A DNA stretch of 46,525 nt, from NCBI GenBank assembly GCA_020832405.1, contig JAFIET010000021.1, positions 1 to 46,525 of the forward strand, given 5' to 3'. The stretch's first letter is position 1. Every line of letters begins with the position of its first letter. A program made the position numbers and the translations under genes. Positions 1 to 46,525 of this stretch are shown here, piece after piece. The DNA is from Balneolales bacterium (GTDB lineage: Bacteria; Bacteroidota; Rhodothermia; Balneolales; Cyclonatronaceae). The notes under the pieces were generated by a model that made no database searches, had not been told where the DNA came from, and saw nothing but the letters and a program-made list of their open reading frames with translations.

Positions 1-155
1 CGCTTGGTGTTGAGCGCGGCCGCCTTGTGGTGGAAGGCCGCGGCCTCACCGAGCCGATTGCGGATAATGCGACCGATGAAGGGCGTTCCCTTAACCGCCG
101 CTTCGAGGTGGTAATTGTGGCAAGCGAAAGCTTCCGCGAGGAAGTACAAGAATAG
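1..155 (+). CDS. OmpA-family C-terminal domain protein (3' end only)
   Basis: The frame that starts at base 3 is open to a TAG at 153-155. It encodes about 50 residues, beginning L-G-V-E-R-G-R-L and containing GRGLTEPIADN followed by EGRSLNRRFEVVI. This G-x-G ... P-x-x-x-N ... G-R-x-x-N-R-R-x-E pattern is the end of the OmpA peptidoglycan-binding domain, in which the Asn and Arg residues near the C-terminus contact the peptidoglycan peptide. The protein would anchor the outer membrane to the cell wall. The start and any N-terminal barrel or repeats lie upstream of the window, so the full architecture (OmpA-like porin, Pal, or T9SS-associated OmpA protein) cannot be judged. A terminator follows 26 bases after the stop. 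Confidence 0.85.
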   Translation, partial: LGVERGRLVVEGRGLTEPIADNATDEGRSLNRRFEVVIVASESFREEVQE

Positions 156-180
156 GCTTTCTTACCTTTTGCTCTTAAAT

Positions 181-214
181 CGCTGTCTGGTATATCCAGG
201 CGGCGTTTTTTTTT
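181..214 (+). terminator. Rho-independent terminator after the OmpA-domain gene
   Basis: A 10-bp stem (CGCTGTCTGG with CCAGGCGGCG, two G-U pairs) and a 5-nt TATAT loop are followed directly by nine Ts. Confidence 0.85.
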
Positions 215-230
215 GAATGATATTTCGTTG

Positions 231-275
231 ATTTGTATTTAAACAGAAATAGTCAGATATTTGTTTAAACAAATA
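231..275. promoter_or_regulatory. Palindromic operator candidate upstream of the doxX-like gene
   Basis: Bases 258-275 form a perfect 18-bp palindrome, TATTTGTTTAAACAAATA, centred between 266 and 267. A degenerate version of the same element (ATTTGTATTTAAACAGAAAT) sits at 231-250, its centre 26 bp upstream. Together they fill most of the AT-rich stretch between the terminator at 181-214 and the ATG at 299. Paired dyads of this kind are typical binding sites for a dimeric repressor, but no regulator gene is adjacent, so the cognate protein is unknown. Confidence 0.45.
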
Positions 276-298
276 AATTATTCAATCAACCTCATGCT

Positions 299-718
299 AT
301 GAACTATTTTAACGATACGCTTCGTGATGCCGGCTTGCTTCTTCTGCGGGTAGGCATCGGATTCATGATTATGCTGCACGGCTACCCCAAAATTATGGGC
401 GGTCCGGAAACCTGGGAACAGCTCGGTGGGGCGATGGGCTTTTTGGGGATTACCTTTTGGCCTGTTTTCTGGGGACTGATGGCTGCCGTGGCCGAATTTT
501 TGGGCGGTATTTTTCTGATGCTGGGATTGCTACACCGGCTTGCCGCTGCGGGACTTGCCTTCACCATGTTTGTAGCCGTGATGCTTCACATTGGTATTGG
601 CGATCCTTTTATGCCGAAAGTTGCCTATCCGCTGGAGCTGGGCATCGTTTTCATCAGCCTTGCGCTGATAGGTCCCGGTAAATTTGCCCTGGATAATTTG
701 ATTTTTAAGAAAAAGTAG
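299..718 (+). CDS. DoxX-family integral membrane protein
   Basis: A 139-residue protein with four predicted membrane segments (about residues 10-30, 50-75, 80-100 and 110-128). It has the DoxX-family signature of an early Leu-Leu-Arg-x-x-x-G helix followed by HGYPKI, and a second helix rich in Gly and Glu (VAEFLGGIFLMLGL). DoxX-like proteins are small inner-membrane proteins linked in some species to redox homeostasis or used as subunits of quinone-linked oxidoreductases. Nothing here shows which role applies, because the gene stands alone. The ATG at 299 opens the first hydrophobic helix correctly. It is transcribed as a single gene between the palindromic region upstream and a strong terminator at 747-776. 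Confidence 0.85.
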   Translation: MNYFNDTLRDAGLLLLRVGIGFMIMLHGYPKIMGGPETWEQLGGAMGFLGITFWPVFWGLMAAVAEFLGGIFLMLGLLHRLAAAGLAFTMFVAVMLHIGIGDPFMPKVAYPLELGIVFISLALIGPGKFALDNLIFKKK

Positions 719-746
719 TCTTTTGAACTACTCAATTTCTAAAAAG

Positions 747-776
747 GGCTGCCTGTTTTTCAGGCAGCCTTTTTTT
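747..776 (+). terminator. Rho-independent terminator after the doxX-like gene
   Basis: A perfect 9-bp stem (GGCTGCCTG with CAGGCAGCC) and a TTTTT loop are followed by seven Ts. Confidence 0.92.
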
Positions 777-840
777 GTGCGGCTGATTTTTGGTATTCTT
801 ATTCCTTCCCCTCTTATTTATTCCACCCCGGTTTTCTGTT

Positions 841-1686
841 TTGCGCGTCACACTTTTTATTATCGCTTTCATTTTTTCCTGCATCGCCCTCCCCGGAGTT
901 TTGACGGGCACGGCACCTGTACAGGCGCAGGCAAGCGAACGGTCAGCGGATGAAAAGAGCGGCTCCTCCCCTGCTGCGGAACTTATTGAGCGGCTTATTG
1001 CGCATCAGCAGCAGATTCTGGCAGATATCAACTCGGTGGAAATCCGCTACGCGGCCATGGGCGAGCCCTTCGAAACGGTGAGGCTCCGCAGGGAGCTGCG
1101 GGAGGGAGAAGCCGTGCTGGTTCCGGATGAGGGGGATGAGCTGCTGGCGTATTTCAGCTTCATGCAGTTTTTGGGGGATGAGCTTCGTGCCCTGCTGGGC
1201 AGTGCCGTGACTGAGGCCGACAGCCTGAACGGCCTTGGGGTGATGCGCTTCACGCTCGATGCACAGGCCCTGCGCGAAACGCCGCTGCTTTCAGGTATGG
1301 AAGAAGCCCCGCTTCGGGAGGCGGTTTTTTGGATGGATGCGGAACGGCTGCAGCTGTCGGGTTTCCGGTTCCGATCGCTGAACAGGTTCGGCCGCACGGT
1401 TGAGCTTCGGGCGGAGTATCCGCGCTACGAAACGCAGCGGGGGTTTCCGGCTCCGGCGGAAATCCGGCTTTCGATGACCGGCGTGTACGCGCAGATCTCA
1501 GATGCGGAATATGCCGCAGAGCTGGCGGAGCTTCAGTTCCTGCTCGATAACCTTGATACCTTTCCGGCCGGGCGCCGGGAGCAGGCGGAACGCGAACTGC
1601 TCGAACTGAAAGCCGAACTGCACCGCATGGCGCAGGGCAATGCCCTCGAAGCAAGGCTCACCGCTACGGGGATAATCGTCCGCTGA
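841..1686 (+). CDS. Secreted protein of unknown function
   Basis: I do not recognise this protein. There is no ATG ahead of the signal sequence. The TTG at 841 gives LRVTLFIIAFIF... ending at VQAQA, a plausible signal peptide. A TTG at 790 is also in frame, but it lies only 13 bases past the upstream T-tract and would add a second hydrophobic segment. The mature part, about 250 residues, is acidic and Leu/Arg/Glu-rich. A helical start (ELIERLIAHQQQILADINSVEIRY) precedes alternating strand-like segments, somewhat like LolA/outer-membrane-lipoprotein-sorting folds, and a helical C-terminus follows (LLDNLDTFPAGRREQAERELLELKAELHR, positions about 235-265). A periplasmic location is likely and the function unknown. 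It has the higher GC content of the chromosomal core rather than that of the neighbouring restriction island. Confidence 0.6.
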   Translation: MRVTLFIIAFIFSCIALPGVLTGTAPVQAQASERSADEKSGSSPAAELIERLIAHQQQILADINSVEIRYAAMGEPFETVRLRRELREGEAVLVPDEGDELLAYFSFMQFLGDELRALLGSAVTEADSLNGLGVMRFTLDAQALRETPLLSGMEEAPLREAVFWMDAERLQLSGFRFRSLNRFGRTVELRAEYPRYETQRGFPAPAEIRLSMTGVYAQISDAEYAAELAELQFLLDNLDTFPAGRREQAERELLELKAELHRMAQGNALEARLTATGIIVR

Positions 1687-1702
1687 GGATTTTTTTAAAT
1701 TT

Positions 1703-1748
1703 GAGGATTTGAGGATTTGAGGATTTGAAGATTCGATGATTTGAGATT
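1703..1748. repeat. Tandem array of an 8-nt intergenic repeat (GAKGATTY)
   Basis: Five full units and one partial unit of 8 nt lie in a row: GAGGATTT three times, then GAAGATTC, GATGATTT and GAGATT. The same repeat family recurs at 26112-26174, also just 3' of a plus-strand gene. The period is not a multiple of three and the array is intergenic. Confidence 0.85.
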
Positions 1749-1814
1749 ATGGCTTCCGGCTTTGGGGCTTGGGAAGGGATTTGTTTTTTCAGGTTGATGG
1801 ATTTTGAGGCAGCG

Positions 1815-1845
1815 GCAGCTTTCGGTACCGGAGCTGCTTTTTTTT
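1815..1845 (+). terminator. Probable terminator downstream of the secreted-protein gene
   Basis: A 6-bp stem (GCAGCT at 1815-1820 with AGCTGC at 1832-1837) is followed by eight Ts. It lies about 130 bases after the stop at 1686, with the repeat array in between. Confidence 0.6.
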
Positions 1846-1962
1846 ACGTAACCGCCTGATTATTTGGGTTGCAGGTGTGCAGCTGGTTTGATAGATTCAA
1901 CCCATGCTGCAATATTTTTGCAGCGTCGGCCTTCACATTTTTGTGGGGCCTGAACTGAACCC

Positions 1963-1997
1963 AAAAAAGGCTGCCCCTGAGATAGAGGCAGCCTTTT
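1963..1997 (-). terminator. Bidirectional-looking terminator downstream of hsdR
   Basis: GGCTGCC (1969-1975) pairs with GGCAGCC (1987-1993). The stem is extended inward with one mismatch, is preceded by six As and followed by four Ts, so it could end transcription from either strand. For the minus-strand restriction operon it lies about 150 bases past the hsdR stop codon. Confidence 0.65.
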
Positions 1998-2036
1998 GTT
2001 GGTTTTTGGGGGGTGCTATCTTGTGCATTCGTGCTT

Positions 2037-2061
2037 TCTTTTCTGTCGCCCGTGCGTTGGC
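2037..2061. repeat. Left copy of the direct repeat that flanks the restriction island
   Basis: This 25-nt stretch, from TCTTTTCTGTC through GCGTTGGC, matches 9937-9958 in the same orientation, apart from a 3-nt insertion (2048-2050) and one substitution (T2053 against A9950). The hsd block lies between the two copies. Confidence 0.6.
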
Positions 2062-2065
2062 TCAG

Positions 2066-2126
2066 ACACACTTATTGACAAGCTTTGGCTTGTGCGGCTG
2101 CTTTGAGCGGCTTGGCAATGTGTGTG
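2066..2126. repeat. Imperfect inverted repeat beyond hsdR
   Basis: The arms are 2066-2083 (ACACACTTATTGACAAGC) and 2110-2126 (reverse complement CACACACATTGCCAAGC). They agree except for two extra bases and one mismatch, around a 26-nt loop. There is no T-tract, so this is not a simple terminator. Together with the adjacent GCGTTGGC at 2054-2061 it resembles the folded recombination or boundary elements seen around mobile gene blocks; the role is unproven. Confidence 0.45.
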
Positions 2127-2147
2127 GCTATCGAGCATTGACAATTC

Positions 2148-5100
2148 TTAGTCAGTTGTTAATTCTTTCGCAATCATTTCCGCTTGTTTTAATACCGTTT
2201 CTGTTGCCAGTTTTTGCATGTCTGGCGGATACCCGTATTGTCTTAAAGTCCGCTTGATGATGACTTTCAGTTTTGCTCTTACACTTTCTTTGATAGTCCA
2301 GTCGATAGAAGCATTTTGTTTTACCCGCTCGGTCAGAATCACAGCCAGCTCTCTTAGCTTGTCTTGCTGCATGAGTTGTTTGGCGGAGTCGTTATTGGCC
2401 ACGGCGGTGTAGAAAGCATATTCAAAGTCAGTCAGCCCAAGTTTTTTGGCTTCGCTGTCCATGTTCACGATTTCCTTACTCAGCTTGATGAGTTCGTCCA
2501 TCACTTCGGCAGCCGTCAAAATCTTGTTGTGGTATTTCTTGATTGAATGCTCCAACATTTCTTTAAGCGACTTACTCTTGACCAAGTTCTTTTTGGAACG
2601 AGCTTTTATTTCATCGTTCAGCAGTTTCTTCAAAACTTCCAGCGCCACATTCTTGTGTTCCATTCCTTTGAGTTCCATCAAGAAGTCTTCGGATAGAATT
2701 GAAATGTCTGGTTTCTTTATCCCGGCAGCATCAAAGACGTCAATTACTTGTTCAGAAACCAAGGCTTGGTCAATGACTTGACGAATGGTGGTTTCAATTT
2801 CTTCATCAGTTCTACCTGAACCTGTAACGTCAAACTTGGCTAATCGTGCTTTAACGGCTTGAAAAAATGAAACTTCATCTTTCACGTCCATCGCTTGCTC
2901 ATGCGGTACGGCAATCGCAAAAGCTTTGGATAGTGCTGTTACTTCATTGATATATCGTTTCTTTCCATCTTCTAGTCCGAGAATGTGTTCTTCTGCTGCG
3001 AGAATCATGGAAAGTTTTTGTCCTGTTTCTGCTTGGAAATATTCTTCATATGGGAATCCGTTGTACATCTGCGAAACCACTTCCAGTTTTTCGAGCATCA
3101 ATTCAACGGCTTGGGCTTGGGCAATGGTTGGGTCGCCTTTTCCTCCGGCATCTGAGTAAAACGAAAGTGCTTTTTTCAAATCAGAAGCGATACCCAAGTA
3201 ATCCACTACCAAACCACCTGGCTTGTCTTTGTAAACCCGATTTACCCTTGCAATGGCTTGCATCAGGTTGTGGCCTTTCATCGGTTTATCTATATAAAGC
3301 GTGTGCATACTGGGCGCATCAAAACCGGTAAGCCACATATCTCGAACAATCACCAGTTTCAGTTCATCATCCGGGTCTTTCATGCGGTCGGCAAGTGTTC
3401 TCCTTTGTTGTTTGGTGGTGTGATGTTTGGCGATTTTAGGCCCATCTGAAGAGGAAGAAGTCATGACGACTTTAATCACACCTTTGTCCAAATCGTCCGA
3501 ATGCCACCCGGGTTTTAGTTTGATGATTTCATCGTACAAGTCTGCGGCAATTCTTCTGGACATGGCCACAATCATTCCTTTGCCTTCAAATACTTCTTGG
3601 CGTTGACCAAAATGCTGAATGATATCGTTCGATACATTCTTGATTCGGTTTTCACTACCGATTAAGGCTTCCAATTGTGTCCATTTGGCTTTAGCTTTTT
3701 GGGTTTCGGTGAGTTCTTCACCGTCCAACTCATCATCCAATTCCTCAACCAGCTTTTTGCCTTCTTCGCTTAGGTTCACTTTCGCCAAACGACTTTCGTA
3801 GTAAATGCGAACGGTTGCTCCGTCTTCTACCGCTTGAGCAATATCATACACATCAATGTAATTTCCGAAAACGGCAGGGGTATTTACATCGGTATTTTCA
3901 ATGGGTGTACCCGTAAAACCAATATATGTGGCATTGGGCAAAGCATCACGCATGTACTTGGCAAAGCCATACACGGTTTTCTTTCCAATCACATTGCCAT
4001 GTTCGTCTTTCTCATCTACCGTTTTTGCTTTGAAGCCGTATTGAGTTCGGTGGGCTTCATCGGCAATCACTACAATGTTTTCACGTGCTGAAAGGGTTTC
4101 ATAGACATTGCCTTCTTCGGGTGAGAATTTTTGAATGGTGGTAAATATCACCCCACCAGAAGCTACTTTCAGTTTTTCCTTTAAATCGTTTCGGTTTTCA
4201 ATCTGTTTTGGTTCCTGCCTTAGCAACTGAGTGGAAGAAGCAAAGGTATCAAAGAGTTGGTCGTCCAAATCGTTACGGTCGGTGATGACCAGAACAGTGG
4301 GATTGTCCAAGGCCAACACGATTTTACCTGTGAAGAACACCATGGAAAGGGATTTGCCACTTCCCTGAGTATGCCAAACTACACCACCTTTTCGGTCGCC
4401 TTTGGGTTGTGATTTTACACCCGCCACACCATAACTTTCTGGTGATTCCATCACCATACTGGTAGGCGTTTCTTTTTCCAATGTGTAGCCTGTGGCTCGC
4501 ATGGCAGATTCTACCGCTCGGTTTACGGCATAGTATTGATGATAAGCCGCTAATTTTTTGACTGTTGAAATGATGGTAACGCCCGTTTTTGAATCTTCCT
4601 TTTTCGATTTTTCAAACACAATGAAATGCCTAACTAAATCCAGCAAGGTTTCTTTGTTGAGCATTCCATTGATGAGTGTTTCCATTTGACTCACCAAATG
4701 CGATGCTTCTTCTTTGCCGTCTGCCGATTTCCAAGCCATAAAACGACTCATGCCCGATGAAAGTGTTCCTGCTCTTGCTTCTAATCCATCAGAGATAATT
4801 GTGAACGCATTGTAAGTAAACAGACTTGGAATAACTGCTTTGTAGGTTTCTATCTGGCGGTAAGCAGATTTGATGGTGGCGTTTTCATCTGCTGCATTTT
4901 TGAGTTCGATGACCACTAAAGGAATGCCGTTGACAAAGAGAATAACATCAGGGCGTTTGTTTACGCCATCTTCCACCACCGTAAACTGATTGGCAACAAT
5001 AAAGTCGTTGTTTTCGGGTGTGTTGAAGTCGATTAACCACACCAAATCACCTCTTTGCTGACCATCTTTCTGATAGCTGACTTTGATACCTTCTGTCAAT

Positions 5101-5375
5101 AAGCGATGGAAGCTTTCATTGTTGGTCAATAATTCTGGCGAATGGATGCGCTGAATCTCCTTAATGGCTTCTTCTTGTGCTGCAGATGGCACGGTGGGGT
5201 TAATTCTTCGCACTGCTTCTGCCATACGATGGGTGAGCAGAATTTCTTGGTAAGAACTCCGCTCGGGATTTTCGCCATCATGGGCAATATTTGGGGCATA
5301 GATGTATTCATAGCCCAAATGCTCCAACAATTTGATGGCAAAATCTTCAATACTATGTTCGGTTATTCTTGTCAT
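2148..5375 (-). CDS. hsdR: Type I restriction enzyme, endonuclease/translocase subunit HsdR
   Basis: A 1075-residue R subunit, a full-length size for this family. The N-terminal nuclease domain has the PD-(D/E)XK residues in RPDVILFVNG (Asp143) and VVIELKN (Glu157, Lys159). Superfamily 2 motor motifs follow: HTQGSGKS (335-342, Walker A), DEAH (439-442), then FTGTPIEN, WLTGFDAPSMHTLYIDKP and QAIARVNRVY. HsdR binds the HsdM-HsdS methyltransferase, reels in DNA with ATP and cleaves at a distance when the recognition site is unmethylated. The helical C-terminus (about 790-1075) is the usual region that contacts HsdM. The ATG at 5375 lies 10 bases after the stop of the Shedu-like gene, so hsdR is probably the last gene of the operon. 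No frameshift is seen and all catalytic residues are present. Confidence 0.96.
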   Translation of the reverse strand: MTRITEHSIEDFAIKLLEHLGYEYIYAPNIAHDGENPERSSYQEILLTHRMAEAVRRINPTVPSAAQEEAIKEIQRIHSPELLTNNESFHRLLTEGIKVSYQKDGQQRGDLVWLIDFNTPENNDFIVANQFTVVEDGVNKRPDVILFVNGIPLVVIELKNAADENATIKSAYRQIETYKAVIPSLFTYNAFTIISDGLEARAGTLSSGMSRFMAWKSADGKEEASHLVSQMETLINGMLNKETLLDLVRHFIVFEKSKKEDSKTGVTIISTVKKLAAYHQYYAVNRAVESAMRATGYTLEKETPTSMVMESPESYGVAGVKSQPKGDRKGGVVWHTQGSGKSLSMVFFTGKIVLALDNPTVLVITDRNDLDDQLFDTFASSTQLLRQEPKQIENRNDLKEKLKVASGGVIFTTIQKFSPEEGNVYETLSARENIVVIADEAHRTQYGFKAKTVDEKDEHGNVIGKKTVYGFAKYMRDALPNATYIGFTGTPIENTDVNTPAVFGNYIDVYDIAQAVEDGATVRIYYESRLAKVNLSEEGKKLVEELDDELDGEELTETQKAKAKWTQLEALIGSENRIKNVSNDIIQHFGQRQEVFEGKGMIVAMSRRIAADLYDEIIKLKPGWHSDDLDKGVIKVVMTSSSSDGPKIAKHHTTKQQRRTLADRMKDPDDELKLVIVRDMWLTGFDAPSMHTLYIDKPMKGHNLMQAIARVNRVYKDKPGGLVVDYLGIASDLKKALSFYSDAGGKGDPTIAQAQAVELMLEKLEVVSQMYNGFPYEEYFQAETGQKLSMILAAEEHILGLEDGKKRYINEVTALSKAFAIAVPHEQAMDVKDEVSFFQAVKARLAKFDVTGSGRTDEEIETTIRQVIDQALVSEQVIDVFDAAGIKKPDISILSEDFLMELKGMEHKNVALEVLKKLLNDEIKARSKKNLVKSKSLKEMLEHSIKKYHNKILTAAEVMDELIKLSKEIVNMDSEAKKLGLTDFEYAFYTAVANNDSAKQLMQQDKLRELAVILTERVKQNASIDWTIKESVRAKLKVIIKRTLRQYGYPPDMQKLATETVLKQAEMIAKELTTD

Positions 5376-5385
5376 TCAATATATG

Positions 5386-6666
5386 CTAATTCACTTTGCC
5401 CATCATGAGCTCTTTAAGGTTATTGAATCTTGCTAGCAGTTCATCAAAGGTTAATATTTCTACATCCTTGCTATTGCTTCGGAATAATTCAAAAGATCCC
5501 AGTTCTTTGGCACTCAAATCTGAAATAGAGCCCATCAATACGACACACTTTGAATTAAAGGTTTCAAATCCCTTATCCTCACTATTCATCTTGTGAATGG
5601 CAAATTGTTTTTGAAAATTATCACGTTGATTGAGAACCTGTGAAATACCACCTGACAAATCGGAACTCATAGAGAATACATCATTTCCTCTGTAAGCTGA
5701 TCCCTTCTTAACTAATTCAGTCTTATGGGTTTTGATTTCAATAAATGCGACATTATTGGTAAGGTTGTTTTTAACCAAAAAGTCTGTAACCTTTCCGTTT
5801 TTATTTGAAATTCCTTTACCACCCACATAAGCCTCATCTTCATGCAAAATGATTGGAAAGGAAAAAATGTAAGAGAAAATCCAACTATGCTTTTTTAAGA
5901 ACCCTTGCCATTTCTTCTCAAGATTCTTCGTTTCAGTTTTTTGTTGCATCAATTTTTCGTACTCTGCAATTACGTCATCAATGTATTGCTCGTCTATCGT
6001 CTCTTTGGTTTTCAGCAAACTTTCAGGTGAAATGAATCCATCTGCAAGCATGAGTTTTTCAAAGAGTTCCTTTATGGCTTCTTTGTCAGTGTTTGAAAAT
6101 TCATCAAGAGATTGCTTCCAAGTTGAAAGTGCAGTAGATATTGAATTCTTTACATATTCCCTTTCAGCGGAATCAATTGCAGTTGGAAACAGCTTATGAA
6201 GCTCTTCTGATGCAAGAACTTCTCTGTCTTGTTTCTGAATATCTAAATTGTGTTGGAAAACTTCGTGAAGTTTTATCAAGTCACTCTCCGATAAGGTTAG
6301 TGTCTTTCTATCAGCACTAAAAATGCTTTCACCTGTTTTGATGATTCTTATGGTGTCGGTCGGGAAACTTGCTTCAATGAATTCAATTAATGGCTTAAGA
6401 ACTTTTGTAAATCCCAAGCCTCTTGATGACGACTTACTGACGCCAACTGGTAATTGATTACCAAAACCTTCATAAATGAACTGCTTAACTTTTAAATATT
6501 TCGGTCCTCCATTAAAACCAATAGGGTAGTGAACAACTTTGTCTGACCTTTTAAAAACTTCACGGCAAATCTGGTCAATACCTTTTTCAGAGTCTACAAA
6601 ATGATAAACCTCTTTTGTAGTCAAGTTTCTTCTTAATTGTTCTTCTCTTATTGGTTCGTCTGCCAT
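5386..6666 (-). CDS. Shedu-like (SduA, DUF4263-type) anti-phage nuclease
   Basis: A 426-residue protein whose C-terminal half carries the Shedu hallmarks: LEKKWQGFLKKHSWIFSY (about 249-266), TDFLV (Asp295), AFIEIKTHKTEL (Glu310, Lys312), YRGNDVFSMS (325-334) and SGGISQVLNQRDNF (338-351, with the downstream Gln). Asp-(x)n-Glu-x-Lys is the PD-(D/E)XK catalytic set. Known SduA proteins form oligomers and act as single-gene anti-phage nucleases with varied N-terminal sensor domains. Here residues 1-150 are an unrecognised domain, and a helical segment (about 165-245) joins it to the nuclease. The gene sits inside the type I R-M operon, 20 bases after hsdS and 10 bases before hsdR, and is clearly AT-richer than hsdM or hsdR, suggesting separate acquisition. 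The start at 6666 is the only one consistent with the spacing. The family call is by motif; the placement is the unusual part. Confidence 0.82.
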   Translation of the reverse strand: MADEPIREEQLRRNLTTKEVYHFVDSEKGIDQICREVFKRSDKVVHYPIGFNGGPKYLKVKQFIYEGFGNQLPVGVSKSSSRGLGFTKVLKPLIEFIEASFPTDTIRIIKTGESIFSADRKTLTLSESDLIKLHEVFQHNLDIQKQDREVLASEELHKLFPTAIDSAEREYVKNSISTALSTWKQSLDEFSNTDKEAIKELFEKLMLADGFISPESLLKTKETIDEQYIDDVIAEYEKLMQQKTETKNLEKKWQGFLKKHSWIFSYIFSFPIILHEDEAYVGGKGISNKNGKVTDFLVKNNLTNNVAFIEIKTHKTELVKKGSAYRGNDVFSMSSDLSGGISQVLNQRDNFQKQFAIHKMNSEDKGFETFNSKCVVLMGSISDLSAKELGSFELFRSNSKDVEILTFDELLARFNNLKELMMGKVN

Positions 6667-6686
6667 AGGATATAGTATTGTTTTAT

Positions 6687-7895
6687 TCAGTTCATAATTC
6701 GCACTTCTCCGCTCATAAGTTTTGGAAGAAGAGTGTCCCTTATTTCTTCTAGATTTCGGATGTGTTTAATATTCTTGTTCGATTTTTCAATCAGTGGTTT
6801 CACTTGACTGGTAAACTCAGCAACTAATTCCTTTGGTGGTAGGAAAAATTCATATGATGGAACAGCCTGTTTGCTTAGATGTAAAACTGTGGAACCATTC
6901 GAATAGCCCAAACAATGTTGTTTAAAGTCTCTTGATTTCATTTGATAGTACAGAAACTCTTTGCTTAACCAATCGTGGTTTGACACAACTTTTACTAAAT
7001 CCATCGAAATCAACAATGTTTTGTACTCTCTTCTCCCAATAACCATTATCGGATTACCGATTAAAGCAGCATCTTGTGTTATATCGGTATGAGCGACTAC
7101 AAGGTCTCCTTCATTGACAATATGTTGTTCTTTATACTTTCCTGTGTATTCCTTAAAACCATCAAGCCTAAAGCCGCCATCTCTCGCAAAGCTCTTTAAC
7201 GTTATCATTGCTGTATCTGATGGATTCAAGTCAGCTGATTTGTATGAGACTCCATTAAAGCAGGTGACAAAGTTTTCAAGTGATGTGAATTCCCACTCAT
7301 CATCTACTTCCTCCACAAACCACTGCCGAAACAGCGTCTCCGCCATTTGCTCCAGGGTTTGGTTTTGGCGGTGCAGCAGGTCTATTTTGTCGTCTAAGCT
7401 GGAAAGGACGGATGCGATTTCGTTTTGTTCCTTTAAGGGTGGATATGAAATAGGAATTGTCTTTAGAATTCCAGTGTTTATTGAAGGCATTGTCGCACCA
7501 ACGGCAATGTTTATTATGTAGTCTCTGAAGCTTTTTTGTTGAACGAAATATGATAAGAAACGAGAATTTATTTCTTTACTAGGTCTTACTCTAAGCATGC
7601 GTGAAGAAAACATCCATCCATTTTGACCTTTACTTACATAAGCACTTAAATCAACCGAACCAACTCTTGTAAAGAGAATGTCGCCTTCTTTCATTAAGTA
7701 TTTACTCAATCTTTCCTTATCCTCATTAGTAATGCTTGGATAGTCAAAGTCAATAATTCTGAAATCTTTAATATGCTCTACTGTTACTACGGGTGTGCCG
7801 CCAGTAATGTATTGTTCATTTTTAAGCTGACTTCCAAATGGGCCAGTCTGAACATGTGCAACTTCGCCAAGCTCTATTTCTTTCCACTCACTCAT
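6687..7895 (-). CDS. hsdS: Type I restriction-modification specificity subunit HsdS
   Basis: About 402 residues with the two-target-recognition-domain layout. TRD1 begins [20 protein letters not shown]. The central conserved helix region is PPLKEQNEIASVLSSLDDKIDLLH (about 152-175), running on to ETLFRQWF. TRD2 begins WEFTSLENFVTCFNGVSYK, and a second conserved region is PPKELVAEF ... LRNLEEIRDTLLPKLMSGEV. HsdS sets the bipartite DNA site for methylation and cleavage. I chose the ATG at 7895 (MSEWKEI) over a GTG at 7904, because that ATG forms an 8-base overlap with the stop of the small upstream gene. The middle conserved region (about 7310-7440) is visibly GC-richer than the two flanking TRDs, a mosaic pattern expected when TRDs are swapped by recombination. 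The recognition sequence cannot be predicted. Confidence 0.94.
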   Translation of the reverse strand: MSEWKEIELGEVAHVQTGPFGSQLKNEQYITGGTPVVTVEHIKDFRIIDFDYPSITNEDKERLSKYLMKEGDILFTRVGSVDLSAYVSKGQNGWMFSSRMLRVRPSKEINSRFLSYFVQQKSFRDYIINIAVGATMPSINTGILKTIPISYPPLKEQNEIASVLSSLDDKIDLLHRQNQTLEQMAETLFRQWFVEEVDDEWEFTSLENFVTCFNGVSYKSADLNPSDTAMITLKSFARDGGFRLDGFKEYTGKYKEQHIVNEGDLVVAHTDITQDAALIGNPIMVIGRREYKTLLISMDLVKVVSNHDWLSKEFLYYQMKSRDFKQHCLGYSNGSTVLHLSKQAVPSYEFFLPPKELVAEFTSQVKPLIEKSNKNIKHIRNLEEIRDTLLPKLMSGEVRIMN

Positions 7896-8361
7896 TCTCA
7901 ACACCCTTTATGAAAAAACGATAAGTTGGTTCGGTACTTCCAATTTGCACAAATACACCAATCAAGTAATTGTAATTATCATTTGGGTCAGTAAGGTCTT
8001 CTAATTTTTGCAAATCAGAAGCTATATCATTATTCCACCAACCCTTAAACTCCGCGACTAATTTGTTTTCTTCATTTGAGTCTCGTCTATGAATAATTAA
8101 ATCAGGTCGCAATCCATTCGGAAACCTTCTAGACGTCTTGGCATTACCATGATTTTTGTTGTATTCAGAATCTAGGTCAAGTGCTTCATATTCTGTTCCG
8201 TCTAAAAGTTGACTCAGATAAACTCCTGTTCTGAATACAAATGCTTGTTCCAAGCCAGCTCTTTCCCCTTGAGCAAATTCAAGAAGAAATCTTTCTTCTT
8301 GATAAACTGAGTTAATTGCATTTCTCAGTAAGTCCACCAATATTTGTTGTTCCTCACTCAT
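7888..8361 (-). CDS. Small PD-(D/E)XK nuclease-like protein inside the hsd operon
   Basis: A 157-residue soluble protein that I cannot name. [10 protein letters not shown] (Asp88) and [10 protein letters not shown] (Glu105, Lys107; numbering from an in-frame TTG one codon upstream) form an intact PD-(D/E)XK core. An N-terminal helix contains Glu39, and after the core come [10 protein letters not shown] and [11 protein letters not shown], matching the helix and strand that normally follow such a core. It lacks any helicase or DNA-recognition module. It overlaps the hsdM stop by 8 bases (8354-8361) and the hsdS start by 8 bases (7888-7895), and both junctions have the identical sequence ATGAGTGAG. 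Translational coupling with hsdM and hsdS is therefore likely. It may be an accessory nuclease, a regulator of the complex or an inactive scaffold. Base composition is AT-rich, like the Shedu-like gene. The gene is well supported; the function is inference. Confidence 0.8.
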
Positions 8362-9901
8362 CAATTTTCACTTTTTTAAGGTTAGCGGCAATGCGTTCGT
8401 TCAGTTCGGCTTCTTCTTTGAGTTGGGCTGCAAACTCGGCTTTTAGGCTGGTAAAGCGTTCAGTAAAATCAAAGTCATCTTCCTCCTCGGCCAAGCCCAC
8501 ATAGCGGCCTGGGGTAAGTACATAGTCCAGTTCGGCTACCCGTTCTTTGGTGGCAGAAGCACAGAAGCCTTTTACATCTTCATAGTTGCCATCCACATTT
8601 CGCCAGTTGTGGTAGGTGCTGGTAATCTGGTCAATGTCTTCTTGAGACAACACCTTGGTTCTGCGGTTGATCAAATGCCCCAGGTTGCGGGCATCAATAA
8701 AGAGCATTTCGCCTGTTCGGTTTCGAAACTTGCCATTGCTACGGTTACGGCTCATAAACCAAAGCGAAGCAGGGATTTGGGTATTCAAAAACAACTTGGC
8801 AGGCAGGTTTACGATGCAGTCAATTAAATCGGCTTCCACTAATTCTTTTCTAATATCACCTTCACCACCACTTTTGGAAGTCAGTGCACCTTTTGCCAAC
8901 ACAAAACCCGCTTGTCCGCTGGGTGCCAAGTGGTACATGAAATGTTGAATCCAAGCGTAGTTGGCGTTTCCTGTAGGTGGTGTGCCGTATTTCCAGCGGC
9001 CATCGGTACGCAGTAAATCACCGCTCCAGTCGCTCACATTAAACGGTGGGTTGGCAATAATATAATCAGCTTTCAGGTCTTTGTGGGCATCATTCAAAAA
9101 CGAGCCTTCGTTGTTCCATTTCACCTGTGAGCTATCAATGCCTCTGATGGCCAAATTCATTTTGGCTAGACGCCAAGTGGTTTGGTTGCTTTCCTGTCCG
9201 TAAATGGAAATGTCATTGATGCGTCCTTGGTGGCTGGTGACAAATTCCTCAGATTGTACGAACATTCCACCTGAACCACAGCAAGGGTCAAATACCCGCC
9301 CTTTGTAGGGTTCGAGCATTTCAACCAAAAGTTCAACAACGCTTCTTGGCGTGTAGAACTGTCCGCCCTTTTTACCTTCTGCCAAGGCAAATTCGCCAAG
9401 AAAGTATTCAAACACATGTCCGAGAATATCTGCACTTCGGGATTTGGCATCACCCAAGGCAATATTTCCAATCATGTCTATGAGTTCCCCCAAACTGGTG
9501 GGGTCAAGATTTTGTCGGGCATACACTTTGGGCAAAACGCCTTTCAGTGAAACGTTTTCTTTTTCAATGAAGTCCATGGCTTCATCTACCGATTTACCAA
9601 TGGTGGGTTGCTTAGCTTGTGAGAGCAAATAAGACCAACGGGCTTTCTCTGGCACGAAGAACACATTCTCAGCTTTGTATTCGTCCTTGTCCTCTGGGTC
9701 GGCTCCTACGTATTCGCCTTCACCTGCTTTTAGTTTATCGTAGAGTTCTTCAAACGCATCTGAGATGTATTTCAGGAATATTAGTCCGAGTACTACGTGT
9801 TTGTATTCCGCAGCATCAATGTTTTTTCTCAGCTTGTCAGCCGATTTCCAGAGTTGTTTTTCCAACGGTTCTTCGGTTCCGTTTCCGTTTTTTTTTGCCA
9901 T
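8354..9901 (-). CDS. hsdM: Type I restriction-modification N6-adenine methyltransferase HsdM
   Basis: A 515-residue M subunit. It has the N-terminal helical HsdM domain ([35 protein letters not shown]), the linker [20 protein letters not shown] (about 179-198), the SAM-binding motif [11 protein letters not shown] (204-214) and the catalytic NPPF (284-287). Two HsdM plus one HsdS form the methyltransferase that protects host DNA, and the same complex recruits HsdR. It is the first gene of the minus-strand operon. The ATG at 9901 begins [18 protein letters not shown], the usual M-subunit start. The C-terminus ends KKVKIDE, and its TGA is embedded in the start region of the small nuclease-like gene. 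About 600 bases of AT-rich non-coding DNA lie upstream, holding direct repeats and a palindrome. Confidence 0.96.
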
Positions 9902-9936
9902 TTAATTTAAGTTCTTTTTATCAGTTTCAAATTTCA

Positions 9937-9958
9937 TCTTTTCTGTCCGAGCGTTGGC
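9937..9958. repeat. Right copy of the direct repeat that flanks the restriction island
   Basis: This 22-nt stretch is the partner of 2037-2061. It lies 35 bases upstream of the hsdM start codon. A further GCGTTGGC occurs at 9985-9992. Confidence 0.6.
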
Positions 9959-10043
9959 ATCAAAACAGGCTCTTTGGGTTTTTCAGCGTTGGCTTTGCGT
10001 GTAGGCAAAAACCAAATGTGTCTGTTTGAGCGCAGAATGTTGC

Positions 10044-10056
10044 ACAACTTAGTTGT
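10044..10056. repeat. Small dyad in the hsd upstream region
   Basis: ACAAC (10044-10048) and GTTGT (10052-10056) flank TTA in the run TTGCACAACTTAGTTGTAGGC. Only the dyad itself is supported. Confidence 0.35.
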
Positions 10057-10239
10057 AGGCGTATTAAACATGCGCTTTACATGCCAATATAGAAGTATAG
10101 GTGAATATTAGTTTCGTTTTATTGATGATTGATATGTTCAATTTGATTACCAATGTTCCTGCCTAATAAATACTTATTGCATAGCACATTACTCTCTCCC
10201 AAGTCGCAATAGTAAACAAAATTCAACCTTAACAACTTC

Positions 10240-10312
10240 CGGGTGGTCAATAAGTACAAATACGGGTGGTTAATAGTGCATGATTTCTGGAGTCGTATAA
10301 GTAATTACTTAT
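10240..10312. promoter_or_regulatory. Putative control region of the hsd operon
   Basis: CGGGTGGTCAATA (10240-10252) and CGGGTGGTTAATA (10263-10275) are 13-nt direct repeats with one difference, spaced 23 bp apart (about two helical turns). A perfect 16-bp palindrome, ATAAGTAATTACTTAT, follows at 10297-10312. These lie 340-410 bases upstream of hsdM in an AT-rich stretch with no credible gene. They could bind a regulator of the island, but no controller gene is visible. I could not assign a promoter with confidence. Confidence 0.35.
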
Positions 10313-10350
10313 GCAGCTTCGACCGTTATATAAAAGTACGTCAAACCCCT

Positions 10351-10404
10351 AAAAAAAAAAAATTTATTCCGTAATTTTTTTCTTTCTGCCGGCCCCCCCC
10401 CCCC
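10351..10404. repeat. Long homopolymer tracts (A12 and C12)
   Basis: Twelve As at 10351-10362 and twelve Cs at 10393-10404 lie in the non-coding junction between the restriction island and the envelope operon. Such tracts are slippage-prone in replication and are also sites of assembly error. Confidence 0.7.
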
Positions 10405-10418
10405 AAACCCACAAACGC

Positions 10419-10437
10419 CCGCCCCGGTGCGGGGCGG
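10419..10437. terminator. GC-rich hairpin at the 3' end of the envelope operon
   Basis: An 8-bp stem (CCGCCCCG with CGGGGCGG) and a GTG loop lie 65 bases past the stop of the NHL-repeat lipoprotein gene. On the plus strand it is followed by CCTTTT; on the minus strand, the direction of the operon, the T-tract is poor. Its role as a terminator is therefore uncertain. Confidence 0.45.
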
Positions 10438-10501
10438 CCTTTTGTGGTGGTAATGCTCAGTAATTTTTTTTGCTGCTGTGTTGCGCTTCTGTCGCGAAAT
10501 G

Positions 10502-11833
10502 CTACTCAAAATCGGTGTTGAGGCGGAAGCGGGAGATGCGGTTGTTGTTGGTGTCGGCTACGTACACGATGCGGCGGAAGTAAGCCACGCCGGAGGGGTT
10601 GTCGAATTCACGGGCACCGTTGCCGGTGCCGCCGAAGGAGACGTTGATCGCGCGGGTACCGGAGGAGCCCGGCGGCGGGTTTACGCCTTCGATGCCGTTC
10701 GACTGAAACAGGTACAGGCTGTCGCGGGCCGCATCTACTACGAAGATGTGGGCGCGCTCGTCGCCGGAGAAGGCGATGCCGCTCGGGTTGGTGAAGCGGT
10801 TTTGGTCGTACAGAAAGCTTCTTGCCCGGGTCGTGTCGCGGTTCAGCAGGTTGGGGTTGGAGCGGTACTCGATACCGTCAGGCGTGTTTACCGCATTCAC
10901 CCAAAGTACGCGAAACGGTATATCGCGGGGGTTATCCGGGTCAGGGGCGCCCTGCGACATCAGGAAGCTGCGGTCAGCGGGTACGTTGTCGCGCTGCGGA
11001 GGCGTGGCAAAGGTTGCGATATCGGTGAGGTCGATTGCGCTGGTGAGCGAGGGCGAGTTCGGGTTGAGCGCCCGGATCTGACTCGTGTTGCGCATGCGGG
11101 CCGGGTTGTTGGCAACAGGGCTCATAATCAACACGGTGTTGTCCTGCGTGATGGCTTCACCGGTACGGTTCCGGGGACCGCGGCGGGTTACGTACAGCTC
11201 GTTGTTAGCCAGGGTCGAAAGACCGGTGATTTCAACAAGCTCGTCGTTGTCCGGGATGTTGCGGTTCAGGCGGTTCCGCTGGGAAGCGGTCGTTGCGCGG
11301 CTGGCGTCCATAAAAGGATGCACCATCACCTGTACGAGTTCGATCGGGCCGGCGCCGTTTGCATTTTTGATTTTGTACACAGCCGGCAGGTTCCAGGTAA
11401 TGTCCGGATTCACGGCGGTAATTACGGTGTCGTAGCGGGCAGCCACGTAAACGTTCAGCAGGCGGTCCTGCGTAACGGCTACGGCATTGCGGAGGCTCGC
11501 GTTCTGAGACGCGCTGATGTCAAAGTCACCGGCATCGCTCAAAGTGAGGTAGCGGCGGCCGGCGCGGTCGAGCACGTGCAGGCCATCGGCATCGGTTACG
11601 TACACAAGCTCGTCATAGCCTACAAAAATGTCCGTTGGTTTGTTGAAGAAATCCCAGAAAGGCAGCAGGGCAACGTAGCCCACATCTTCCACAATCAGGT
11701 TCGGATCAAGCCGGCCATCCTCAAATATCTCGTCGGTTATGCGGTCCTGTTTGGAGCCGAACATATCCTCACAGGCGGTGAGTAATGCCACGGCGGCCGC
11801 AAACAGAAAAAGGGTAGTAAAGAACTGCTTCAT
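10502..11833 (-). CDS. NHL-repeat (beta-propeller) lipoprotein
   Basis: A 443-residue protein beginning MKQFFTTLFLFAAAVALLTAC, a lipoprotein signal peptide with the lipid-accepting cysteine at 21. The body is beta-strand-rich. A conserved unit is seen at PTDIFVGYDELVYVTDADGLHVLD (about 65-90), at NPSGIAFSGDERAHIFVVDAARDSLYLF (about 350) and at NPSGVAYFRRIVYVADTNNNRISRF near the C-terminus: the G-x-A/V ... hydrophobic-V-A/V-D-x-x-N-x-R-x-x-x-F pattern of NHL repeats. NHL propellers usually bind proteins, peptides or glycans. It is the last gene of the six-gene envelope block, 21 bases after the PorV-type gene. Since other genes of the block encode outer-membrane and exported proteins, a surface or periplasmic role beside the receptor is likely; the ligand is unknown. 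Confidence 0.78.
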   Translation of the reverse strand: MKQFFTTLFLFAAAVALLTACEDMFGSKQDRITDEIFEDGRLDPNLIVEDVGYVALLPFWDFFNKPTDIFVGYDELVYVTDADGLHVLDRAGRRYLTLSDAGDFDISASQNASLRNAVAVTQDRLLNVYVAARYDTVITAVNPDITWNLPAVYKIKNANGAGPIELVQVMVHPFMDASRATTASQRNRLNRNIPDNDELVEITGLSTLANNELYVTRRGPRNRTGEAITQDNTVLIMSPVANNPARMRNTSQIRALNPNSPSLTSAIDLTDIATFATPPQRDNVPADRSFLMSQGAPDPDNPRDIPFRVLWVNAVNTPDGIEYRSNPNLLNRDTTRARSFLYDQNRFTNPSGIAFSGDERAHIFVVDAARDSLYLFQSNGIEGVNPPPGSSGTRAINVSFGGTGNGAREFDNPSGVAYFRRIVYVADTNNNRISRFRLNTDFE

Positions 11834-11854
11834 AATCGGGTTAGCTTATCTTTC

Positions 11855-12883
11855 TTAAAGATTGAATTTGAGCGCAAAGCGGTGCAGGCTTCCGAGGCGG
11901 TCCCGGGTGCTGAACCCGTAGTCAAGGCCCAGGCTGTAGTTGAGCACCGGCAGGTTAAATCCGACGCCGAAGCTGGGCAGGGAAGCTTCATCAACACCAA
12001 ACTCATAGCCCGCCCGCAGGTAAAACTGATTCAGGTAGATGAGTTCAGCGCCTAAGCTGAACTGCTCGGCGTTATCGGCCGGGTTGGTGATCTGCGCCAG
12101 GCCTACTACGGAGAGGTTATCACCGGTAAATACATCATAGGCCGCTCCCATTTTGAAGGTTGTTGGCGGTGATACTTCTTCGAATTCCGTTTCACGGATT
12201 TCTCCGTTCAGGTCGAGGCGGCGCACTTCACCCGAGGGGCTCGCATCAATCCCGAAATTATTGAGACCCACGGCAAAGCGCAGGCCCGTATCCCCGACGC
12301 GGTAGAAAAAACCGACGTCGAAAACGACCGTCTGCGCCTCAAACTCGGCGATGCGCTCTTCCACATATTTGAAGGTTACGCCATAGCTGAACAGGTTGGT
12401 GAGCTCCTGTGCAAAGGTAAGCCCGGCCGCCATGTTGATGGCGCGGAAGGTCCGGCCGGTTCCGAAAGGATTGAACTCGGTAGTTTCGTTAATGTCGCCG
12501 GAATCCAGATACAGCAGTGAGGCCCCGAAGGCCATGCTGCCCATACGGTGCACATAGGCCGCGTAATTCAGGGAGATATCCGTGAAATACTGCGTGTGCC
12601 CGAGCTGAATCTGATTTCCGCGCATCTGAGCGGCAAGCGCCGGGTTCAGGTACAGAGCGGAAGCATCAGCCGCATCGGCTACATTTGAAGCACCCAGACC
12701 AGATGAACGGGCATCAGGGTTAATTTTGAGAAACTGAAAACCTGAGGTTCCGGAACGGGAGTTACCCAGACTGGGGATAATGCTGCGCTGCGCCTGAACC
12801 GTTTCTGCGAATCCAAACAACAGCAGCATTACGAGCACGCCAAGGGCGTGAAGAGATCGTTTTGTACTTTTTTTATGAGACAT
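11855..12883 (-). CDS. PorV/PorQ-type outer-membrane barrel protein
   Basis: About 342 residues. A signal peptide (SLHALGVLVMLLLFGFAETVQAQ) is followed by the PorV-family opening GFQFLKINPDARSSGLGASNVADAADASALYLNPAL and a repeating strand pattern ending HRFALKFNL, a typical outer-membrane C-terminus. PorV-family proteins are FadL-like 14-strand barrels. PorV itself is the T9SS shuttle that moves cargo from the translocon to the attachment complex, and many paralogues occur beside TonB receptors with no proven role. I chose the ATG at 12883 (MSHKKSTKRS) over one four codons upstream, because it gives the better signal peptide. It lies between the TonB receptor gene (18-base gap) and the NHL lipoprotein gene. 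I infer a T9SS- or receptor-linked function and do not claim it is the main PorV. Confidence 0.82.
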   Translation of the reverse strand: MSHKKSTKRSLHALGVLVMLLLFGFAETVQAQRSIIPSLGNSRSGTSGFQFLKINPDARSSGLGASNVADAADASALYLNPALAAQMRGNQIQLGHTQYFTDISLNYAAYVHRMGSMAFGASLLYLDSGDINETTEFNPFGTGRTFRAINMAAGLTFAQELTNLFSYGVTFKYVEERIAEFEAQTVVFDVGFFYRVGDTGLRFAVGLNNFGIDASPSGEVRRLDLNGEIRETEFEEVSPPTTFKMGAAYDVFTGDNLSVVGLAQITNPADNAEQFSLGAELIYLNQFYLRAGYEFGVDEASLPSFGVGFNLPVLNYSLGLDYGFSTRDRLGSLHRFALKFNL

Positions 12884-12901
12884 GATGAAGGTCATCAGCT
12901 A

Positions 12902-15853
12902 TCAGAAATTAAAGGCAAGGCCAAACATGATGTGGCGCTGTTCGAGGAAATTGGCCGGGTTGAGGAAGGCCGGGCTGTTGTTGTCGCGCGGATCTACGTA
13001 GCGCGGGTCGCGCACGTTGGCCGGAACGTCGAAACGGCGGTCTTCCCGGAGGGCAATCAGCGCCTGAGGATCGGTCGGGTAATCCGTGCGGTAGGCTTTG
13101 CCGGTTACCGGGTTTATGATTGCAGCGTTTTTCGCATTGAAGAGATTTGTGATTTCAAGCGATCCTCGCAGGCGGGTATTGCCGATGTTAATCCAGCGCT
13201 CGAAGGTGAGGTCGAACATGATCCATGGCTCACCGACTTCAGAGAATCGGCGGTTCGGATCGGGATCACGCTCGTAAATCGGGCGCCAGTCTTCCACGCC
13301 CGTTACCGGGTTACGCTCGTTGCCGCGGAATACCATTGGCGTATAGCGGATACCGCTTCGGTACATACCCGAAAGAAATAGGCGGAACTGATTGAGCGGC
13401 GGCAGACCGAATAGCGGGTCGTTGGGGCGATCCCAGGTAAAGATGATGTTTCCTTTGATGTCCCACGGGCGATCCCAGGCCAGAGGTGTTTCGATGTTGT
13501 TGCCAAAATCCTGTCCGCCGGAGATGATGTTGGTGAGGGCATCGTTGGATGTCGAGCTGAGGCCCTCCGCACGGGAGTAGGTCACGCTCAGTGAGCCCTG
13601 CAGGAAGTGTGAGTAGCGCTTCAGGTAGGAAAGCTCAAGACCGCGCACGCGGGCGAAGTCGCCGTTCACGCGGAAGGTACGCTCGGTTTCACGGCCGGCA
13701 GCATCAACTACGTTAATCCGTTCGGCAGTAATAAAGTCGTATTTATCGCTCCAGAAGGCCGTCACGTTAAGGGCATCGTTGGCAGTAAGCTGATACCGGA
13801 AACCGATCTCGTAGGAGATATCCATCTCCGGGTTGAGGTTCGGGTTCCCGAGGTTACTCAGGAAGGAGCGATCCTGATAGAAGGGATCAAGGCCGGCGTA
13901 CACGTGTGTGGGGTGGGGCAGCTTGGATTTATGGGAGTAGTTGAAATACATCACCATGTTTTCCCGCACCGGGAACGACACGTTGATACGCGGCAGAAGC
14001 CGCATTTTGAAACGGTTTCCAAACAGGCTGTAGGTCTCGTTTTTATAAGCTTCGCGCACCACATCCGGGATGGGCGAAAGCGGATCATCTATGAAATTAT
14101 CAACATAGCTGCCCGGAAACCAGTACTCGAGGCGGGCTCCGATATTGGCGATGAGGCCGCGGTAGCGGATCTGATCGCTCACAAAAAGCGAGCCGCGGGC
14201 AGGCCGTACATTCCAGATATCAGAAGTTGCGCCGAGGCGGCCGGTCTGTGTTTCGGTGTCGTCATCAATCTGAATCGGAGCACCCACCCATGGTCGGCTG
14301 ATGTCGATCCACTGGTAATTGTTGAAGTTCATTTCGAGCCCCACACGCAGGCGGTGGTTGTTATCGGCAAGAAAGGAAGTTACCGTACCTCTGAAAGTGA
14401 TTTCTTCAGCGAAGTGATCGTGCCAGAGAGAGGCTATACCGCCATTGTTGGCAAACCCGTCGCCGGGCAGGGCGTAGGTGAACTGATCACCAGCCGGAAA
14501 AGGCGCAATGGGGAACGTGATGATGCTTGCGGCGTCGAACTCACCGTCCACAAACTGCGGGCGCCAGTTCCGGCCGTTGGCATCCGCGCGGAGGCGGGTG
14601 AAGAAACGGCTCAGCTGCACATCGTAGAACGTGGAGTTGGTTACGGCGTGCGTCCATTTGATATACGCCATGTTGCTGTCGTTGGCATAGGTGTTGGCGT
14701 TATCAAGGTTCTCCCCGAAAAAGAACTGATAGCCGGGGCGGATCTGAACATCATCCCCGATAATCTGAAGCATTCGGGTATTTTGGTTCACTACCAGAGA
14801 ACGGTTGTAGGCCGCTTCGAGTCGCATACCCGGCCTGATGCGGTAGGTGAGCTTAAAAAGACCGCTGTAGCGGTTATCCTGCCGGGGCGACCAGAACGTG
14901 TTATTGATGAGAGAACTCTGCACCTGATCGGCCGTCTGACGCATAAATTCGTTTGTTACATTTACCTGACCAGCCATAAAAAACGACATAGAGCCGGGCA
15001 GGTTAATACCGAGCGCAGGTAGAATGCTTTCCGTAAGCGGAAAAGGGCCGCCGAGCGTGAAATCGTATATATCAGTAAAGAAGTTGGAGCTTGCACCGGT
15101 CATGCGGCCGGGGTTATCCCGCTTGTGGGCAAAGTTGCCTGTGAAGCGCTCCCCGCCTGACTGCGTCTGTACGCTCACTACACCGGAGGTTGCATTTCCG
15201 AATTCCACATCAACGCCGCCGGTAGTTACTTCCACGCTTTGGAAGGCATTGGCACCGAGATCAAGACCGAAGCCGGTACCGGCAAGCGGGTTTTGGGCAG
15301 AAACACCGTCAATCACAAAACCGGTTTCGTTGGCGCGGCCGCCGCGGATGTACAGGCCCGAGGGGTCGCGCACAACGCCGGCAGTCATCCCAACTACTTC
15401 ATCAACCCGGCGAACCGGGGCTGCGGAAATCTGCTCCCGGCTCAGGCTTGTTGAGGTGGATGATTTTTCGATGTCGAAAATAGGCCGCTCGCCGATTACC
15501 AGCACTTCTTCACCGGTTGAGAGCGGCTGAAGCCCCATCTCAACATCAAGTACCGTTGTTTCACCGGCAACTACGCGCACGCCTGTAATGAGGATGCGTT
15601 CATAGCCGATGTAGCTGAACTCCAGGGCGTATTCGCCGGGCCGGATGTTACGGATGTTGTACACCCCGTCGAGGTTGGTGGCGTCTCCGAAACTGGTTCC
15701 CCGCACAATCACATTCACCCCGATAAGGGTTTCGCGGTCGTCGCGGTCAATAATGGTGCCGGTAATATTACCGGTATTTTGGGCATTAACGGCAGCGGGC
15801 CAGAGCCAAAGGGCTGCGAACAGGGCCGTCATCAAAAGTATCGTTCTTTTCAT
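12902..15853 (-). CDS. TonB-dependent receptor with carboxypeptidase-regulatory-like N-domain
   Basis: 983 residues. The signal peptide ends AAVNAQ at 25. A carboxypeptidase-regulatory-like domain follows at about 29-112 (ITGTIIDRDDRETLIGVNVIVRGT ... GYERILITG). The plug domain is at about 125-250 (EQISAAPVRRVDEVVGMTAGVVRDPSGLYIRGGRANETGFVIDG), and a long beta-barrel ends IMFGLAFNF with the C-terminal aromatic residue usual for outer-membrane barrels. Such receptors import ligands across the outer membrane using TonB energy, or, in Bacteroidota, serve as SusC-type transporters. No SusD-like lipoprotein gene is adjacent, so this is not an ordinary SusCD pair. The ATG overlaps the stop of the upstream lipoprotein gene (ATGA, 15850-15853), showing translational coupling. 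The substrate cannot be deduced. Confidence 0.92.
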   Translation of the reverse strand: MKRTILLMTALFAALWLWPAAVNAQNTGNITGTIIDRDDRETLIGVNVIVRGTSFGDATNLDGVYNIRNIRPGEYALEFSYIGYERILITGVRVVAGETTVLDVEMGLQPLSTGEEVLVIGERPIFDIEKSSTSTSLSREQISAAPVRRVDEVVGMTAGVVRDPSGLYIRGGRANETGFVIDGVSAQNPLAGTGFGLDLGANAFQSVEVTTGGVDVEFGNATSGVVSVQTQSGGERFTGNFAHKRDNPGRMTGASSNFFTDIYDFTLGGPFPLTESILPALGINLPGSMSFFMAGQVNVTNEFMRQTADQVQSSLINNTFWSPRQDNRYSGLFKLTYRIRPGMRLEAAYNRSLVVNQNTRMLQIIGDDVQIRPGYQFFFGENLDNANTYANDSNMAYIKWTHAVTNSTFYDVQLSRFFTRLRADANGRNWRPQFVDGEFDAASIITFPIAPFPAGDQFTYALPGDGFANNGGIASLWHDHFAEEITFRGTVTSFLADNNHRLRVGLEMNFNNYQWIDISRPWVGAPIQIDDDTETQTGRLGATSDIWNVRPARGSLFVSDQIRYRGLIANIGARLEYWFPGSYVDNFIDDPLSPIPDVVREAYKNETYSLFGNRFKMRLLPRINVSFPVRENMVMYFNYSHKSKLPHPTHVYAGLDPFYQDRSFLSNLGNPNLNPEMDISYEIGFRYQLTANDALNVTAFWSDKYDFITAERINVVDAAGRETERTFRVNGDFARVRGLELSYLKRYSHFLQGSLSVTYSRAEGLSSTSNDALTNIISGGQDFGNNIETPLAWDRPWDIKGNIIFTWDRPNDPLFGLPPLNQFRLFLSGMYRSGIRYTPMVFRGNERNPVTGVEDWRPIYERDPDPNRRFSEVGEPWIMFDLTFERWINIGNTRLRGSLEITNLFNAKNAAIINPVTGKAYRTDYPTDPQALIALREDRRFDVPANVRDPRYVDPRDNNSPAFLNPANFLEQRHIMFGLAFNF

Positions 15854-17346
15854 TGCTGAAAACCAAGTATTTCAATGCATGTTATCTCAATTAGCCGCGT
15901 GAGTTCACTGTCGGCAGTGAACTCTCTTAAATCAACACCGAAATAAAGAATACTTTCGTCGGGGTTGGTAGCTGAAATCAGTTTGGAGCCGCCAAAATCA
16001 TTAATGAAGCCCGTAACTGCTGCCCGTGTTTTAAAATCGGCCTCAAACAGCGGCACTGTTTCTCCGAATGGAATGAGCGGGTAGTAGGAAAGCAGGTTTC
16101 TCCTGAACTGCAGGAAAGGCGGGTTGCTCACAAATTCGGTGGGTTCTATCAGCGAGTTGTTGGCGATGAAAAAGCTCTGCTGACCCGAAGGCAGTACTTC
16201 CATTCGCTGGAATGGCAGGAACTGAAACAAGGGGTTATCTGCGGGCAGGTCACGGGTCGGGATGTTGATGAACATAGTTCCGCCGTTTTCAAAAAAGCGA
16301 ACGGTTAGCTCAAGCGCATAGCCTACATTCCGGTCAAGGTTGTTGGAAACCCAGTAGATATGATCCCACTCAGCGAGCATCAGGTTGATGGTCGGGTTAC
16401 CGAGGGAGCGGTCTGGAAAAGCCCGCGATAACACAACGCGCCGGCCGCCGGTCGTTACCCCGTCAGTTATATCCATGAAGTCAAACTGATTGATCCCCAC
16501 ATTTCGCAGCAGGTCAAAGTGCTGCTGTACGATCTGGAAGTTGGTGTCCCCCTGAATATCGTTAAGCACCAGCACCCGTGAGGTCTGTTGTTTGATGTAC
16601 CACTCGTAGGAAACAACCTCGCTTAAGGCACCCGCATTATCAACCGCGCGGATGTAGAATGTGTTATCTGCATTCAGGTTAATTGTATCGAATGAAAGAT
16701 CGGAGCTGTTCAGCGCGCGGCCAAGAAAAACCTGGCTCGTTACAGGGCTAACGGTATCATCTACCCGCACGGTGATGAAAGAAACATCAGGCGGTACAGA
16801 CTGCCAGCTCGTAGTATCGTTTATGGCCATTTCAATGCGGTTGAGGTTGGCATCGCCGTCGGGGTCGGAGGCCTGCCATCCAAAACTGAACACACGGAAA
16901 GTGGAATCAGGCGGTGTTTCAAGGGCCCGGAACCGGATATTGGGAGGTGAGTTCCGTATTGGAAAGACGAGGTTGGGCGGCTCCGGATCTACAGCACCTT
17001 CGTTATCAACAGCGCGTACCGTAAAACGGACGTCCGCATCGGTATTGCCTTCCTCAATGGGAAGCACAAAAAGGCTGTCGGTTCTGGTGGTAAATACCCA
17101 GGGCTGCTCATCGTCGTCCCCGATACGAAATTCATAGCCAACGATATACCCGTCGGGGTCGTCGCCCCACCATGAAATATTGATTTGGCTCGTGAGTCGG
17201 GTTCCTTCCGGCAGGTTGATTTCATTCACCGTGAGGAAAGTACGCGGAGGCTGGTTTTCATTGAAGTTTCCGTCGAAACCGGCATCACAGGATGCAAGAA
17301 AAAGAATTCCTGCAAGCAGGCCGGCAACAGCAAGTATCGTACGCAT
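15850..17346 (-). CDS. Surface or periplasmic lipoprotein with Ig/FN3-like repeats
   Basis: 498 residues from the ATG at 17346. The start MRTILAVAGLLAGILFLASC is a lipoprotein signal with the lipid Cys at 20; an upstream ATG at 17367 would add seven residues before it. Two Ig/fibronectin-like segments follow. The first contains ISWWGDDPDGYIVGYEFRIGDDDEQPWVFT and the second FSFGWQASDPDGDANLNRIEMAIND, each with the Asp-Pro-Asp-Gly turn common in surface-exposed beta-sandwiches. The last 230 residues (RVLVLNDIQGDTNF ... HIYWVSNNLDRNVGYALELTVRFFENGGTMFINIP) look like an alpha/beta domain of the GATase1/ThuA kind, by inference only. It is coupled to the TonB receptor by a 4-base overlap and probably works beside it, for example as a surface-exposed partner in the place usually taken by SusD. 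Confidence 0.7.
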   Translation of the reverse strand: MRTILAVAGLLAGILFLASCDAGFDGNFNENQPPRTFLTVNEINLPEGTRLTSQINISWWGDDPDGYIVGYEFRIGDDDEQPWVFTTRTDSLFVLPIEEGNTDADVRFTVRAVDNEGAVDPEPPNLVFPIRNSPPNIRFRALETPPDSTFRVFSFGWQASDPDGDANLNRIEMAINDTTSWQSVPPDVSFITVRVDDTVSPVTSQVFLGRALNSSDLSFDTINLNADNTFYIRAVDNAGALSEVVSYEWYIKQQTSRVLVLNDIQGDTNFQIVQQHFDLLRNVGINQFDFMDITDGVTTGGRRVVLSRAFPDRSLGNPTINLMLAEWDHIYWVSNNLDRNVGYALELTVRFFENGGTMFINIPTRDLPADNPLFQFLPFQRMEVLPSGQQSFFIANNSLIEPTEFVSNPPFLQFRRNLLSYYPLIPFGETVPLFEADFKTRAAVTGFINDFGGSKLISATNPDESILYFGVDLREFTADSELTRLIEITCIEILGFQQ

Positions 17347-17421
17347 GGATAATGGCAAGATTAACAAATGGGAAGGGCACCAAAGCGCCCTTCCCGTTGA
17401 AGTAAGTAGCAGATGCTCCGC

Positions 17422-19893
17422 TTATTTCACGAGCATCATTTTTTTCGTTGATACGAAAGTACCCGCGTCTATGCGGTAAATGTAGGTACCGCTCGCGAGG
17501 CGGGAAGCATCAAAATTAATGATGTATTGCCCGGCAGCCTGATGCTCGTTCACCAGCATTGCAACCCGGCGGCCCAGGATGTCATACACGGAGAGCGTTA
17601 CATTGGTGGCTTCAGCCAGGGTGTACCGAATGTTCGTAGTTGGGTTGAACGGGTTCGGGTAGTTCTGCTCAAGAGCAAACTCAGTTGGGCGCTCGGTGTT
17701 TTCCGTGCTTGTGGCACCAAGATCGAAATCGGTGTTAAAGCGCGGAATCATCTGCAGCGTGCCGTTGAAGTTGCCAACGAGGGCTGTGAGCGTGAACGGT
17801 CCCTGCGGGATATCAAGGCCGATGTAATCTGCCTCAGTAAAGTTGGTACGCAGGATGCGGGTTTCATCCTCGCCCAGCGAAGGATCCGTGATCTGATAGT
17901 TGGTAAGGCCGGCAAACTGCCCTTCAGCACCTACAAAGGTTACGTTAGGGATACGCACCAGCATCGATTCGTTCTCAGAAATCGTAATATCAGCAAGGGT
18001 GATTAGCGGGGGCACAAAGTCGATGTTACCAACCGGTCCGCCGGGATCGGTAGCCGGACGGAACTGAATCACACCCTGGAAAGCCGAGAGATCACCGCGA
18101 ACGTTGGTCATCAGGTCGCCGATGGCATAGAACTCAGAAATACGGCCGGGAGCATCATCAATAAGAATCGCACCGGAAGCATCCTGAATGTACTTTTGGT
18201 TACGTGCTGAGCGCCAGTAGGTCACAACGGCTTCACCGGTGTACTCATAGAGGGTACCGTCACGGTCGCCGCCGCGAAGACCTGCGAGGGTAGCGAACTC
18301 TTCGATCTCAACTTCGATCTCATAAACACGCTCATTAACCGGGCTGTTTTCGAGGCCGGAAGCAGCAGCAATGGCTTTAATCGTTGTGGTCGCTTCAACG
18401 AGGATCGGAGAAGTGTACAGCGTTGATGCAGTAGTAGGCTCTGAGCCGTCGGTAGTGAAGTAAATGGCAGCTTCATCGGTCGGGCTTAGCAGGCTTACAG
18501 AAACAAAGTTCACATACTCACCCCCGGCAGGACTGAATACAGCCGGGAAGGTTTGTGTGGATGACTCGATGTAAATCACATCATTCACAGAAGCTGTTGT
18601 CTGAATTCCGTCAGGGGTAGTTGTAACAGCAGTGATGCTGAATTCAATAATATCGAAGGCATCAAAGGAGCCAAGCGCAGCGCTGAAAGTGTTGCCGCTT
18701 TGTGACATTTCAACCGAAACTTCTTCACCACTGTCTGCCGTGTATGGGCGCGCAGTATAGGTGAGGGTTACGCTGTTGAGGGTGTAATCATCTTCAGGAA
18801 GAAGCACGTCAACGGAAATATCAACGGGTGCGCCGGCAAGAGCAGGCTGAGGGAAGCTCAGGTTTTCAACGATGGGCGCAAAGCCAAGAATTACAAGGTC
18901 GTTTGGCCATCCCGGAGGGGCAACGCGGTCATCAGGATTGTCGCCGTCATTAATCCACACAAATCCGTCTTCCATGTAGTTAATGCGAAGGGTACGCTGA
19001 ATCGGTGATACGTCAATTCCGTCGGGATCGAAGGTATTTACAACCACAAAACCTGACCAGTCAACAATGGTACCGGCGGCAGGGGGAACATAAGGCCCGT
19101 CAACTTCCGGGCGGCGGTAGTTATAGCCGCGGCCTTCACCGGTTTCCGGGTTGTAAGCATAGTTATTGCGGTCGTTACGGAAACGCAGGGAGATGTCGGT
19201 GGTTTGAGCAACAACACCATCAGCGGCAGCAATAAAGCGGGGGCGGCCTGTTTCAGCTTCAAACCGGCTAATAATTTCAGCACCTTCGATACGAACATAC
19301 TGACTGATGAATCTGCTGTAGTTTTCAATGTTCCAGCTGAACTGACCATTACCGGCAGGGCTGTTAAGCTCTGACAGCGCGATGGTGCGGGGCTGAAGCA
19401 GTACATCCAGATCGGCGTATTCTTCATCGATGAAAACGTTACCGATGGGCGTAACAAGCGCAGGATCGAACTGAACTACGTTTGACTGAAAGAAGGTCAG
19501 AACGCCTTCCACCTGAATCACATCGCCGCGCACAAGACTTTCGAGGGTTTCACGCTGATCGCCGCCTTCCACAATGTGCATGGCCATACCGTCACGGCCC
19601 ATTGCTACTGCGTTGATATCTTCCACAAAAACGTGGATACGACCAGGCAGGTTGGCATCGGTAGCACTTGCAAATCCGGAGGATTTCGGATAAGAAACTA
19701 CCACTGCTTCGAAAACAACAGGAACGCCCGCAAGCGGGTGTCCGGCAAGGTCTTCAAAACTCGTAAGTGGTGTCGGGTATTCGTTCAGCTCACGAATGAT
19801 GACTTCCTGCGGACCATTTTGTGCCATCACATCAGTGAAAAGCAACATTCCGGCAAGTAGGGTCAATAGAGCCAGTTGTATATGTTTTATCAT
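17422..19893 (-). CDS. Large secreted multidomain protein with T9SS type A sorting tail
   Basis: 823 residues from the ATG at 19893 (MIKHIQLALLTLLAGMLLFTDVMAQ, signal peptide); an upstream ATG at 19947 would add 18 residues without a signal character. Two OB-fold-like DUF5689-type segments are suggested: one near the N-terminus (AGVPVVFEAVVVSYPKSSGF ... GDVIQVEGVLTFFQ) and one after the middle (YEYTGEAVVTYW ... KYIQDASGAILIDD). Between them lies a chitobiase/FN3-like segment (IYFTTDGSEPTTASTLYTSPI). The C-terminal 80 residues are a canonical T9SS type A sorting domain: FALEQNYPNPFNPTTNIRY, then VYDILGRRVAMLV and ASGTYIYRIDAG, ending KKMMLVK. T9SS cargo crosses the outer membrane and is released or anchored to the surface. 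It lies 75 bases upstream of the lipoprotein gene. Catalytic activity is not obvious; a binding or structural surface role is likely. Confidence 0.85.
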   Translation of the reverse strand: MIKHIQLALLTLLAGMLLFTDVMAQNGPQEVIIRELNEYPTPLTSFEDLAGHPLAGVPVVFEAVVVSYPKSSGFASATDANLPGRIHVFVEDINAVAMGRDGMAMHIVEGGDQRETLESLVRGDVIQVEGVLTFFQSNVVQFDPALVTPIGNVFIDEEYADLDVLLQPRTIALSELNSPAGNGQFSWNIENYSRFISQYVRIEGAEIISRFEAETGRPRFIAAADGVVAQTTDISLRFRNDRNNYAYNPETGEGRGYNYRRPEVDGPYVPPAAGTIVDWSGFVVVNTFDPDGIDVSPIQRTLRINYMEDGFVWINDGDNPDDRVAPPGWPNDLVILGFAPIVENLSFPQPALAGAPVDISVDVLLPEDDYTLNSVTLTYTARPYTADSGEEVSVEMSQSGNTFSAALGSFDAFDIIEFSITAVTTTPDGIQTTASVNDVIYIESSTQTFPAVFSPAGGEYVNFVSVSLLSPTDEAAIYFTTDGSEPTTASTLYTSPILVEATTTIKAIAAASGLENSPVNERVYEIEVEIEEFATLAGLRGGDRDGTLYEYTGEAVVTYWRSARNQKYIQDASGAILIDDAPGRISEFYAIGDLMTNVRGDLSAFQGVIQFRPATDPGGPVGNIDFVPPLITLADITISENESMLVRIPNVTFVGAEGQFAGLTNYQITDPSLGEDETRILRTNFTEADYIGLDIPQGPFTLTALVGNFNGTLQMIPRFNTDFDLGATSTENTERPTEFALEQNYPNPFNPTTNIRYTLAEATNVTLSVYDILGRRVAMLVNEHQAAGQYIINFDASRLASGTYIYRIDAGTFVSTKKMMLVK

Positions 19894-19936
19894 AGTACTG
19901 TTGAGGTTTTTGGTTGAGGGTTCACAGATTGGCGTG

Positions 19937-20006
19937 CTGCTCATCACTAATTTGGTAAGCCGGGATGAGCAGGGGTACTGCCGGGAGCCTGTGAAACTTC
20001 CGGCAG
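19937..20006. other. Two hairpins in the spacer between the first two genes of the envelope block
   Basis: CTGCTCATC (19937-19945) pairs with GATGAGCAG (19964-19972), and a 7-bp CTGCCGG/CCGGCAG stem occupies roughly 19979-20006. Neither has a T-tract in the minus direction. They may be RNA-processing or attenuation structures that set the relative levels of the two secreted proteins. Confidence 0.45.
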
Positions 20007-20031
20007 CCCTGTTTTATGGAAAAAAAGATGA

Positions 20032-22134
20032 TTACCTGATGAGGGCAAAGCGGCCCCGCTGCACATGGCCGGTTTCCCGGTCGCGTACGGTGTATAAATA
20101 AAGACCTGAAGCCAGGTTCTGATTGGCGGCTGAAAGCAGATCCCAGGCATGCTCTCCACCCGACAGGATGCGCTCACCCGAGGCAAAATCACGGAACCAG
20201 CGGGTATCGCCCTGATAGGTTGCGGCATCGTGGTCGAGGGTTGCCACGATTTCACCGGCAAGGGTGTACACCCGCACTTCGGCCCGGGCCGGCAGGTTGT
20301 AGAACATGATTTTGCGGGTGAAAGGCGTGCCGCCGTCCCATGCGGCATTTACGCGATAAGGATTGGGATACACCCCAACTTTAAACTCGGGCTCGCCACT
20401 TTTAAAATCAGGGTTCGGGGCAGTTCCGGGGAAAACACGGATAGCGTTTGCATTAACGGAAGTTTCCAGCGGTGGTGATTCGCCGTCGCCGGCATCAAAT
20501 GCTGTAACGGCAAACAAATACTGCCAGCCGCTGAGCATGCCGGTTACATCGTAGCGGTAATGATACTCAACGGGATCACCGGGGAAGGTTACCGGCTCGG
20601 CTAAACGGATTTCATCGAAACCGGTACCGAATCCGGCCCCGCTTTCGGGCAGATCCCATTCGCGGATCATCTGCGCCGAGGTTGAAATGGTGCCGCGGAG
20701 GTCATCGCCCAGCTGCGAGCGGTACAGGCGGTAACCGGCAAAATCTTCCTCCCCGGAAACGGGATCAATGGAGAATTCGGCGCGGTTATCCCAGTAAATA
20801 CTTGCGGTTCCGGCGTCGAGCTCAACACGGATGCGGGGCACATCCGGCGGCTCAGGAACGAGGAAGCGGGTACGGCTGCCGTCGGGGTTTTCCTGCCCGT
20901 CGAACAGGCGGAAGGCCCAGTCGATATTTTCGGCCAGCAAGGCGCGGCTTTCTTCGTTATCGAGCTGGTCAACATTGGCAGTTTGCCCGGGCACCAGGTT
21001 CTGGAATTCGGGAGGCATAAGAGCCGTAACAAAAGCAACATAAATGCTCACCGTTTCGCCGGGCTGAACCTCAGGGAACGGGCCGATGGTATTCAGCTGA
21101 ATGTAATTGCCGTTTGAAAAGAAACCGTCGTTTCGCAGGGCTTCGCGGTTCTCTTCAAGAGGCCAGATGGTCTGCATGCGCTCATAGCGCTCCAAATCAT
21201 TGGCGGGTCGGGCAAAAGCGCCGGTACCGGCGCCAAACAGCCAGAAATCAGGGCTTACGTGCGGCACGGGCAGGCCTGCGGTCTCTACCTGCTCTGCACG
21301 GCGGGGATGAAACTCCACACCGCGATACTCTGAGCCCAAAATCACGGATGCGGCAAAAGTATTGATGCGCGGCTGATCAAAAGAACCGCGGTCAAAAACA
21401 TACAGGGCATACTGATCGTCGAGCCAGCCCAAACCCCCTTTATTAAAAAAATCGGTGCCGGTTTCTACCGTTGAGTTCACGTTCCGCACTACCATGTCGG
21501 AATAAATACTGAAATAGACTTCTTCCCAGACCTCACCATTGGGGTTGGTTGACCAGATATTGGAATTATTGGTGATGTCGTACCGGATGATGGAAATTCC
21601 TTCGGTAAATCCGAAATTCCAGTTATAGGTTTCAAATCTCACATCTGCATAAAGGGGATTTTCATGGCCGGGTACGGGGCGGTTGTTTCGCACCGTGCGG
21701 CGGTCGGAGAATTCAGCGATCAGATCCTGATGGCTCACCGCCGACGGGCTGAAATTCGGGCTGTCTGTGAGAGATGAACGCTCCACAAACAGGGTTCCGT
21801 CGTTGGTAAACTCAAAACCTGCTACGTTCTCGTTATATCCGGCGGCGTTAGTAACCGACGAAGTTGAAACCCGGGTCTGTCCGTCAACACGGGCACCCAG
21901 CCAGATTCCGGCTTCAAAAAGGTGCTCGGTACCGGAACCGCGCGGAAATTCCATACTTGGCAGGCCAACCGGCTGATTTCTGACGTTTGGCCGCCCCATT
22001 GTACCTACGTTTGAATACGAGATACCAAGGTTACTCACCGTTACAGCGCGCCGTTCGAAGACTTGCTGCGCGGCCGATAACTCATAAAAAAACAATACTG
22101 TAAATACGACAAGTAGTAACCTGATTACTTTCAT
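20032..22134 (-). CDS. Secreted protein with C-terminal T9SS-like sorting domain
   Basis: 700 residues. The signal peptide MKVIRLLLVVFTVLFFYELSAAQ is clear. The central part is a long beta-rich region with a Bacteroidota-typical layout (FEAGIWLGARVDGQTRVST, NGEVWEEVYFSIYSDMVVRN), and an FN3-like segment lies around 480-590. The C-terminus (FKVGVYPNPYRVNAAWDG, then MFYNLPARAEVRVYTLAGEIV, ending GLYLYTVRDRETGHVQRGRFALIR) matches the architecture of T9SS sorting domains (Y-P-N-P motif, strand pairs, final basic strand), though less canonical than its neighbour. It is the first gene of the block and is followed by about 140 bases before the next gene. Its expression is probably driven from the long non-coding region 22135-22609. 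I cannot assign a specific activity. Confidence 0.75.
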   Translation of the reverse strand: MKVIRLLLVVFTVLFFYELSAAQQVFERRAVTVSNLGISYSNVGTMGRPNVRNQPVGLPSMEFPRGSGTEHLFEAGIWLGARVDGQTRVSTSSVTNAAGYNENVAGFEFTNDGTLFVERSSLTDSPNFSPSAVSHQDLIAEFSDRRTVRNNRPVPGHENPLYADVRFETYNWNFGFTEGISIIRYDITNNSNIWSTNPNGEVWEEVYFSIYSDMVVRNVNSTVETGTDFFNKGGLGWLDDQYALYVFDRGSFDQPRINTFAASVILGSEYRGVEFHPRRAEQVETAGLPVPHVSPDFWLFGAGTGAFARPANDLERYERMQTIWPLEENREALRNDGFFSNGNYIQLNTIGPFPEVQPGETVSIYVAFVTALMPPEFQNLVPGQTANVDQLDNEESRALLAENIDWAFRLFDGQENPDGSRTRFLVPEPPDVPRIRVELDAGTASIYWDNRAEFSIDPVSGEEDFAGYRLYRSQLGDDLRGTISTSAQMIREWDLPESGAGFGTGFDEIRLAEPVTFPGDPVEYHYRYDVTGMLSGWQYLFAVTAFDAGDGESPPLETSVNANAIRVFPGTAPNPDFKSGEPEFKVGVYPNPYRVNAAWDGGTPFTRKIMFYNLPARAEVRVYTLAGEIVATLDHDAATYQGDTRWFRDFASGERILSGGEHAWDLLSAANQNLASGLYLYTVRDRETGHVQRGRFALIR

Positions 22135-22609
22135 TCAGCTAAAATATGATAAATAGAATAGGTTTATTAAGACCTTACTGACAGTATAGTCCTTGGAACA
22201 CTCTCAGCAGTCCGACTGTAATTTAACAGGGGTTCGAATTCTTCAAGGTATCGTTATTCTGTTCAATATGGAATTGCATGTTCTGTATTTTACAATATAA
22301 TAATCTCTTTTTTGATTCCGGAAGCGCTTCCCGTAAACAGCACCTTAACCCGTATAAACCGTTATTGTGTGCTCAGAGTGAACCGTTATTTCCGTGAATA
22401 TTTGTAATCTGATACAGAACTTAGAATTTACGCAATAATTCCAGCCTTTCAAAAAGAGGCTTACAGCTCAGATCCGGCGCAAATTCATCATACCCTCTCC
22501 AAAAAAATCATTACCTTCAGGCCTTAGGCACAACAATTCTCTCCAACTGCTGTTGAAGCGGCCTGAAAAAATTTCACCTTTCAATCTACCTAACAGAATA
22601 ATCCTGCAT
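22135..22609. promoter_or_regulatory. Divergent intergenic region with a LacI-like palindrome
   Basis: This 475-base AT-rich stretch separates the minus-strand envelope block from the plus-strand DUF3098 gene and must hold both promoters. The clearest element is the perfect 12-bp palindrome GGAAGCGCTTCC at 22320-22331, which resembles LacI-family operators (centre GCGC with flanking AAG/CTT). I could not identify a convincing Bacteroidota -33/-7 pair by eye, and no other gene or RNA is apparent. Confidence 0.4.
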
Positions 22610-22870
22610 ATGCCCCGCAAAGAGCCCCGAAGAGCCAAACGAAGCGGCTCCGTACCCGTTACTGAAAGCCCTGTTTTCGGAAGTGAAAATTATAAACTGA
22701 TGGCCGCTGCAGCCGGGCTTATCTTCGCCGGTTTTGCCATTATGGCCCTGGAAAATGAAATCAGCGGCTTTTTCTCGCTGTATATATCTCCGGTTCTGGT
22801 AGTTGCAGGCTTTATTGTTTTCGGATGGGGAATAATCAGAAAACCGGCTGAGCAGCAAGCCCCGAACTAA
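22610..22870 (+). CDS. DUF3098 small membrane protein
   Basis: 86 residues from the ATG at 22610. An in-frame TTG at 22553 would add 19 residues that resemble untranslated sequence. A basic N-terminus (MPRKEPRRAKRSG) precedes FGSENYKLMAAAAGLIFAGFAIMALE and then ISPVLVVAGFIVFGWGIIRKP. Two membrane helices separated by a short loop, with the lead-in F-G-x-x-N-Y and the ending Ile-x-x-Lys-Pro, are the DUF3098 pattern found in Bacteroidota. The role is unknown; such genes often sit near cell-envelope or lipid genes. It is 28 bases upstream of the DUF92 gene and probably co-transcribed with it. Confidence 0.75.
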   Translation: MPRKEPRRAKRSGSVPVTESPVFGSENYKLMAAAAGLIFAGFAIMALENEISGFFSLYISPVLVVAGFIVFGWGIIRKPAEQQAPN

Positions 22871-22898
22871 CCTCTGAACCCAATATCCCGTCTGCCGC

Positions 22899-23777
22899 AT
22901 GCACATTCAGGCTACCAATGGCACTGCAGTACGCAGCTTCGCCTGGTTTAACATAAACCTTCTGAATTACTGCTTCTATGTGCTGCTTATTCTGGTTTTT
23001 GTTGTTGTAGCGAATCCTCTCGACAAGCTGCTGATATTACTTGCTTTTGCCGCTGCGTGGCTGATCAGTTATCTGAGCTTTCTGATGCGGCTGCTCAGCC
23101 TGGACGGCATGCGCGCAGCCGTGCTTATCGGCACCCTTACCCTTGGCCTTGGCGGTGTTGAATATACCGCCTACCTTCTCTTCTTTTTTGTGAGCAGTAA
23201 CATTGCCGGCTTTATTTTCAGCAAACCGGCAGCAGACGGCAACCGTCCGCTTGTTGAGCGCCGCACGGCTGAACAGGTCTGGGCCAACAGTTTCTGGTTT
23301 ATCTCCGGTCTGGTTGTCTTTTTTATATCTGGTTACTGGTCGTTTGCGGTAGCCGCAGCTGCAGCCGCGGCTACTGCAACTTCAGATACCTGGGCAACCG
23401 TTATCGGAAGTTCAGCCAAAGCCGAAAAAGTGAATCTGATTACCACCTTCAAAAAAGTACCCAAAGGAACTGACGGGGGTATCAGCTTTAAAGGTACCAT
23501 GGGCGGGTTTATCGCAGCCCTGCTTTTCGGGCTTCTGAGTTTTCAGTTCCAAAGTGCGCTTGGCCTGCAGGTTGCCGCAATTGTATTTATTTCAGGGTTT
23601 TCAGGTTGCCTGTTTGATTCCTATTTTGGGGCCTACTTTCAGCACGGAAGCCGGAAACTTCGCTTTTTGGGGGTTGTGATTCAGCCGGGTAACCACCTGG
23701 TAAACTTTATGGCAACCGGCAGCAGTGCCTTACTTGCATTCACTCTTTATAATATTTTGATCTATGCCCTGGTATAA
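22899..23777 (+). CDS. DUF92/TMEM19-family membrane protein
   Basis: 292 residues with about six hydrophobic helices. Family features seen are the DGMRAAVLIGTLTLGLGG motif (about 70-87), FFFVSSNIAGFIFSK, ATSDTWATVIGS (about 163-174), TDGGISFKGTMGGFIAAL (about 195-212) and SGFSGCLFDSYFGAYFQ (about 233-249). The DUF92 family includes the plant and cyanobacterial phytyl-phosphate kinase VTE6, so a polyprenyl- or lipid-phosphate kinase role is possible. The acidic and Ser/Gly residues of the motifs are retained here, but the substrate cannot be assigned. The ATG at 22899 gives a cytoplasmic or periplasmic N-terminus of about 20 residues. The stop overlaps the start of the symporter gene by 14 bases, indicating a shared transcript. 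Confidence 0.82.
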   Translation: MHIQATNGTAVRSFAWFNINLLNYCFYVLLILVFVVVANPLDKLLILLAFAAAWLISYLSFLMRLLSLDGMRAAVLIGTLTLGLGGVEYTAYLLFFFVSSNIAGFIFSKPAADGNRPLVERRTAEQVWANSFWFISGLVVFFISGYWSFAVAAAAAAATATSDTWATVIGSSAKAEKVNLITTFKKVPKGTDGGISFKGTMGGFIAALLFGLLSFQFQSALGLQVAAIVFISGFSGCLFDSYFGAYFQHGSRKLRFLGVVIQPGNHLVNFMATGSSALLAFTLYNILIYALV

Positions 23778-25065
23778 AAAGCTGCACTGGCAGATTATTA
23801 TCGGTTTGATTCTGGGATTGCTCTGGGGTCTCATTTCCACACAAGCCGGTCTCAATCAGTTCACCTCTGATTTCATCCGTCCGTTTGGTACCATTTTCGT
23901 TAATCTGCTGCAGCTTATTGCCATCCCCCTTGTACTTGCTTCATTGGTTGTTGGCGTTACCAAGCTCAACGACATCACCAAGCTTTCGCGCATGGGCGGC
24001 AAAACCATCGGTATCTATCTGGTAACAACCGTTATCGCCATTACCATAGGGCTGATTTCGGTTAACCTGATTCAGCCCGGCAAAGCCCTGCCCGAAGAAA
24101 CACGCATGGAGCTGCTGGAAAGTTATCAGGAGAACGTTACCGACCGGCAGGCGGCCGCGGCCCAAACCATGCAACGGGGCCCGCTTCAGCCCATCGTAAA
24201 TATTGTGCCGCAAAATGTGATCAGCTCGATGAGCAGCAACGCCAATATGCTTCAGGTAGTGTTTATTGCCATTCTGCTGGGTATCGCGCTGGTGCAGATC
24301 GATCCGAACAAAAGCGCACAGCTGATCGGCTTTTTCGACGGCTTCAACGATGTGATCATCAAAATAGTGGATTACATCATGCTCCTGGCACCGTACGGGG
24401 TATTCGCGCTGCTCTCCGCGGTAATTATCGACCTGGCGGGCGACGACCTCGGCCGGGCGTTTAACCTGCTCAAAGCCCTTGGCTGGTACTCCCTTGCGGT
24501 TATTATCGGCCTGCTTGTGCACATGCACCTGGTTTATTTTGTGCTGTTTAAGATCTTCAGCACCATGAAACTCCGCAATTTCCTGCGCGGTATTCGCCCG
24601 GCCATCCTGCTGGGATTCAGCACAAGCTCAAGCGCGGCAACGCTGCCCGTTACCATGGAACGTGTAGAGAAAAACCTGGGTGTTGAGGAAGAAGTCGCAA
24701 GCTTCGTGCTGCCGGTTGGCGCCACTATTAATATGGATGGTACCAGCCTGTACCAGGCCGTTGCGGCTGTTTTCATCGCACAGGCTGTCGGGATGGACCT
24801 CAGCCTCGCCCAGCAGCTCACCATTGTGCTTACAGCCACCCTTGCCTCCATTGGCGCGGCAGGCGTGCCGGGTGCAGGCATCATTATGCTCGTAATTGTG
24901 CTCAATTCCGTACAGGTGCCCGTTGAAGGCATCGCGCTCATTTTGGGTGTTGACCGTATTCTGGATATGTGCCGCACCGCTGTGAACATAACCGGGGATG
25001 CCGCTGTTGCCGTAGCTGTTGCAAGTACAGAAGGCAAACTTGCCGACGGCCGCTTCGACGACTAA
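23764..25065 (+). CDS. Dicarboxylate/amino acid:cation symporter (DAACS family)
   Basis: 433 residues of the GltP/DctA/SdcL family, a usual length. Signature elements are the serine-rich hairpin STSSSAATLPVTMERVEK (about 283-300), the NMDGTSLYQAVAAVFIAQ motif of transmembrane helix 7 (about 322-340), and GAAGVPGAGIIML of hairpin 2 (about 365-377), followed by ILGVDRILDMCRTAVNITGDAAVA with the substrate-binding Asp/Arg region. Members import glutamate, aspartate or C4-dicarboxylates with Na+ or H+ across the inner membrane. The Arg in DMCRT favours an acidic substrate; distinguishing glutamate from succinate is not possible here. It overlaps the DUF92 gene by 14 bases, so it is translated from the same message. 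Confidence 0.93.
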   Translation: MPWYKKLHWQIIIGLILGLLWGLISTQAGLNQFTSDFIRPFGTIFVNLLQLIAIPLVLASLVVGVTKLNDITKLSRMGGKTIGIYLVTTVIAITIGLISVNLIQPGKALPEETRMELLESYQENVTDRQAAAAQTMQRGPLQPIVNIVPQNVISSMSSNANMLQVVFIAILLGIALVQIDPNKSAQLIGFFDGFNDVIIKIVDYIMLLAPYGVFALLSAVIIDLAGDDLGRAFNLLKALGWYSLAVIIGLLVHMHLVYFVLFKIFSTMKLRNFLRGIRPAILLGFSTSSSAATLPVTMERVEKNLGVEEEVASFVLPVGATINMDGTSLYQAVAAVFIAQAVGMDLSLAQQLTIVLTATLASIGAAGVPGAGIIMLVIVLNSVQVPVEGIALILGVDRILDMCRTAVNITGDAAVAVAVASTEGKLADGRFDD

Positions 25066-25183
25066 GCCATAAATCTGCTTTTTTCCGAATCCGGCATCCG
25101 AATAAAATCAGGCCTGGTTCGTTCATGGTGCGCAATGCAACGGTTTTATTACCCTTATACTGATTCTGAGTTTTACTTTTTCC

Positions 25184-26101
25184 ATGGCACACGCCCGATT
25201 TTTGTTTTTTTGCCTGTTCACCCTTTGCTGTTCGCTGTTTATGGCTTCCGAATCTGCTGCTTCTGAAAACGGCAAAAACGCAGGCGTTTTTGCTGATGAA
25301 CGCCTGCATAACGCCATACACGCTTTTTACGCCAGCGACTGGCTAACAGCTCAGGATTTACTCAACCAGCTGAAGTCCGATCATCCCGCTGAGCCTACGG
25401 TTTACTTTTACGACTCGATGATCCCGTTCTGGGCCTACTTCTTTGCGGGCTCGCAGCCGGAAGACGCACGAAGCTTTCTGCAGCGCTCCGAGCGGGCCAT
25501 CGATATTTCCGAGCGGCATCTGCGCACGGCCCGCAATGACACCTCAACCGTGCTGCTGCTCAGCGGGCTGCACGGGTACCGCAGCCTCGTTGCAGCTTCT
25601 GAGCGCGAGTTTCGCACCGCAATCCGCAGCGCTATGACCGGCTTTGGCTACACGCGTCAGCTGCTCGCCCTCAACTCCAACGACCCTAACGCACAGATGG
25701 GGCGCGGCGTTTTTAACTATATGATGGGCACCATCCCCTCTGAAGTGCGGTGGCTTACCAGCTTTGCCGGCCTCACCGGCGACCGCGAAGCGGGCTTTGA
25801 ACAACTTGAGGAAGCCGCCAATGCCGGCACCCATGTGAGCATCGATGCCCTCATGATTCTCACCTATCTCTACCTGCGGGATGAAGAGTTCGAAAACGCC
25901 CGACGAACTTCCGAACGGCTGGTAGCCCTTCACCCTGAAAATGTCATCTTCCTGTACCACCACGGGCGAAGCCTTCAGGTGCTCGGCGAAACGGAAGCCG
26001 CCGCCGGATTTTTTCGAAAAGTGGTGGACCTGAACCATGTTTCCCTGGGTCAGCTCACCATTCAGGCCCGCGAAAAGCTGGATGAGCTGCAGGAAAGCTG
26101 A
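25184..26101 (+). CDS. Periplasmic TPR-type protein
   Basis: 305 residues. The signal peptide is FLFFCLFTLCCSLFMASESAAS, although the Cys-Cys pair inside it is not at a lipobox. Helical pairs follow. ADERLHNAIHAFYASDWLTAQDLLNQLKSDHP (about 38-70) and RTSERLVALHPENVIFLYHHGRSLQVLGETEAAAGFFRKVVDL fit the tetratricopeptide repeat pattern; the middle (GRGVFNYMMGTIPSEVRWLTSFAGLTGDREAGFEQLEEAANAG) resembles the helical layout of TTC39/Iml2-like proteins. It is probably a protein-interaction scaffold in the periplasm. The ATG at 25184 is 118 bases after the symporter stop, so it may have its own promoter. The function is unknown. Confidence 0.7.
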   Translation: MAHARFLFFCLFTLCCSLFMASESAASENGKNAGVFADERLHNAIHAFYASDWLTAQDLLNQLKSDHPAEPTVYFYDSMIPFWAYFFAGSQPEDARSFLQRSERAIDISERHLRTARNDTSTVLLLSGLHGYRSLVAASEREFRTAIRSAMTGFGYTRQLLALNSNDPNAQMGRGVFNYMMGTIPSEVRWLTSFAGLTGDREAGFEQLEEAANAGTHVSIDALMILTYLYLRDEEFENARRTSERLVALHPENVIFLYHHGRSLQVLGETEAAAGFFRKVVDLNHVSLGQLTIQAREKLDELQES

Positions 26102-26111
26102 ATTTATTTAT

Positions 26112-26174
26112 GATTCGAAGATTTGAAGATTCGATGATTTGAAGATTCGGGGATTTGAAGATTCGGGGATTCGG
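26112..26174. repeat. Tandem array of the 8-nt intergenic repeat (second locus)
   Basis: Seven full units of the GAKGATTY/GGGGATTY family follow each other after a partial GATTC: GAAGATTT, GAAGATTC, GATGATTT, GAAGATTC, GGGGATTT, GAAGATTC, GGGGATTC. It is the same family as 1703-1748, here placed between a TPR gene stop and a terminator hairpin. Confidence 0.85.
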
Positions 26175-26180
26175 AAAATT

Positions 26181-26221
26181 AAAAGGGCCGGGCACAACGT
26201 TTTGTTGCCCGGCCCTTTTTT
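26181..26221. terminator. Bidirectional terminator between convergent genes
   Basis: A GC-rich stem of at least nine base pairs (GGGCCGGGC with GCCCGGCCC) is flanked by four As on the left and six Ts on the right. It lies between the convergent TPR gene and the secreted nuclease gene, so it can serve both strands. Confidence 0.88.
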
Positions 26222-26268
26222 ATGTACGATCAGGAATTATAAACCCGCGGGACTCCGCATTCAAAAAA

Positions 26269-28071
26269 CTATTTCACCAGGCTCATGGTGCTGCTCAGCA
26301 CCATGCCCTCTCCGAGGTTCAGGGTGTAGATGTACATGCCGCTTGCGAGTCCGGAGGCGTCGAACTGCACGGTGTGCCGGCCGGCGCTCAGGGTCTGATT
26401 GCTGAGCAGGCTCGCCACCCGCTGCCCCGTGATGCTGTACACCGTAAGGCTCACCTGATGTGCCTCCGGCAGCTCAAAACTGATGTTGGTGGACGGGTTG
26501 AAGGGGTTCGGATAGTTCTGAAGCAGGCTTACAGAGCCCGGAACTTCCCCCGTAAAACCACCGGATTCCTGACCGGAGGTCGTATTCTGGAACAGGAAGC
26601 GGGCCGAGACCGGCGAATGATCGGAAGTGGTCTCAAAATAATCGGTGATGAAATCCGTCACGTTTTCTACCCGCTCAGAACCAACGATGAGCTCCTCAGC
26701 CAGCTGATTGGTCACGATGATGTGGTCGATCATGCTGCCGGTCCGGAAAGACGAAAACTGCCCCTGCTCAAGGCTGAGGGATACCGGCAGATAGTGCGGG
26801 TCTTCCACAAAATTCTGATAGGGTGAGGGCTGATTGTTCCAGGTCGAAACCAGCAGGCGGTCGTTCAGGTCGCCGAAGAAAATCACGTTATCGTCGATGC
26901 GGCTGCTGTCAAGGAAGGTTTTCAGCTGCTGACTTGCATTCACCCGCTGCTGATACGAAGTAGGGTCGGCAAAAGCCTTCGCGTGCACACCGTATGCCCA
27001 GATTTCGCGGGTTTCTCCGTTGATGGTGGCATCCATGCGGAGCCAGAACGGAAGGCGGCCGGCCCAGTCGCCGGAGTTCTGACCGGTAGTGAGAATCCCG
27101 TGCCCCCGCGGGGTGATGGTATCGAGACGGTACAGGAAGGCCACGCGCTGGGTCTGCGAGTACTGCGCCAAAAAACCACCATAATCTTCCAGCTGATTCA
27201 CCAGCTGATTCCAGGAAACATTGTTCGCTATTTCCTGGAAAGTGTAGAGATCGGCACCGATGGTTTCAATCACATTTTTCACATTTTCAAACTGAAGGTC
27301 CACATCATCCGGCCCCCTTTCAGGATCGCCGAACCACTCGATGTTCCAGGTTACAATGTCAAAAGTCTCATCGCGGGAAAATTCATCCCCAGGGAAAACA
27401 AAGCCCATATCGGCAGCGCGTCGCGGCCAAAGCTGCACATTGCCGGTAGTTGCCGCAGCAACGCCCATAATCGTGGTGCCCGGCTGCGGTGCCGGCGTGT
27501 TCACAACCGGCGCCCGGCTTTGGATGCGGATGGTGCCGTCGCCGAAATCATCAATCATGGCATAGCTCGCATTGGGCCGAAGGGCGCCCACACGGTCAAC
27601 CGTAACATTTTCGATACGCACCAGCTGTCCCTGAAAATCATTGGTGCCGAGCTCAGCGAGGGTGATGGTCACCGGTTCAATCTGCCGGTTTCCCTCCGGA
27701 AAAATCTCAAACTGTGGCGTAGGGTTTTCAATCTGCATCAGCCCGGTTCCGGGAATGCCGGGGATGTTGCCGAATTCGCGCAGCTGACCGGTAACAACGA
27801 GCGAGTCGCCGTGTGCTACCTCAATATCGAAGGTGCCGGTACGCATCAGAGGGGCGTTGTACCAGGCCATGCCGCCGGTTTCATCCTGAAAAAATACGGG
27901 GCCGCGAAACTCATCCGTAACGGTAACCCAGCCGGTGAGGGTCACAGTTGTGCCCAACGGCAGCTGCCGCGCTTCCGCAATGGTAATGGGCGTCTGCTGC
28001 GCGTGCAGCTCCGCGTTGAGGCTGCCTGCCAGTAACAGGGCGGCAAACAGGCTTAGAAATGGCATCTTCAT
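26269..28071 (-). CDS. Secreted endonuclease/exonuclease/phosphatase-family protein with T9SS tail
   Basis: 600 residues. The signal peptide MKMPFLSLFAALLLAGSLNAELHAQ is followed by two OB-fold-like DUF5689-type segments (about 28-110 and 120-225). The EEP hydrolase domain at about 235-490 shows TWNIEWFG (Asn and Glu for metal), DLYTFQEI (Glu), YGVHAKAF (His), FFGDLNDR (Asp, Asn), MIDHIIV (Asp-His) and TSDHSPVSA (terminal Ser-Asp-His). These are the catalytic residues of the DNase I/exonuclease III fold, all present. The C-terminus is a T9SS type A sorting domain (YPNPFNPSTNISF, then SITGQRVASLL and LASGMYIYTLNLGEG, ending SLVK). A secreted or surface-bound phosphodiesterase, probably a nuclease, is the best reading; phospholipid or nucleotide substrates remain possible. 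It is a single gene, convergent with the TPR gene, and its 5' leader has a strong hairpin. Confidence 0.9.
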   Translation of the reverse strand: MKMPFLSLFAALLLAGSLNAELHAQQTPITIAEARQLPLGTTVTLTGWVTVTDEFRGPVFFQDETGGMAWYNAPLMRTGTFDIEVAHGDSLVVTGQLREFGNIPGIPGTGLMQIENPTPQFEIFPEGNRQIEPVTITLAELGTNDFQGQLVRIENVTVDRVGALRPNASYAMIDDFGDGTIRIQSRAPVVNTPAPQPGTTIMGVAAATTGNVQLWPRRAADMGFVFPGDEFSRDETFDIVTWNIEWFGDPERGPDDVDLQFENVKNVIETIGADLYTFQEIANNVSWNQLVNQLEDYGGFLAQYSQTQRVAFLYRLDTITPRGHGILTTGQNSGDWAGRLPFWLRMDATINGETREIWAYGVHAKAFADPTSYQQRVNASQQLKTFLDSSRIDDNVIFFGDLNDRLLVSTWNNQPSPYQNFVEDPHYLPVSLSLEQGQFSSFRTGSMIDHIIVTNQLAEELIVGSERVENVTDFITDYFETTSDHSPVSARFLFQNTTSGQESGGFTGEVPGSVSLLQNYPNPFNPSTNISFELPEAHQVSLTVYSITGQRVASLLSNQTLSAGRHTVQFDASGLASGMYIYTLNLGEGMVLSSTMSLVK

Positions 28072-28106
28072 AGGTTAACTCAGGTTTTTCTTTCAGGGGG
28101 ATGTGG

Positions 28107-28140
28107 TTCCGGCCGCAACAGGCAAGCGGTGCGGCCGGAA
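28107..28140 (-). promoter_or_regulatory. Perfect 11-bp hairpin in the leader of the secreted nuclease gene
   Basis: TTCCGGCCGCA (28107-28117) and TGCGGCCGGAA (28130-28140) are perfect inverted repeats with a 12-nt loop, 36-69 bases upstream of the minus-strand ATG. No T-tract follows in the minus direction, so it is more likely a leader RNA structure or a protein-binding site than a terminator. Confidence 0.5.
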
Positions 28141-28379
28141 AAATTCAGGCAGACTGCCGGTACAAAGGGTGCAAGCCGAATCTGATTTTTATTTCCGGCT
28201 AAATTAAGGCGGGAGTAAATACCACGCAGTTAAAATGCATTAAACAAAGCCCGGCCGCTGCCTGCCGCTTGCGGGAAAGAACCCAAACGCAGTACGGCCT
28301 GAAAAAGCGCCCGTTTTTGATTAACTTAAGCGCTTGTTTTCGCTATATCCGCATCTCTCAACAAAACTATTCTCCTGAT

Positions 28380-29003
28380 TTGAAACCCAACACGCACCTC
28401 ATTCTTGCCTCCGGCAGCCCGCGCAGGCGTCAGCTTTTGGGCATGCTTTATCCCGGACTTACAGTTATCCCGTCAACTGTTGATGAGCCGGCCTATGAAA
28501 GCGGACTTCCCTCCGCCTATGCCCAAAACCTGGCCCGCATGAAAGCCGCTGATGTAGCACAGCATCATCCCGACGCCCTCATAATCGGCGCCGATACCAT
28601 CGTAGTGCTCGGCGGGCAGATTTTGGGAAAGCCGGCTGATGCCGCCCATGCTTCAGAGATGCTTCGAAGCCTCAGCGGCAATACCCACACGGTAATCAGC
28701 GCGGTCTGCCTTGTGCGTACGGCCGCTGACCCGGCAGCGGAGCCTGATCAGGTGCACGTTTTCTCGGAAGCTACGCAGGTTCGCTTCGGGGAACTTACCG
28801 ACGGCGAAATAAGCCGCTACGTTGCCGGCGGCTCACCCATGGATAAAGCCGGGGCTTACGGCATACAGGATGATCTCGGCGCCCTGTTTGTTGCGCACAT
28901 CACCGGCGATTATTATACTGTTGTGGGCTTTCCGATGCACCGGTTTTACACCGAGCTCCGGCATTTCGCGCCGGACTTCCTCCCTGAAACGCTCCGGCCC
29001 TGA
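28380..29003 (+). CDS. maf: Maf-family nucleotide pyrophosphatase
   Basis: About 207 residues from the TTG at 28380 (start KPNTHLILASGSPRRRQLL). An in-frame TTG at 28269 would add 37 residues unlike the family, and no ATG is available at the domain start. Maf landmarks are LASGSPRRRQLL, STVDEPAYESG, ALIIGADTIVVLGGQILGKP (catalytic Asp), GNTHTVISAVCLV and GGSPMDKAGAYGIQDDLGALF followed by GDYYTVVGFPM. Maf proteins hydrolyse non-canonical or modified nucleoside triphosphates (dTTP, UTP and m7GTP or pseudo-UTP subclasses) to monophosphates and are linked to house-cleaning and septum control. The S-P-R-R motif and the Q-D-D-L-G segment suggest the general YhdE-type group. About 99 bases separate it from the next secreted TPR gene. 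Confidence 0.9.
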   Translation: MKPNTHLILASGSPRRRQLLGMLYPGLTVIPSTVDEPAYESGLPSAYAQNLARMKAADVAQHHPDALIIGADTIVVLGGQILGKPADAAHASEMLRSLSGNTHTVISAVCLVRTAADPAAEPDQVHVFSEATQVRFGELTDGEISRYVAGGSPMDKAGAYGIQDDLGALFVAHITGDYYTVVGFPMHRFYTELRHFAPDFLPETLRP

Positions 29004-29101
29004 AATTCCTTCATCATAAACCCACCCCCCTGCCGTTTGCAGCTACCGGGCAAGCCCATCTGCTTCCATCCGCACCAATTCCTCTTTTGCCACACCGATT
29101 T

Positions 29102-31075
29102 ATGACCATGCGCATTTCCTCCCTGCTGCTTCTTTTTTCTCTTCTCATTCTTGATACTGCCCTTGCTCAGCAGCGCGGCGCGAGCTTCCAGCGGGCCAAT
29201 CAGTTTTTCTCGCAGGGAGAATATGAACTCGCGGCTGACATGTACCGGGAGCTGCTGCAACAAAACCCGGAAAACATCCCGGTAATCGACCGGCTTGCCA
29301 CAACACTTGTGCAGCTGCGCAACTATGAGGAAGCCATCGAGCTGCTCACGCGGTTCACGCTGCAAAACCCCGGTTTTCCCAACCTGTCGGTTAGGGTGGG
29401 TGAAATCTACCATATCAACGGTCAACGGGATGAAGCCCTGGGATGGTGGCGGAAAATTGTGGAACAAAACGAGCGCAACGTACAGGTGTACCGCCTTGTA
29501 GCCGAATCAATGGTGAGCCGCCGTGAGCACGAGCAGGCAGCCCTGCTCTACCTCGACGCCCGCAGGATACTCAACAACGATCAGATGTTCGGTTTCGACA
29601 TCGCGCAGAATTTCACTGCTGCAGGCAAATATGAAGAAACCATGCGCGAATACAGCCATTTACTGAGCGTGAACCCGGGTTTCATCCACGCCATACAGCG
29701 GCAGATTGCCCGCTATGAAGATGCGTTTTTCCTGGATACCGGCATCATGGAATTTGAGGAAGCCTCCCACAGCCTGCGGCCCGGCAGCGACGAATGGGCC
29801 GCACACCGGCGCATGCTTATCTGGCTGTACAACGAGCGCGGACTGTACCGCCGCGCATTCACTACAGCGCAGGCGCTCGAAGACCGGCTGAGCGACAACA
29901 GCTTTCCCGTGTTTGAACTTGGCCGCCGGCTGATGAACCTCAACGAGTTTGAACTTGCCGAACAGGCCTTTCAGCGCTACAGCGGCAGCCCCTCCCACGA
30001 GCTTTTTGTGAATGCACGGCAGCAGCTCTCACAATTGTATATCAGGCGTGCCCGCTACCTGCTCAGCTACAATCTTGATTTCGACGACGAAGCCGCATCC
30101 CTCTATCAAAAAGCCTATACCCTGCTGAGTGAAATCCCCCGGGAAGCACCCCGATACCGCGGCATGAGCGAGGTTTACGCTTCCCTTGTGGAGCTTTCGC
30201 TGGATTACCTTCGTAGCCTTAACCGGGCCCTGGAATGGAACACGCGCTTCGACAGCGTAGCGAGCTCAGAGCGTGACCGCATCACAGCTGATTACCTGAG
30301 CGGGCGCATCAGCCTTTTTGAGCAGGATTTTGTACGGGCAAGACTTGCACTCAGCCGGGCTAACCGCGCTGCAGGCACCGGCGAGATGGCCGAAAAAACG
30401 CGCTACTTTCTGAGCCTGAGTGATTTCTTCGCCGGCGACTATGAGTTTGCCCGCCTGCAGATGCGCTCGCTGCAGCGTCAGACCACCTCCTATTACGCCA
30501 ACGATGCCCTGCGGCTGCGCGGGCTGCTTCAGGAAGGCATCGTTCGGGACAGCGTGAGCCCGCAGCTGCGCGACTACACCAAAGCCCTATTCGAGTACAA
30601 CTCCGGTAATCAGGCGGCTTCGCTCGAAAGGCTGCTGCCCTTCATGGAGCTCAGCCCCGGCACTCCGCTTCAGACGGAAGCCCTGCTGCTTGCCGCGCAT
30701 CAGCTCACGCACACAGCCCCGGATATCGCCTTCAGCCTGATTCACCGATTTATTGAATCGGGGCAGGCTTCTTCGCAGCGCGAACGCCTTTTCTGGGAGC
30801 GCGCCCGCCTTGCCGACGCCATCGCGCAGGCAGGCACAAACACCCGCGAAACCGGCGAAAGCCTGCGGCCGGTACTCAGCCGCTATCTTTCCCTCACAGC
30901 CGCCCTGCCGGACAGCCGCACCGGTCAGCTCATCAACGGCATGTACACCATCAGCGACGCACTCGACCTGTCCCGCGCCGTTTTTTACTACGAAGAGCTC
31001 ATCATCGAATTTCCGGCCGGCTTTTACGCACAAACTGCCCGGGAGCGCATCCGGGTGCTTCAGCGTGCAAGCTGA
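29102..31075 (+). CDS. Large secreted TPR protein
   Basis: About 657 residues. The ATG at 29102 gives MTMRISSLLLLFSLLILDTALAQQ, a signal peptide. Repeated TPR helices begin at once: ASFQRANQFFSQGEYELAADMYRELLQQNPENIPVIDRLATTLVQLRNYEEAIELLTRF. They continue through NVQVYRLVAESMVSRREHEQAALLYLDARRI and GKYEETMREYSHLLSVNPGFIHAIQRQIARYEDAFF to the C-terminal YYEELIIEFPAGFYAQTARERIRVLQ, an outer-membrane-assembly-lipoprotein-like ending. It is a superhelical scaffold in the periplasm or outer membrane. The next secreted gene begins 57 bases later, so the two are probably one transcript. The partner is unknown; no enzymatic motif is seen. Confidence 0.82.
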   Translation: MTMRISSLLLLFSLLILDTALAQQRGASFQRANQFFSQGEYELAADMYRELLQQNPENIPVIDRLATTLVQLRNYEEAIELLTRFTLQNPGFPNLSVRVGEIYHINGQRDEALGWWRKIVEQNERNVQVYRLVAESMVSRREHEQAALLYLDARRILNNDQMFGFDIAQNFTAAGKYEETMREYSHLLSVNPGFIHAIQRQIARYEDAFFLDTGIMEFEEASHSLRPGSDEWAAHRRMLIWLYNERGLYRRAFTTAQALEDRLSDNSFPVFELGRRLMNLNEFELAEQAFQRYSGSPSHELFVNARQQLSQLYIRRARYLLSYNLDFDDEAASLYQKAYTLLSEIPREAPRYRGMSEVYASLVELSLDYLRSLNRALEWNTRFDSVASSERDRITADYLSGRISLFEQDFVRARLALSRANRAAGTGEMAEKTRYFLSLSDFFAGDYEFARLQMRSLQRQTTSYYANDALRLRGLLQEGIVRDSVSPQLRDYTKALFEYNSGNQAASLERLLPFMELSPGTPLQTEALLLAAHQLTHTAPDIAFSLIHRFIESGQASSQRERLFWERARLADAIAQAGTNTRETGESLRPVLSRYLSLTAALPDSRTGQLINGMYTISDALDLSRAVFYYEELIIEFPAGFYAQTARERIRVLQRAS

Positions 31076-31132
31076 GCTGAACCAAGCTCATTCAATTTCC
31101 CTCAACCCACCGCAACACCTCCCCAACGTGCC

Positions 31133-32494
31133 ATGAATTCCGTCTCCCTTTTCAAAAGCTTCCTTTTCACCATTGCTCTGCTGCTTTCCGGCAGCCAGGC
31201 CGCACAGGCGCAGTACGTGCTCATCCCCATGGATCAGTCGCAGACCAACCACCTGAAAGCCTACGGCATTGTTTACAATCAGATTTCTGAAGGGTACACC
31301 GCCAACTGGCTGCTGAACTACCGCGGCGGCAGTTTCCTGGCCCGCAATCAGGGTGAAATCGTGCGGAATGCGCGGCTGCGGAATGTCCGCATCGAGCAGA
31401 TTACCGACGCGCAGGCGCAGCGCATCATCCGTGAGGTAGAAAGCAACAATTCCAACACCGCTTTGGTACCCCTGCAGGAAGCCCCGAGCATCGCGGTTTA
31501 CTCCCCCTCACACATGCTCCCCTGGGATGACGCCGTAACCCTGGCCCTCACCTACGCCGAGGTGCCCTACGATGTAATCTACAACAGCGAAATTCTTGAA
31601 GGTGCCCTCAGCGAGTACGATTGGCTTCACCTCCATCATGAAGACTTCACCGGGCAGTACGGCAAATTCTGGGCTGCCTACCGGCACACGCCCTGGTATC
31701 AGCGGCAGGTGCGCGACCTTGAAGAGATGGCAGCGCGACATGGTTTCAGTAAGGTCAGCGATATGAAAACGGCGGTAGTACTCACTATCCGTGATTTTGT
31801 GGGCAACGGCGGCTTCATGTTTGCCATGTGCTCGGCCACCGACACCTTCGATATCGCCCTGGCCGCAGTTGATGTGGACATCGTGCCGCAGGAATTCGAC
31901 GGCGACCCCGTTGATCCCAATGCCAATCAGCGGCTCGACTTCACGCAAACCCTGGCCTTTGAAAATTTCGAACTTACCTTCAACCCCGCTGAATACCGCC
32001 ATGCCAACATCGACGTGCCCGTGCGTCTGGGTCAGCTCGATGAAGCGCTCGACTACTTTACCCTGTTTGAATTTTCGGCTAAATGGGACCCCGTGCCCAG
32101 CATGCTCACCCAAAACCACGTGAGCAGCATCAAAGGGTTTTACGGGCAAACGACTGCCTTTCGCATGGAAACCATCAAGAACAATGTGGTGGTTATGGCT
32201 CGTAACTCTGGCCGCGACGAAGCCAAGTACATTCACGGCAATTTCGGGGAAGGCTTCTGGACTTTCTACGGCGGTCACGACCCGGAAGACTACACCCACC
32301 GCGTAGGCGACCCGCCCACCGACCTCGACCTCTTCCCGAACAGCCCCGGCTACCGGCTGATTCTCAACAACATCCTTTTCCCGGCGGCTGAGCGTCAGGA
32401 GCTGAAAACCTCCCGCCCGGAAGCCGAAACCCGTACAGGGAAGCTGCTTTTTGCCGATGCCATGGAATTTGTGCGCATACAACAGGGGCGGTAA
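31133..32494 (+). CDS. Secreted protein with GATase1-like fold (often labelled asparagine synthetase B in relatives)
   Basis: 453 residues. The signal peptide is SFLFTIALLLSGSQAAQAQ. The mature start, YVLIPMDQSQTNHLKAYGIVYNQISEGYTANWLLNYRGGSF, then APSIAVYSPSHMLPWDDAVTLALTYAEVPYDVIYNSEILEG, looks like an alpha/beta fold of the class-I-glutamine-amidotransferase type. GGFMFAMCSATDTFDIALAA (about 222-241) contains a Gly-x-x-x-Cys motif like the nucleophile elbow of such folds. GPYGKF-type synthetase motifs and PP-loop residues are absent, so a true AsnB activity is unlikely. Later sections carry conserved IKGFYGQTTAF and HGNFGEGFWTFYGGHDPED, which point to a specific secreted family. It follows the TPR gene by 57 bases and probably works with it outside the cytoplasm; the substrate is unknown. 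Confidence 0.65.
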   Translation: MNSVSLFKSFLFTIALLLSGSQAAQAQYVLIPMDQSQTNHLKAYGIVYNQISEGYTANWLLNYRGGSFLARNQGEIVRNARLRNVRIEQITDAQAQRIIREVESNNSNTALVPLQEAPSIAVYSPSHMLPWDDAVTLALTYAEVPYDVIYNSEILEGALSEYDWLHLHHEDFTGQYGKFWAAYRHTPWYQRQVRDLEEMAARHGFSKVSDMKTAVVLTIRDFVGNGGFMFAMCSATDTFDIALAAVDVDIVPQEFDGDPVDPNANQRLDFTQTLAFENFELTFNPAEYRHANIDVPVRLGQLDEALDYFTLFEFSAKWDPVPSMLTQNHVSSIKGFYGQTTAFRMETIKNNVVVMARNSGRDEAKYIHGNFGEGFWTFYGGHDPEDYTHRVGDPPTDLDLFPNSPGYRLILNNILFPAAERQELKTSRPEAETRTGKLLFADAMEFVRIQQGR

Positions 32495-32618
32495 AACCGA
32501 CAAAACCCAAAGAGGCCGTGTGAGCGCTGCACAGACAAAACCGGAACTTTATTTTTGCCGGAAACAGTTATGAGGCCCCGTAAACATCCCCCTACAAATA
32601 CACCAACCTAAAAACCTG

Positions 32619-33419
32619 ATGGAACAGCAAACCCGCTTCACCGCAGCACCAAGCCGGAAATTCGATGATCTGTTACGGGTGATGCACATCCTCCGCAACA
32701 ACTGCCCCTGGGACCGCAAGCAGACGCACGAATCGATCCGCGACCTGATGATTGAGGAGGTTTATGAAGCGATTGAGGCCATAGATGAAGGCGACATGGA
32801 TGAGCTGAAAAAAGAGCTGGGCGATATTTTGCTGCACGTGGTTTTTCATGCGGAAATGGCGCAGGAGTCGGCTTCTTTTGACATGGGTGATGTGATTTAC
32901 GCCATACAGGACAAGCTCATCAGCCGGCATCCGCATGTGTTCGGGGATAATGATACCGTAGCGGGCGATTCAGAAGTGGTAAAGCAAAACTGGGAGAAGA
33001 TCAAGCAGCGCGAACAAGGCCGGAAATCGGTGCTTCAGGGCGTTCCGGTACATTTGCCGGGATTGCTGCGTGCACAGCGCATGCAGGAAAAAGCCGGGGC
33101 CGTAGGCTTCGACTGGCAAACCTGGCCCGAAGCCTGGAAAAAGCTGGATGAGGAAATCAGCGAATTCAGAGAAGCCCTTGAAACGAACGAACGCGACGAA
33201 CAGGAACGTGAATTCGGCGACCTGCTGTTTTCTATCGTGAATGTGGGCAGGCTTGCCGGGCTTGATGCCGAAAATGCGCTGCGAACCACCAACAACAAAT
33301 TCCTCCGCCGCTTCAGTTATATCGAAGAAAGCCTTGCAAAAACGGGCCGGAAAACATCAGAGAGTACGCTTGAAGAAATGGATGCCCTATGGGAAGAAGC
33401 CAAACAAAAGCTCGGCTAA
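32619..33419 (+). CDS. mazG: Nucleoside triphosphate pyrophosphohydrolase MazG
   Basis: 266 residues, the usual two-domain MazG length. The first domain has FDDLLRVMHILRNNCPWDRKQTHESIRDLMIEEVYEAIEAI followed by ELKKELGDILLHVVFHAEMAQE, which carry the E-E-x-x-E ... E-x-x-D metal-binding set. The second domain repeats the pattern with AWKKLDEEISEFREAL and EREFGDLLFSIVNVGRL. MazG hydrolyses (d)NTPs to monophosphates and clears damaged nucleotides; in E. coli it also lowers (p)ppGpp. The ATG at 32619 starts the protein just before the catalytic domain. A compact terminator 3 bases past the stop closes this transcript. Confidence 0.94.
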   Translation: MEQQTRFTAAPSRKFDDLLRVMHILRNNCPWDRKQTHESIRDLMIEEVYEAIEAIDEGDMDELKKELGDILLHVVFHAEMAQESASFDMGDVIYAIQDKLISRHPHVFGDNDTVAGDSEVVKQNWEKIKQREQGRKSVLQGVPVHLPGLLRAQRMQEKAGAVGFDWQTWPEAWKKLDEEISEFREALETNERDEQEREFGDLLFSIVNVGRLAGLDAENALRTTNNKFLRRFSYIEESLAKTGRKTSESTLEEMDALWEEAKQKLG

Positions 33420-33422
33420 TAG

Positions 33423-33446
33423 TTAGCGAATTTACGCTAATTTTTT
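33423..33446 (+). terminator. Rho-independent terminator after mazG
   Basis: TTAGCG (33423-33428) pairs with CGCTAA (33435-33440) across a 6-nt loop, followed by six Ts. Confidence 0.8.
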
Positions 33447-33734
33447 GTATCTTCGGTTAATCATAGCCTGAACGGGGGTGGATGGGATCGCAGTCTGTTT
33501 TGTTCTGTTGTCTTGTCTTAATAACTGAAAAGCGCTTTCAGGCTGTGTAGCTGCAAATATAGTTTCGCCTGTAAGTCCGGCAGGCCTGTATGGCTGGCGG
33601 TGGTACCGCAATCAAATATGAAGCTTATTAATTTAAATAAACATTGCGGTTTACCATTCCGGAAAAAGCATCAGGCAACACCTAAGTATTATTATTATCA
33701 AAAACTTACTAAAATCATAATTACGGAGTACTTT
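33447..33734 (+). promoter_or_regulatory. Upstream region of citrate synthase with a GCGC-centred dyad
   Basis: This 288-base stretch between the mazG terminator and citrate synthase has no credible gene. It holds CTGAAAAGCGCTTTCAG at 33525-33541, a dyad around AAAGCGCTTT that resembles LacI-family or CcpA-type sites and shares its AAGCGCTT core with 22320-22331. GGAG at 33726-33729 is well placed as a ribosome-binding site for the ATG at 33735. No transcription start can be fixed. Confidence 0.4.
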
Positions 33735-34895
33735 ATGGCGATTAACATTAACGATATCGACTTATCCCAATACCCTTACATGGATAAAGGGCTTGAAGGA
33801 ATTGTAGCCTTCTCATCAAGAAAGAGTAAAATCGACGGCGCGAAAGGCGAGCTTTCCTATGCCGGTTACGATATTGACACCCTTGCACGCAACTCTACCT
33901 TTGAAGAAGTGTGCTTTCTGCTCTGGCACGAGCGTTTACCCAACAAGCAGGAACTCGACGAACTCAACGAACAGCTTACTGCCGAGCGCGATGTTCCTGA
34001 AACAGTGCTGAACTACATCCGCAGCGCGAACCCGAAGTCTGAGCCTATGGCCGTGCTTCGTACCGCAGTTTCCATGCTTGCCGACGACGATCCCGAAGTA
34101 CTTGAAATGTCGCCCGAAGCAACCCTGCGCAAGTCCATTCGCCTGACTGCAAAAACACCGACCATTATCGCCGCTTTTGACCGCGCGCGCCACGGTAAGG
34201 AAATCGTAACCCCTTCCAAGAAGAACAGCATTGCCTACGACTTTCTGTACATGCTCAACGGCGAAGAGCCCGGCGAAAATGCAACCCGCACCATGGATGT
34301 ACTGCTCATTACCCACGCTGAGCATGGCATGAACGCCTCTACCTTCACCTGCCGCTCTATCTGCGCTACCCTCGCTGATGTGCACGCAGCCGTTACCGGT
34401 GCAATGGGTTCGCTGAAAGGCCCGCTTCACGGGGGTGCCAACACCGCCGTAATGAACATGCTCAAGAGCCTCGATCCGGAAACAGACATCGTAGCTTTTG
34501 TTAAAGGCAAGCTCGAGCGCAAAGAAAAAATCATGGGCTTTGGCCACCGCGTGTACAAAACCTACGATCCCCGCGCCAAATTCCTGCGGCTGCTTGCCAA
34601 AGACCTCTCCAAAGAAGTGAATATGGAATACCTTTATGAGTGGTCAGAAACCATCGTAAAAATCATGAAAGAAGAGAAAAACATCGACCCCAACGTCGAT
34701 TTCTTCTCTGCTACCGTTTACTATTCCATGGGTATCGAACCCGACCTGTACACTGCCATCTTCGCAATGGCACGCATGAGCGGCTGGACTGCCCACTACC
34801 TCGAGCAGCTGGGTAACAACCGCCTGATTCGTCCGCGCCTGCTTTACCTCGGCGAAACCGATCTGGAGTACATCCCGCTCGAAAGCCGTTCGTAA
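33735..34895 (+). CDS. gltA: Citrate synthase
   Basis: 386 residues from the ATG at 33735, which has GGAG eight bases upstream. An in-frame upstream start at 33600 would add 45 residues unlike the family. The protein begins MAININDIDLSQYPYMDKGLEGIVAF and has the catalytic trio in GPLHGGAN (His232), GFGHRVYKTYDPRA (His271) and DPNVDFFSATVYYSMGI (Asp322). It catalyses oxaloacetate + acetyl-CoA to citrate, the entry to the TCA cycle. The short length fits the dimeric Gram-positive/archaeal-like type rather than the long NADH-controlled hexameric type. A strong terminator follows, so it is a single-gene transcript. PEP carboxylase, which supplies oxaloacetate, lies 3 kb downstream on the other strand. 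Confidence 0.95.
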   Translation: MAININDIDLSQYPYMDKGLEGIVAFSSRKSKIDGAKGELSYAGYDIDTLARNSTFEEVCFLLWHERLPNKQELDELNEQLTAERDVPETVLNYIRSANPKSEPMAVLRTAVSMLADDDPEVLEMSPEATLRKSIRLTAKTPTIIAAFDRARHGKEIVTPSKKNSIAYDFLYMLNGEEPGENATRTMDVLLITHAEHGMNASTFTCRSICATLADVHAAVTGAMGSLKGPLHGGANTAVMNMLKSLDPETDIVAFVKGKLERKEKIMGFGHRVYKTYDPRAKFLRLLAKDLSKEVNMEYLYEWSETIVKIMKEEKNIDPNVDFFSATVYYSMGIEPDLYTAIFAMARMSGWTAHYLEQLGNNRLIRPRLLYLGETDLEYIPLESRS

Positions 34896-34931
34896 TCCCT
34901 CGCTGACGTTTAACACGGTAATTTACCTTCT

Positions 34932-34972
34932 GAGCCGCTCCGTCAACTGCTGACCGGGCGGCTCTTTTTTTT
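34932..34972 (+). terminator. Rho-independent terminator after citrate synthase
   Basis: GAGCCGC (34932-34938) pairs with GCGGCTC (34958-34964), followed by eight Ts. Confidence 0.9.
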
Positions 34973-35103
34973 AAAGCAAAGCTTTCGCAACCGTTTTGAT
35001 TCACAAAAGTTTATTTAGGATTTTAGGCGCTATTTCATACTTTTGAGACCGGTTAACTAATCAAATTACTACTACTAAATACCATCCTGCTTTCTTTCCC
35101 GGC

Positions 35104-36558
35104 ATGAAATCAATTATTGAGCCACAAAACAACATCCTTGAAAAATACCTGCGCTATGCGGCTGATACCGCTTTTGGCAAGAAGTACGATTTCAAAAACA
35201 TAAAAAGCTATCAGGAATACAAGCAGGCCGTTCAGATCACAAGTTTTAAGGATTACGACCCCTATCGCGAGGCCATCAAGCGGGGCGAAGCGGACCTCAT
35301 CTGGCCGGGTAAATCGAACAAATTTGCCATTTCAGCCGGCACAACGGGTGCCCCGAAAGATATCCCCCTGTTTCCTGACCGTGAGCGCAGCGACAAAATT
35401 TTCCTGCGGAGGGTAGCGCTCTCCTACATCCGGCGGCACCCGAATATTTTCAACATCTGGGGCAAGCAGATGAGCCTGCCCGGCACCATCGAGCGCGACC
35501 CGAATTACCCCGGCGTAATTTTCGGGGAAATCAGCGGTCACCTCGCCCTCATGGCGCCCTCACTGCTTTCGAAGATTCAGATTCTTGAGCCGGAAGAATC
35601 CGTGTGGATGACCTTCAAAGACAAGCTCGAAATCGCGGTTGAACGCGGGGTTAAGCACGATTTGCGGGTTCTCACCTCCCTGCCCTCCGTAATGCTCCGC
35701 TACTTTCAGCTCGTGCTCGACTACACCGGTAAGGATCACATCGGCGACATCTGGCCCAACCTCAAACTGCTGGTTTCCGGCGGCGAGCCGCTTCCTTCGT
35801 ACAAAAATCACCTGCAGAAACTGTGTGAGGGCATGGACCTCCACTTCATCGAAAACTACGGGGCTTCGGAAGGCTACTTCGCCTTCAACACCGACCAAAG
35901 CCGCACCGACATGAAGCTGGTGGTGGATAACAATGTTTTTTATGAGTTTATCCCGAATCCGTCACAAAACCGGGATGAATTGTACCTGCAGGAAACCATT
36001 CCCGTTTGGGAAGTTGAAGCCGACCGGCCCTACGCCATGGTGGTTACGAGCAACTCGGGCCTTTGGCGCTACCTGCTCAACGACCTCATCATTTTCACCG
36101 ATCTCGAGCAGCCGCGCATCCGCGTTGCCGGGCGCGCGAGCGATGTGCTCGATAACTACGGCGAAACCATCGAAGCCATTCACGTGCAGGAATGCCTCGA
36201 GCGGGTTACGGCCAAAACCGGCGGTATTTTCTCGAGCTGCACCGTTGGCGCGGTACATCAGGATGCCAAGGCGAGCCCGCACCATGTGTGGTTTATCCGC
36301 TTTGCCGAGCGCCCCGCCGATATGGCGGCCTTCGCAAAAGCCGTAGATGAAGACCTGCGCCATACCAACCGCAGCTATCAGATCCGCCGCAACGGCGACG
36401 CCATCGGCTTCCCCGAATTTTTCGCCCTCACACAAGACGCCATCAGCGAATGGCAGGCCGAGCACATGAAAGTGAAAGCGCAGACCAAATTCCCGCGCAT
36501 GATTCACGATCAGGAAAAATGCCTCAGCCTCATGAAGCGCTGCGAAAAACTGGCGTAA
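35104..36558 (+). CDS. GH3-family acyl-adenylate/amidosynthetase-like protein
   Basis: 484 residues. The GH3 fold is shown by the nucleotide-binding SAGTTGAPKDIPLFPD (about 79-94), by LLVSGGEPLPSYKNHLQKLC, by FIENYGASEGYFAFN (the E-x-Y-x-A-S-E-G adenylation motif, about 256-270) and by GLWRYLLNDLIIFTDLEQPRIRVAGRASDVLDNYGETIEAIHVQECLE. This is the ANL superfamily layout of GH3 enzymes, which in plants join acyl hormones such as indole-acetate or jasmonate to amino acids. Bacterial GH3 proteins are common in Bacteroidota but their substrates are largely unknown. The ATG at 35104 starts MKSIIEPQNNILEKYLRYAADT. The gene is monocistronic, between the terminator at 34932 and the HigBA pair. Substrate and product cannot be told from sequence. 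Confidence 0.88.
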   Translation: MKSIIEPQNNILEKYLRYAADTAFGKKYDFKNIKSYQEYKQAVQITSFKDYDPYREAIKRGEADLIWPGKSNKFAISAGTTGAPKDIPLFPDRERSDKIFLRRVALSYIRRHPNIFNIWGKQMSLPGTIERDPNYPGVIFGEISGHLALMAPSLLSKIQILEPEESVWMTFKDKLEIAVERGVKHDLRVLTSLPSVMLRYFQLVLDYTGKDHIGDIWPNLKLLVSGGEPLPSYKNHLQKLCEGMDLHFIENYGASEGYFAFNTDQSRTDMKLVVDNNVFYEFIPNPSQNRDELYLQETIPVWEVEADRPYAMVVTSNSGLWRYLLNDLIIFTDLEQPRIRVAGRASDVLDNYGETIEAIHVQECLERVTAKTGGIFSSCTVGAVHQDAKASPHHVWFIRFAERPADMAAFAKAVDEDLRHTNRSYQIRRNGDAIGFPEFFALTQDAISEWQAEHMKVKAQTKFPRMIHDQEKCLSLMKRCEKLA

Positions 36559-36575
36559 GCAGAGGGAAATCGCCG

Positions 36576-36659
36576 GCCCCGCACTTATGCTGCGGGGCGG
36601 ACATGCCTGATTTTCAAGCAAAAATGCAAGATCCTCAGCAAGGTCCGCCGGCTGGCGGA
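36576..36659. other. Two hairpins between the GH3 gene and higA
   Basis: GCCCCGCA (36576-36583) pairs with TGCGGGGC (36591-36598), and TCCGCC (36644-36649) pairs with GGCGGA (36654-36659). Neither has a clear T-tract. They lie between the convergent GH3 and higBA transcripts and may stop both weakly. Confidence 0.45.
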
Positions 36660-36678
36660 GTGCTAAGCATTATGTTTG

Positions 36679-37047
36679 CTATGCTACCGGTTCCGGTTCC
36701 TGAATCAGAATTTCCGCCGGAATACCGAGCTTTTTACTCAGGATCTGAATTTGCCGGAGTGAAAGTGAACGCTTACCGGAAAGTATTTCACTTGCCCTGG
36801 ATTTTGACCCCAGTAATTTCGCCAGATCTGTTTGCTGCATGCCCAACTGATCCATCCGGAATTTGATCGCTTCTGCCGGTTTGGGCGCCTCAACCGGAAA
36901 GTGCTTTTTCTCATAATCTTCTGCCAAAATGCCCAGGATTTCCAACTCATCGCCTTCTTTCGTACCCGGTTTGGCATCAAAAATTTCTTCAATACGCGCT
37001 AAGGCTTCCTCGTAATCTTTTTCGGTATGTATGGGTTTGATTTGCAT
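36679..37047 (-). CDS. higA: HigA-type antitoxin (XRE-family helix-turn-helix)
   Basis: 122 residues. The N-terminal part (DYEEALARIEEIFDAKPGTKEGDELEILGILAEDYEKKHFPV) is the helical extension typical of HigA-type antitoxins paired with HigB toxins. The C-terminal part (AIKFRMDQLGMQQTDLAKLLGSKSRASEILSGKRSLSLRQIQILSKKLGI) is a Cro/CI-type helix-turn-helix, with recognition helix around SKSRASEIL. It would bind and block HigB and repress the pair's promoter. It is 14 bases downstream of the toxin gene, the toxin-first order usual for HigBA. The ATG at 37047 starts MQIKPIHTEKDYEEAL. Confidence 0.92.
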   Translation of the reverse strand: MQIKPIHTEKDYEEALARIEEIFDAKPGTKEGDELEILGILAEDYEKKHFPVEAPKPAEAIKFRMDQLGMQQTDLAKLLGSKSRASEILSGKRSLSLRQIQILSKKLGIPAEILIQEPEPVA

Positions 37048-37061
37048 GATGGATTTCCGGA

Positions 37062-37355
37062 TTAAATGGTTGTTGCATCAATTTTGTCGTATTCAGCATG
37101 TGTACCCACAAAACGGATAAAAACCTGTGCGTAGTCATAATTAATTTTGACGACTAACCGATAGCTGTTGCCTTTGATGTTGAAAACCACACGGTTGTGA
37201 GCAAGAATGCTGGCGTGCGGATATTTTCGTTTAATATCAGCAGGTGATTTCCATTGGGCAATTTCTGTTTCAGAAAACCAAGCCTTTAAAGCACCTTCAC
37301 TATCGGAATAATGGTTCCAAAATTCACGTAATATTTTTCGGGCAAATACTCGCAT
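37062..37355 (-). CDS. higB: HigB-type toxin (ribosome-dependent mRNA interferase)
   Basis: 97 residues of the HigB/RelE-like fold: MRVFARKILREFWNHYSDSEGALKAWFSETEIAQWKSPADIKRKYPHAS, then VFNIKGNSYRLVVKINYDYAQVFIRFVGTHAEYDKI. The latter contains N-I-K-G-N-x-Y-R-L and the H-A-E-Y-D ending typical of HigB_toxin proteins. The family cleaves mRNA at the ribosome and slows growth when the antitoxin is lost. It is the first gene of the pair and appears intact. A GTTCC/GGAAC dyad sits 16-32 bases upstream of the ATG at 37355 and is a candidate HigA operator. Confidence 0.92.
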   Translation of the reverse strand: MRVFARKILREFWNHYSDSEGALKAWFSETEIAQWKSPADIKRKYPHASILAHNRVVFNIKGNSYRLVVKINYDYAQVFIRFVGTHAEYDKIDATTI

Positions 37356-37370
37356 AGGTGAATATAAAAA

Positions 37371-37387
37371 GTTCCACTAATGGGAAC
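37371..37387. promoter_or_regulatory. Candidate HigA operator upstream of higB
   Basis: GTTCC (37371-37375) and GGAAC (37383-37387) form an inverted repeat with a 7-nt centre, immediately upstream of the minus-strand higB start. HigA repressors bind such dyads; this is inference from position. Confidence 0.4.
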
Positions 37388-37558
37388 AAGCAAAAGGGGC
37401 GGATTCCGCAAAAGCACTTATTACCCTATGATGGCACGCGGATTTTTCGGATTGGGCGGGATTAGCGCGGATTTTAGGTTGACCGCAGACAGCAGACGGC
37501 AGACCGCGGATAAAAAAACCACGGGACATGCCGTTGATTTGGGATTTTTGATCTGCCG

Positions 37559-37594
37559 CGAAAGACCGTGATGTTCCCGAAGTTCCCCCAAAAA
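37559..37594. repeat. Dispersed 36-nt repeat, copy 1
   Basis: It starts CGAAAGACCGTGATGT and ends in CCCAAAAA, and matches 41638-41674 in the same orientation with about five substitutions. It lies in a 325-base non-coding stretch between higB and the ppc terminator, where I see no other gene. Confidence 0.55.
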
Positions 37595-37630
37595 TAAACG
37601 GCAACCCGTAATGCCCGGGTTGCCGTTTTT
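37591..37630 (-). terminator. Intrinsic terminator downstream of ppc
   Basis: A perfect 11-bp stem (AACGGCAACCC with GGGTTGCCGTT) has an A-rich left flank, giving a T-rich tail on the minus strand, and five Ts on the right. Confidence 0.85.
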
Positions 37631-37679
37631 GGTTTTCGTGGTTTGCGAAACCTTTCCGCTAAAGAGAGCCCTAACTTGC

Positions 37680-40433
37680 TTATCCGGTTGTACCGAGGCC
37701 GCTTGCGATGGCGTTGAGTACGAGCAGCAGCTCGGGGAGCATGTCGTCGGCTTCTTTGGTTTTGCCTTCTTCCTTGAGCTTGCGCCAGATTTTGAGCTGA
37801 CTGATCTGAAGCTCGTGCAGCGGTTTGAGGCGCTCGGCGCGGAAGCCCATCATGGTGTACATGCGCGGGCGGCGCTCCTGCAGCGGGTGGCCGTAGAGCA
37901 CTCCGAGCATATCGCGGGTGCGGTAAAACTCCGTGCGGATGTCCTCAAGGTAAGTTTCGGCCAGCGTGGGGTCATCTACGAGGCCGGCGTAGGCTTCCAT
38001 GATGCCGGTATCGGTGAGGGCAATGGCCGAGGAGGCATTGGTGATTACGTAGCGGAACGGCATGAAATCGACGGCATGCTTGCTCAGCAGGCTGAAGGCT
38101 TCGGGCTCTTCCTGCTTGAGCCGCTCGAGCGCGGCGCCTACGCCGTACCAGCCTGTGAGGAAAAACCGCGCCTGACTCCAGCTGAATACCCACGGAATGG
38201 CGCGCAGGTCGCCGAAGGTGCGTTTGCCGGTACGGCGGGCGGGCCGTGAGCCGATGCTGCTCGACTCAATGATATCAATGGGCGTAGCCTGTGCGAAAAA
38301 GCGCACAAACTCGTCGTTGTGCACCAGTTTCTGATAGCTTTCCAGGCTGTACTGATACAGCTTATGAACGATGGCTTCCAGCTGATCGCGCAGCTCTGAC
38401 GTGAGGCGGCGGCCCTTTTCGGGCAACAGGCTGTTACCTGTTGTGCCGGCCTGCAGCAGCTCGAGGTTGTAGAGTGCGGTGAGCGGGTTGGCGTATTTCT
38501 GCGAAATCACCTCGCCCTGCTCGGTGAGGCGCATATCGCCCTGAATGGTACCGTGCGGCAGCCCCGCGATGAAGCGGTGCGTAGGGCCGGCGCCCCGGCT
38601 GATGGTTCCGCCGCGGCCATGGAAAAAGCGGATGCGGACATCGTGTTTCTGCCCGGTTTGGGTAAGGGCGAGCTGTGCGGTGTGCAGGCTCCACAGGCTC
38701 GCGAGGATGCCGCCGTCTTTGTTGCTGTCGCTGTAACCGACCATCACCTGCTGTGCGCGGGGCGCGTTCAGGTTTTCGGACCGCCATTTCAGGCTGTTTT
38801 GGGTAACGGGGTGGCTGAGGAAGGTATCCAGAATTTCGGGCCCTTTTTCGAGATCGCCGATGGTTTCGAGCAGGGGCACAACCGGAAGCACACAGGCCAT
38901 GCCTTCCGGAGTACGGGCCATGAGGCCGGCCTCGCGGCACAGCACATACACGACCAGCAGGTCGGAAAGGCTGCGGGTCATGCTCACGATGAGGGAGCCC
39001 AAACCGTCGTAGCCGTTGCGCTCCACATAATGGTAAAGCACGCGATAGCATGCAATTACCGCATCGGCCTCTGTACCCAGACCTTCGTAGCGGCGCACGT
39101 ACGGGCGGGTAGATTTCAGCTCCTCCGTGAGGTAAGCAAGGCGGCGCTCCTCGCTCCAGTCCGGGAAGTTTTCGCCATCCTCTACCCCTGCGGCAACAAG
39201 CAGCTGCGAAAGGGCGAGATCGTGGAAGCGGCTGTTCTGCCGGATATCGAGCGCGGCAAGATGGAAACCGAAAGCCGATACTTTCCGGATGATGGGCTCC
39301 ACATCGAGGCGCGCAATATCTTTCGCGTTAATGGCGCGAAGCGATTCGATAAGCAGGCGCAGATCTTCGAGCAGCTCATGATAGCTGCTGTAGCGAACGC
39401 TGCCCTGCGGGTTTATCCCCGAAGGTTCGGGCAGCATGAGCCGCATCATATTCAATAGCTGCCGCCACGGTTCTTTGGGGTTTCGGGCCAACGACTCTTC
39501 GGCGCTTTTACCAAGCGCTTCGACCAGAGCATTAATCCGTCCCTGAAGCATTTCCGGTACCTGTACCTCAAACTGCGAGATGCTCATACGCCGGGCAAGC
39601 ACATCAAGATCGGCATCAATCATTTCCAGCGCGCTGCGGCGCAGGGTTTCGAGGGTTTCGCGGGTAACATCGGCGGTCACAAACGGGTGTCCGTCGCGGT
39701 CGCCGCCTACCCAGTTGCCGAAACTGATGCGGGGCAGGTTTTCGGTGCCTTCCAGCATGGTTTCATCGAAACCGGCTTCGCGCCAGGCATCGCGCAGGCG
39801 CTGATCGAGCAGCGGCATCACATTCGGGAATACTTTGGTGAGGTAGTGCAGCACGTTGCGCAGCTCATCCTGAATGCTGGGCTTTTGCAGAAACACCTGA
39901 CCCGTAAGCCAAAGCCGCTGCATGGCGGCACGGATTTCCTGCTCAATCTGCTTTTTCTCCTGAGCCGTCCACACTTTGTTCTCGCGCTTCACCATCAGCA
40001 GGTAGATGGCGCGAAGCTGATCGATCATGGTGGAGCGCTTGCTCTCGGTGGGGTGGGCCGTAAGCACCGGCTCGATGCGGATACCCGGCAGCGCTTTGGT
40101 GATGGTGGCGGCATCCACGCCGGCTTCTTTCAGCTGCATGAAGGTTTTGCCCCATAGACCGGAAATGCGGGCCATGCCGTGCTCGTCCTCGAGCTTGCGG
40201 CGCAGCTGAACGGAGGCGTTTTCTTCTACAATGGTGATGAGCTGGAAATAAATGGAAAAAGCCTTGCTGAGGCGTTCGGCACCCGGCTGCAGGGCACGCT
40301 TGCCGTCGAGCATATCGGCGATATCGTCTTCACCGGCATCGCGGAGCATCCCGGTGTAGCAATCATGCAGGAAACGGAGGTCCTGCTTAATCTTGTCGAG
40401 TTCGATACTGTCATCAGTTGTACTGAAATACAT
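37680..40433 (-). CDS. ppc: Phosphoenolpyruvate carboxylase
   Basis: 917 residues, the usual bacterial length. Diagnostic motifs are LTAHPTESKRSTM (catalytic His127), VGGDRDGHPFVT (about 233), VMVGYSDSNKDGGILASLW (about 560-580) and FFHGRGGTISRGAGPTHRF (His about 603), and the C-terminus ends in T-T-G. The enzyme carboxylates PEP to oxaloacetate with bicarbonate, refilling the TCA cycle. The nearby citrate synthase uses that product, although the two genes are on opposite strands with separate terminators. The ATG at 40433 starts MYFSTTDDSIELDKIKQDLRFLHDC, consistent with the family. The gene is GC-rich, so its antisense strand shows long spurious open frames. Confidence 0.97.
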   Translation of the reverse strand: MYFSTTDDSIELDKIKQDLRFLHDCYTGMLRDAGEDDIADMLDGKRALQPGAERLSKAFSIYFQLITIVEENASVQLRRKLEDEHGMARISGLWGKTFMQLKEAGVDAATITKALPGIRIEPVLTAHPTESKRSTMIDQLRAIYLLMVKRENKVWTAQEKKQIEQEIRAAMQRLWLTGQVFLQKPSIQDELRNVLHYLTKVFPNVMPLLDQRLRDAWREAGFDETMLEGTENLPRISFGNWVGGDRDGHPFVTADVTRETLETLRRSALEMIDADLDVLARRMSISQFEVQVPEMLQGRINALVEALGKSAEESLARNPKEPWRQLLNMMRLMLPEPSGINPQGSVRYSSYHELLEDLRLLIESLRAINAKDIARLDVEPIIRKVSAFGFHLAALDIRQNSRFHDLALSQLLVAAGVEDGENFPDWSEERRLAYLTEELKSTRPYVRRYEGLGTEADAVIACYRVLYHYVERNGYDGLGSLIVSMTRSLSDLLVVYVLCREAGLMARTPEGMACVLPVVPLLETIGDLEKGPEILDTFLSHPVTQNSLKWRSENLNAPRAQQVMVGYSDSNKDGGILASLWSLHTAQLALTQTGQKHDVRIRFFHGRGGTISRGAGPTHRFIAGLPHGTIQGDMRLTEQGEVISQKYANPLTALYNLELLQAGTTGNSLLPEKGRRLTSELRDQLEAIVHKLYQYSLESYQKLVHNDEFVRFFAQATPIDIIESSSIGSRPARRTGKRTFGDLRAIPWVFSWSQARFFLTGWYGVGAALERLKQEEPEAFSLLSKHAVDFMPFRYVITNASSAIALTDTGIMEAYAGLVDDPTLAETYLEDIRTEFYRTRDMLGVLYGHPLQERRPRMYTMMGFRAERLKPLHELQISQLKIWRKLKEEGKTKEADDMLPELLLVLNAIASGLGTTG

Positions 40434-40873
40434 ATCTGCTAAATAATATTGGGGTTGGAAGGATTATCACATAATCAGACCCTAATATAAGAAAAAACCA
40501 TAACGGCAGAATGAAGCACAGGTGAAGTAAGCGCGGGCAGGCAGCGGCTGCCGGGACTGAATCGCAGCGGTGTAATTAGTGCCGGCTTTTATTTTTTTTA
40601 GGAGGAACTCCGTGCACATCACTGGCTGCAATGGCAGATTTGATATCCCAAATCGGCGGATAAGCCCTTGCTTTTTTATCCGGAAGTCAGCTGCACAGTT
40701 TGGCAAAGGGTTAGCTGTTGGGGTCAGACGCATCTCCGGGCCTCAGCTGTTTGCGGCATGTGTTTATTAACCTGACTGCCGCACCCCGCCGGACTCCAAA
40801 TGGCCGCGGTAAGCTGCCGGCAATCCGTACTGAGCATTTCCTTGTACCTGAGGGACTAAGTTTGGCACAAACC

Positions 40874-40929
40874 CATATCAAGGCCATATCAAAGCCATAT
40901 ATTTATGGCCTTGATATGGCCTTGATATG
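40874..40929. repeat. Long near-perfect hairpin built from CATATCAAGGC units
   Basis: The arms 40874-40898 and 40905-40929 are 25 nt each and complementary except for one base (A40893, giving AAAGCC against AAGGCC), around a 6-nt AT-rich loop. Each arm is itself two copies of CATATCAAGGC, so the element is a direct and an inverted repeat at once. It sits inside the 611-base non-coding interval 40434-41044 between ppc and the peroxiredoxin gene, with no T-tract and no gene. I see nothing else of note in that interval. Confidence 0.8.
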
Positions 40930-41044
40930 AACCTGACCCAAAGCTGATTCAGCTATACCCGAAAGCAGGCAAATTTCAAGCCGGCTTAAGGGGTAGTTGC
41001 AATGATGCAAAAAACGAGCTTCTCTCATTTTGCCACCCGCCCGC

Positions 41045-41485
41045 CTACAGTGCCCTAAGCACCGCCTCCACGTGGCTGTCCATGCGGATGTTGCTTTCGT
41101 GGGCGAGGCGGATGCGGCGGTCGGGGCCGATCAGGAAGGTCACGCGGCGGGTCAGCAGGCCGAAGAGGGTGCAGCCGTAGGCCTGGTGAACAGCACCATC
41201 GGTATCGGAGAGCAGGGTGAACGGCAGCTCGTGTTTTTGCTGAAAGGCCGTGTGCGAGCCGGCATCATCCCGGCTGATGCCCGCAACCCTGATGCCTTTC
41301 GCCGTTAGCCGGGCATAGTTATCCCGAAACGAGCACGCCTGCCGGGTACAGCCGGGGGTGTCATCCTTCGGATAAAAAAACACCGCCGCCGGACCTTCGG
41401 CAATCAGGTCCGTGAGGGAAACGAGGGTACCGTTCTGATCAGGCAGGGAAAAATCGGGGGCCAGGGTGTTGGGGGTTAGGGGCAT
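41045..41485 (-). CDS. bcp: Thioredoxin-dependent peroxiredoxin (Bcp/PrxQ type)
   Basis: 146 residues. The core is APDFSLPDQNGTLVSLTDL, then AAVFFYPKDDTPGCTRQACSFRDNY with the peroxidatic Cys46 and the resolving Cys51 four residues on, the atypical 2-Cys arrangement of Bcp/PrxQ enzymes. GISRDDAGSHTAFQQKHELPFTLLSDTDGAVHQAYG and RVTFLIGPDRRIRLA complete the thioredoxin-like fold. It reduces hydrogen and organic peroxides with electrons from thioredoxin. It is a single gene, transcribed divergently from the phosphoesterase gene. The start MPLTPNTLAPDF at 41485 fits the family. Confidence 0.94.
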   Translation of the reverse strand: MPLTPNTLAPDFSLPDQNGTLVSLTDLIAEGPAAVFFYPKDDTPGCTRQACSFRDNYARLTAKGIRVAGISRDDAGSHTAFQQKHELPFTLLSDTDGAVHQAYGCTLFGLLTRRVTFLIGPDRRIRLAHESNIRMDSHVEAVLRAL

Positions 41486-41637
41486 GGGGGGATTGTGTGG
41501 TTAGATTACCTGATAAGTGAGCCTTAGAAAACATCAAAGCGGTGTTGGAAATTCAGCTTTTTAGGTTGCTTTCTTACATATGGCTCAACCCTGAAAGCAA
41601 GGAATTACCCGTAGGTTTAAGGGCTATCGGTCAGGCA

Positions 41638-41674
41638 CGAAAGACCGTGATGTGCACGGAGTTTACCCAAAAAA
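41638..41674. repeat. Dispersed 36-nt repeat, copy 2
   Basis: It begins CGAAAGACCGTGATGT and ends in CCCAAAAAA, and is the partner of 37559-37594. It lies in the divergent non-coding region between the peroxiredoxin and phosphoesterase genes. Confidence 0.55.
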
Positions 41675-41707
41675 TGTAAGCCGGAATTATCAAGGGCGTT
41701 AGCATCA

Positions 41708-41766
41708 GACTACAAATGGGATTTCGGCTACATCGTTTGGTATATTACTTTGTAGTCTCCTTTTTT
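41708..41766 (+). promoter_or_regulatory. Terminator-like stem in the leader of the phosphoesterase gene
   Basis: GACTACAAA (41708-41716) pairs with TTTGTAGTC (41749-41757) and is followed by TCCTTTTTT, 17 bases before the ATG at 41783. With a 32-nt loop this could be an attenuator, or simply a terminator of an upstream plus-strand transcript that I do not see. Confidence 0.4.
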
Positions 41767-41782
41767 ACAAAAAAATCCCCCC

Positions 41783-43102
41783 ATGCCTACCCTCCTCCTT
41801 TCCGCTGATCTCCACCTGGGGCGGCGCGCGGCTGCGGCTGCCGCCGGTTCTGCTGCCGGGGCCGGGGCTGGTTTCGGGCCGGAACCGGACCTGCTCCGGG
41901 CTTCGGCCGGCTGGCTGCGGCTGGCCCGGCTCGCGGCTGATTCCCGTGCCGGGGCTGTGCTGCTGGCCGGCGATGTGGTCGATGAGGCCTCCGGTTTTTT
42001 CGAGGCCTTTGAGGCGCTTGCCGCCGGACTCTCGCTGCTTCGCGACCACGATATTCCGGTTGTCGTTACTGCCGGCAACCACGATTTTGAGGTGCTGCCG
42101 GCCCTGCTGCGTCAGCTGAACCTGCCGAATGTGCATTTTCTGGGTGAAGGCGGCCAATGGAGCGGTATCACCCTTAGCCTTTCGGGCACCGAAATACAGT
42201 TTGTGGGATGGTCGTTTCCGGCCCGGCATGTGTATGATGATCCCCTGCTGTCGCTGCCCGCTGACCTCCTCCGGAACGATATTCCGGTGATTGGCCTGGT
42301 GCACGGCGATTATGCGGTGCGGGAGAGCAGCTACGCGCCGCTTTCGCCTGCGCGTATGCAGCAGGCGGGCGTTACGGCCTGGGTTACGGGACACATCCAT
42401 AAGCCGGCGGTGCTGCAGTCATCCGGCCCTTTTATCGCTTACCCGGGCTCGCTTCAGGCGCTGAGCCCCAAGGAGACCGGGCCGCACGGGGCCATGCGCC
42501 TCACCCTCGAAGGCGGCCGCCTCACGCACGGGTTCATCCCGCTTTCGGCGGTGCGCTACGAGTCGCTTCCGGTGCCGGCCGGGGACATTTCTACCGAGAC
42601 GGATTTACGTGCGGCCGTGCAGCAGTCGGTCACGGACTTTTGCCGTCAGAATGAGGCTGATCTGGGGGAGGTCAGCCGGCTCGTTGCCGATCTGCGGTTT
42701 ACGGGCACGCACCCCGATCCGGAAGGCCTTCAGCGACATATCGGGGCCGTGGCTCAGGAGGAATTCCGGAGCGGCGGGCTGCTGGTTACGCTCCGCCGCC
42801 TGGTCTCAGAAGCCAGGCCCGGGCTGCCTCCGCTGGAAACCCTTGCCGCGGAGACAGGTCCGGCGGGCGTGCTCGCCGCGCAGCTGCTCACGCTTCGGGA
42901 GAAGCCCGAAAGTCCGGAGTCGGTTGCATTCATCCGGCGCATGACCGAAGAAATCTCAGCGGTCGGGCGGCTGCCGGTTTTCGCCCCGATTGCCGGCGGA
43001 CTGCCCGGAAGCACATCCCCCGAAACTATCACTCTGATCGAGGAGGAAATGCTGCGGCTGCTCACCGCACTCCTCCGGCAGAAGGAGGCGCAGCATGGCT
43101 GA
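41783..43102 (+). CDS. SbcD/Mre11/YhaO-like metallophosphoesterase
   Basis: 439 residues with all calcineurin-like metal motifs: SADLHLGR (Asp9, His11), LLAGDVVDE (Asp64), TAGNHDFE (Asn99, His100), LVHGDY (His174) and VTGHIHKP (His204, His206). The order and spacing match SbcD/Mre11 nucleases and their YhaO relatives. A low-complexity Ala/Gly loop (RAAAAAAGSAAGAGAG, about 15-30) interrupts the usual first loop. It overlaps the ATPase gene by 8 bases (43095-43102), the expected partner arrangement, so the two proteins probably form one complex acting on DNA ends. Whether it is closer to SbcD or to YhaO cannot be settled by eye; the C-terminal 200 residues are divergent. Confidence 0.88.
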   Translation: MPTLLLSADLHLGRRAAAAAAGSAAGAGAGFGPEPDLLRASAGWLRLARLAADSRAGAVLLAGDVVDEASGFFEAFEALAAGLSLLRDHDIPVVVTAGNHDFEVLPALLRQLNLPNVHFLGEGGQWSGITLSLSGTEIQFVGWSFPARHVYDDPLLSLPADLLRNDIPVIGLVHGDYAVRESSYAPLSPARMQQAGVTAWVTGHIHKPAVLQSSGPFIAYPGSLQALSPKETGPHGAMRLTLEGGRLTHGFIPLSAVRYESLPVPAGDISTETDLRAAVQQSVTDFCRQNEADLGEVSRLVADLRFTGTHPDPEGLQRHIGAVAQEEFRSGGLLVTLRRLVSEARPGLPPLETLAAETGPAGVLAAQLLTLREKPESPESVAFIRRMTEEISAVGRLPVFAPIAGGLPGSTSPETITLIEEEMLRLLTALLRQKEAQHG

Positions 43103-46100
43103 AAACGTACACCTTAAAACGATCCGGATTTCCGAAAGTCCGGGGTTTCCGGGCGGGCTGAAGCTGCCCGAGGGCGAATTCAGCCCGGGTATCAACATCA
43201 TCGCGGGGCCGAATGCAGCGGGCAAGAGCACGCTGGCCGGGGGCATGCAACGGATGCTGTTTGGGCGCACCGACCGGCGCTGGCGGCTGAGCGGGGCGTT
43301 CCGCGCGGCACAGTCCGAATGGCGCAGCACGCTTTCGGGCGACAGCGCGACCTTTTTGCAGGGCGGTCAGCCCAAGAGTTTCAGCAGCGGACTACCCGAT
43401 TCCGCGGCGGAGCGCTACCTGCTGTCGCTGCACGACCTCATCCGGGCGGAGGAGCGCGACCTCTCGGCCGAAATTCAGCGTCAGATTATCGGCGGCTACG
43501 ATCCCGATGCCGCGCTGCGAAGCCTCGGCTACCCGAATGCGAGGCCTAACCTGGGCATTACGGAGTACCGCGAGCATCAGGCTGCGGAAAGTGCTGTGCG
43601 GGAGCGCACACAGGGCGACCGCGAGCTGCGGCAAAAATCGGGACGCCTCGATGCCCTCAGCCGGAGCATCCGCAGGGCCGGGGAGCAGCTGCAAGAACTG
43701 GATTTCCTGAAGCTGCTCGGGGCCTGGCGCGGGGCGGAAACCGCCGCTGAGGAAGCCCGGCTCCGGCTTAACGCACTGCCGCCCATACCCGAAACCATGC
43801 GGGAGGGTCACCCGGCCGAGCTGCGCGGGCTGAACGAAAAAATCGATGAAAGCCGCAAGGCGCTTGACCAAGCCACGCACGCCCAGAACGCCCACGGCGA
43901 GGCGCTCGAAGCGCTGGGTCTGCCGGAAACGGGCATCAGCCGGACCGATCTGGACGAGCTTGAAGAGCGGATGGAAGAGGCTGCTGAAATCACCCGCGAG
44001 CTTCATTCCCAACGGCTGGAATTGTCGGATGCGGAGGTCAGCTGTGAAAGGCACCGGCGCCTGATTAACAGCAGCATCGCGGAGGAACAGCTTCGGGATT
44101 TCCGCGCGGAAGACGCGGAGGAACTGGAGGAATTTTCCCGAAGCCTGAGCGGACTGCTGATGCAGATGCGTCAGCTCGAAGCCCGCATCCGGTACCTTGA
44201 ATCTCTGGCCGACCCGGCCCCGCTGCCTGAGGACACATCGCTGCGCACCGCCATCCGGGCGCTGTCTGACTGGCTGGCCGAACAGCGGCGTCCGGCGGGC
44301 ATCCCGCCACTCTGGCTCTGGCTGCTGGCAGGTGCCGGACTCCTCGCGGGCACGCTCACCCACCTTACAGACTGGGGCTGGCTCGCGCTCCTCCTCCTGC
44401 CCCTGCTGCTGGTTGCCGGGCTGAGGTCGGGCGAAAAAGAGAAGCACGAAAACCTCCGCATCCGGGAGGCAGACTTCCAAAAATCCGGACTTATTTTTAC
44501 GGGAGAGTGGGTTTCGGGGGATGTGCTCACAAACCTGAGCAGCTTTATCAGTCAGCTCGAAGTTCGTGTGAGGCAGGAACACATCACCCTTGAAAAAAAC
44601 AATCTTGCGCGGCAGCTTCAGGAAAAACGAGAGGCGCTTCAGCGGCTTGATCCGCAGCTGAGAAGCCTGAAAGAGGCGCTGGGCGCGCTGCCTGATTTCG
44701 GGGAGCTGCATGAGAAGCCGGCGGCGGTTTTTGTGCTGGTGAAGTCCGTGCTTGAATGGCAGGCCGCTGACCAAAAGCGGGCGCAGGGCAAGGCGCGCAT
44801 CACCCTAAACGAAACGGCGCTGCGCGGAGCACTCGCCGAAATGCACCGGCTGATGCGGCCCTACGAAACCGGGCCGGAAACGCAGCCGGCGGATATTGCC
44901 GCGGCACAGGCTCGGATCAGGGAGCTGCGCCGGAAGGATGAAAACTGGCGCAGGCTTCAGGAGAAAATCAATGCGGTCAGCAGGGATATAGCCTCCCTGG
45001 AACGGGAGCTGGCGGGGAACCGTGAGCGGCTCGGCGCGCTGCTGAACGAACTCGGACTGGATGCTGCGGATCAGGCGCGGCTTTTCGAGTGGGAAGAGCG
45101 CTTCGCGGAATGGCGCGGGGCGCGAGAGGAGGTCCGCGATGGGGAGCAGCGCGCGCAGATCGAGAAAAACCGCGTGATGCAGCATCCGCTGTTTGCGGCG
45201 CAGAGCGATGCGGTTTTCCTGACGGATGCCGCTGAAATCGAAACCCGGATTTCGGAACTCTCCGGCGTTCAGGAGGAGCTGGCGGCGCTTCAGACACAAA
45301 AAACCGAGACCGAAACCCTGATTGCGCAGGCGCGGCGGGCGCATAGCATGGAGGAAGCGCTGGCCCAAAAGGCGGATGCGGAGGAAGCCCTGCGGCTGCG
45401 GTTTGAGCAAAGCTGCCGGGCGGCGGCGGGTGAGGGGCTGCACCGCTGGCTGAAGGAGCGGGTTACGCGCGACAATGTGCCCGTGCTGCTGGAGCAGGCG
45501 CGGGCGTATTTCAGCGACATTACGCAGGGGCGGTACGAGCTTGTAAGCGACGGCGGATTTTCGGCCTGGGATGTGAAGGATGGCACCATGCGCGGCCTTG
45601 ACGAGCTTTCGAGCGGTACGCGCATTCAGCTGCTGCTGTCGGTGCGGCTGGCGTGGATCGAAACGCAGGAAAGCGGGCTGCGTTTTCCGCTGTGGTGCGA
45701 TGAGCTGCTGGCCAACAGCGACGACCTGCGGGCGCAGGCGATCATCGGGGCGCTGGCGGAAATCAGCCGGAAAGGCCGGCAGATTTTCTATTTCACCGCG
45801 CAGGGCGATGAGGTCGCCAAATGGCAGCAGCTGATTGCGGAGCATTACCCGGCGACGGAGCTGCGGTTTTTCCAACTTGCGGGTGAAGCTGAACAGCCGG
45901 CCCGGGCCATCGGTTCGGAGGCTGTGTTCGCCCCGCTGGCCCTGCCCGAAGTACCGGCTGCGGCCGGCAGAAGCATCGCAGCCTACTGTGAAGCGCTGGC
46001 GCTGCCCCGCTTCGATCCGCTCACGCAGGATGCGGAGCAGCTGCACCTCGCGGAGCTGCTTGAGGATGCGGACCTGCTCGAAAAACTGCTCCGGCTGGGC

Positions 46101-46525
46101 ATCAGCGTGTGGGGTCAGCTGCGCGCGCAGCTTGGACATCCGGCCATCCAAAAACTGCTGCCCGCCGCGGAGGCCGACAGGCTTCAGCAAAAAGCCCGGC
46201 TGCTGGATTACCGCATCAGGCTCTGGCGCACTGGCCGGAACAAGCCGGTCAGTGCGGCCGAAATCGACGCCTCCGGCGCGGTCAGCGACACCTTCCGGGA
46301 GCGGGTCATAGCCCTGCTGGAAAGCGACGACTGCGCCAACGACCCGGAAAAGCTGATTGCGGCGCTAAATGCCGGTAAAATCACCGGCTTCCGCAAAAAC
46401 AAAACCGACGAGCTCGAAGCGTGGTTTGCGGCACAGGGCTTCCTCAGCAGCGAGGCCCCGCTGAGCGAGGAGGATATCGCCCTGCGGCTGCGGCTGTTCG
46501 CGGAAGAGGAGGGGATGGAGGTGGG
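43095..46525 (+). CDS. SbcC/Rad50/YhaN-like ATPase with transmembrane hairpin (3' end outside window)
   Basis: Open from the ATG at 43095 to the last base, over 1140 codons with no stop, so the end is missing. The N-terminus has GINIIAGPNAAGKSTLAGGMQRMLFG (Walker A, residues 38-46). Long coiled-coil halves follow (for example EARIRYLESLADP and RELRRKDENWRRLQ), then DELSSGTRIQLLLSVRLAWIE (ABC signature around 838-841) and FPLWCDELLANSDD (Walker B, Asp869-Glu870). Between the coils, at about 405-420 and 427-442, are two strongly hydrophobic stretches (PPLWLWLLAGAGLLAG and WLALLLLPLLLVAGL) that look like a membrane hairpin, a feature of YhaN-type proteins but not of classical SbcC. After the ATPase head about 240 further residues of unknown function extend to the window edge. 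It is coupled to the phosphoesterase by an 8-base overlap. Confidence 0.88.
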   Translation, partial: MAENVHLKTIRISESPGFPGGLKLPEGEFSPGINIIAGPNAAGKSTLAGGMQRMLFGRTDRRWRLSGAFRAAQSEWRSTLSGDSATFLQGGQPKSFSSGLPDSAAERYLLSLHDLIRAEERDLSAEIQRQIIGGYDPDAALRSLGYPNARPNLGITEYREHQAAESAVRERTQGDRELRQKSGRLDALSRSIRRAGEQLQELDFLKLLGAWRGAETAAEEARLRLNALPPIPETMREGHPAELRGLNEKIDESRKALDQATHAQNAHGEALEALGLPETGISRTDLDELEERMEEAAEITRELHSQRLELSDAEVSCERHRRLINSSIAEEQLRDFRAEDAEELEEFSRSLSGLLMQMRQLEARIRYLESLADPAPLPEDTSLRTAIRALSDWLAEQRRPAGIPPLWLWLLAGAGLLAGTLTHLTDWGWLALLLLPLLLVAGLRSGEKEKHENLRIREADFQKSGLIFTGEWVSGDVLTNLSSFISQLEVRVRQEHITLEKNNLARQLQEKREALQRLDPQLRSLKEALGALPDFGELHEKPAAVFVLVKSVLEWQAADQKRAQGKARITLNETALRGALAEMHRLMRPYETGPETQPADIAAAQARIRELRRKDENWRRLQEKINAVSRDIASLERELAGNRERLGALLNELGLDAADQARLFEWEERFAEWRGAREEVRDGEQRAQIEKNRVMQHPLFAAQSDAVFLTDAAEIETRISELSGVQEELAALQTQKTETETLIAQARRAHSMEEALAQKADAEEALRLRFEQSCRAAAGEGLHRWLKERVTRDNVPVLLEQARAYFSDITQGRYELVSDGGFSAWDVKDGTMRGLDELSSGTRIQLLLSVRLAWIETQESGLRFPLWCDELLANSDDLRAQAIIGALAEISRKGRQIFYFTAQGDEVAKWQQLIAEHYPATELRFFQLAGEAEQPARAIGSEAVFAPLALPEVPAAAGRSIAAYCEALALPRFDPLTQDAEQLHLAELLEDADLLEKLLRLGISVWGQLRAQLGHPAIQKLLPAAEADRLQQKARLLDYRIRLWRTGRNKPVSAAEIDASGAVSDTFRERVIALLESDDCANDPEKLIAALNAGKITGFRKNKTDELEAWFAAQGFLSSEAPLSEEDIALRLRLFAEEEGMEV

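Follow-up and report, generated by a model that had tools for sequence, protein, structure and literature searches.

The two genes at the end of this contig raise the question of what a Mre11-type phosphoesterase does when its Rad50-like ATPase bears hydrophobic segments in the place of a zinc hook. The window, that is, the whole stretch of 46,525 nucleotides that was analyzed, ends with an open reading frame (ORF) for a phosphoesterase (positions 41783-43102, + strand, 439 aa) followed, with an overlap of 8 bases, by one for an ATPase (43095-46523, + strand, 1143 aa) whose 3' end is open. The reading that we favor, at a probability of roughly 0.6, is that the pair is a membrane-tethered Mre11-Rad50 nuclease of the YhaN/YhaO type that would process DNA ends beside the membrane; within this reading we infer that the ATPase inserts into the membrane, that the pair cuts DNA, that a C-terminal tail binds DNA and that the processed ends are handed over. 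The ATPase gene is incomplete because the window is the whole of contig C96 and the ATPase runs off its end. Little of the window ATPase is missing, however, since L023, its closest relative of full length (52% identical), ends only about 15-20 residues beyond the cut.

The relatives named individually here are the best 80 of 160, selected first with two head patterns and next on top score, a selection that favors full-length proteins. Three of these 80 loci (L078, L109 and L111) yielded no ATPase ORF. Organism labels of MAGs may be wrong. Full-length ATPase relatives numbered 76 with the window included, corresponding to 70 distinct ones since six contigs were counted twice. Where the start of the ATPase was intact, the phosphoesterase partner lay directly upstream on the same strand in 61 of 67 loci, and in 56 of these 61 the two genes overlapped or lay within 30 bp of each other. 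Profile and structure matches bore out the original prediction of an SbcCD-like pair, composed of a Rad50-type head and a Mre11-type phosphoesterase partner.

The phosphoesterase was assigned to the Mre11/SbcD/YhaO-type metallophosphoesterases. It matched Metallophos (6.4e-9) and, at 38.5 bits, the sbcd model TIGR00619, a score under the NCBIfam cut-off of 77.65, and a profile of 12 relatives matched SbcD/Mre11 structures in the PDB with a best value of 6.8e-18. Residues D9, H11, D64, N99, H100, H174, H204 and H206, taken as the Mre11 metal site, are all present in the window protein, as had been predicted, and each is kept in 72-75 of the 75 rows compared, the remainder being gaps or single substitutions.

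The ATPase is a coiled-coil protein of the Rad50/YhaN type that matched AAA_23 at 1e-6. Its P-loop, GPNAAGKS (residues 38-45, positions 43206-43229, + strand), contains G38, G43 and K44, invariant in 45 sequences, and the half of the head with the signature and Walker B motifs (LSSGT, DELLANSDD and FYFTAQ; residues 835-915, positions 45597-45839, + strand) has invariant columns at S839, Q845, D869, E870, L872, D876, F898 and Y899. When the 45-relative profile was searched against the PDB, Rad50 ranked first (4.8e-11). The AF2 model of the ATPase (pLDDT 79.5, pTM 0.46) has a split head of the Rad50 type, whose N- and C-terminal halves are linked through a coiled coil; the helices of the coil fall within residues 156-371 and 474-793. 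The modelled head superposed on Rad50 4nck_A with Z 20.2 and an rmsd of 3.3 A over 262 residues, and the top six structure matches were all Rad50, with Z from 20.2 to 19.0.

Within this fold, the closest affinity of the ATPase is with YhaN/YhaO, because the 45-member profile scored 105 bits to a YhaN-type protein (L034) and nothing significant to the canonical SbcC tested, a result that upholds the YhaN kinship suggested beforehand. AAA_27 gave 67.4 bits for L034 and 20.2 for the window ATPase, under the Pfam cut-off of 22; among six other members scanned singly, L175, L061 and L094 pass and L084, L037 and L023 fail. COG4717 is the family label for the YhaN/YhaO-type pair.

The pair was found in 14 of the 59 genomes of a close set, its own genome included. 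Labels among the best 80 of 160 relatives comprise Bacteroidota, Balneolales, Spirochaetia, Planctomycetota, Elusimicrobia, Chloroflexi-type organisms, Verrucomicrobia, Fuchsiella and ten haloarchaea, amongst others. This occurrence is patchy: the full tail of the ATPase is present in 12 of the 296 near-complete genomes of the phylum, always on ORFs of at least 1139 aa, and the pair in three of six genus genomes, all six of which have SbcD above the cut-off. Such patchiness favors the alternative that survives best, namely that the pair is a system dedicated to defense against phages or plasmids, in which a nuclease tethered to the membrane destroys DNA entering or replicating there. We regard it as possible, with odds clearly below even. 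In its favor are also the relatives on plasmids (in 9 of the 72,556 records searched, all nine of them haloarchaeal), the position of GajA-GajB at L086, 13 bp upstream of the phosphoesterase and on the same strand, and the comparison of genomes G000 and G005, in which the pair phosphoesterase (61% identical) diverges faster than canonical SbcD (80%), PEP carboxylase being 90% identical between the two. Against it, matches of the window pair in the PADLOC library were short or weak only, L086 was the sole locus with a Gabija neighbor among 77 surveyed, and the best neighbor signal is that of AddAB/RecBC, which are also repair enzymes. Diversifying selection was considered as a clear sign of defense and set aside, as canonical SbcC diverges nearly as fast (58%) as the pair ATPase (52%) in the same comparison.

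Other records searched for relatives included those of phages, where 2 of 50,697 matched, weakly and with 12% covered. The annotation in one haloarchaeal plasmid record consists of "SMC family ATPase" and "DNA repair exonuclease" only. At L086, positions 2797-11453 hold an apparent one-strand run of GajA, GajB, phosphoesterase and ATPase, behind a restriction-type helicase.

The neighbor survey covered 77 loci with 824,253 flanking bases. AddAB/RecBC-type genes adjoin the pair in four clear cases: the order addB-addA-phosphoesterase-ATPase, with all four genes on the same strand, in L084 (Fuchsiella) and L087 (a Verrucomicrobia MAG), convergent AddA and AddB next door to the pair in L067 (Halorientalis), and RecB and RecC beside it in L077 (a Bacteroidales MAG). 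In L072, a probable further case, the ATPase is directly followed by one UvrD_C and one PDDEXK_1 protein as well as a UvrD-like fragment, and in L061 and L097 PDDEXK_1 (PD-(D/E)XK nuclease) genes lie about 5 kb from the pair. If one cluster per 4 Mb is assumed, about 0.2 AddAB neighbors would be expected by chance in these bases, a figure that is a rough estimate and not a simulation. Roughly 70 of the 77 loci had no AddAB/RecBC, nuclease or Gabija neighbor within the flanking DNA surveyed. A search for AddA with TIGR02785 at 1e-30 found none in the window's genome and was positive in one of the six genomes examined. Overall, the original prediction, which gave incoming phage or plasmid DNA as an example of a target, is plausible in its broad lines, and the gene context points to DNA-end processing with AddAB/RecBC at least as much as to defense.

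This context also bears on a somewhat less probable alternative, in which the pair is an ordinary replacement for SbcCD in chromosome repair and the membrane link is incidental. The gene order of L084 and L087, from two phyla, agrees with the order addB, addA, sbcD, sbcC reported for B. subtilis (PMC1533848). Additionally, the pair-bearing genomes of the 59-genome close set that lie outside the genus have no canonical SbcD above the cut-off, which was exceeded in 2 of 20 further host genomes. The window's genome, however, carries canonical SbcC and SbcD on contig C13 besides the pair, and strict replacement was rejected for this reason. The pair is neither a duplicate of SbcCD nor a strict substitute for it.

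In the genus, ppc is near the pair in genomes G000 and G001 and about 24 kb from it in G005, and the ppc neighborhoods examined in the three pair-less genomes hold other genes. In G005, the interval that separates ppc from the pair (contig C1, 3759727-3783226) has one complete and four partial peroxiredoxin copies spread over about 24 kb, as if repeatedly duplicated. The window itself contains a type I restriction-modification cluster at 2148-9901 (- strand) with HsdR (604 bits), HsdS-like and HsdM-like genes, where GC is about 35-44%, compared to about 50-65% for most of the contig. At 36679-37355 (- strand) lies a gene for a HigB-like toxin, followed by an HTH antitoxin-like gene.

The favored reading of a membrane-tethered nuclease depends on the hydrophobic segments that the original prediction had placed at the zinc-hook position of the ATPase. 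These were recovered at residues 403-443 (positions 44301-44423, + strand), where the coiled coil turns back. In a Kyte-Doolittle scan of the window ATPase, residues 403-421 scored 1.56 and residues 425-443 scored 1.77, with at most 1.11 elsewhere, and the AF2 model has helices at 405-422 and 429-443 between the coil arms, at low confidence (pLDDT about 50-60). Hydropathy in a single protein is weak evidence here because the ATPase is Ala/Leu-rich and shuffles often match it: when its composition was shuffled, the best 19-residue score was reached in 608 of 2000 shuffles and the best 41-residue score in 8 of 2000. The case for a membrane hairpin rests instead on conservation, as a hydrophobic block was found at the same place in all 76 full-length relatives (70 distinct), as two separate windows in 49 and as one in 27, and none of the 76 had a second block more than 60 residues away. 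In all of them the block consists of 34-49 nearly charge-free residues, with a mean Kyte-Doolittle value of 1.95 and 0.53 K/R per block. Downstream of the block there are 3.78 K/R per 15 residues, compared to a background of 2.01; the upstream flank, at 2.00, is unenriched. No CxxC occurs in the hairpin zone of any of the 76 relatives, whereas four canonical SbcC proteins of the genus have CPLC without a hydrophobic block. The YhaN-type L034 has two hydrophobic windows at residues 419-456. From these sequence features, the block probably forms a two-helix membrane hairpin. It is improbable that the block is instead a greasy dimerization tip outside the membrane, in a soluble complex where it would take over the role of the zinc hook. 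In favor of such a tip, its position in the AF2 model matches the hook/hinge dimerization site and single 19-residue segments of equal strength are common in shuffles; against it speak the long charge-poor block in every relative, the K/R-rich downstream flank and the same feature in a YhaN-type protein.

The tail that distinguishes the window ATPase follows the second half of the head and occupies residues 961-1143 (positions 45975-46523, + strand), where it is cut by the contig end. At least 240 residues had been predicted to follow the ATPase head, and 246 were counted from FYFTAQ to the cut end. The tail is no peculiarity of the window gene, since the same distance is 248-318 residues in the other 75 relatives. 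An artifact of frameshift or fusion in one genome was excluded by its presence in 76 of 76 rows and in the 12 phylum genomes mentioned above. Six more phylum genomes match only the first 18-26 tail positions. Stand-alone copies of the tail were also considered and rejected, as none was found in the window's own genome and these six short matches cover only the end of the head, the three that were examined being tail-less ATPases. Those three sisters, of 920, 930 and 934 aa (L175, 3096-5858, - strand; L176, 4930-7722, + strand; L177, 4667-7471, + strand), retain the hydrophobic block and are preceded by the phosphoesterase, and the hairpin is thus part of the core, while the tail can be lost. 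The tail is a domain that nearly all members of a distinct subfamily share and that one sister group has lost. The related ATPases of L031, L032 and L033 contain long low-complexity inserts, rich in Ala, Gly and Asp, both within the coil and ahead of the tail.

The search of the tail for domains, foreseen in the original prediction, yielded a confident model and neither a recurring Pfam family nor a Foldseek relative. Modelled alone by AF2 with 60 sequences, the tail is all-helical (pLDDT 91.5, pTM 0.73), with two subdomains that look helix-hairpin-helix (HhH)-like. Foldseek with this model found no relative (best E 0.59), a profile of the tail gave seven weak matches among PDB sequences (best E 0.013), and Pfam on the 60 tails returned 35 scattered families, none in more than three tails and with no HhH among the best 25 of the 35. 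A second structure comparison placed a chain of a RAD51 complex (Z 5.1) and PolX (Z 5.0) on top and others lower, all below the tool's own trust level; these chains bear HhH domains. Against the HhH domain of PolX from 30 loci, the tail profile aligned in hairpin register over subdomain 2, with a score reached by 3 of 200 column-shuffled profiles, and the score of subdomain 1 was reached by 13 of 200. Two Balneolales members, L029 and L030, have GVG hairpin signatures in their tails. Altogether, the modelled resemblance of the tail to HhH DNA-binding folds is suggestive only.

As a membrane-tethered nuclease of the YhaN/YhaO type, the pair could work as follows. The phosphoesterase would be the metal-dependent DNA nuclease, and the ATPase would form a folded-back coiled coil with a two-helix membrane hairpin at its apex in place of the zinc hook of SbcC/Rad50. 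With the apex so anchored, the rods would point away from the inner membrane and carry the heads and the nuclease at their free end. The tail, being behind the second half of the head, would be located at the head and probably helps to grip DNA or a partner. Near the membrane, the complex may bind the ends or hairpins of DNA and open or trim them, and the processed ends may be handed to a helicase-nuclease of the AddAB/RecBC type where one is present. More speculatively, and a little less probable than simple replacement of SbcCD, the pair might represent a widespread membrane-anchored branch of Mre11-Rad50 in bacteria and haloarchaea that, by means of a DNA-gripping HhH tail and together with AddAB/RecBC or Gabija, acts as an entry guard capturing and destroying linear DNA at the membrane.

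If the favored reading is true, a Rad50-type machine sits on the membrane, the site of incoming DNA and of some replication and segregation events. The natural tail-less relatives and the AddAB-linked versions provide material for testing the roles of the hairpin and the tail, and the variant is carried by tractable haloarchaeal and bacterial relatives. Judged by title or abstract, no paper in the literature searched treats this pair, and YhaN-type proteins are nearly absent from it; the available part of PMC10586767 mentions neither YhaN nor transmembrane.

Amongst known systems, the pair shares with canonical SbcCD/Mre11-Rad50 the Rad50 head fold, the coiled coil, the Mre11 metal site, the phosphoesterase-ATPase gene order and, in some genomes, the AddAB neighborhood. 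It differs in having a hydrophobic hairpin where canonical SbcCD has a CxxC hook, in its extra C-terminal tail and in an SbcD score below the NCBIfam cut-off. LmuB of Lamassu is likewise a Rad50-like coiled-coil ATPase, with PADLOC values of 3.6e-8 (window) and 1.8e-17 (L061), but the best stretch for its 611-position model covers only residues 7-47 of the window ATPase, and the Lamassu partner gene is unlike the phosphoesterase found here. GajA-GajB of Gabija are unrelated proteins, neighbors of the pair in L086 and not its kin. YhaN/YhaO-type systems likewise combine an ATPase bearing a hydrophobic hairpin in mid-coil with a phosphoesterase partner, but the YhaN-type L034, of 887 aa, stops at the head, whereas the window ATPase continues into the tail.
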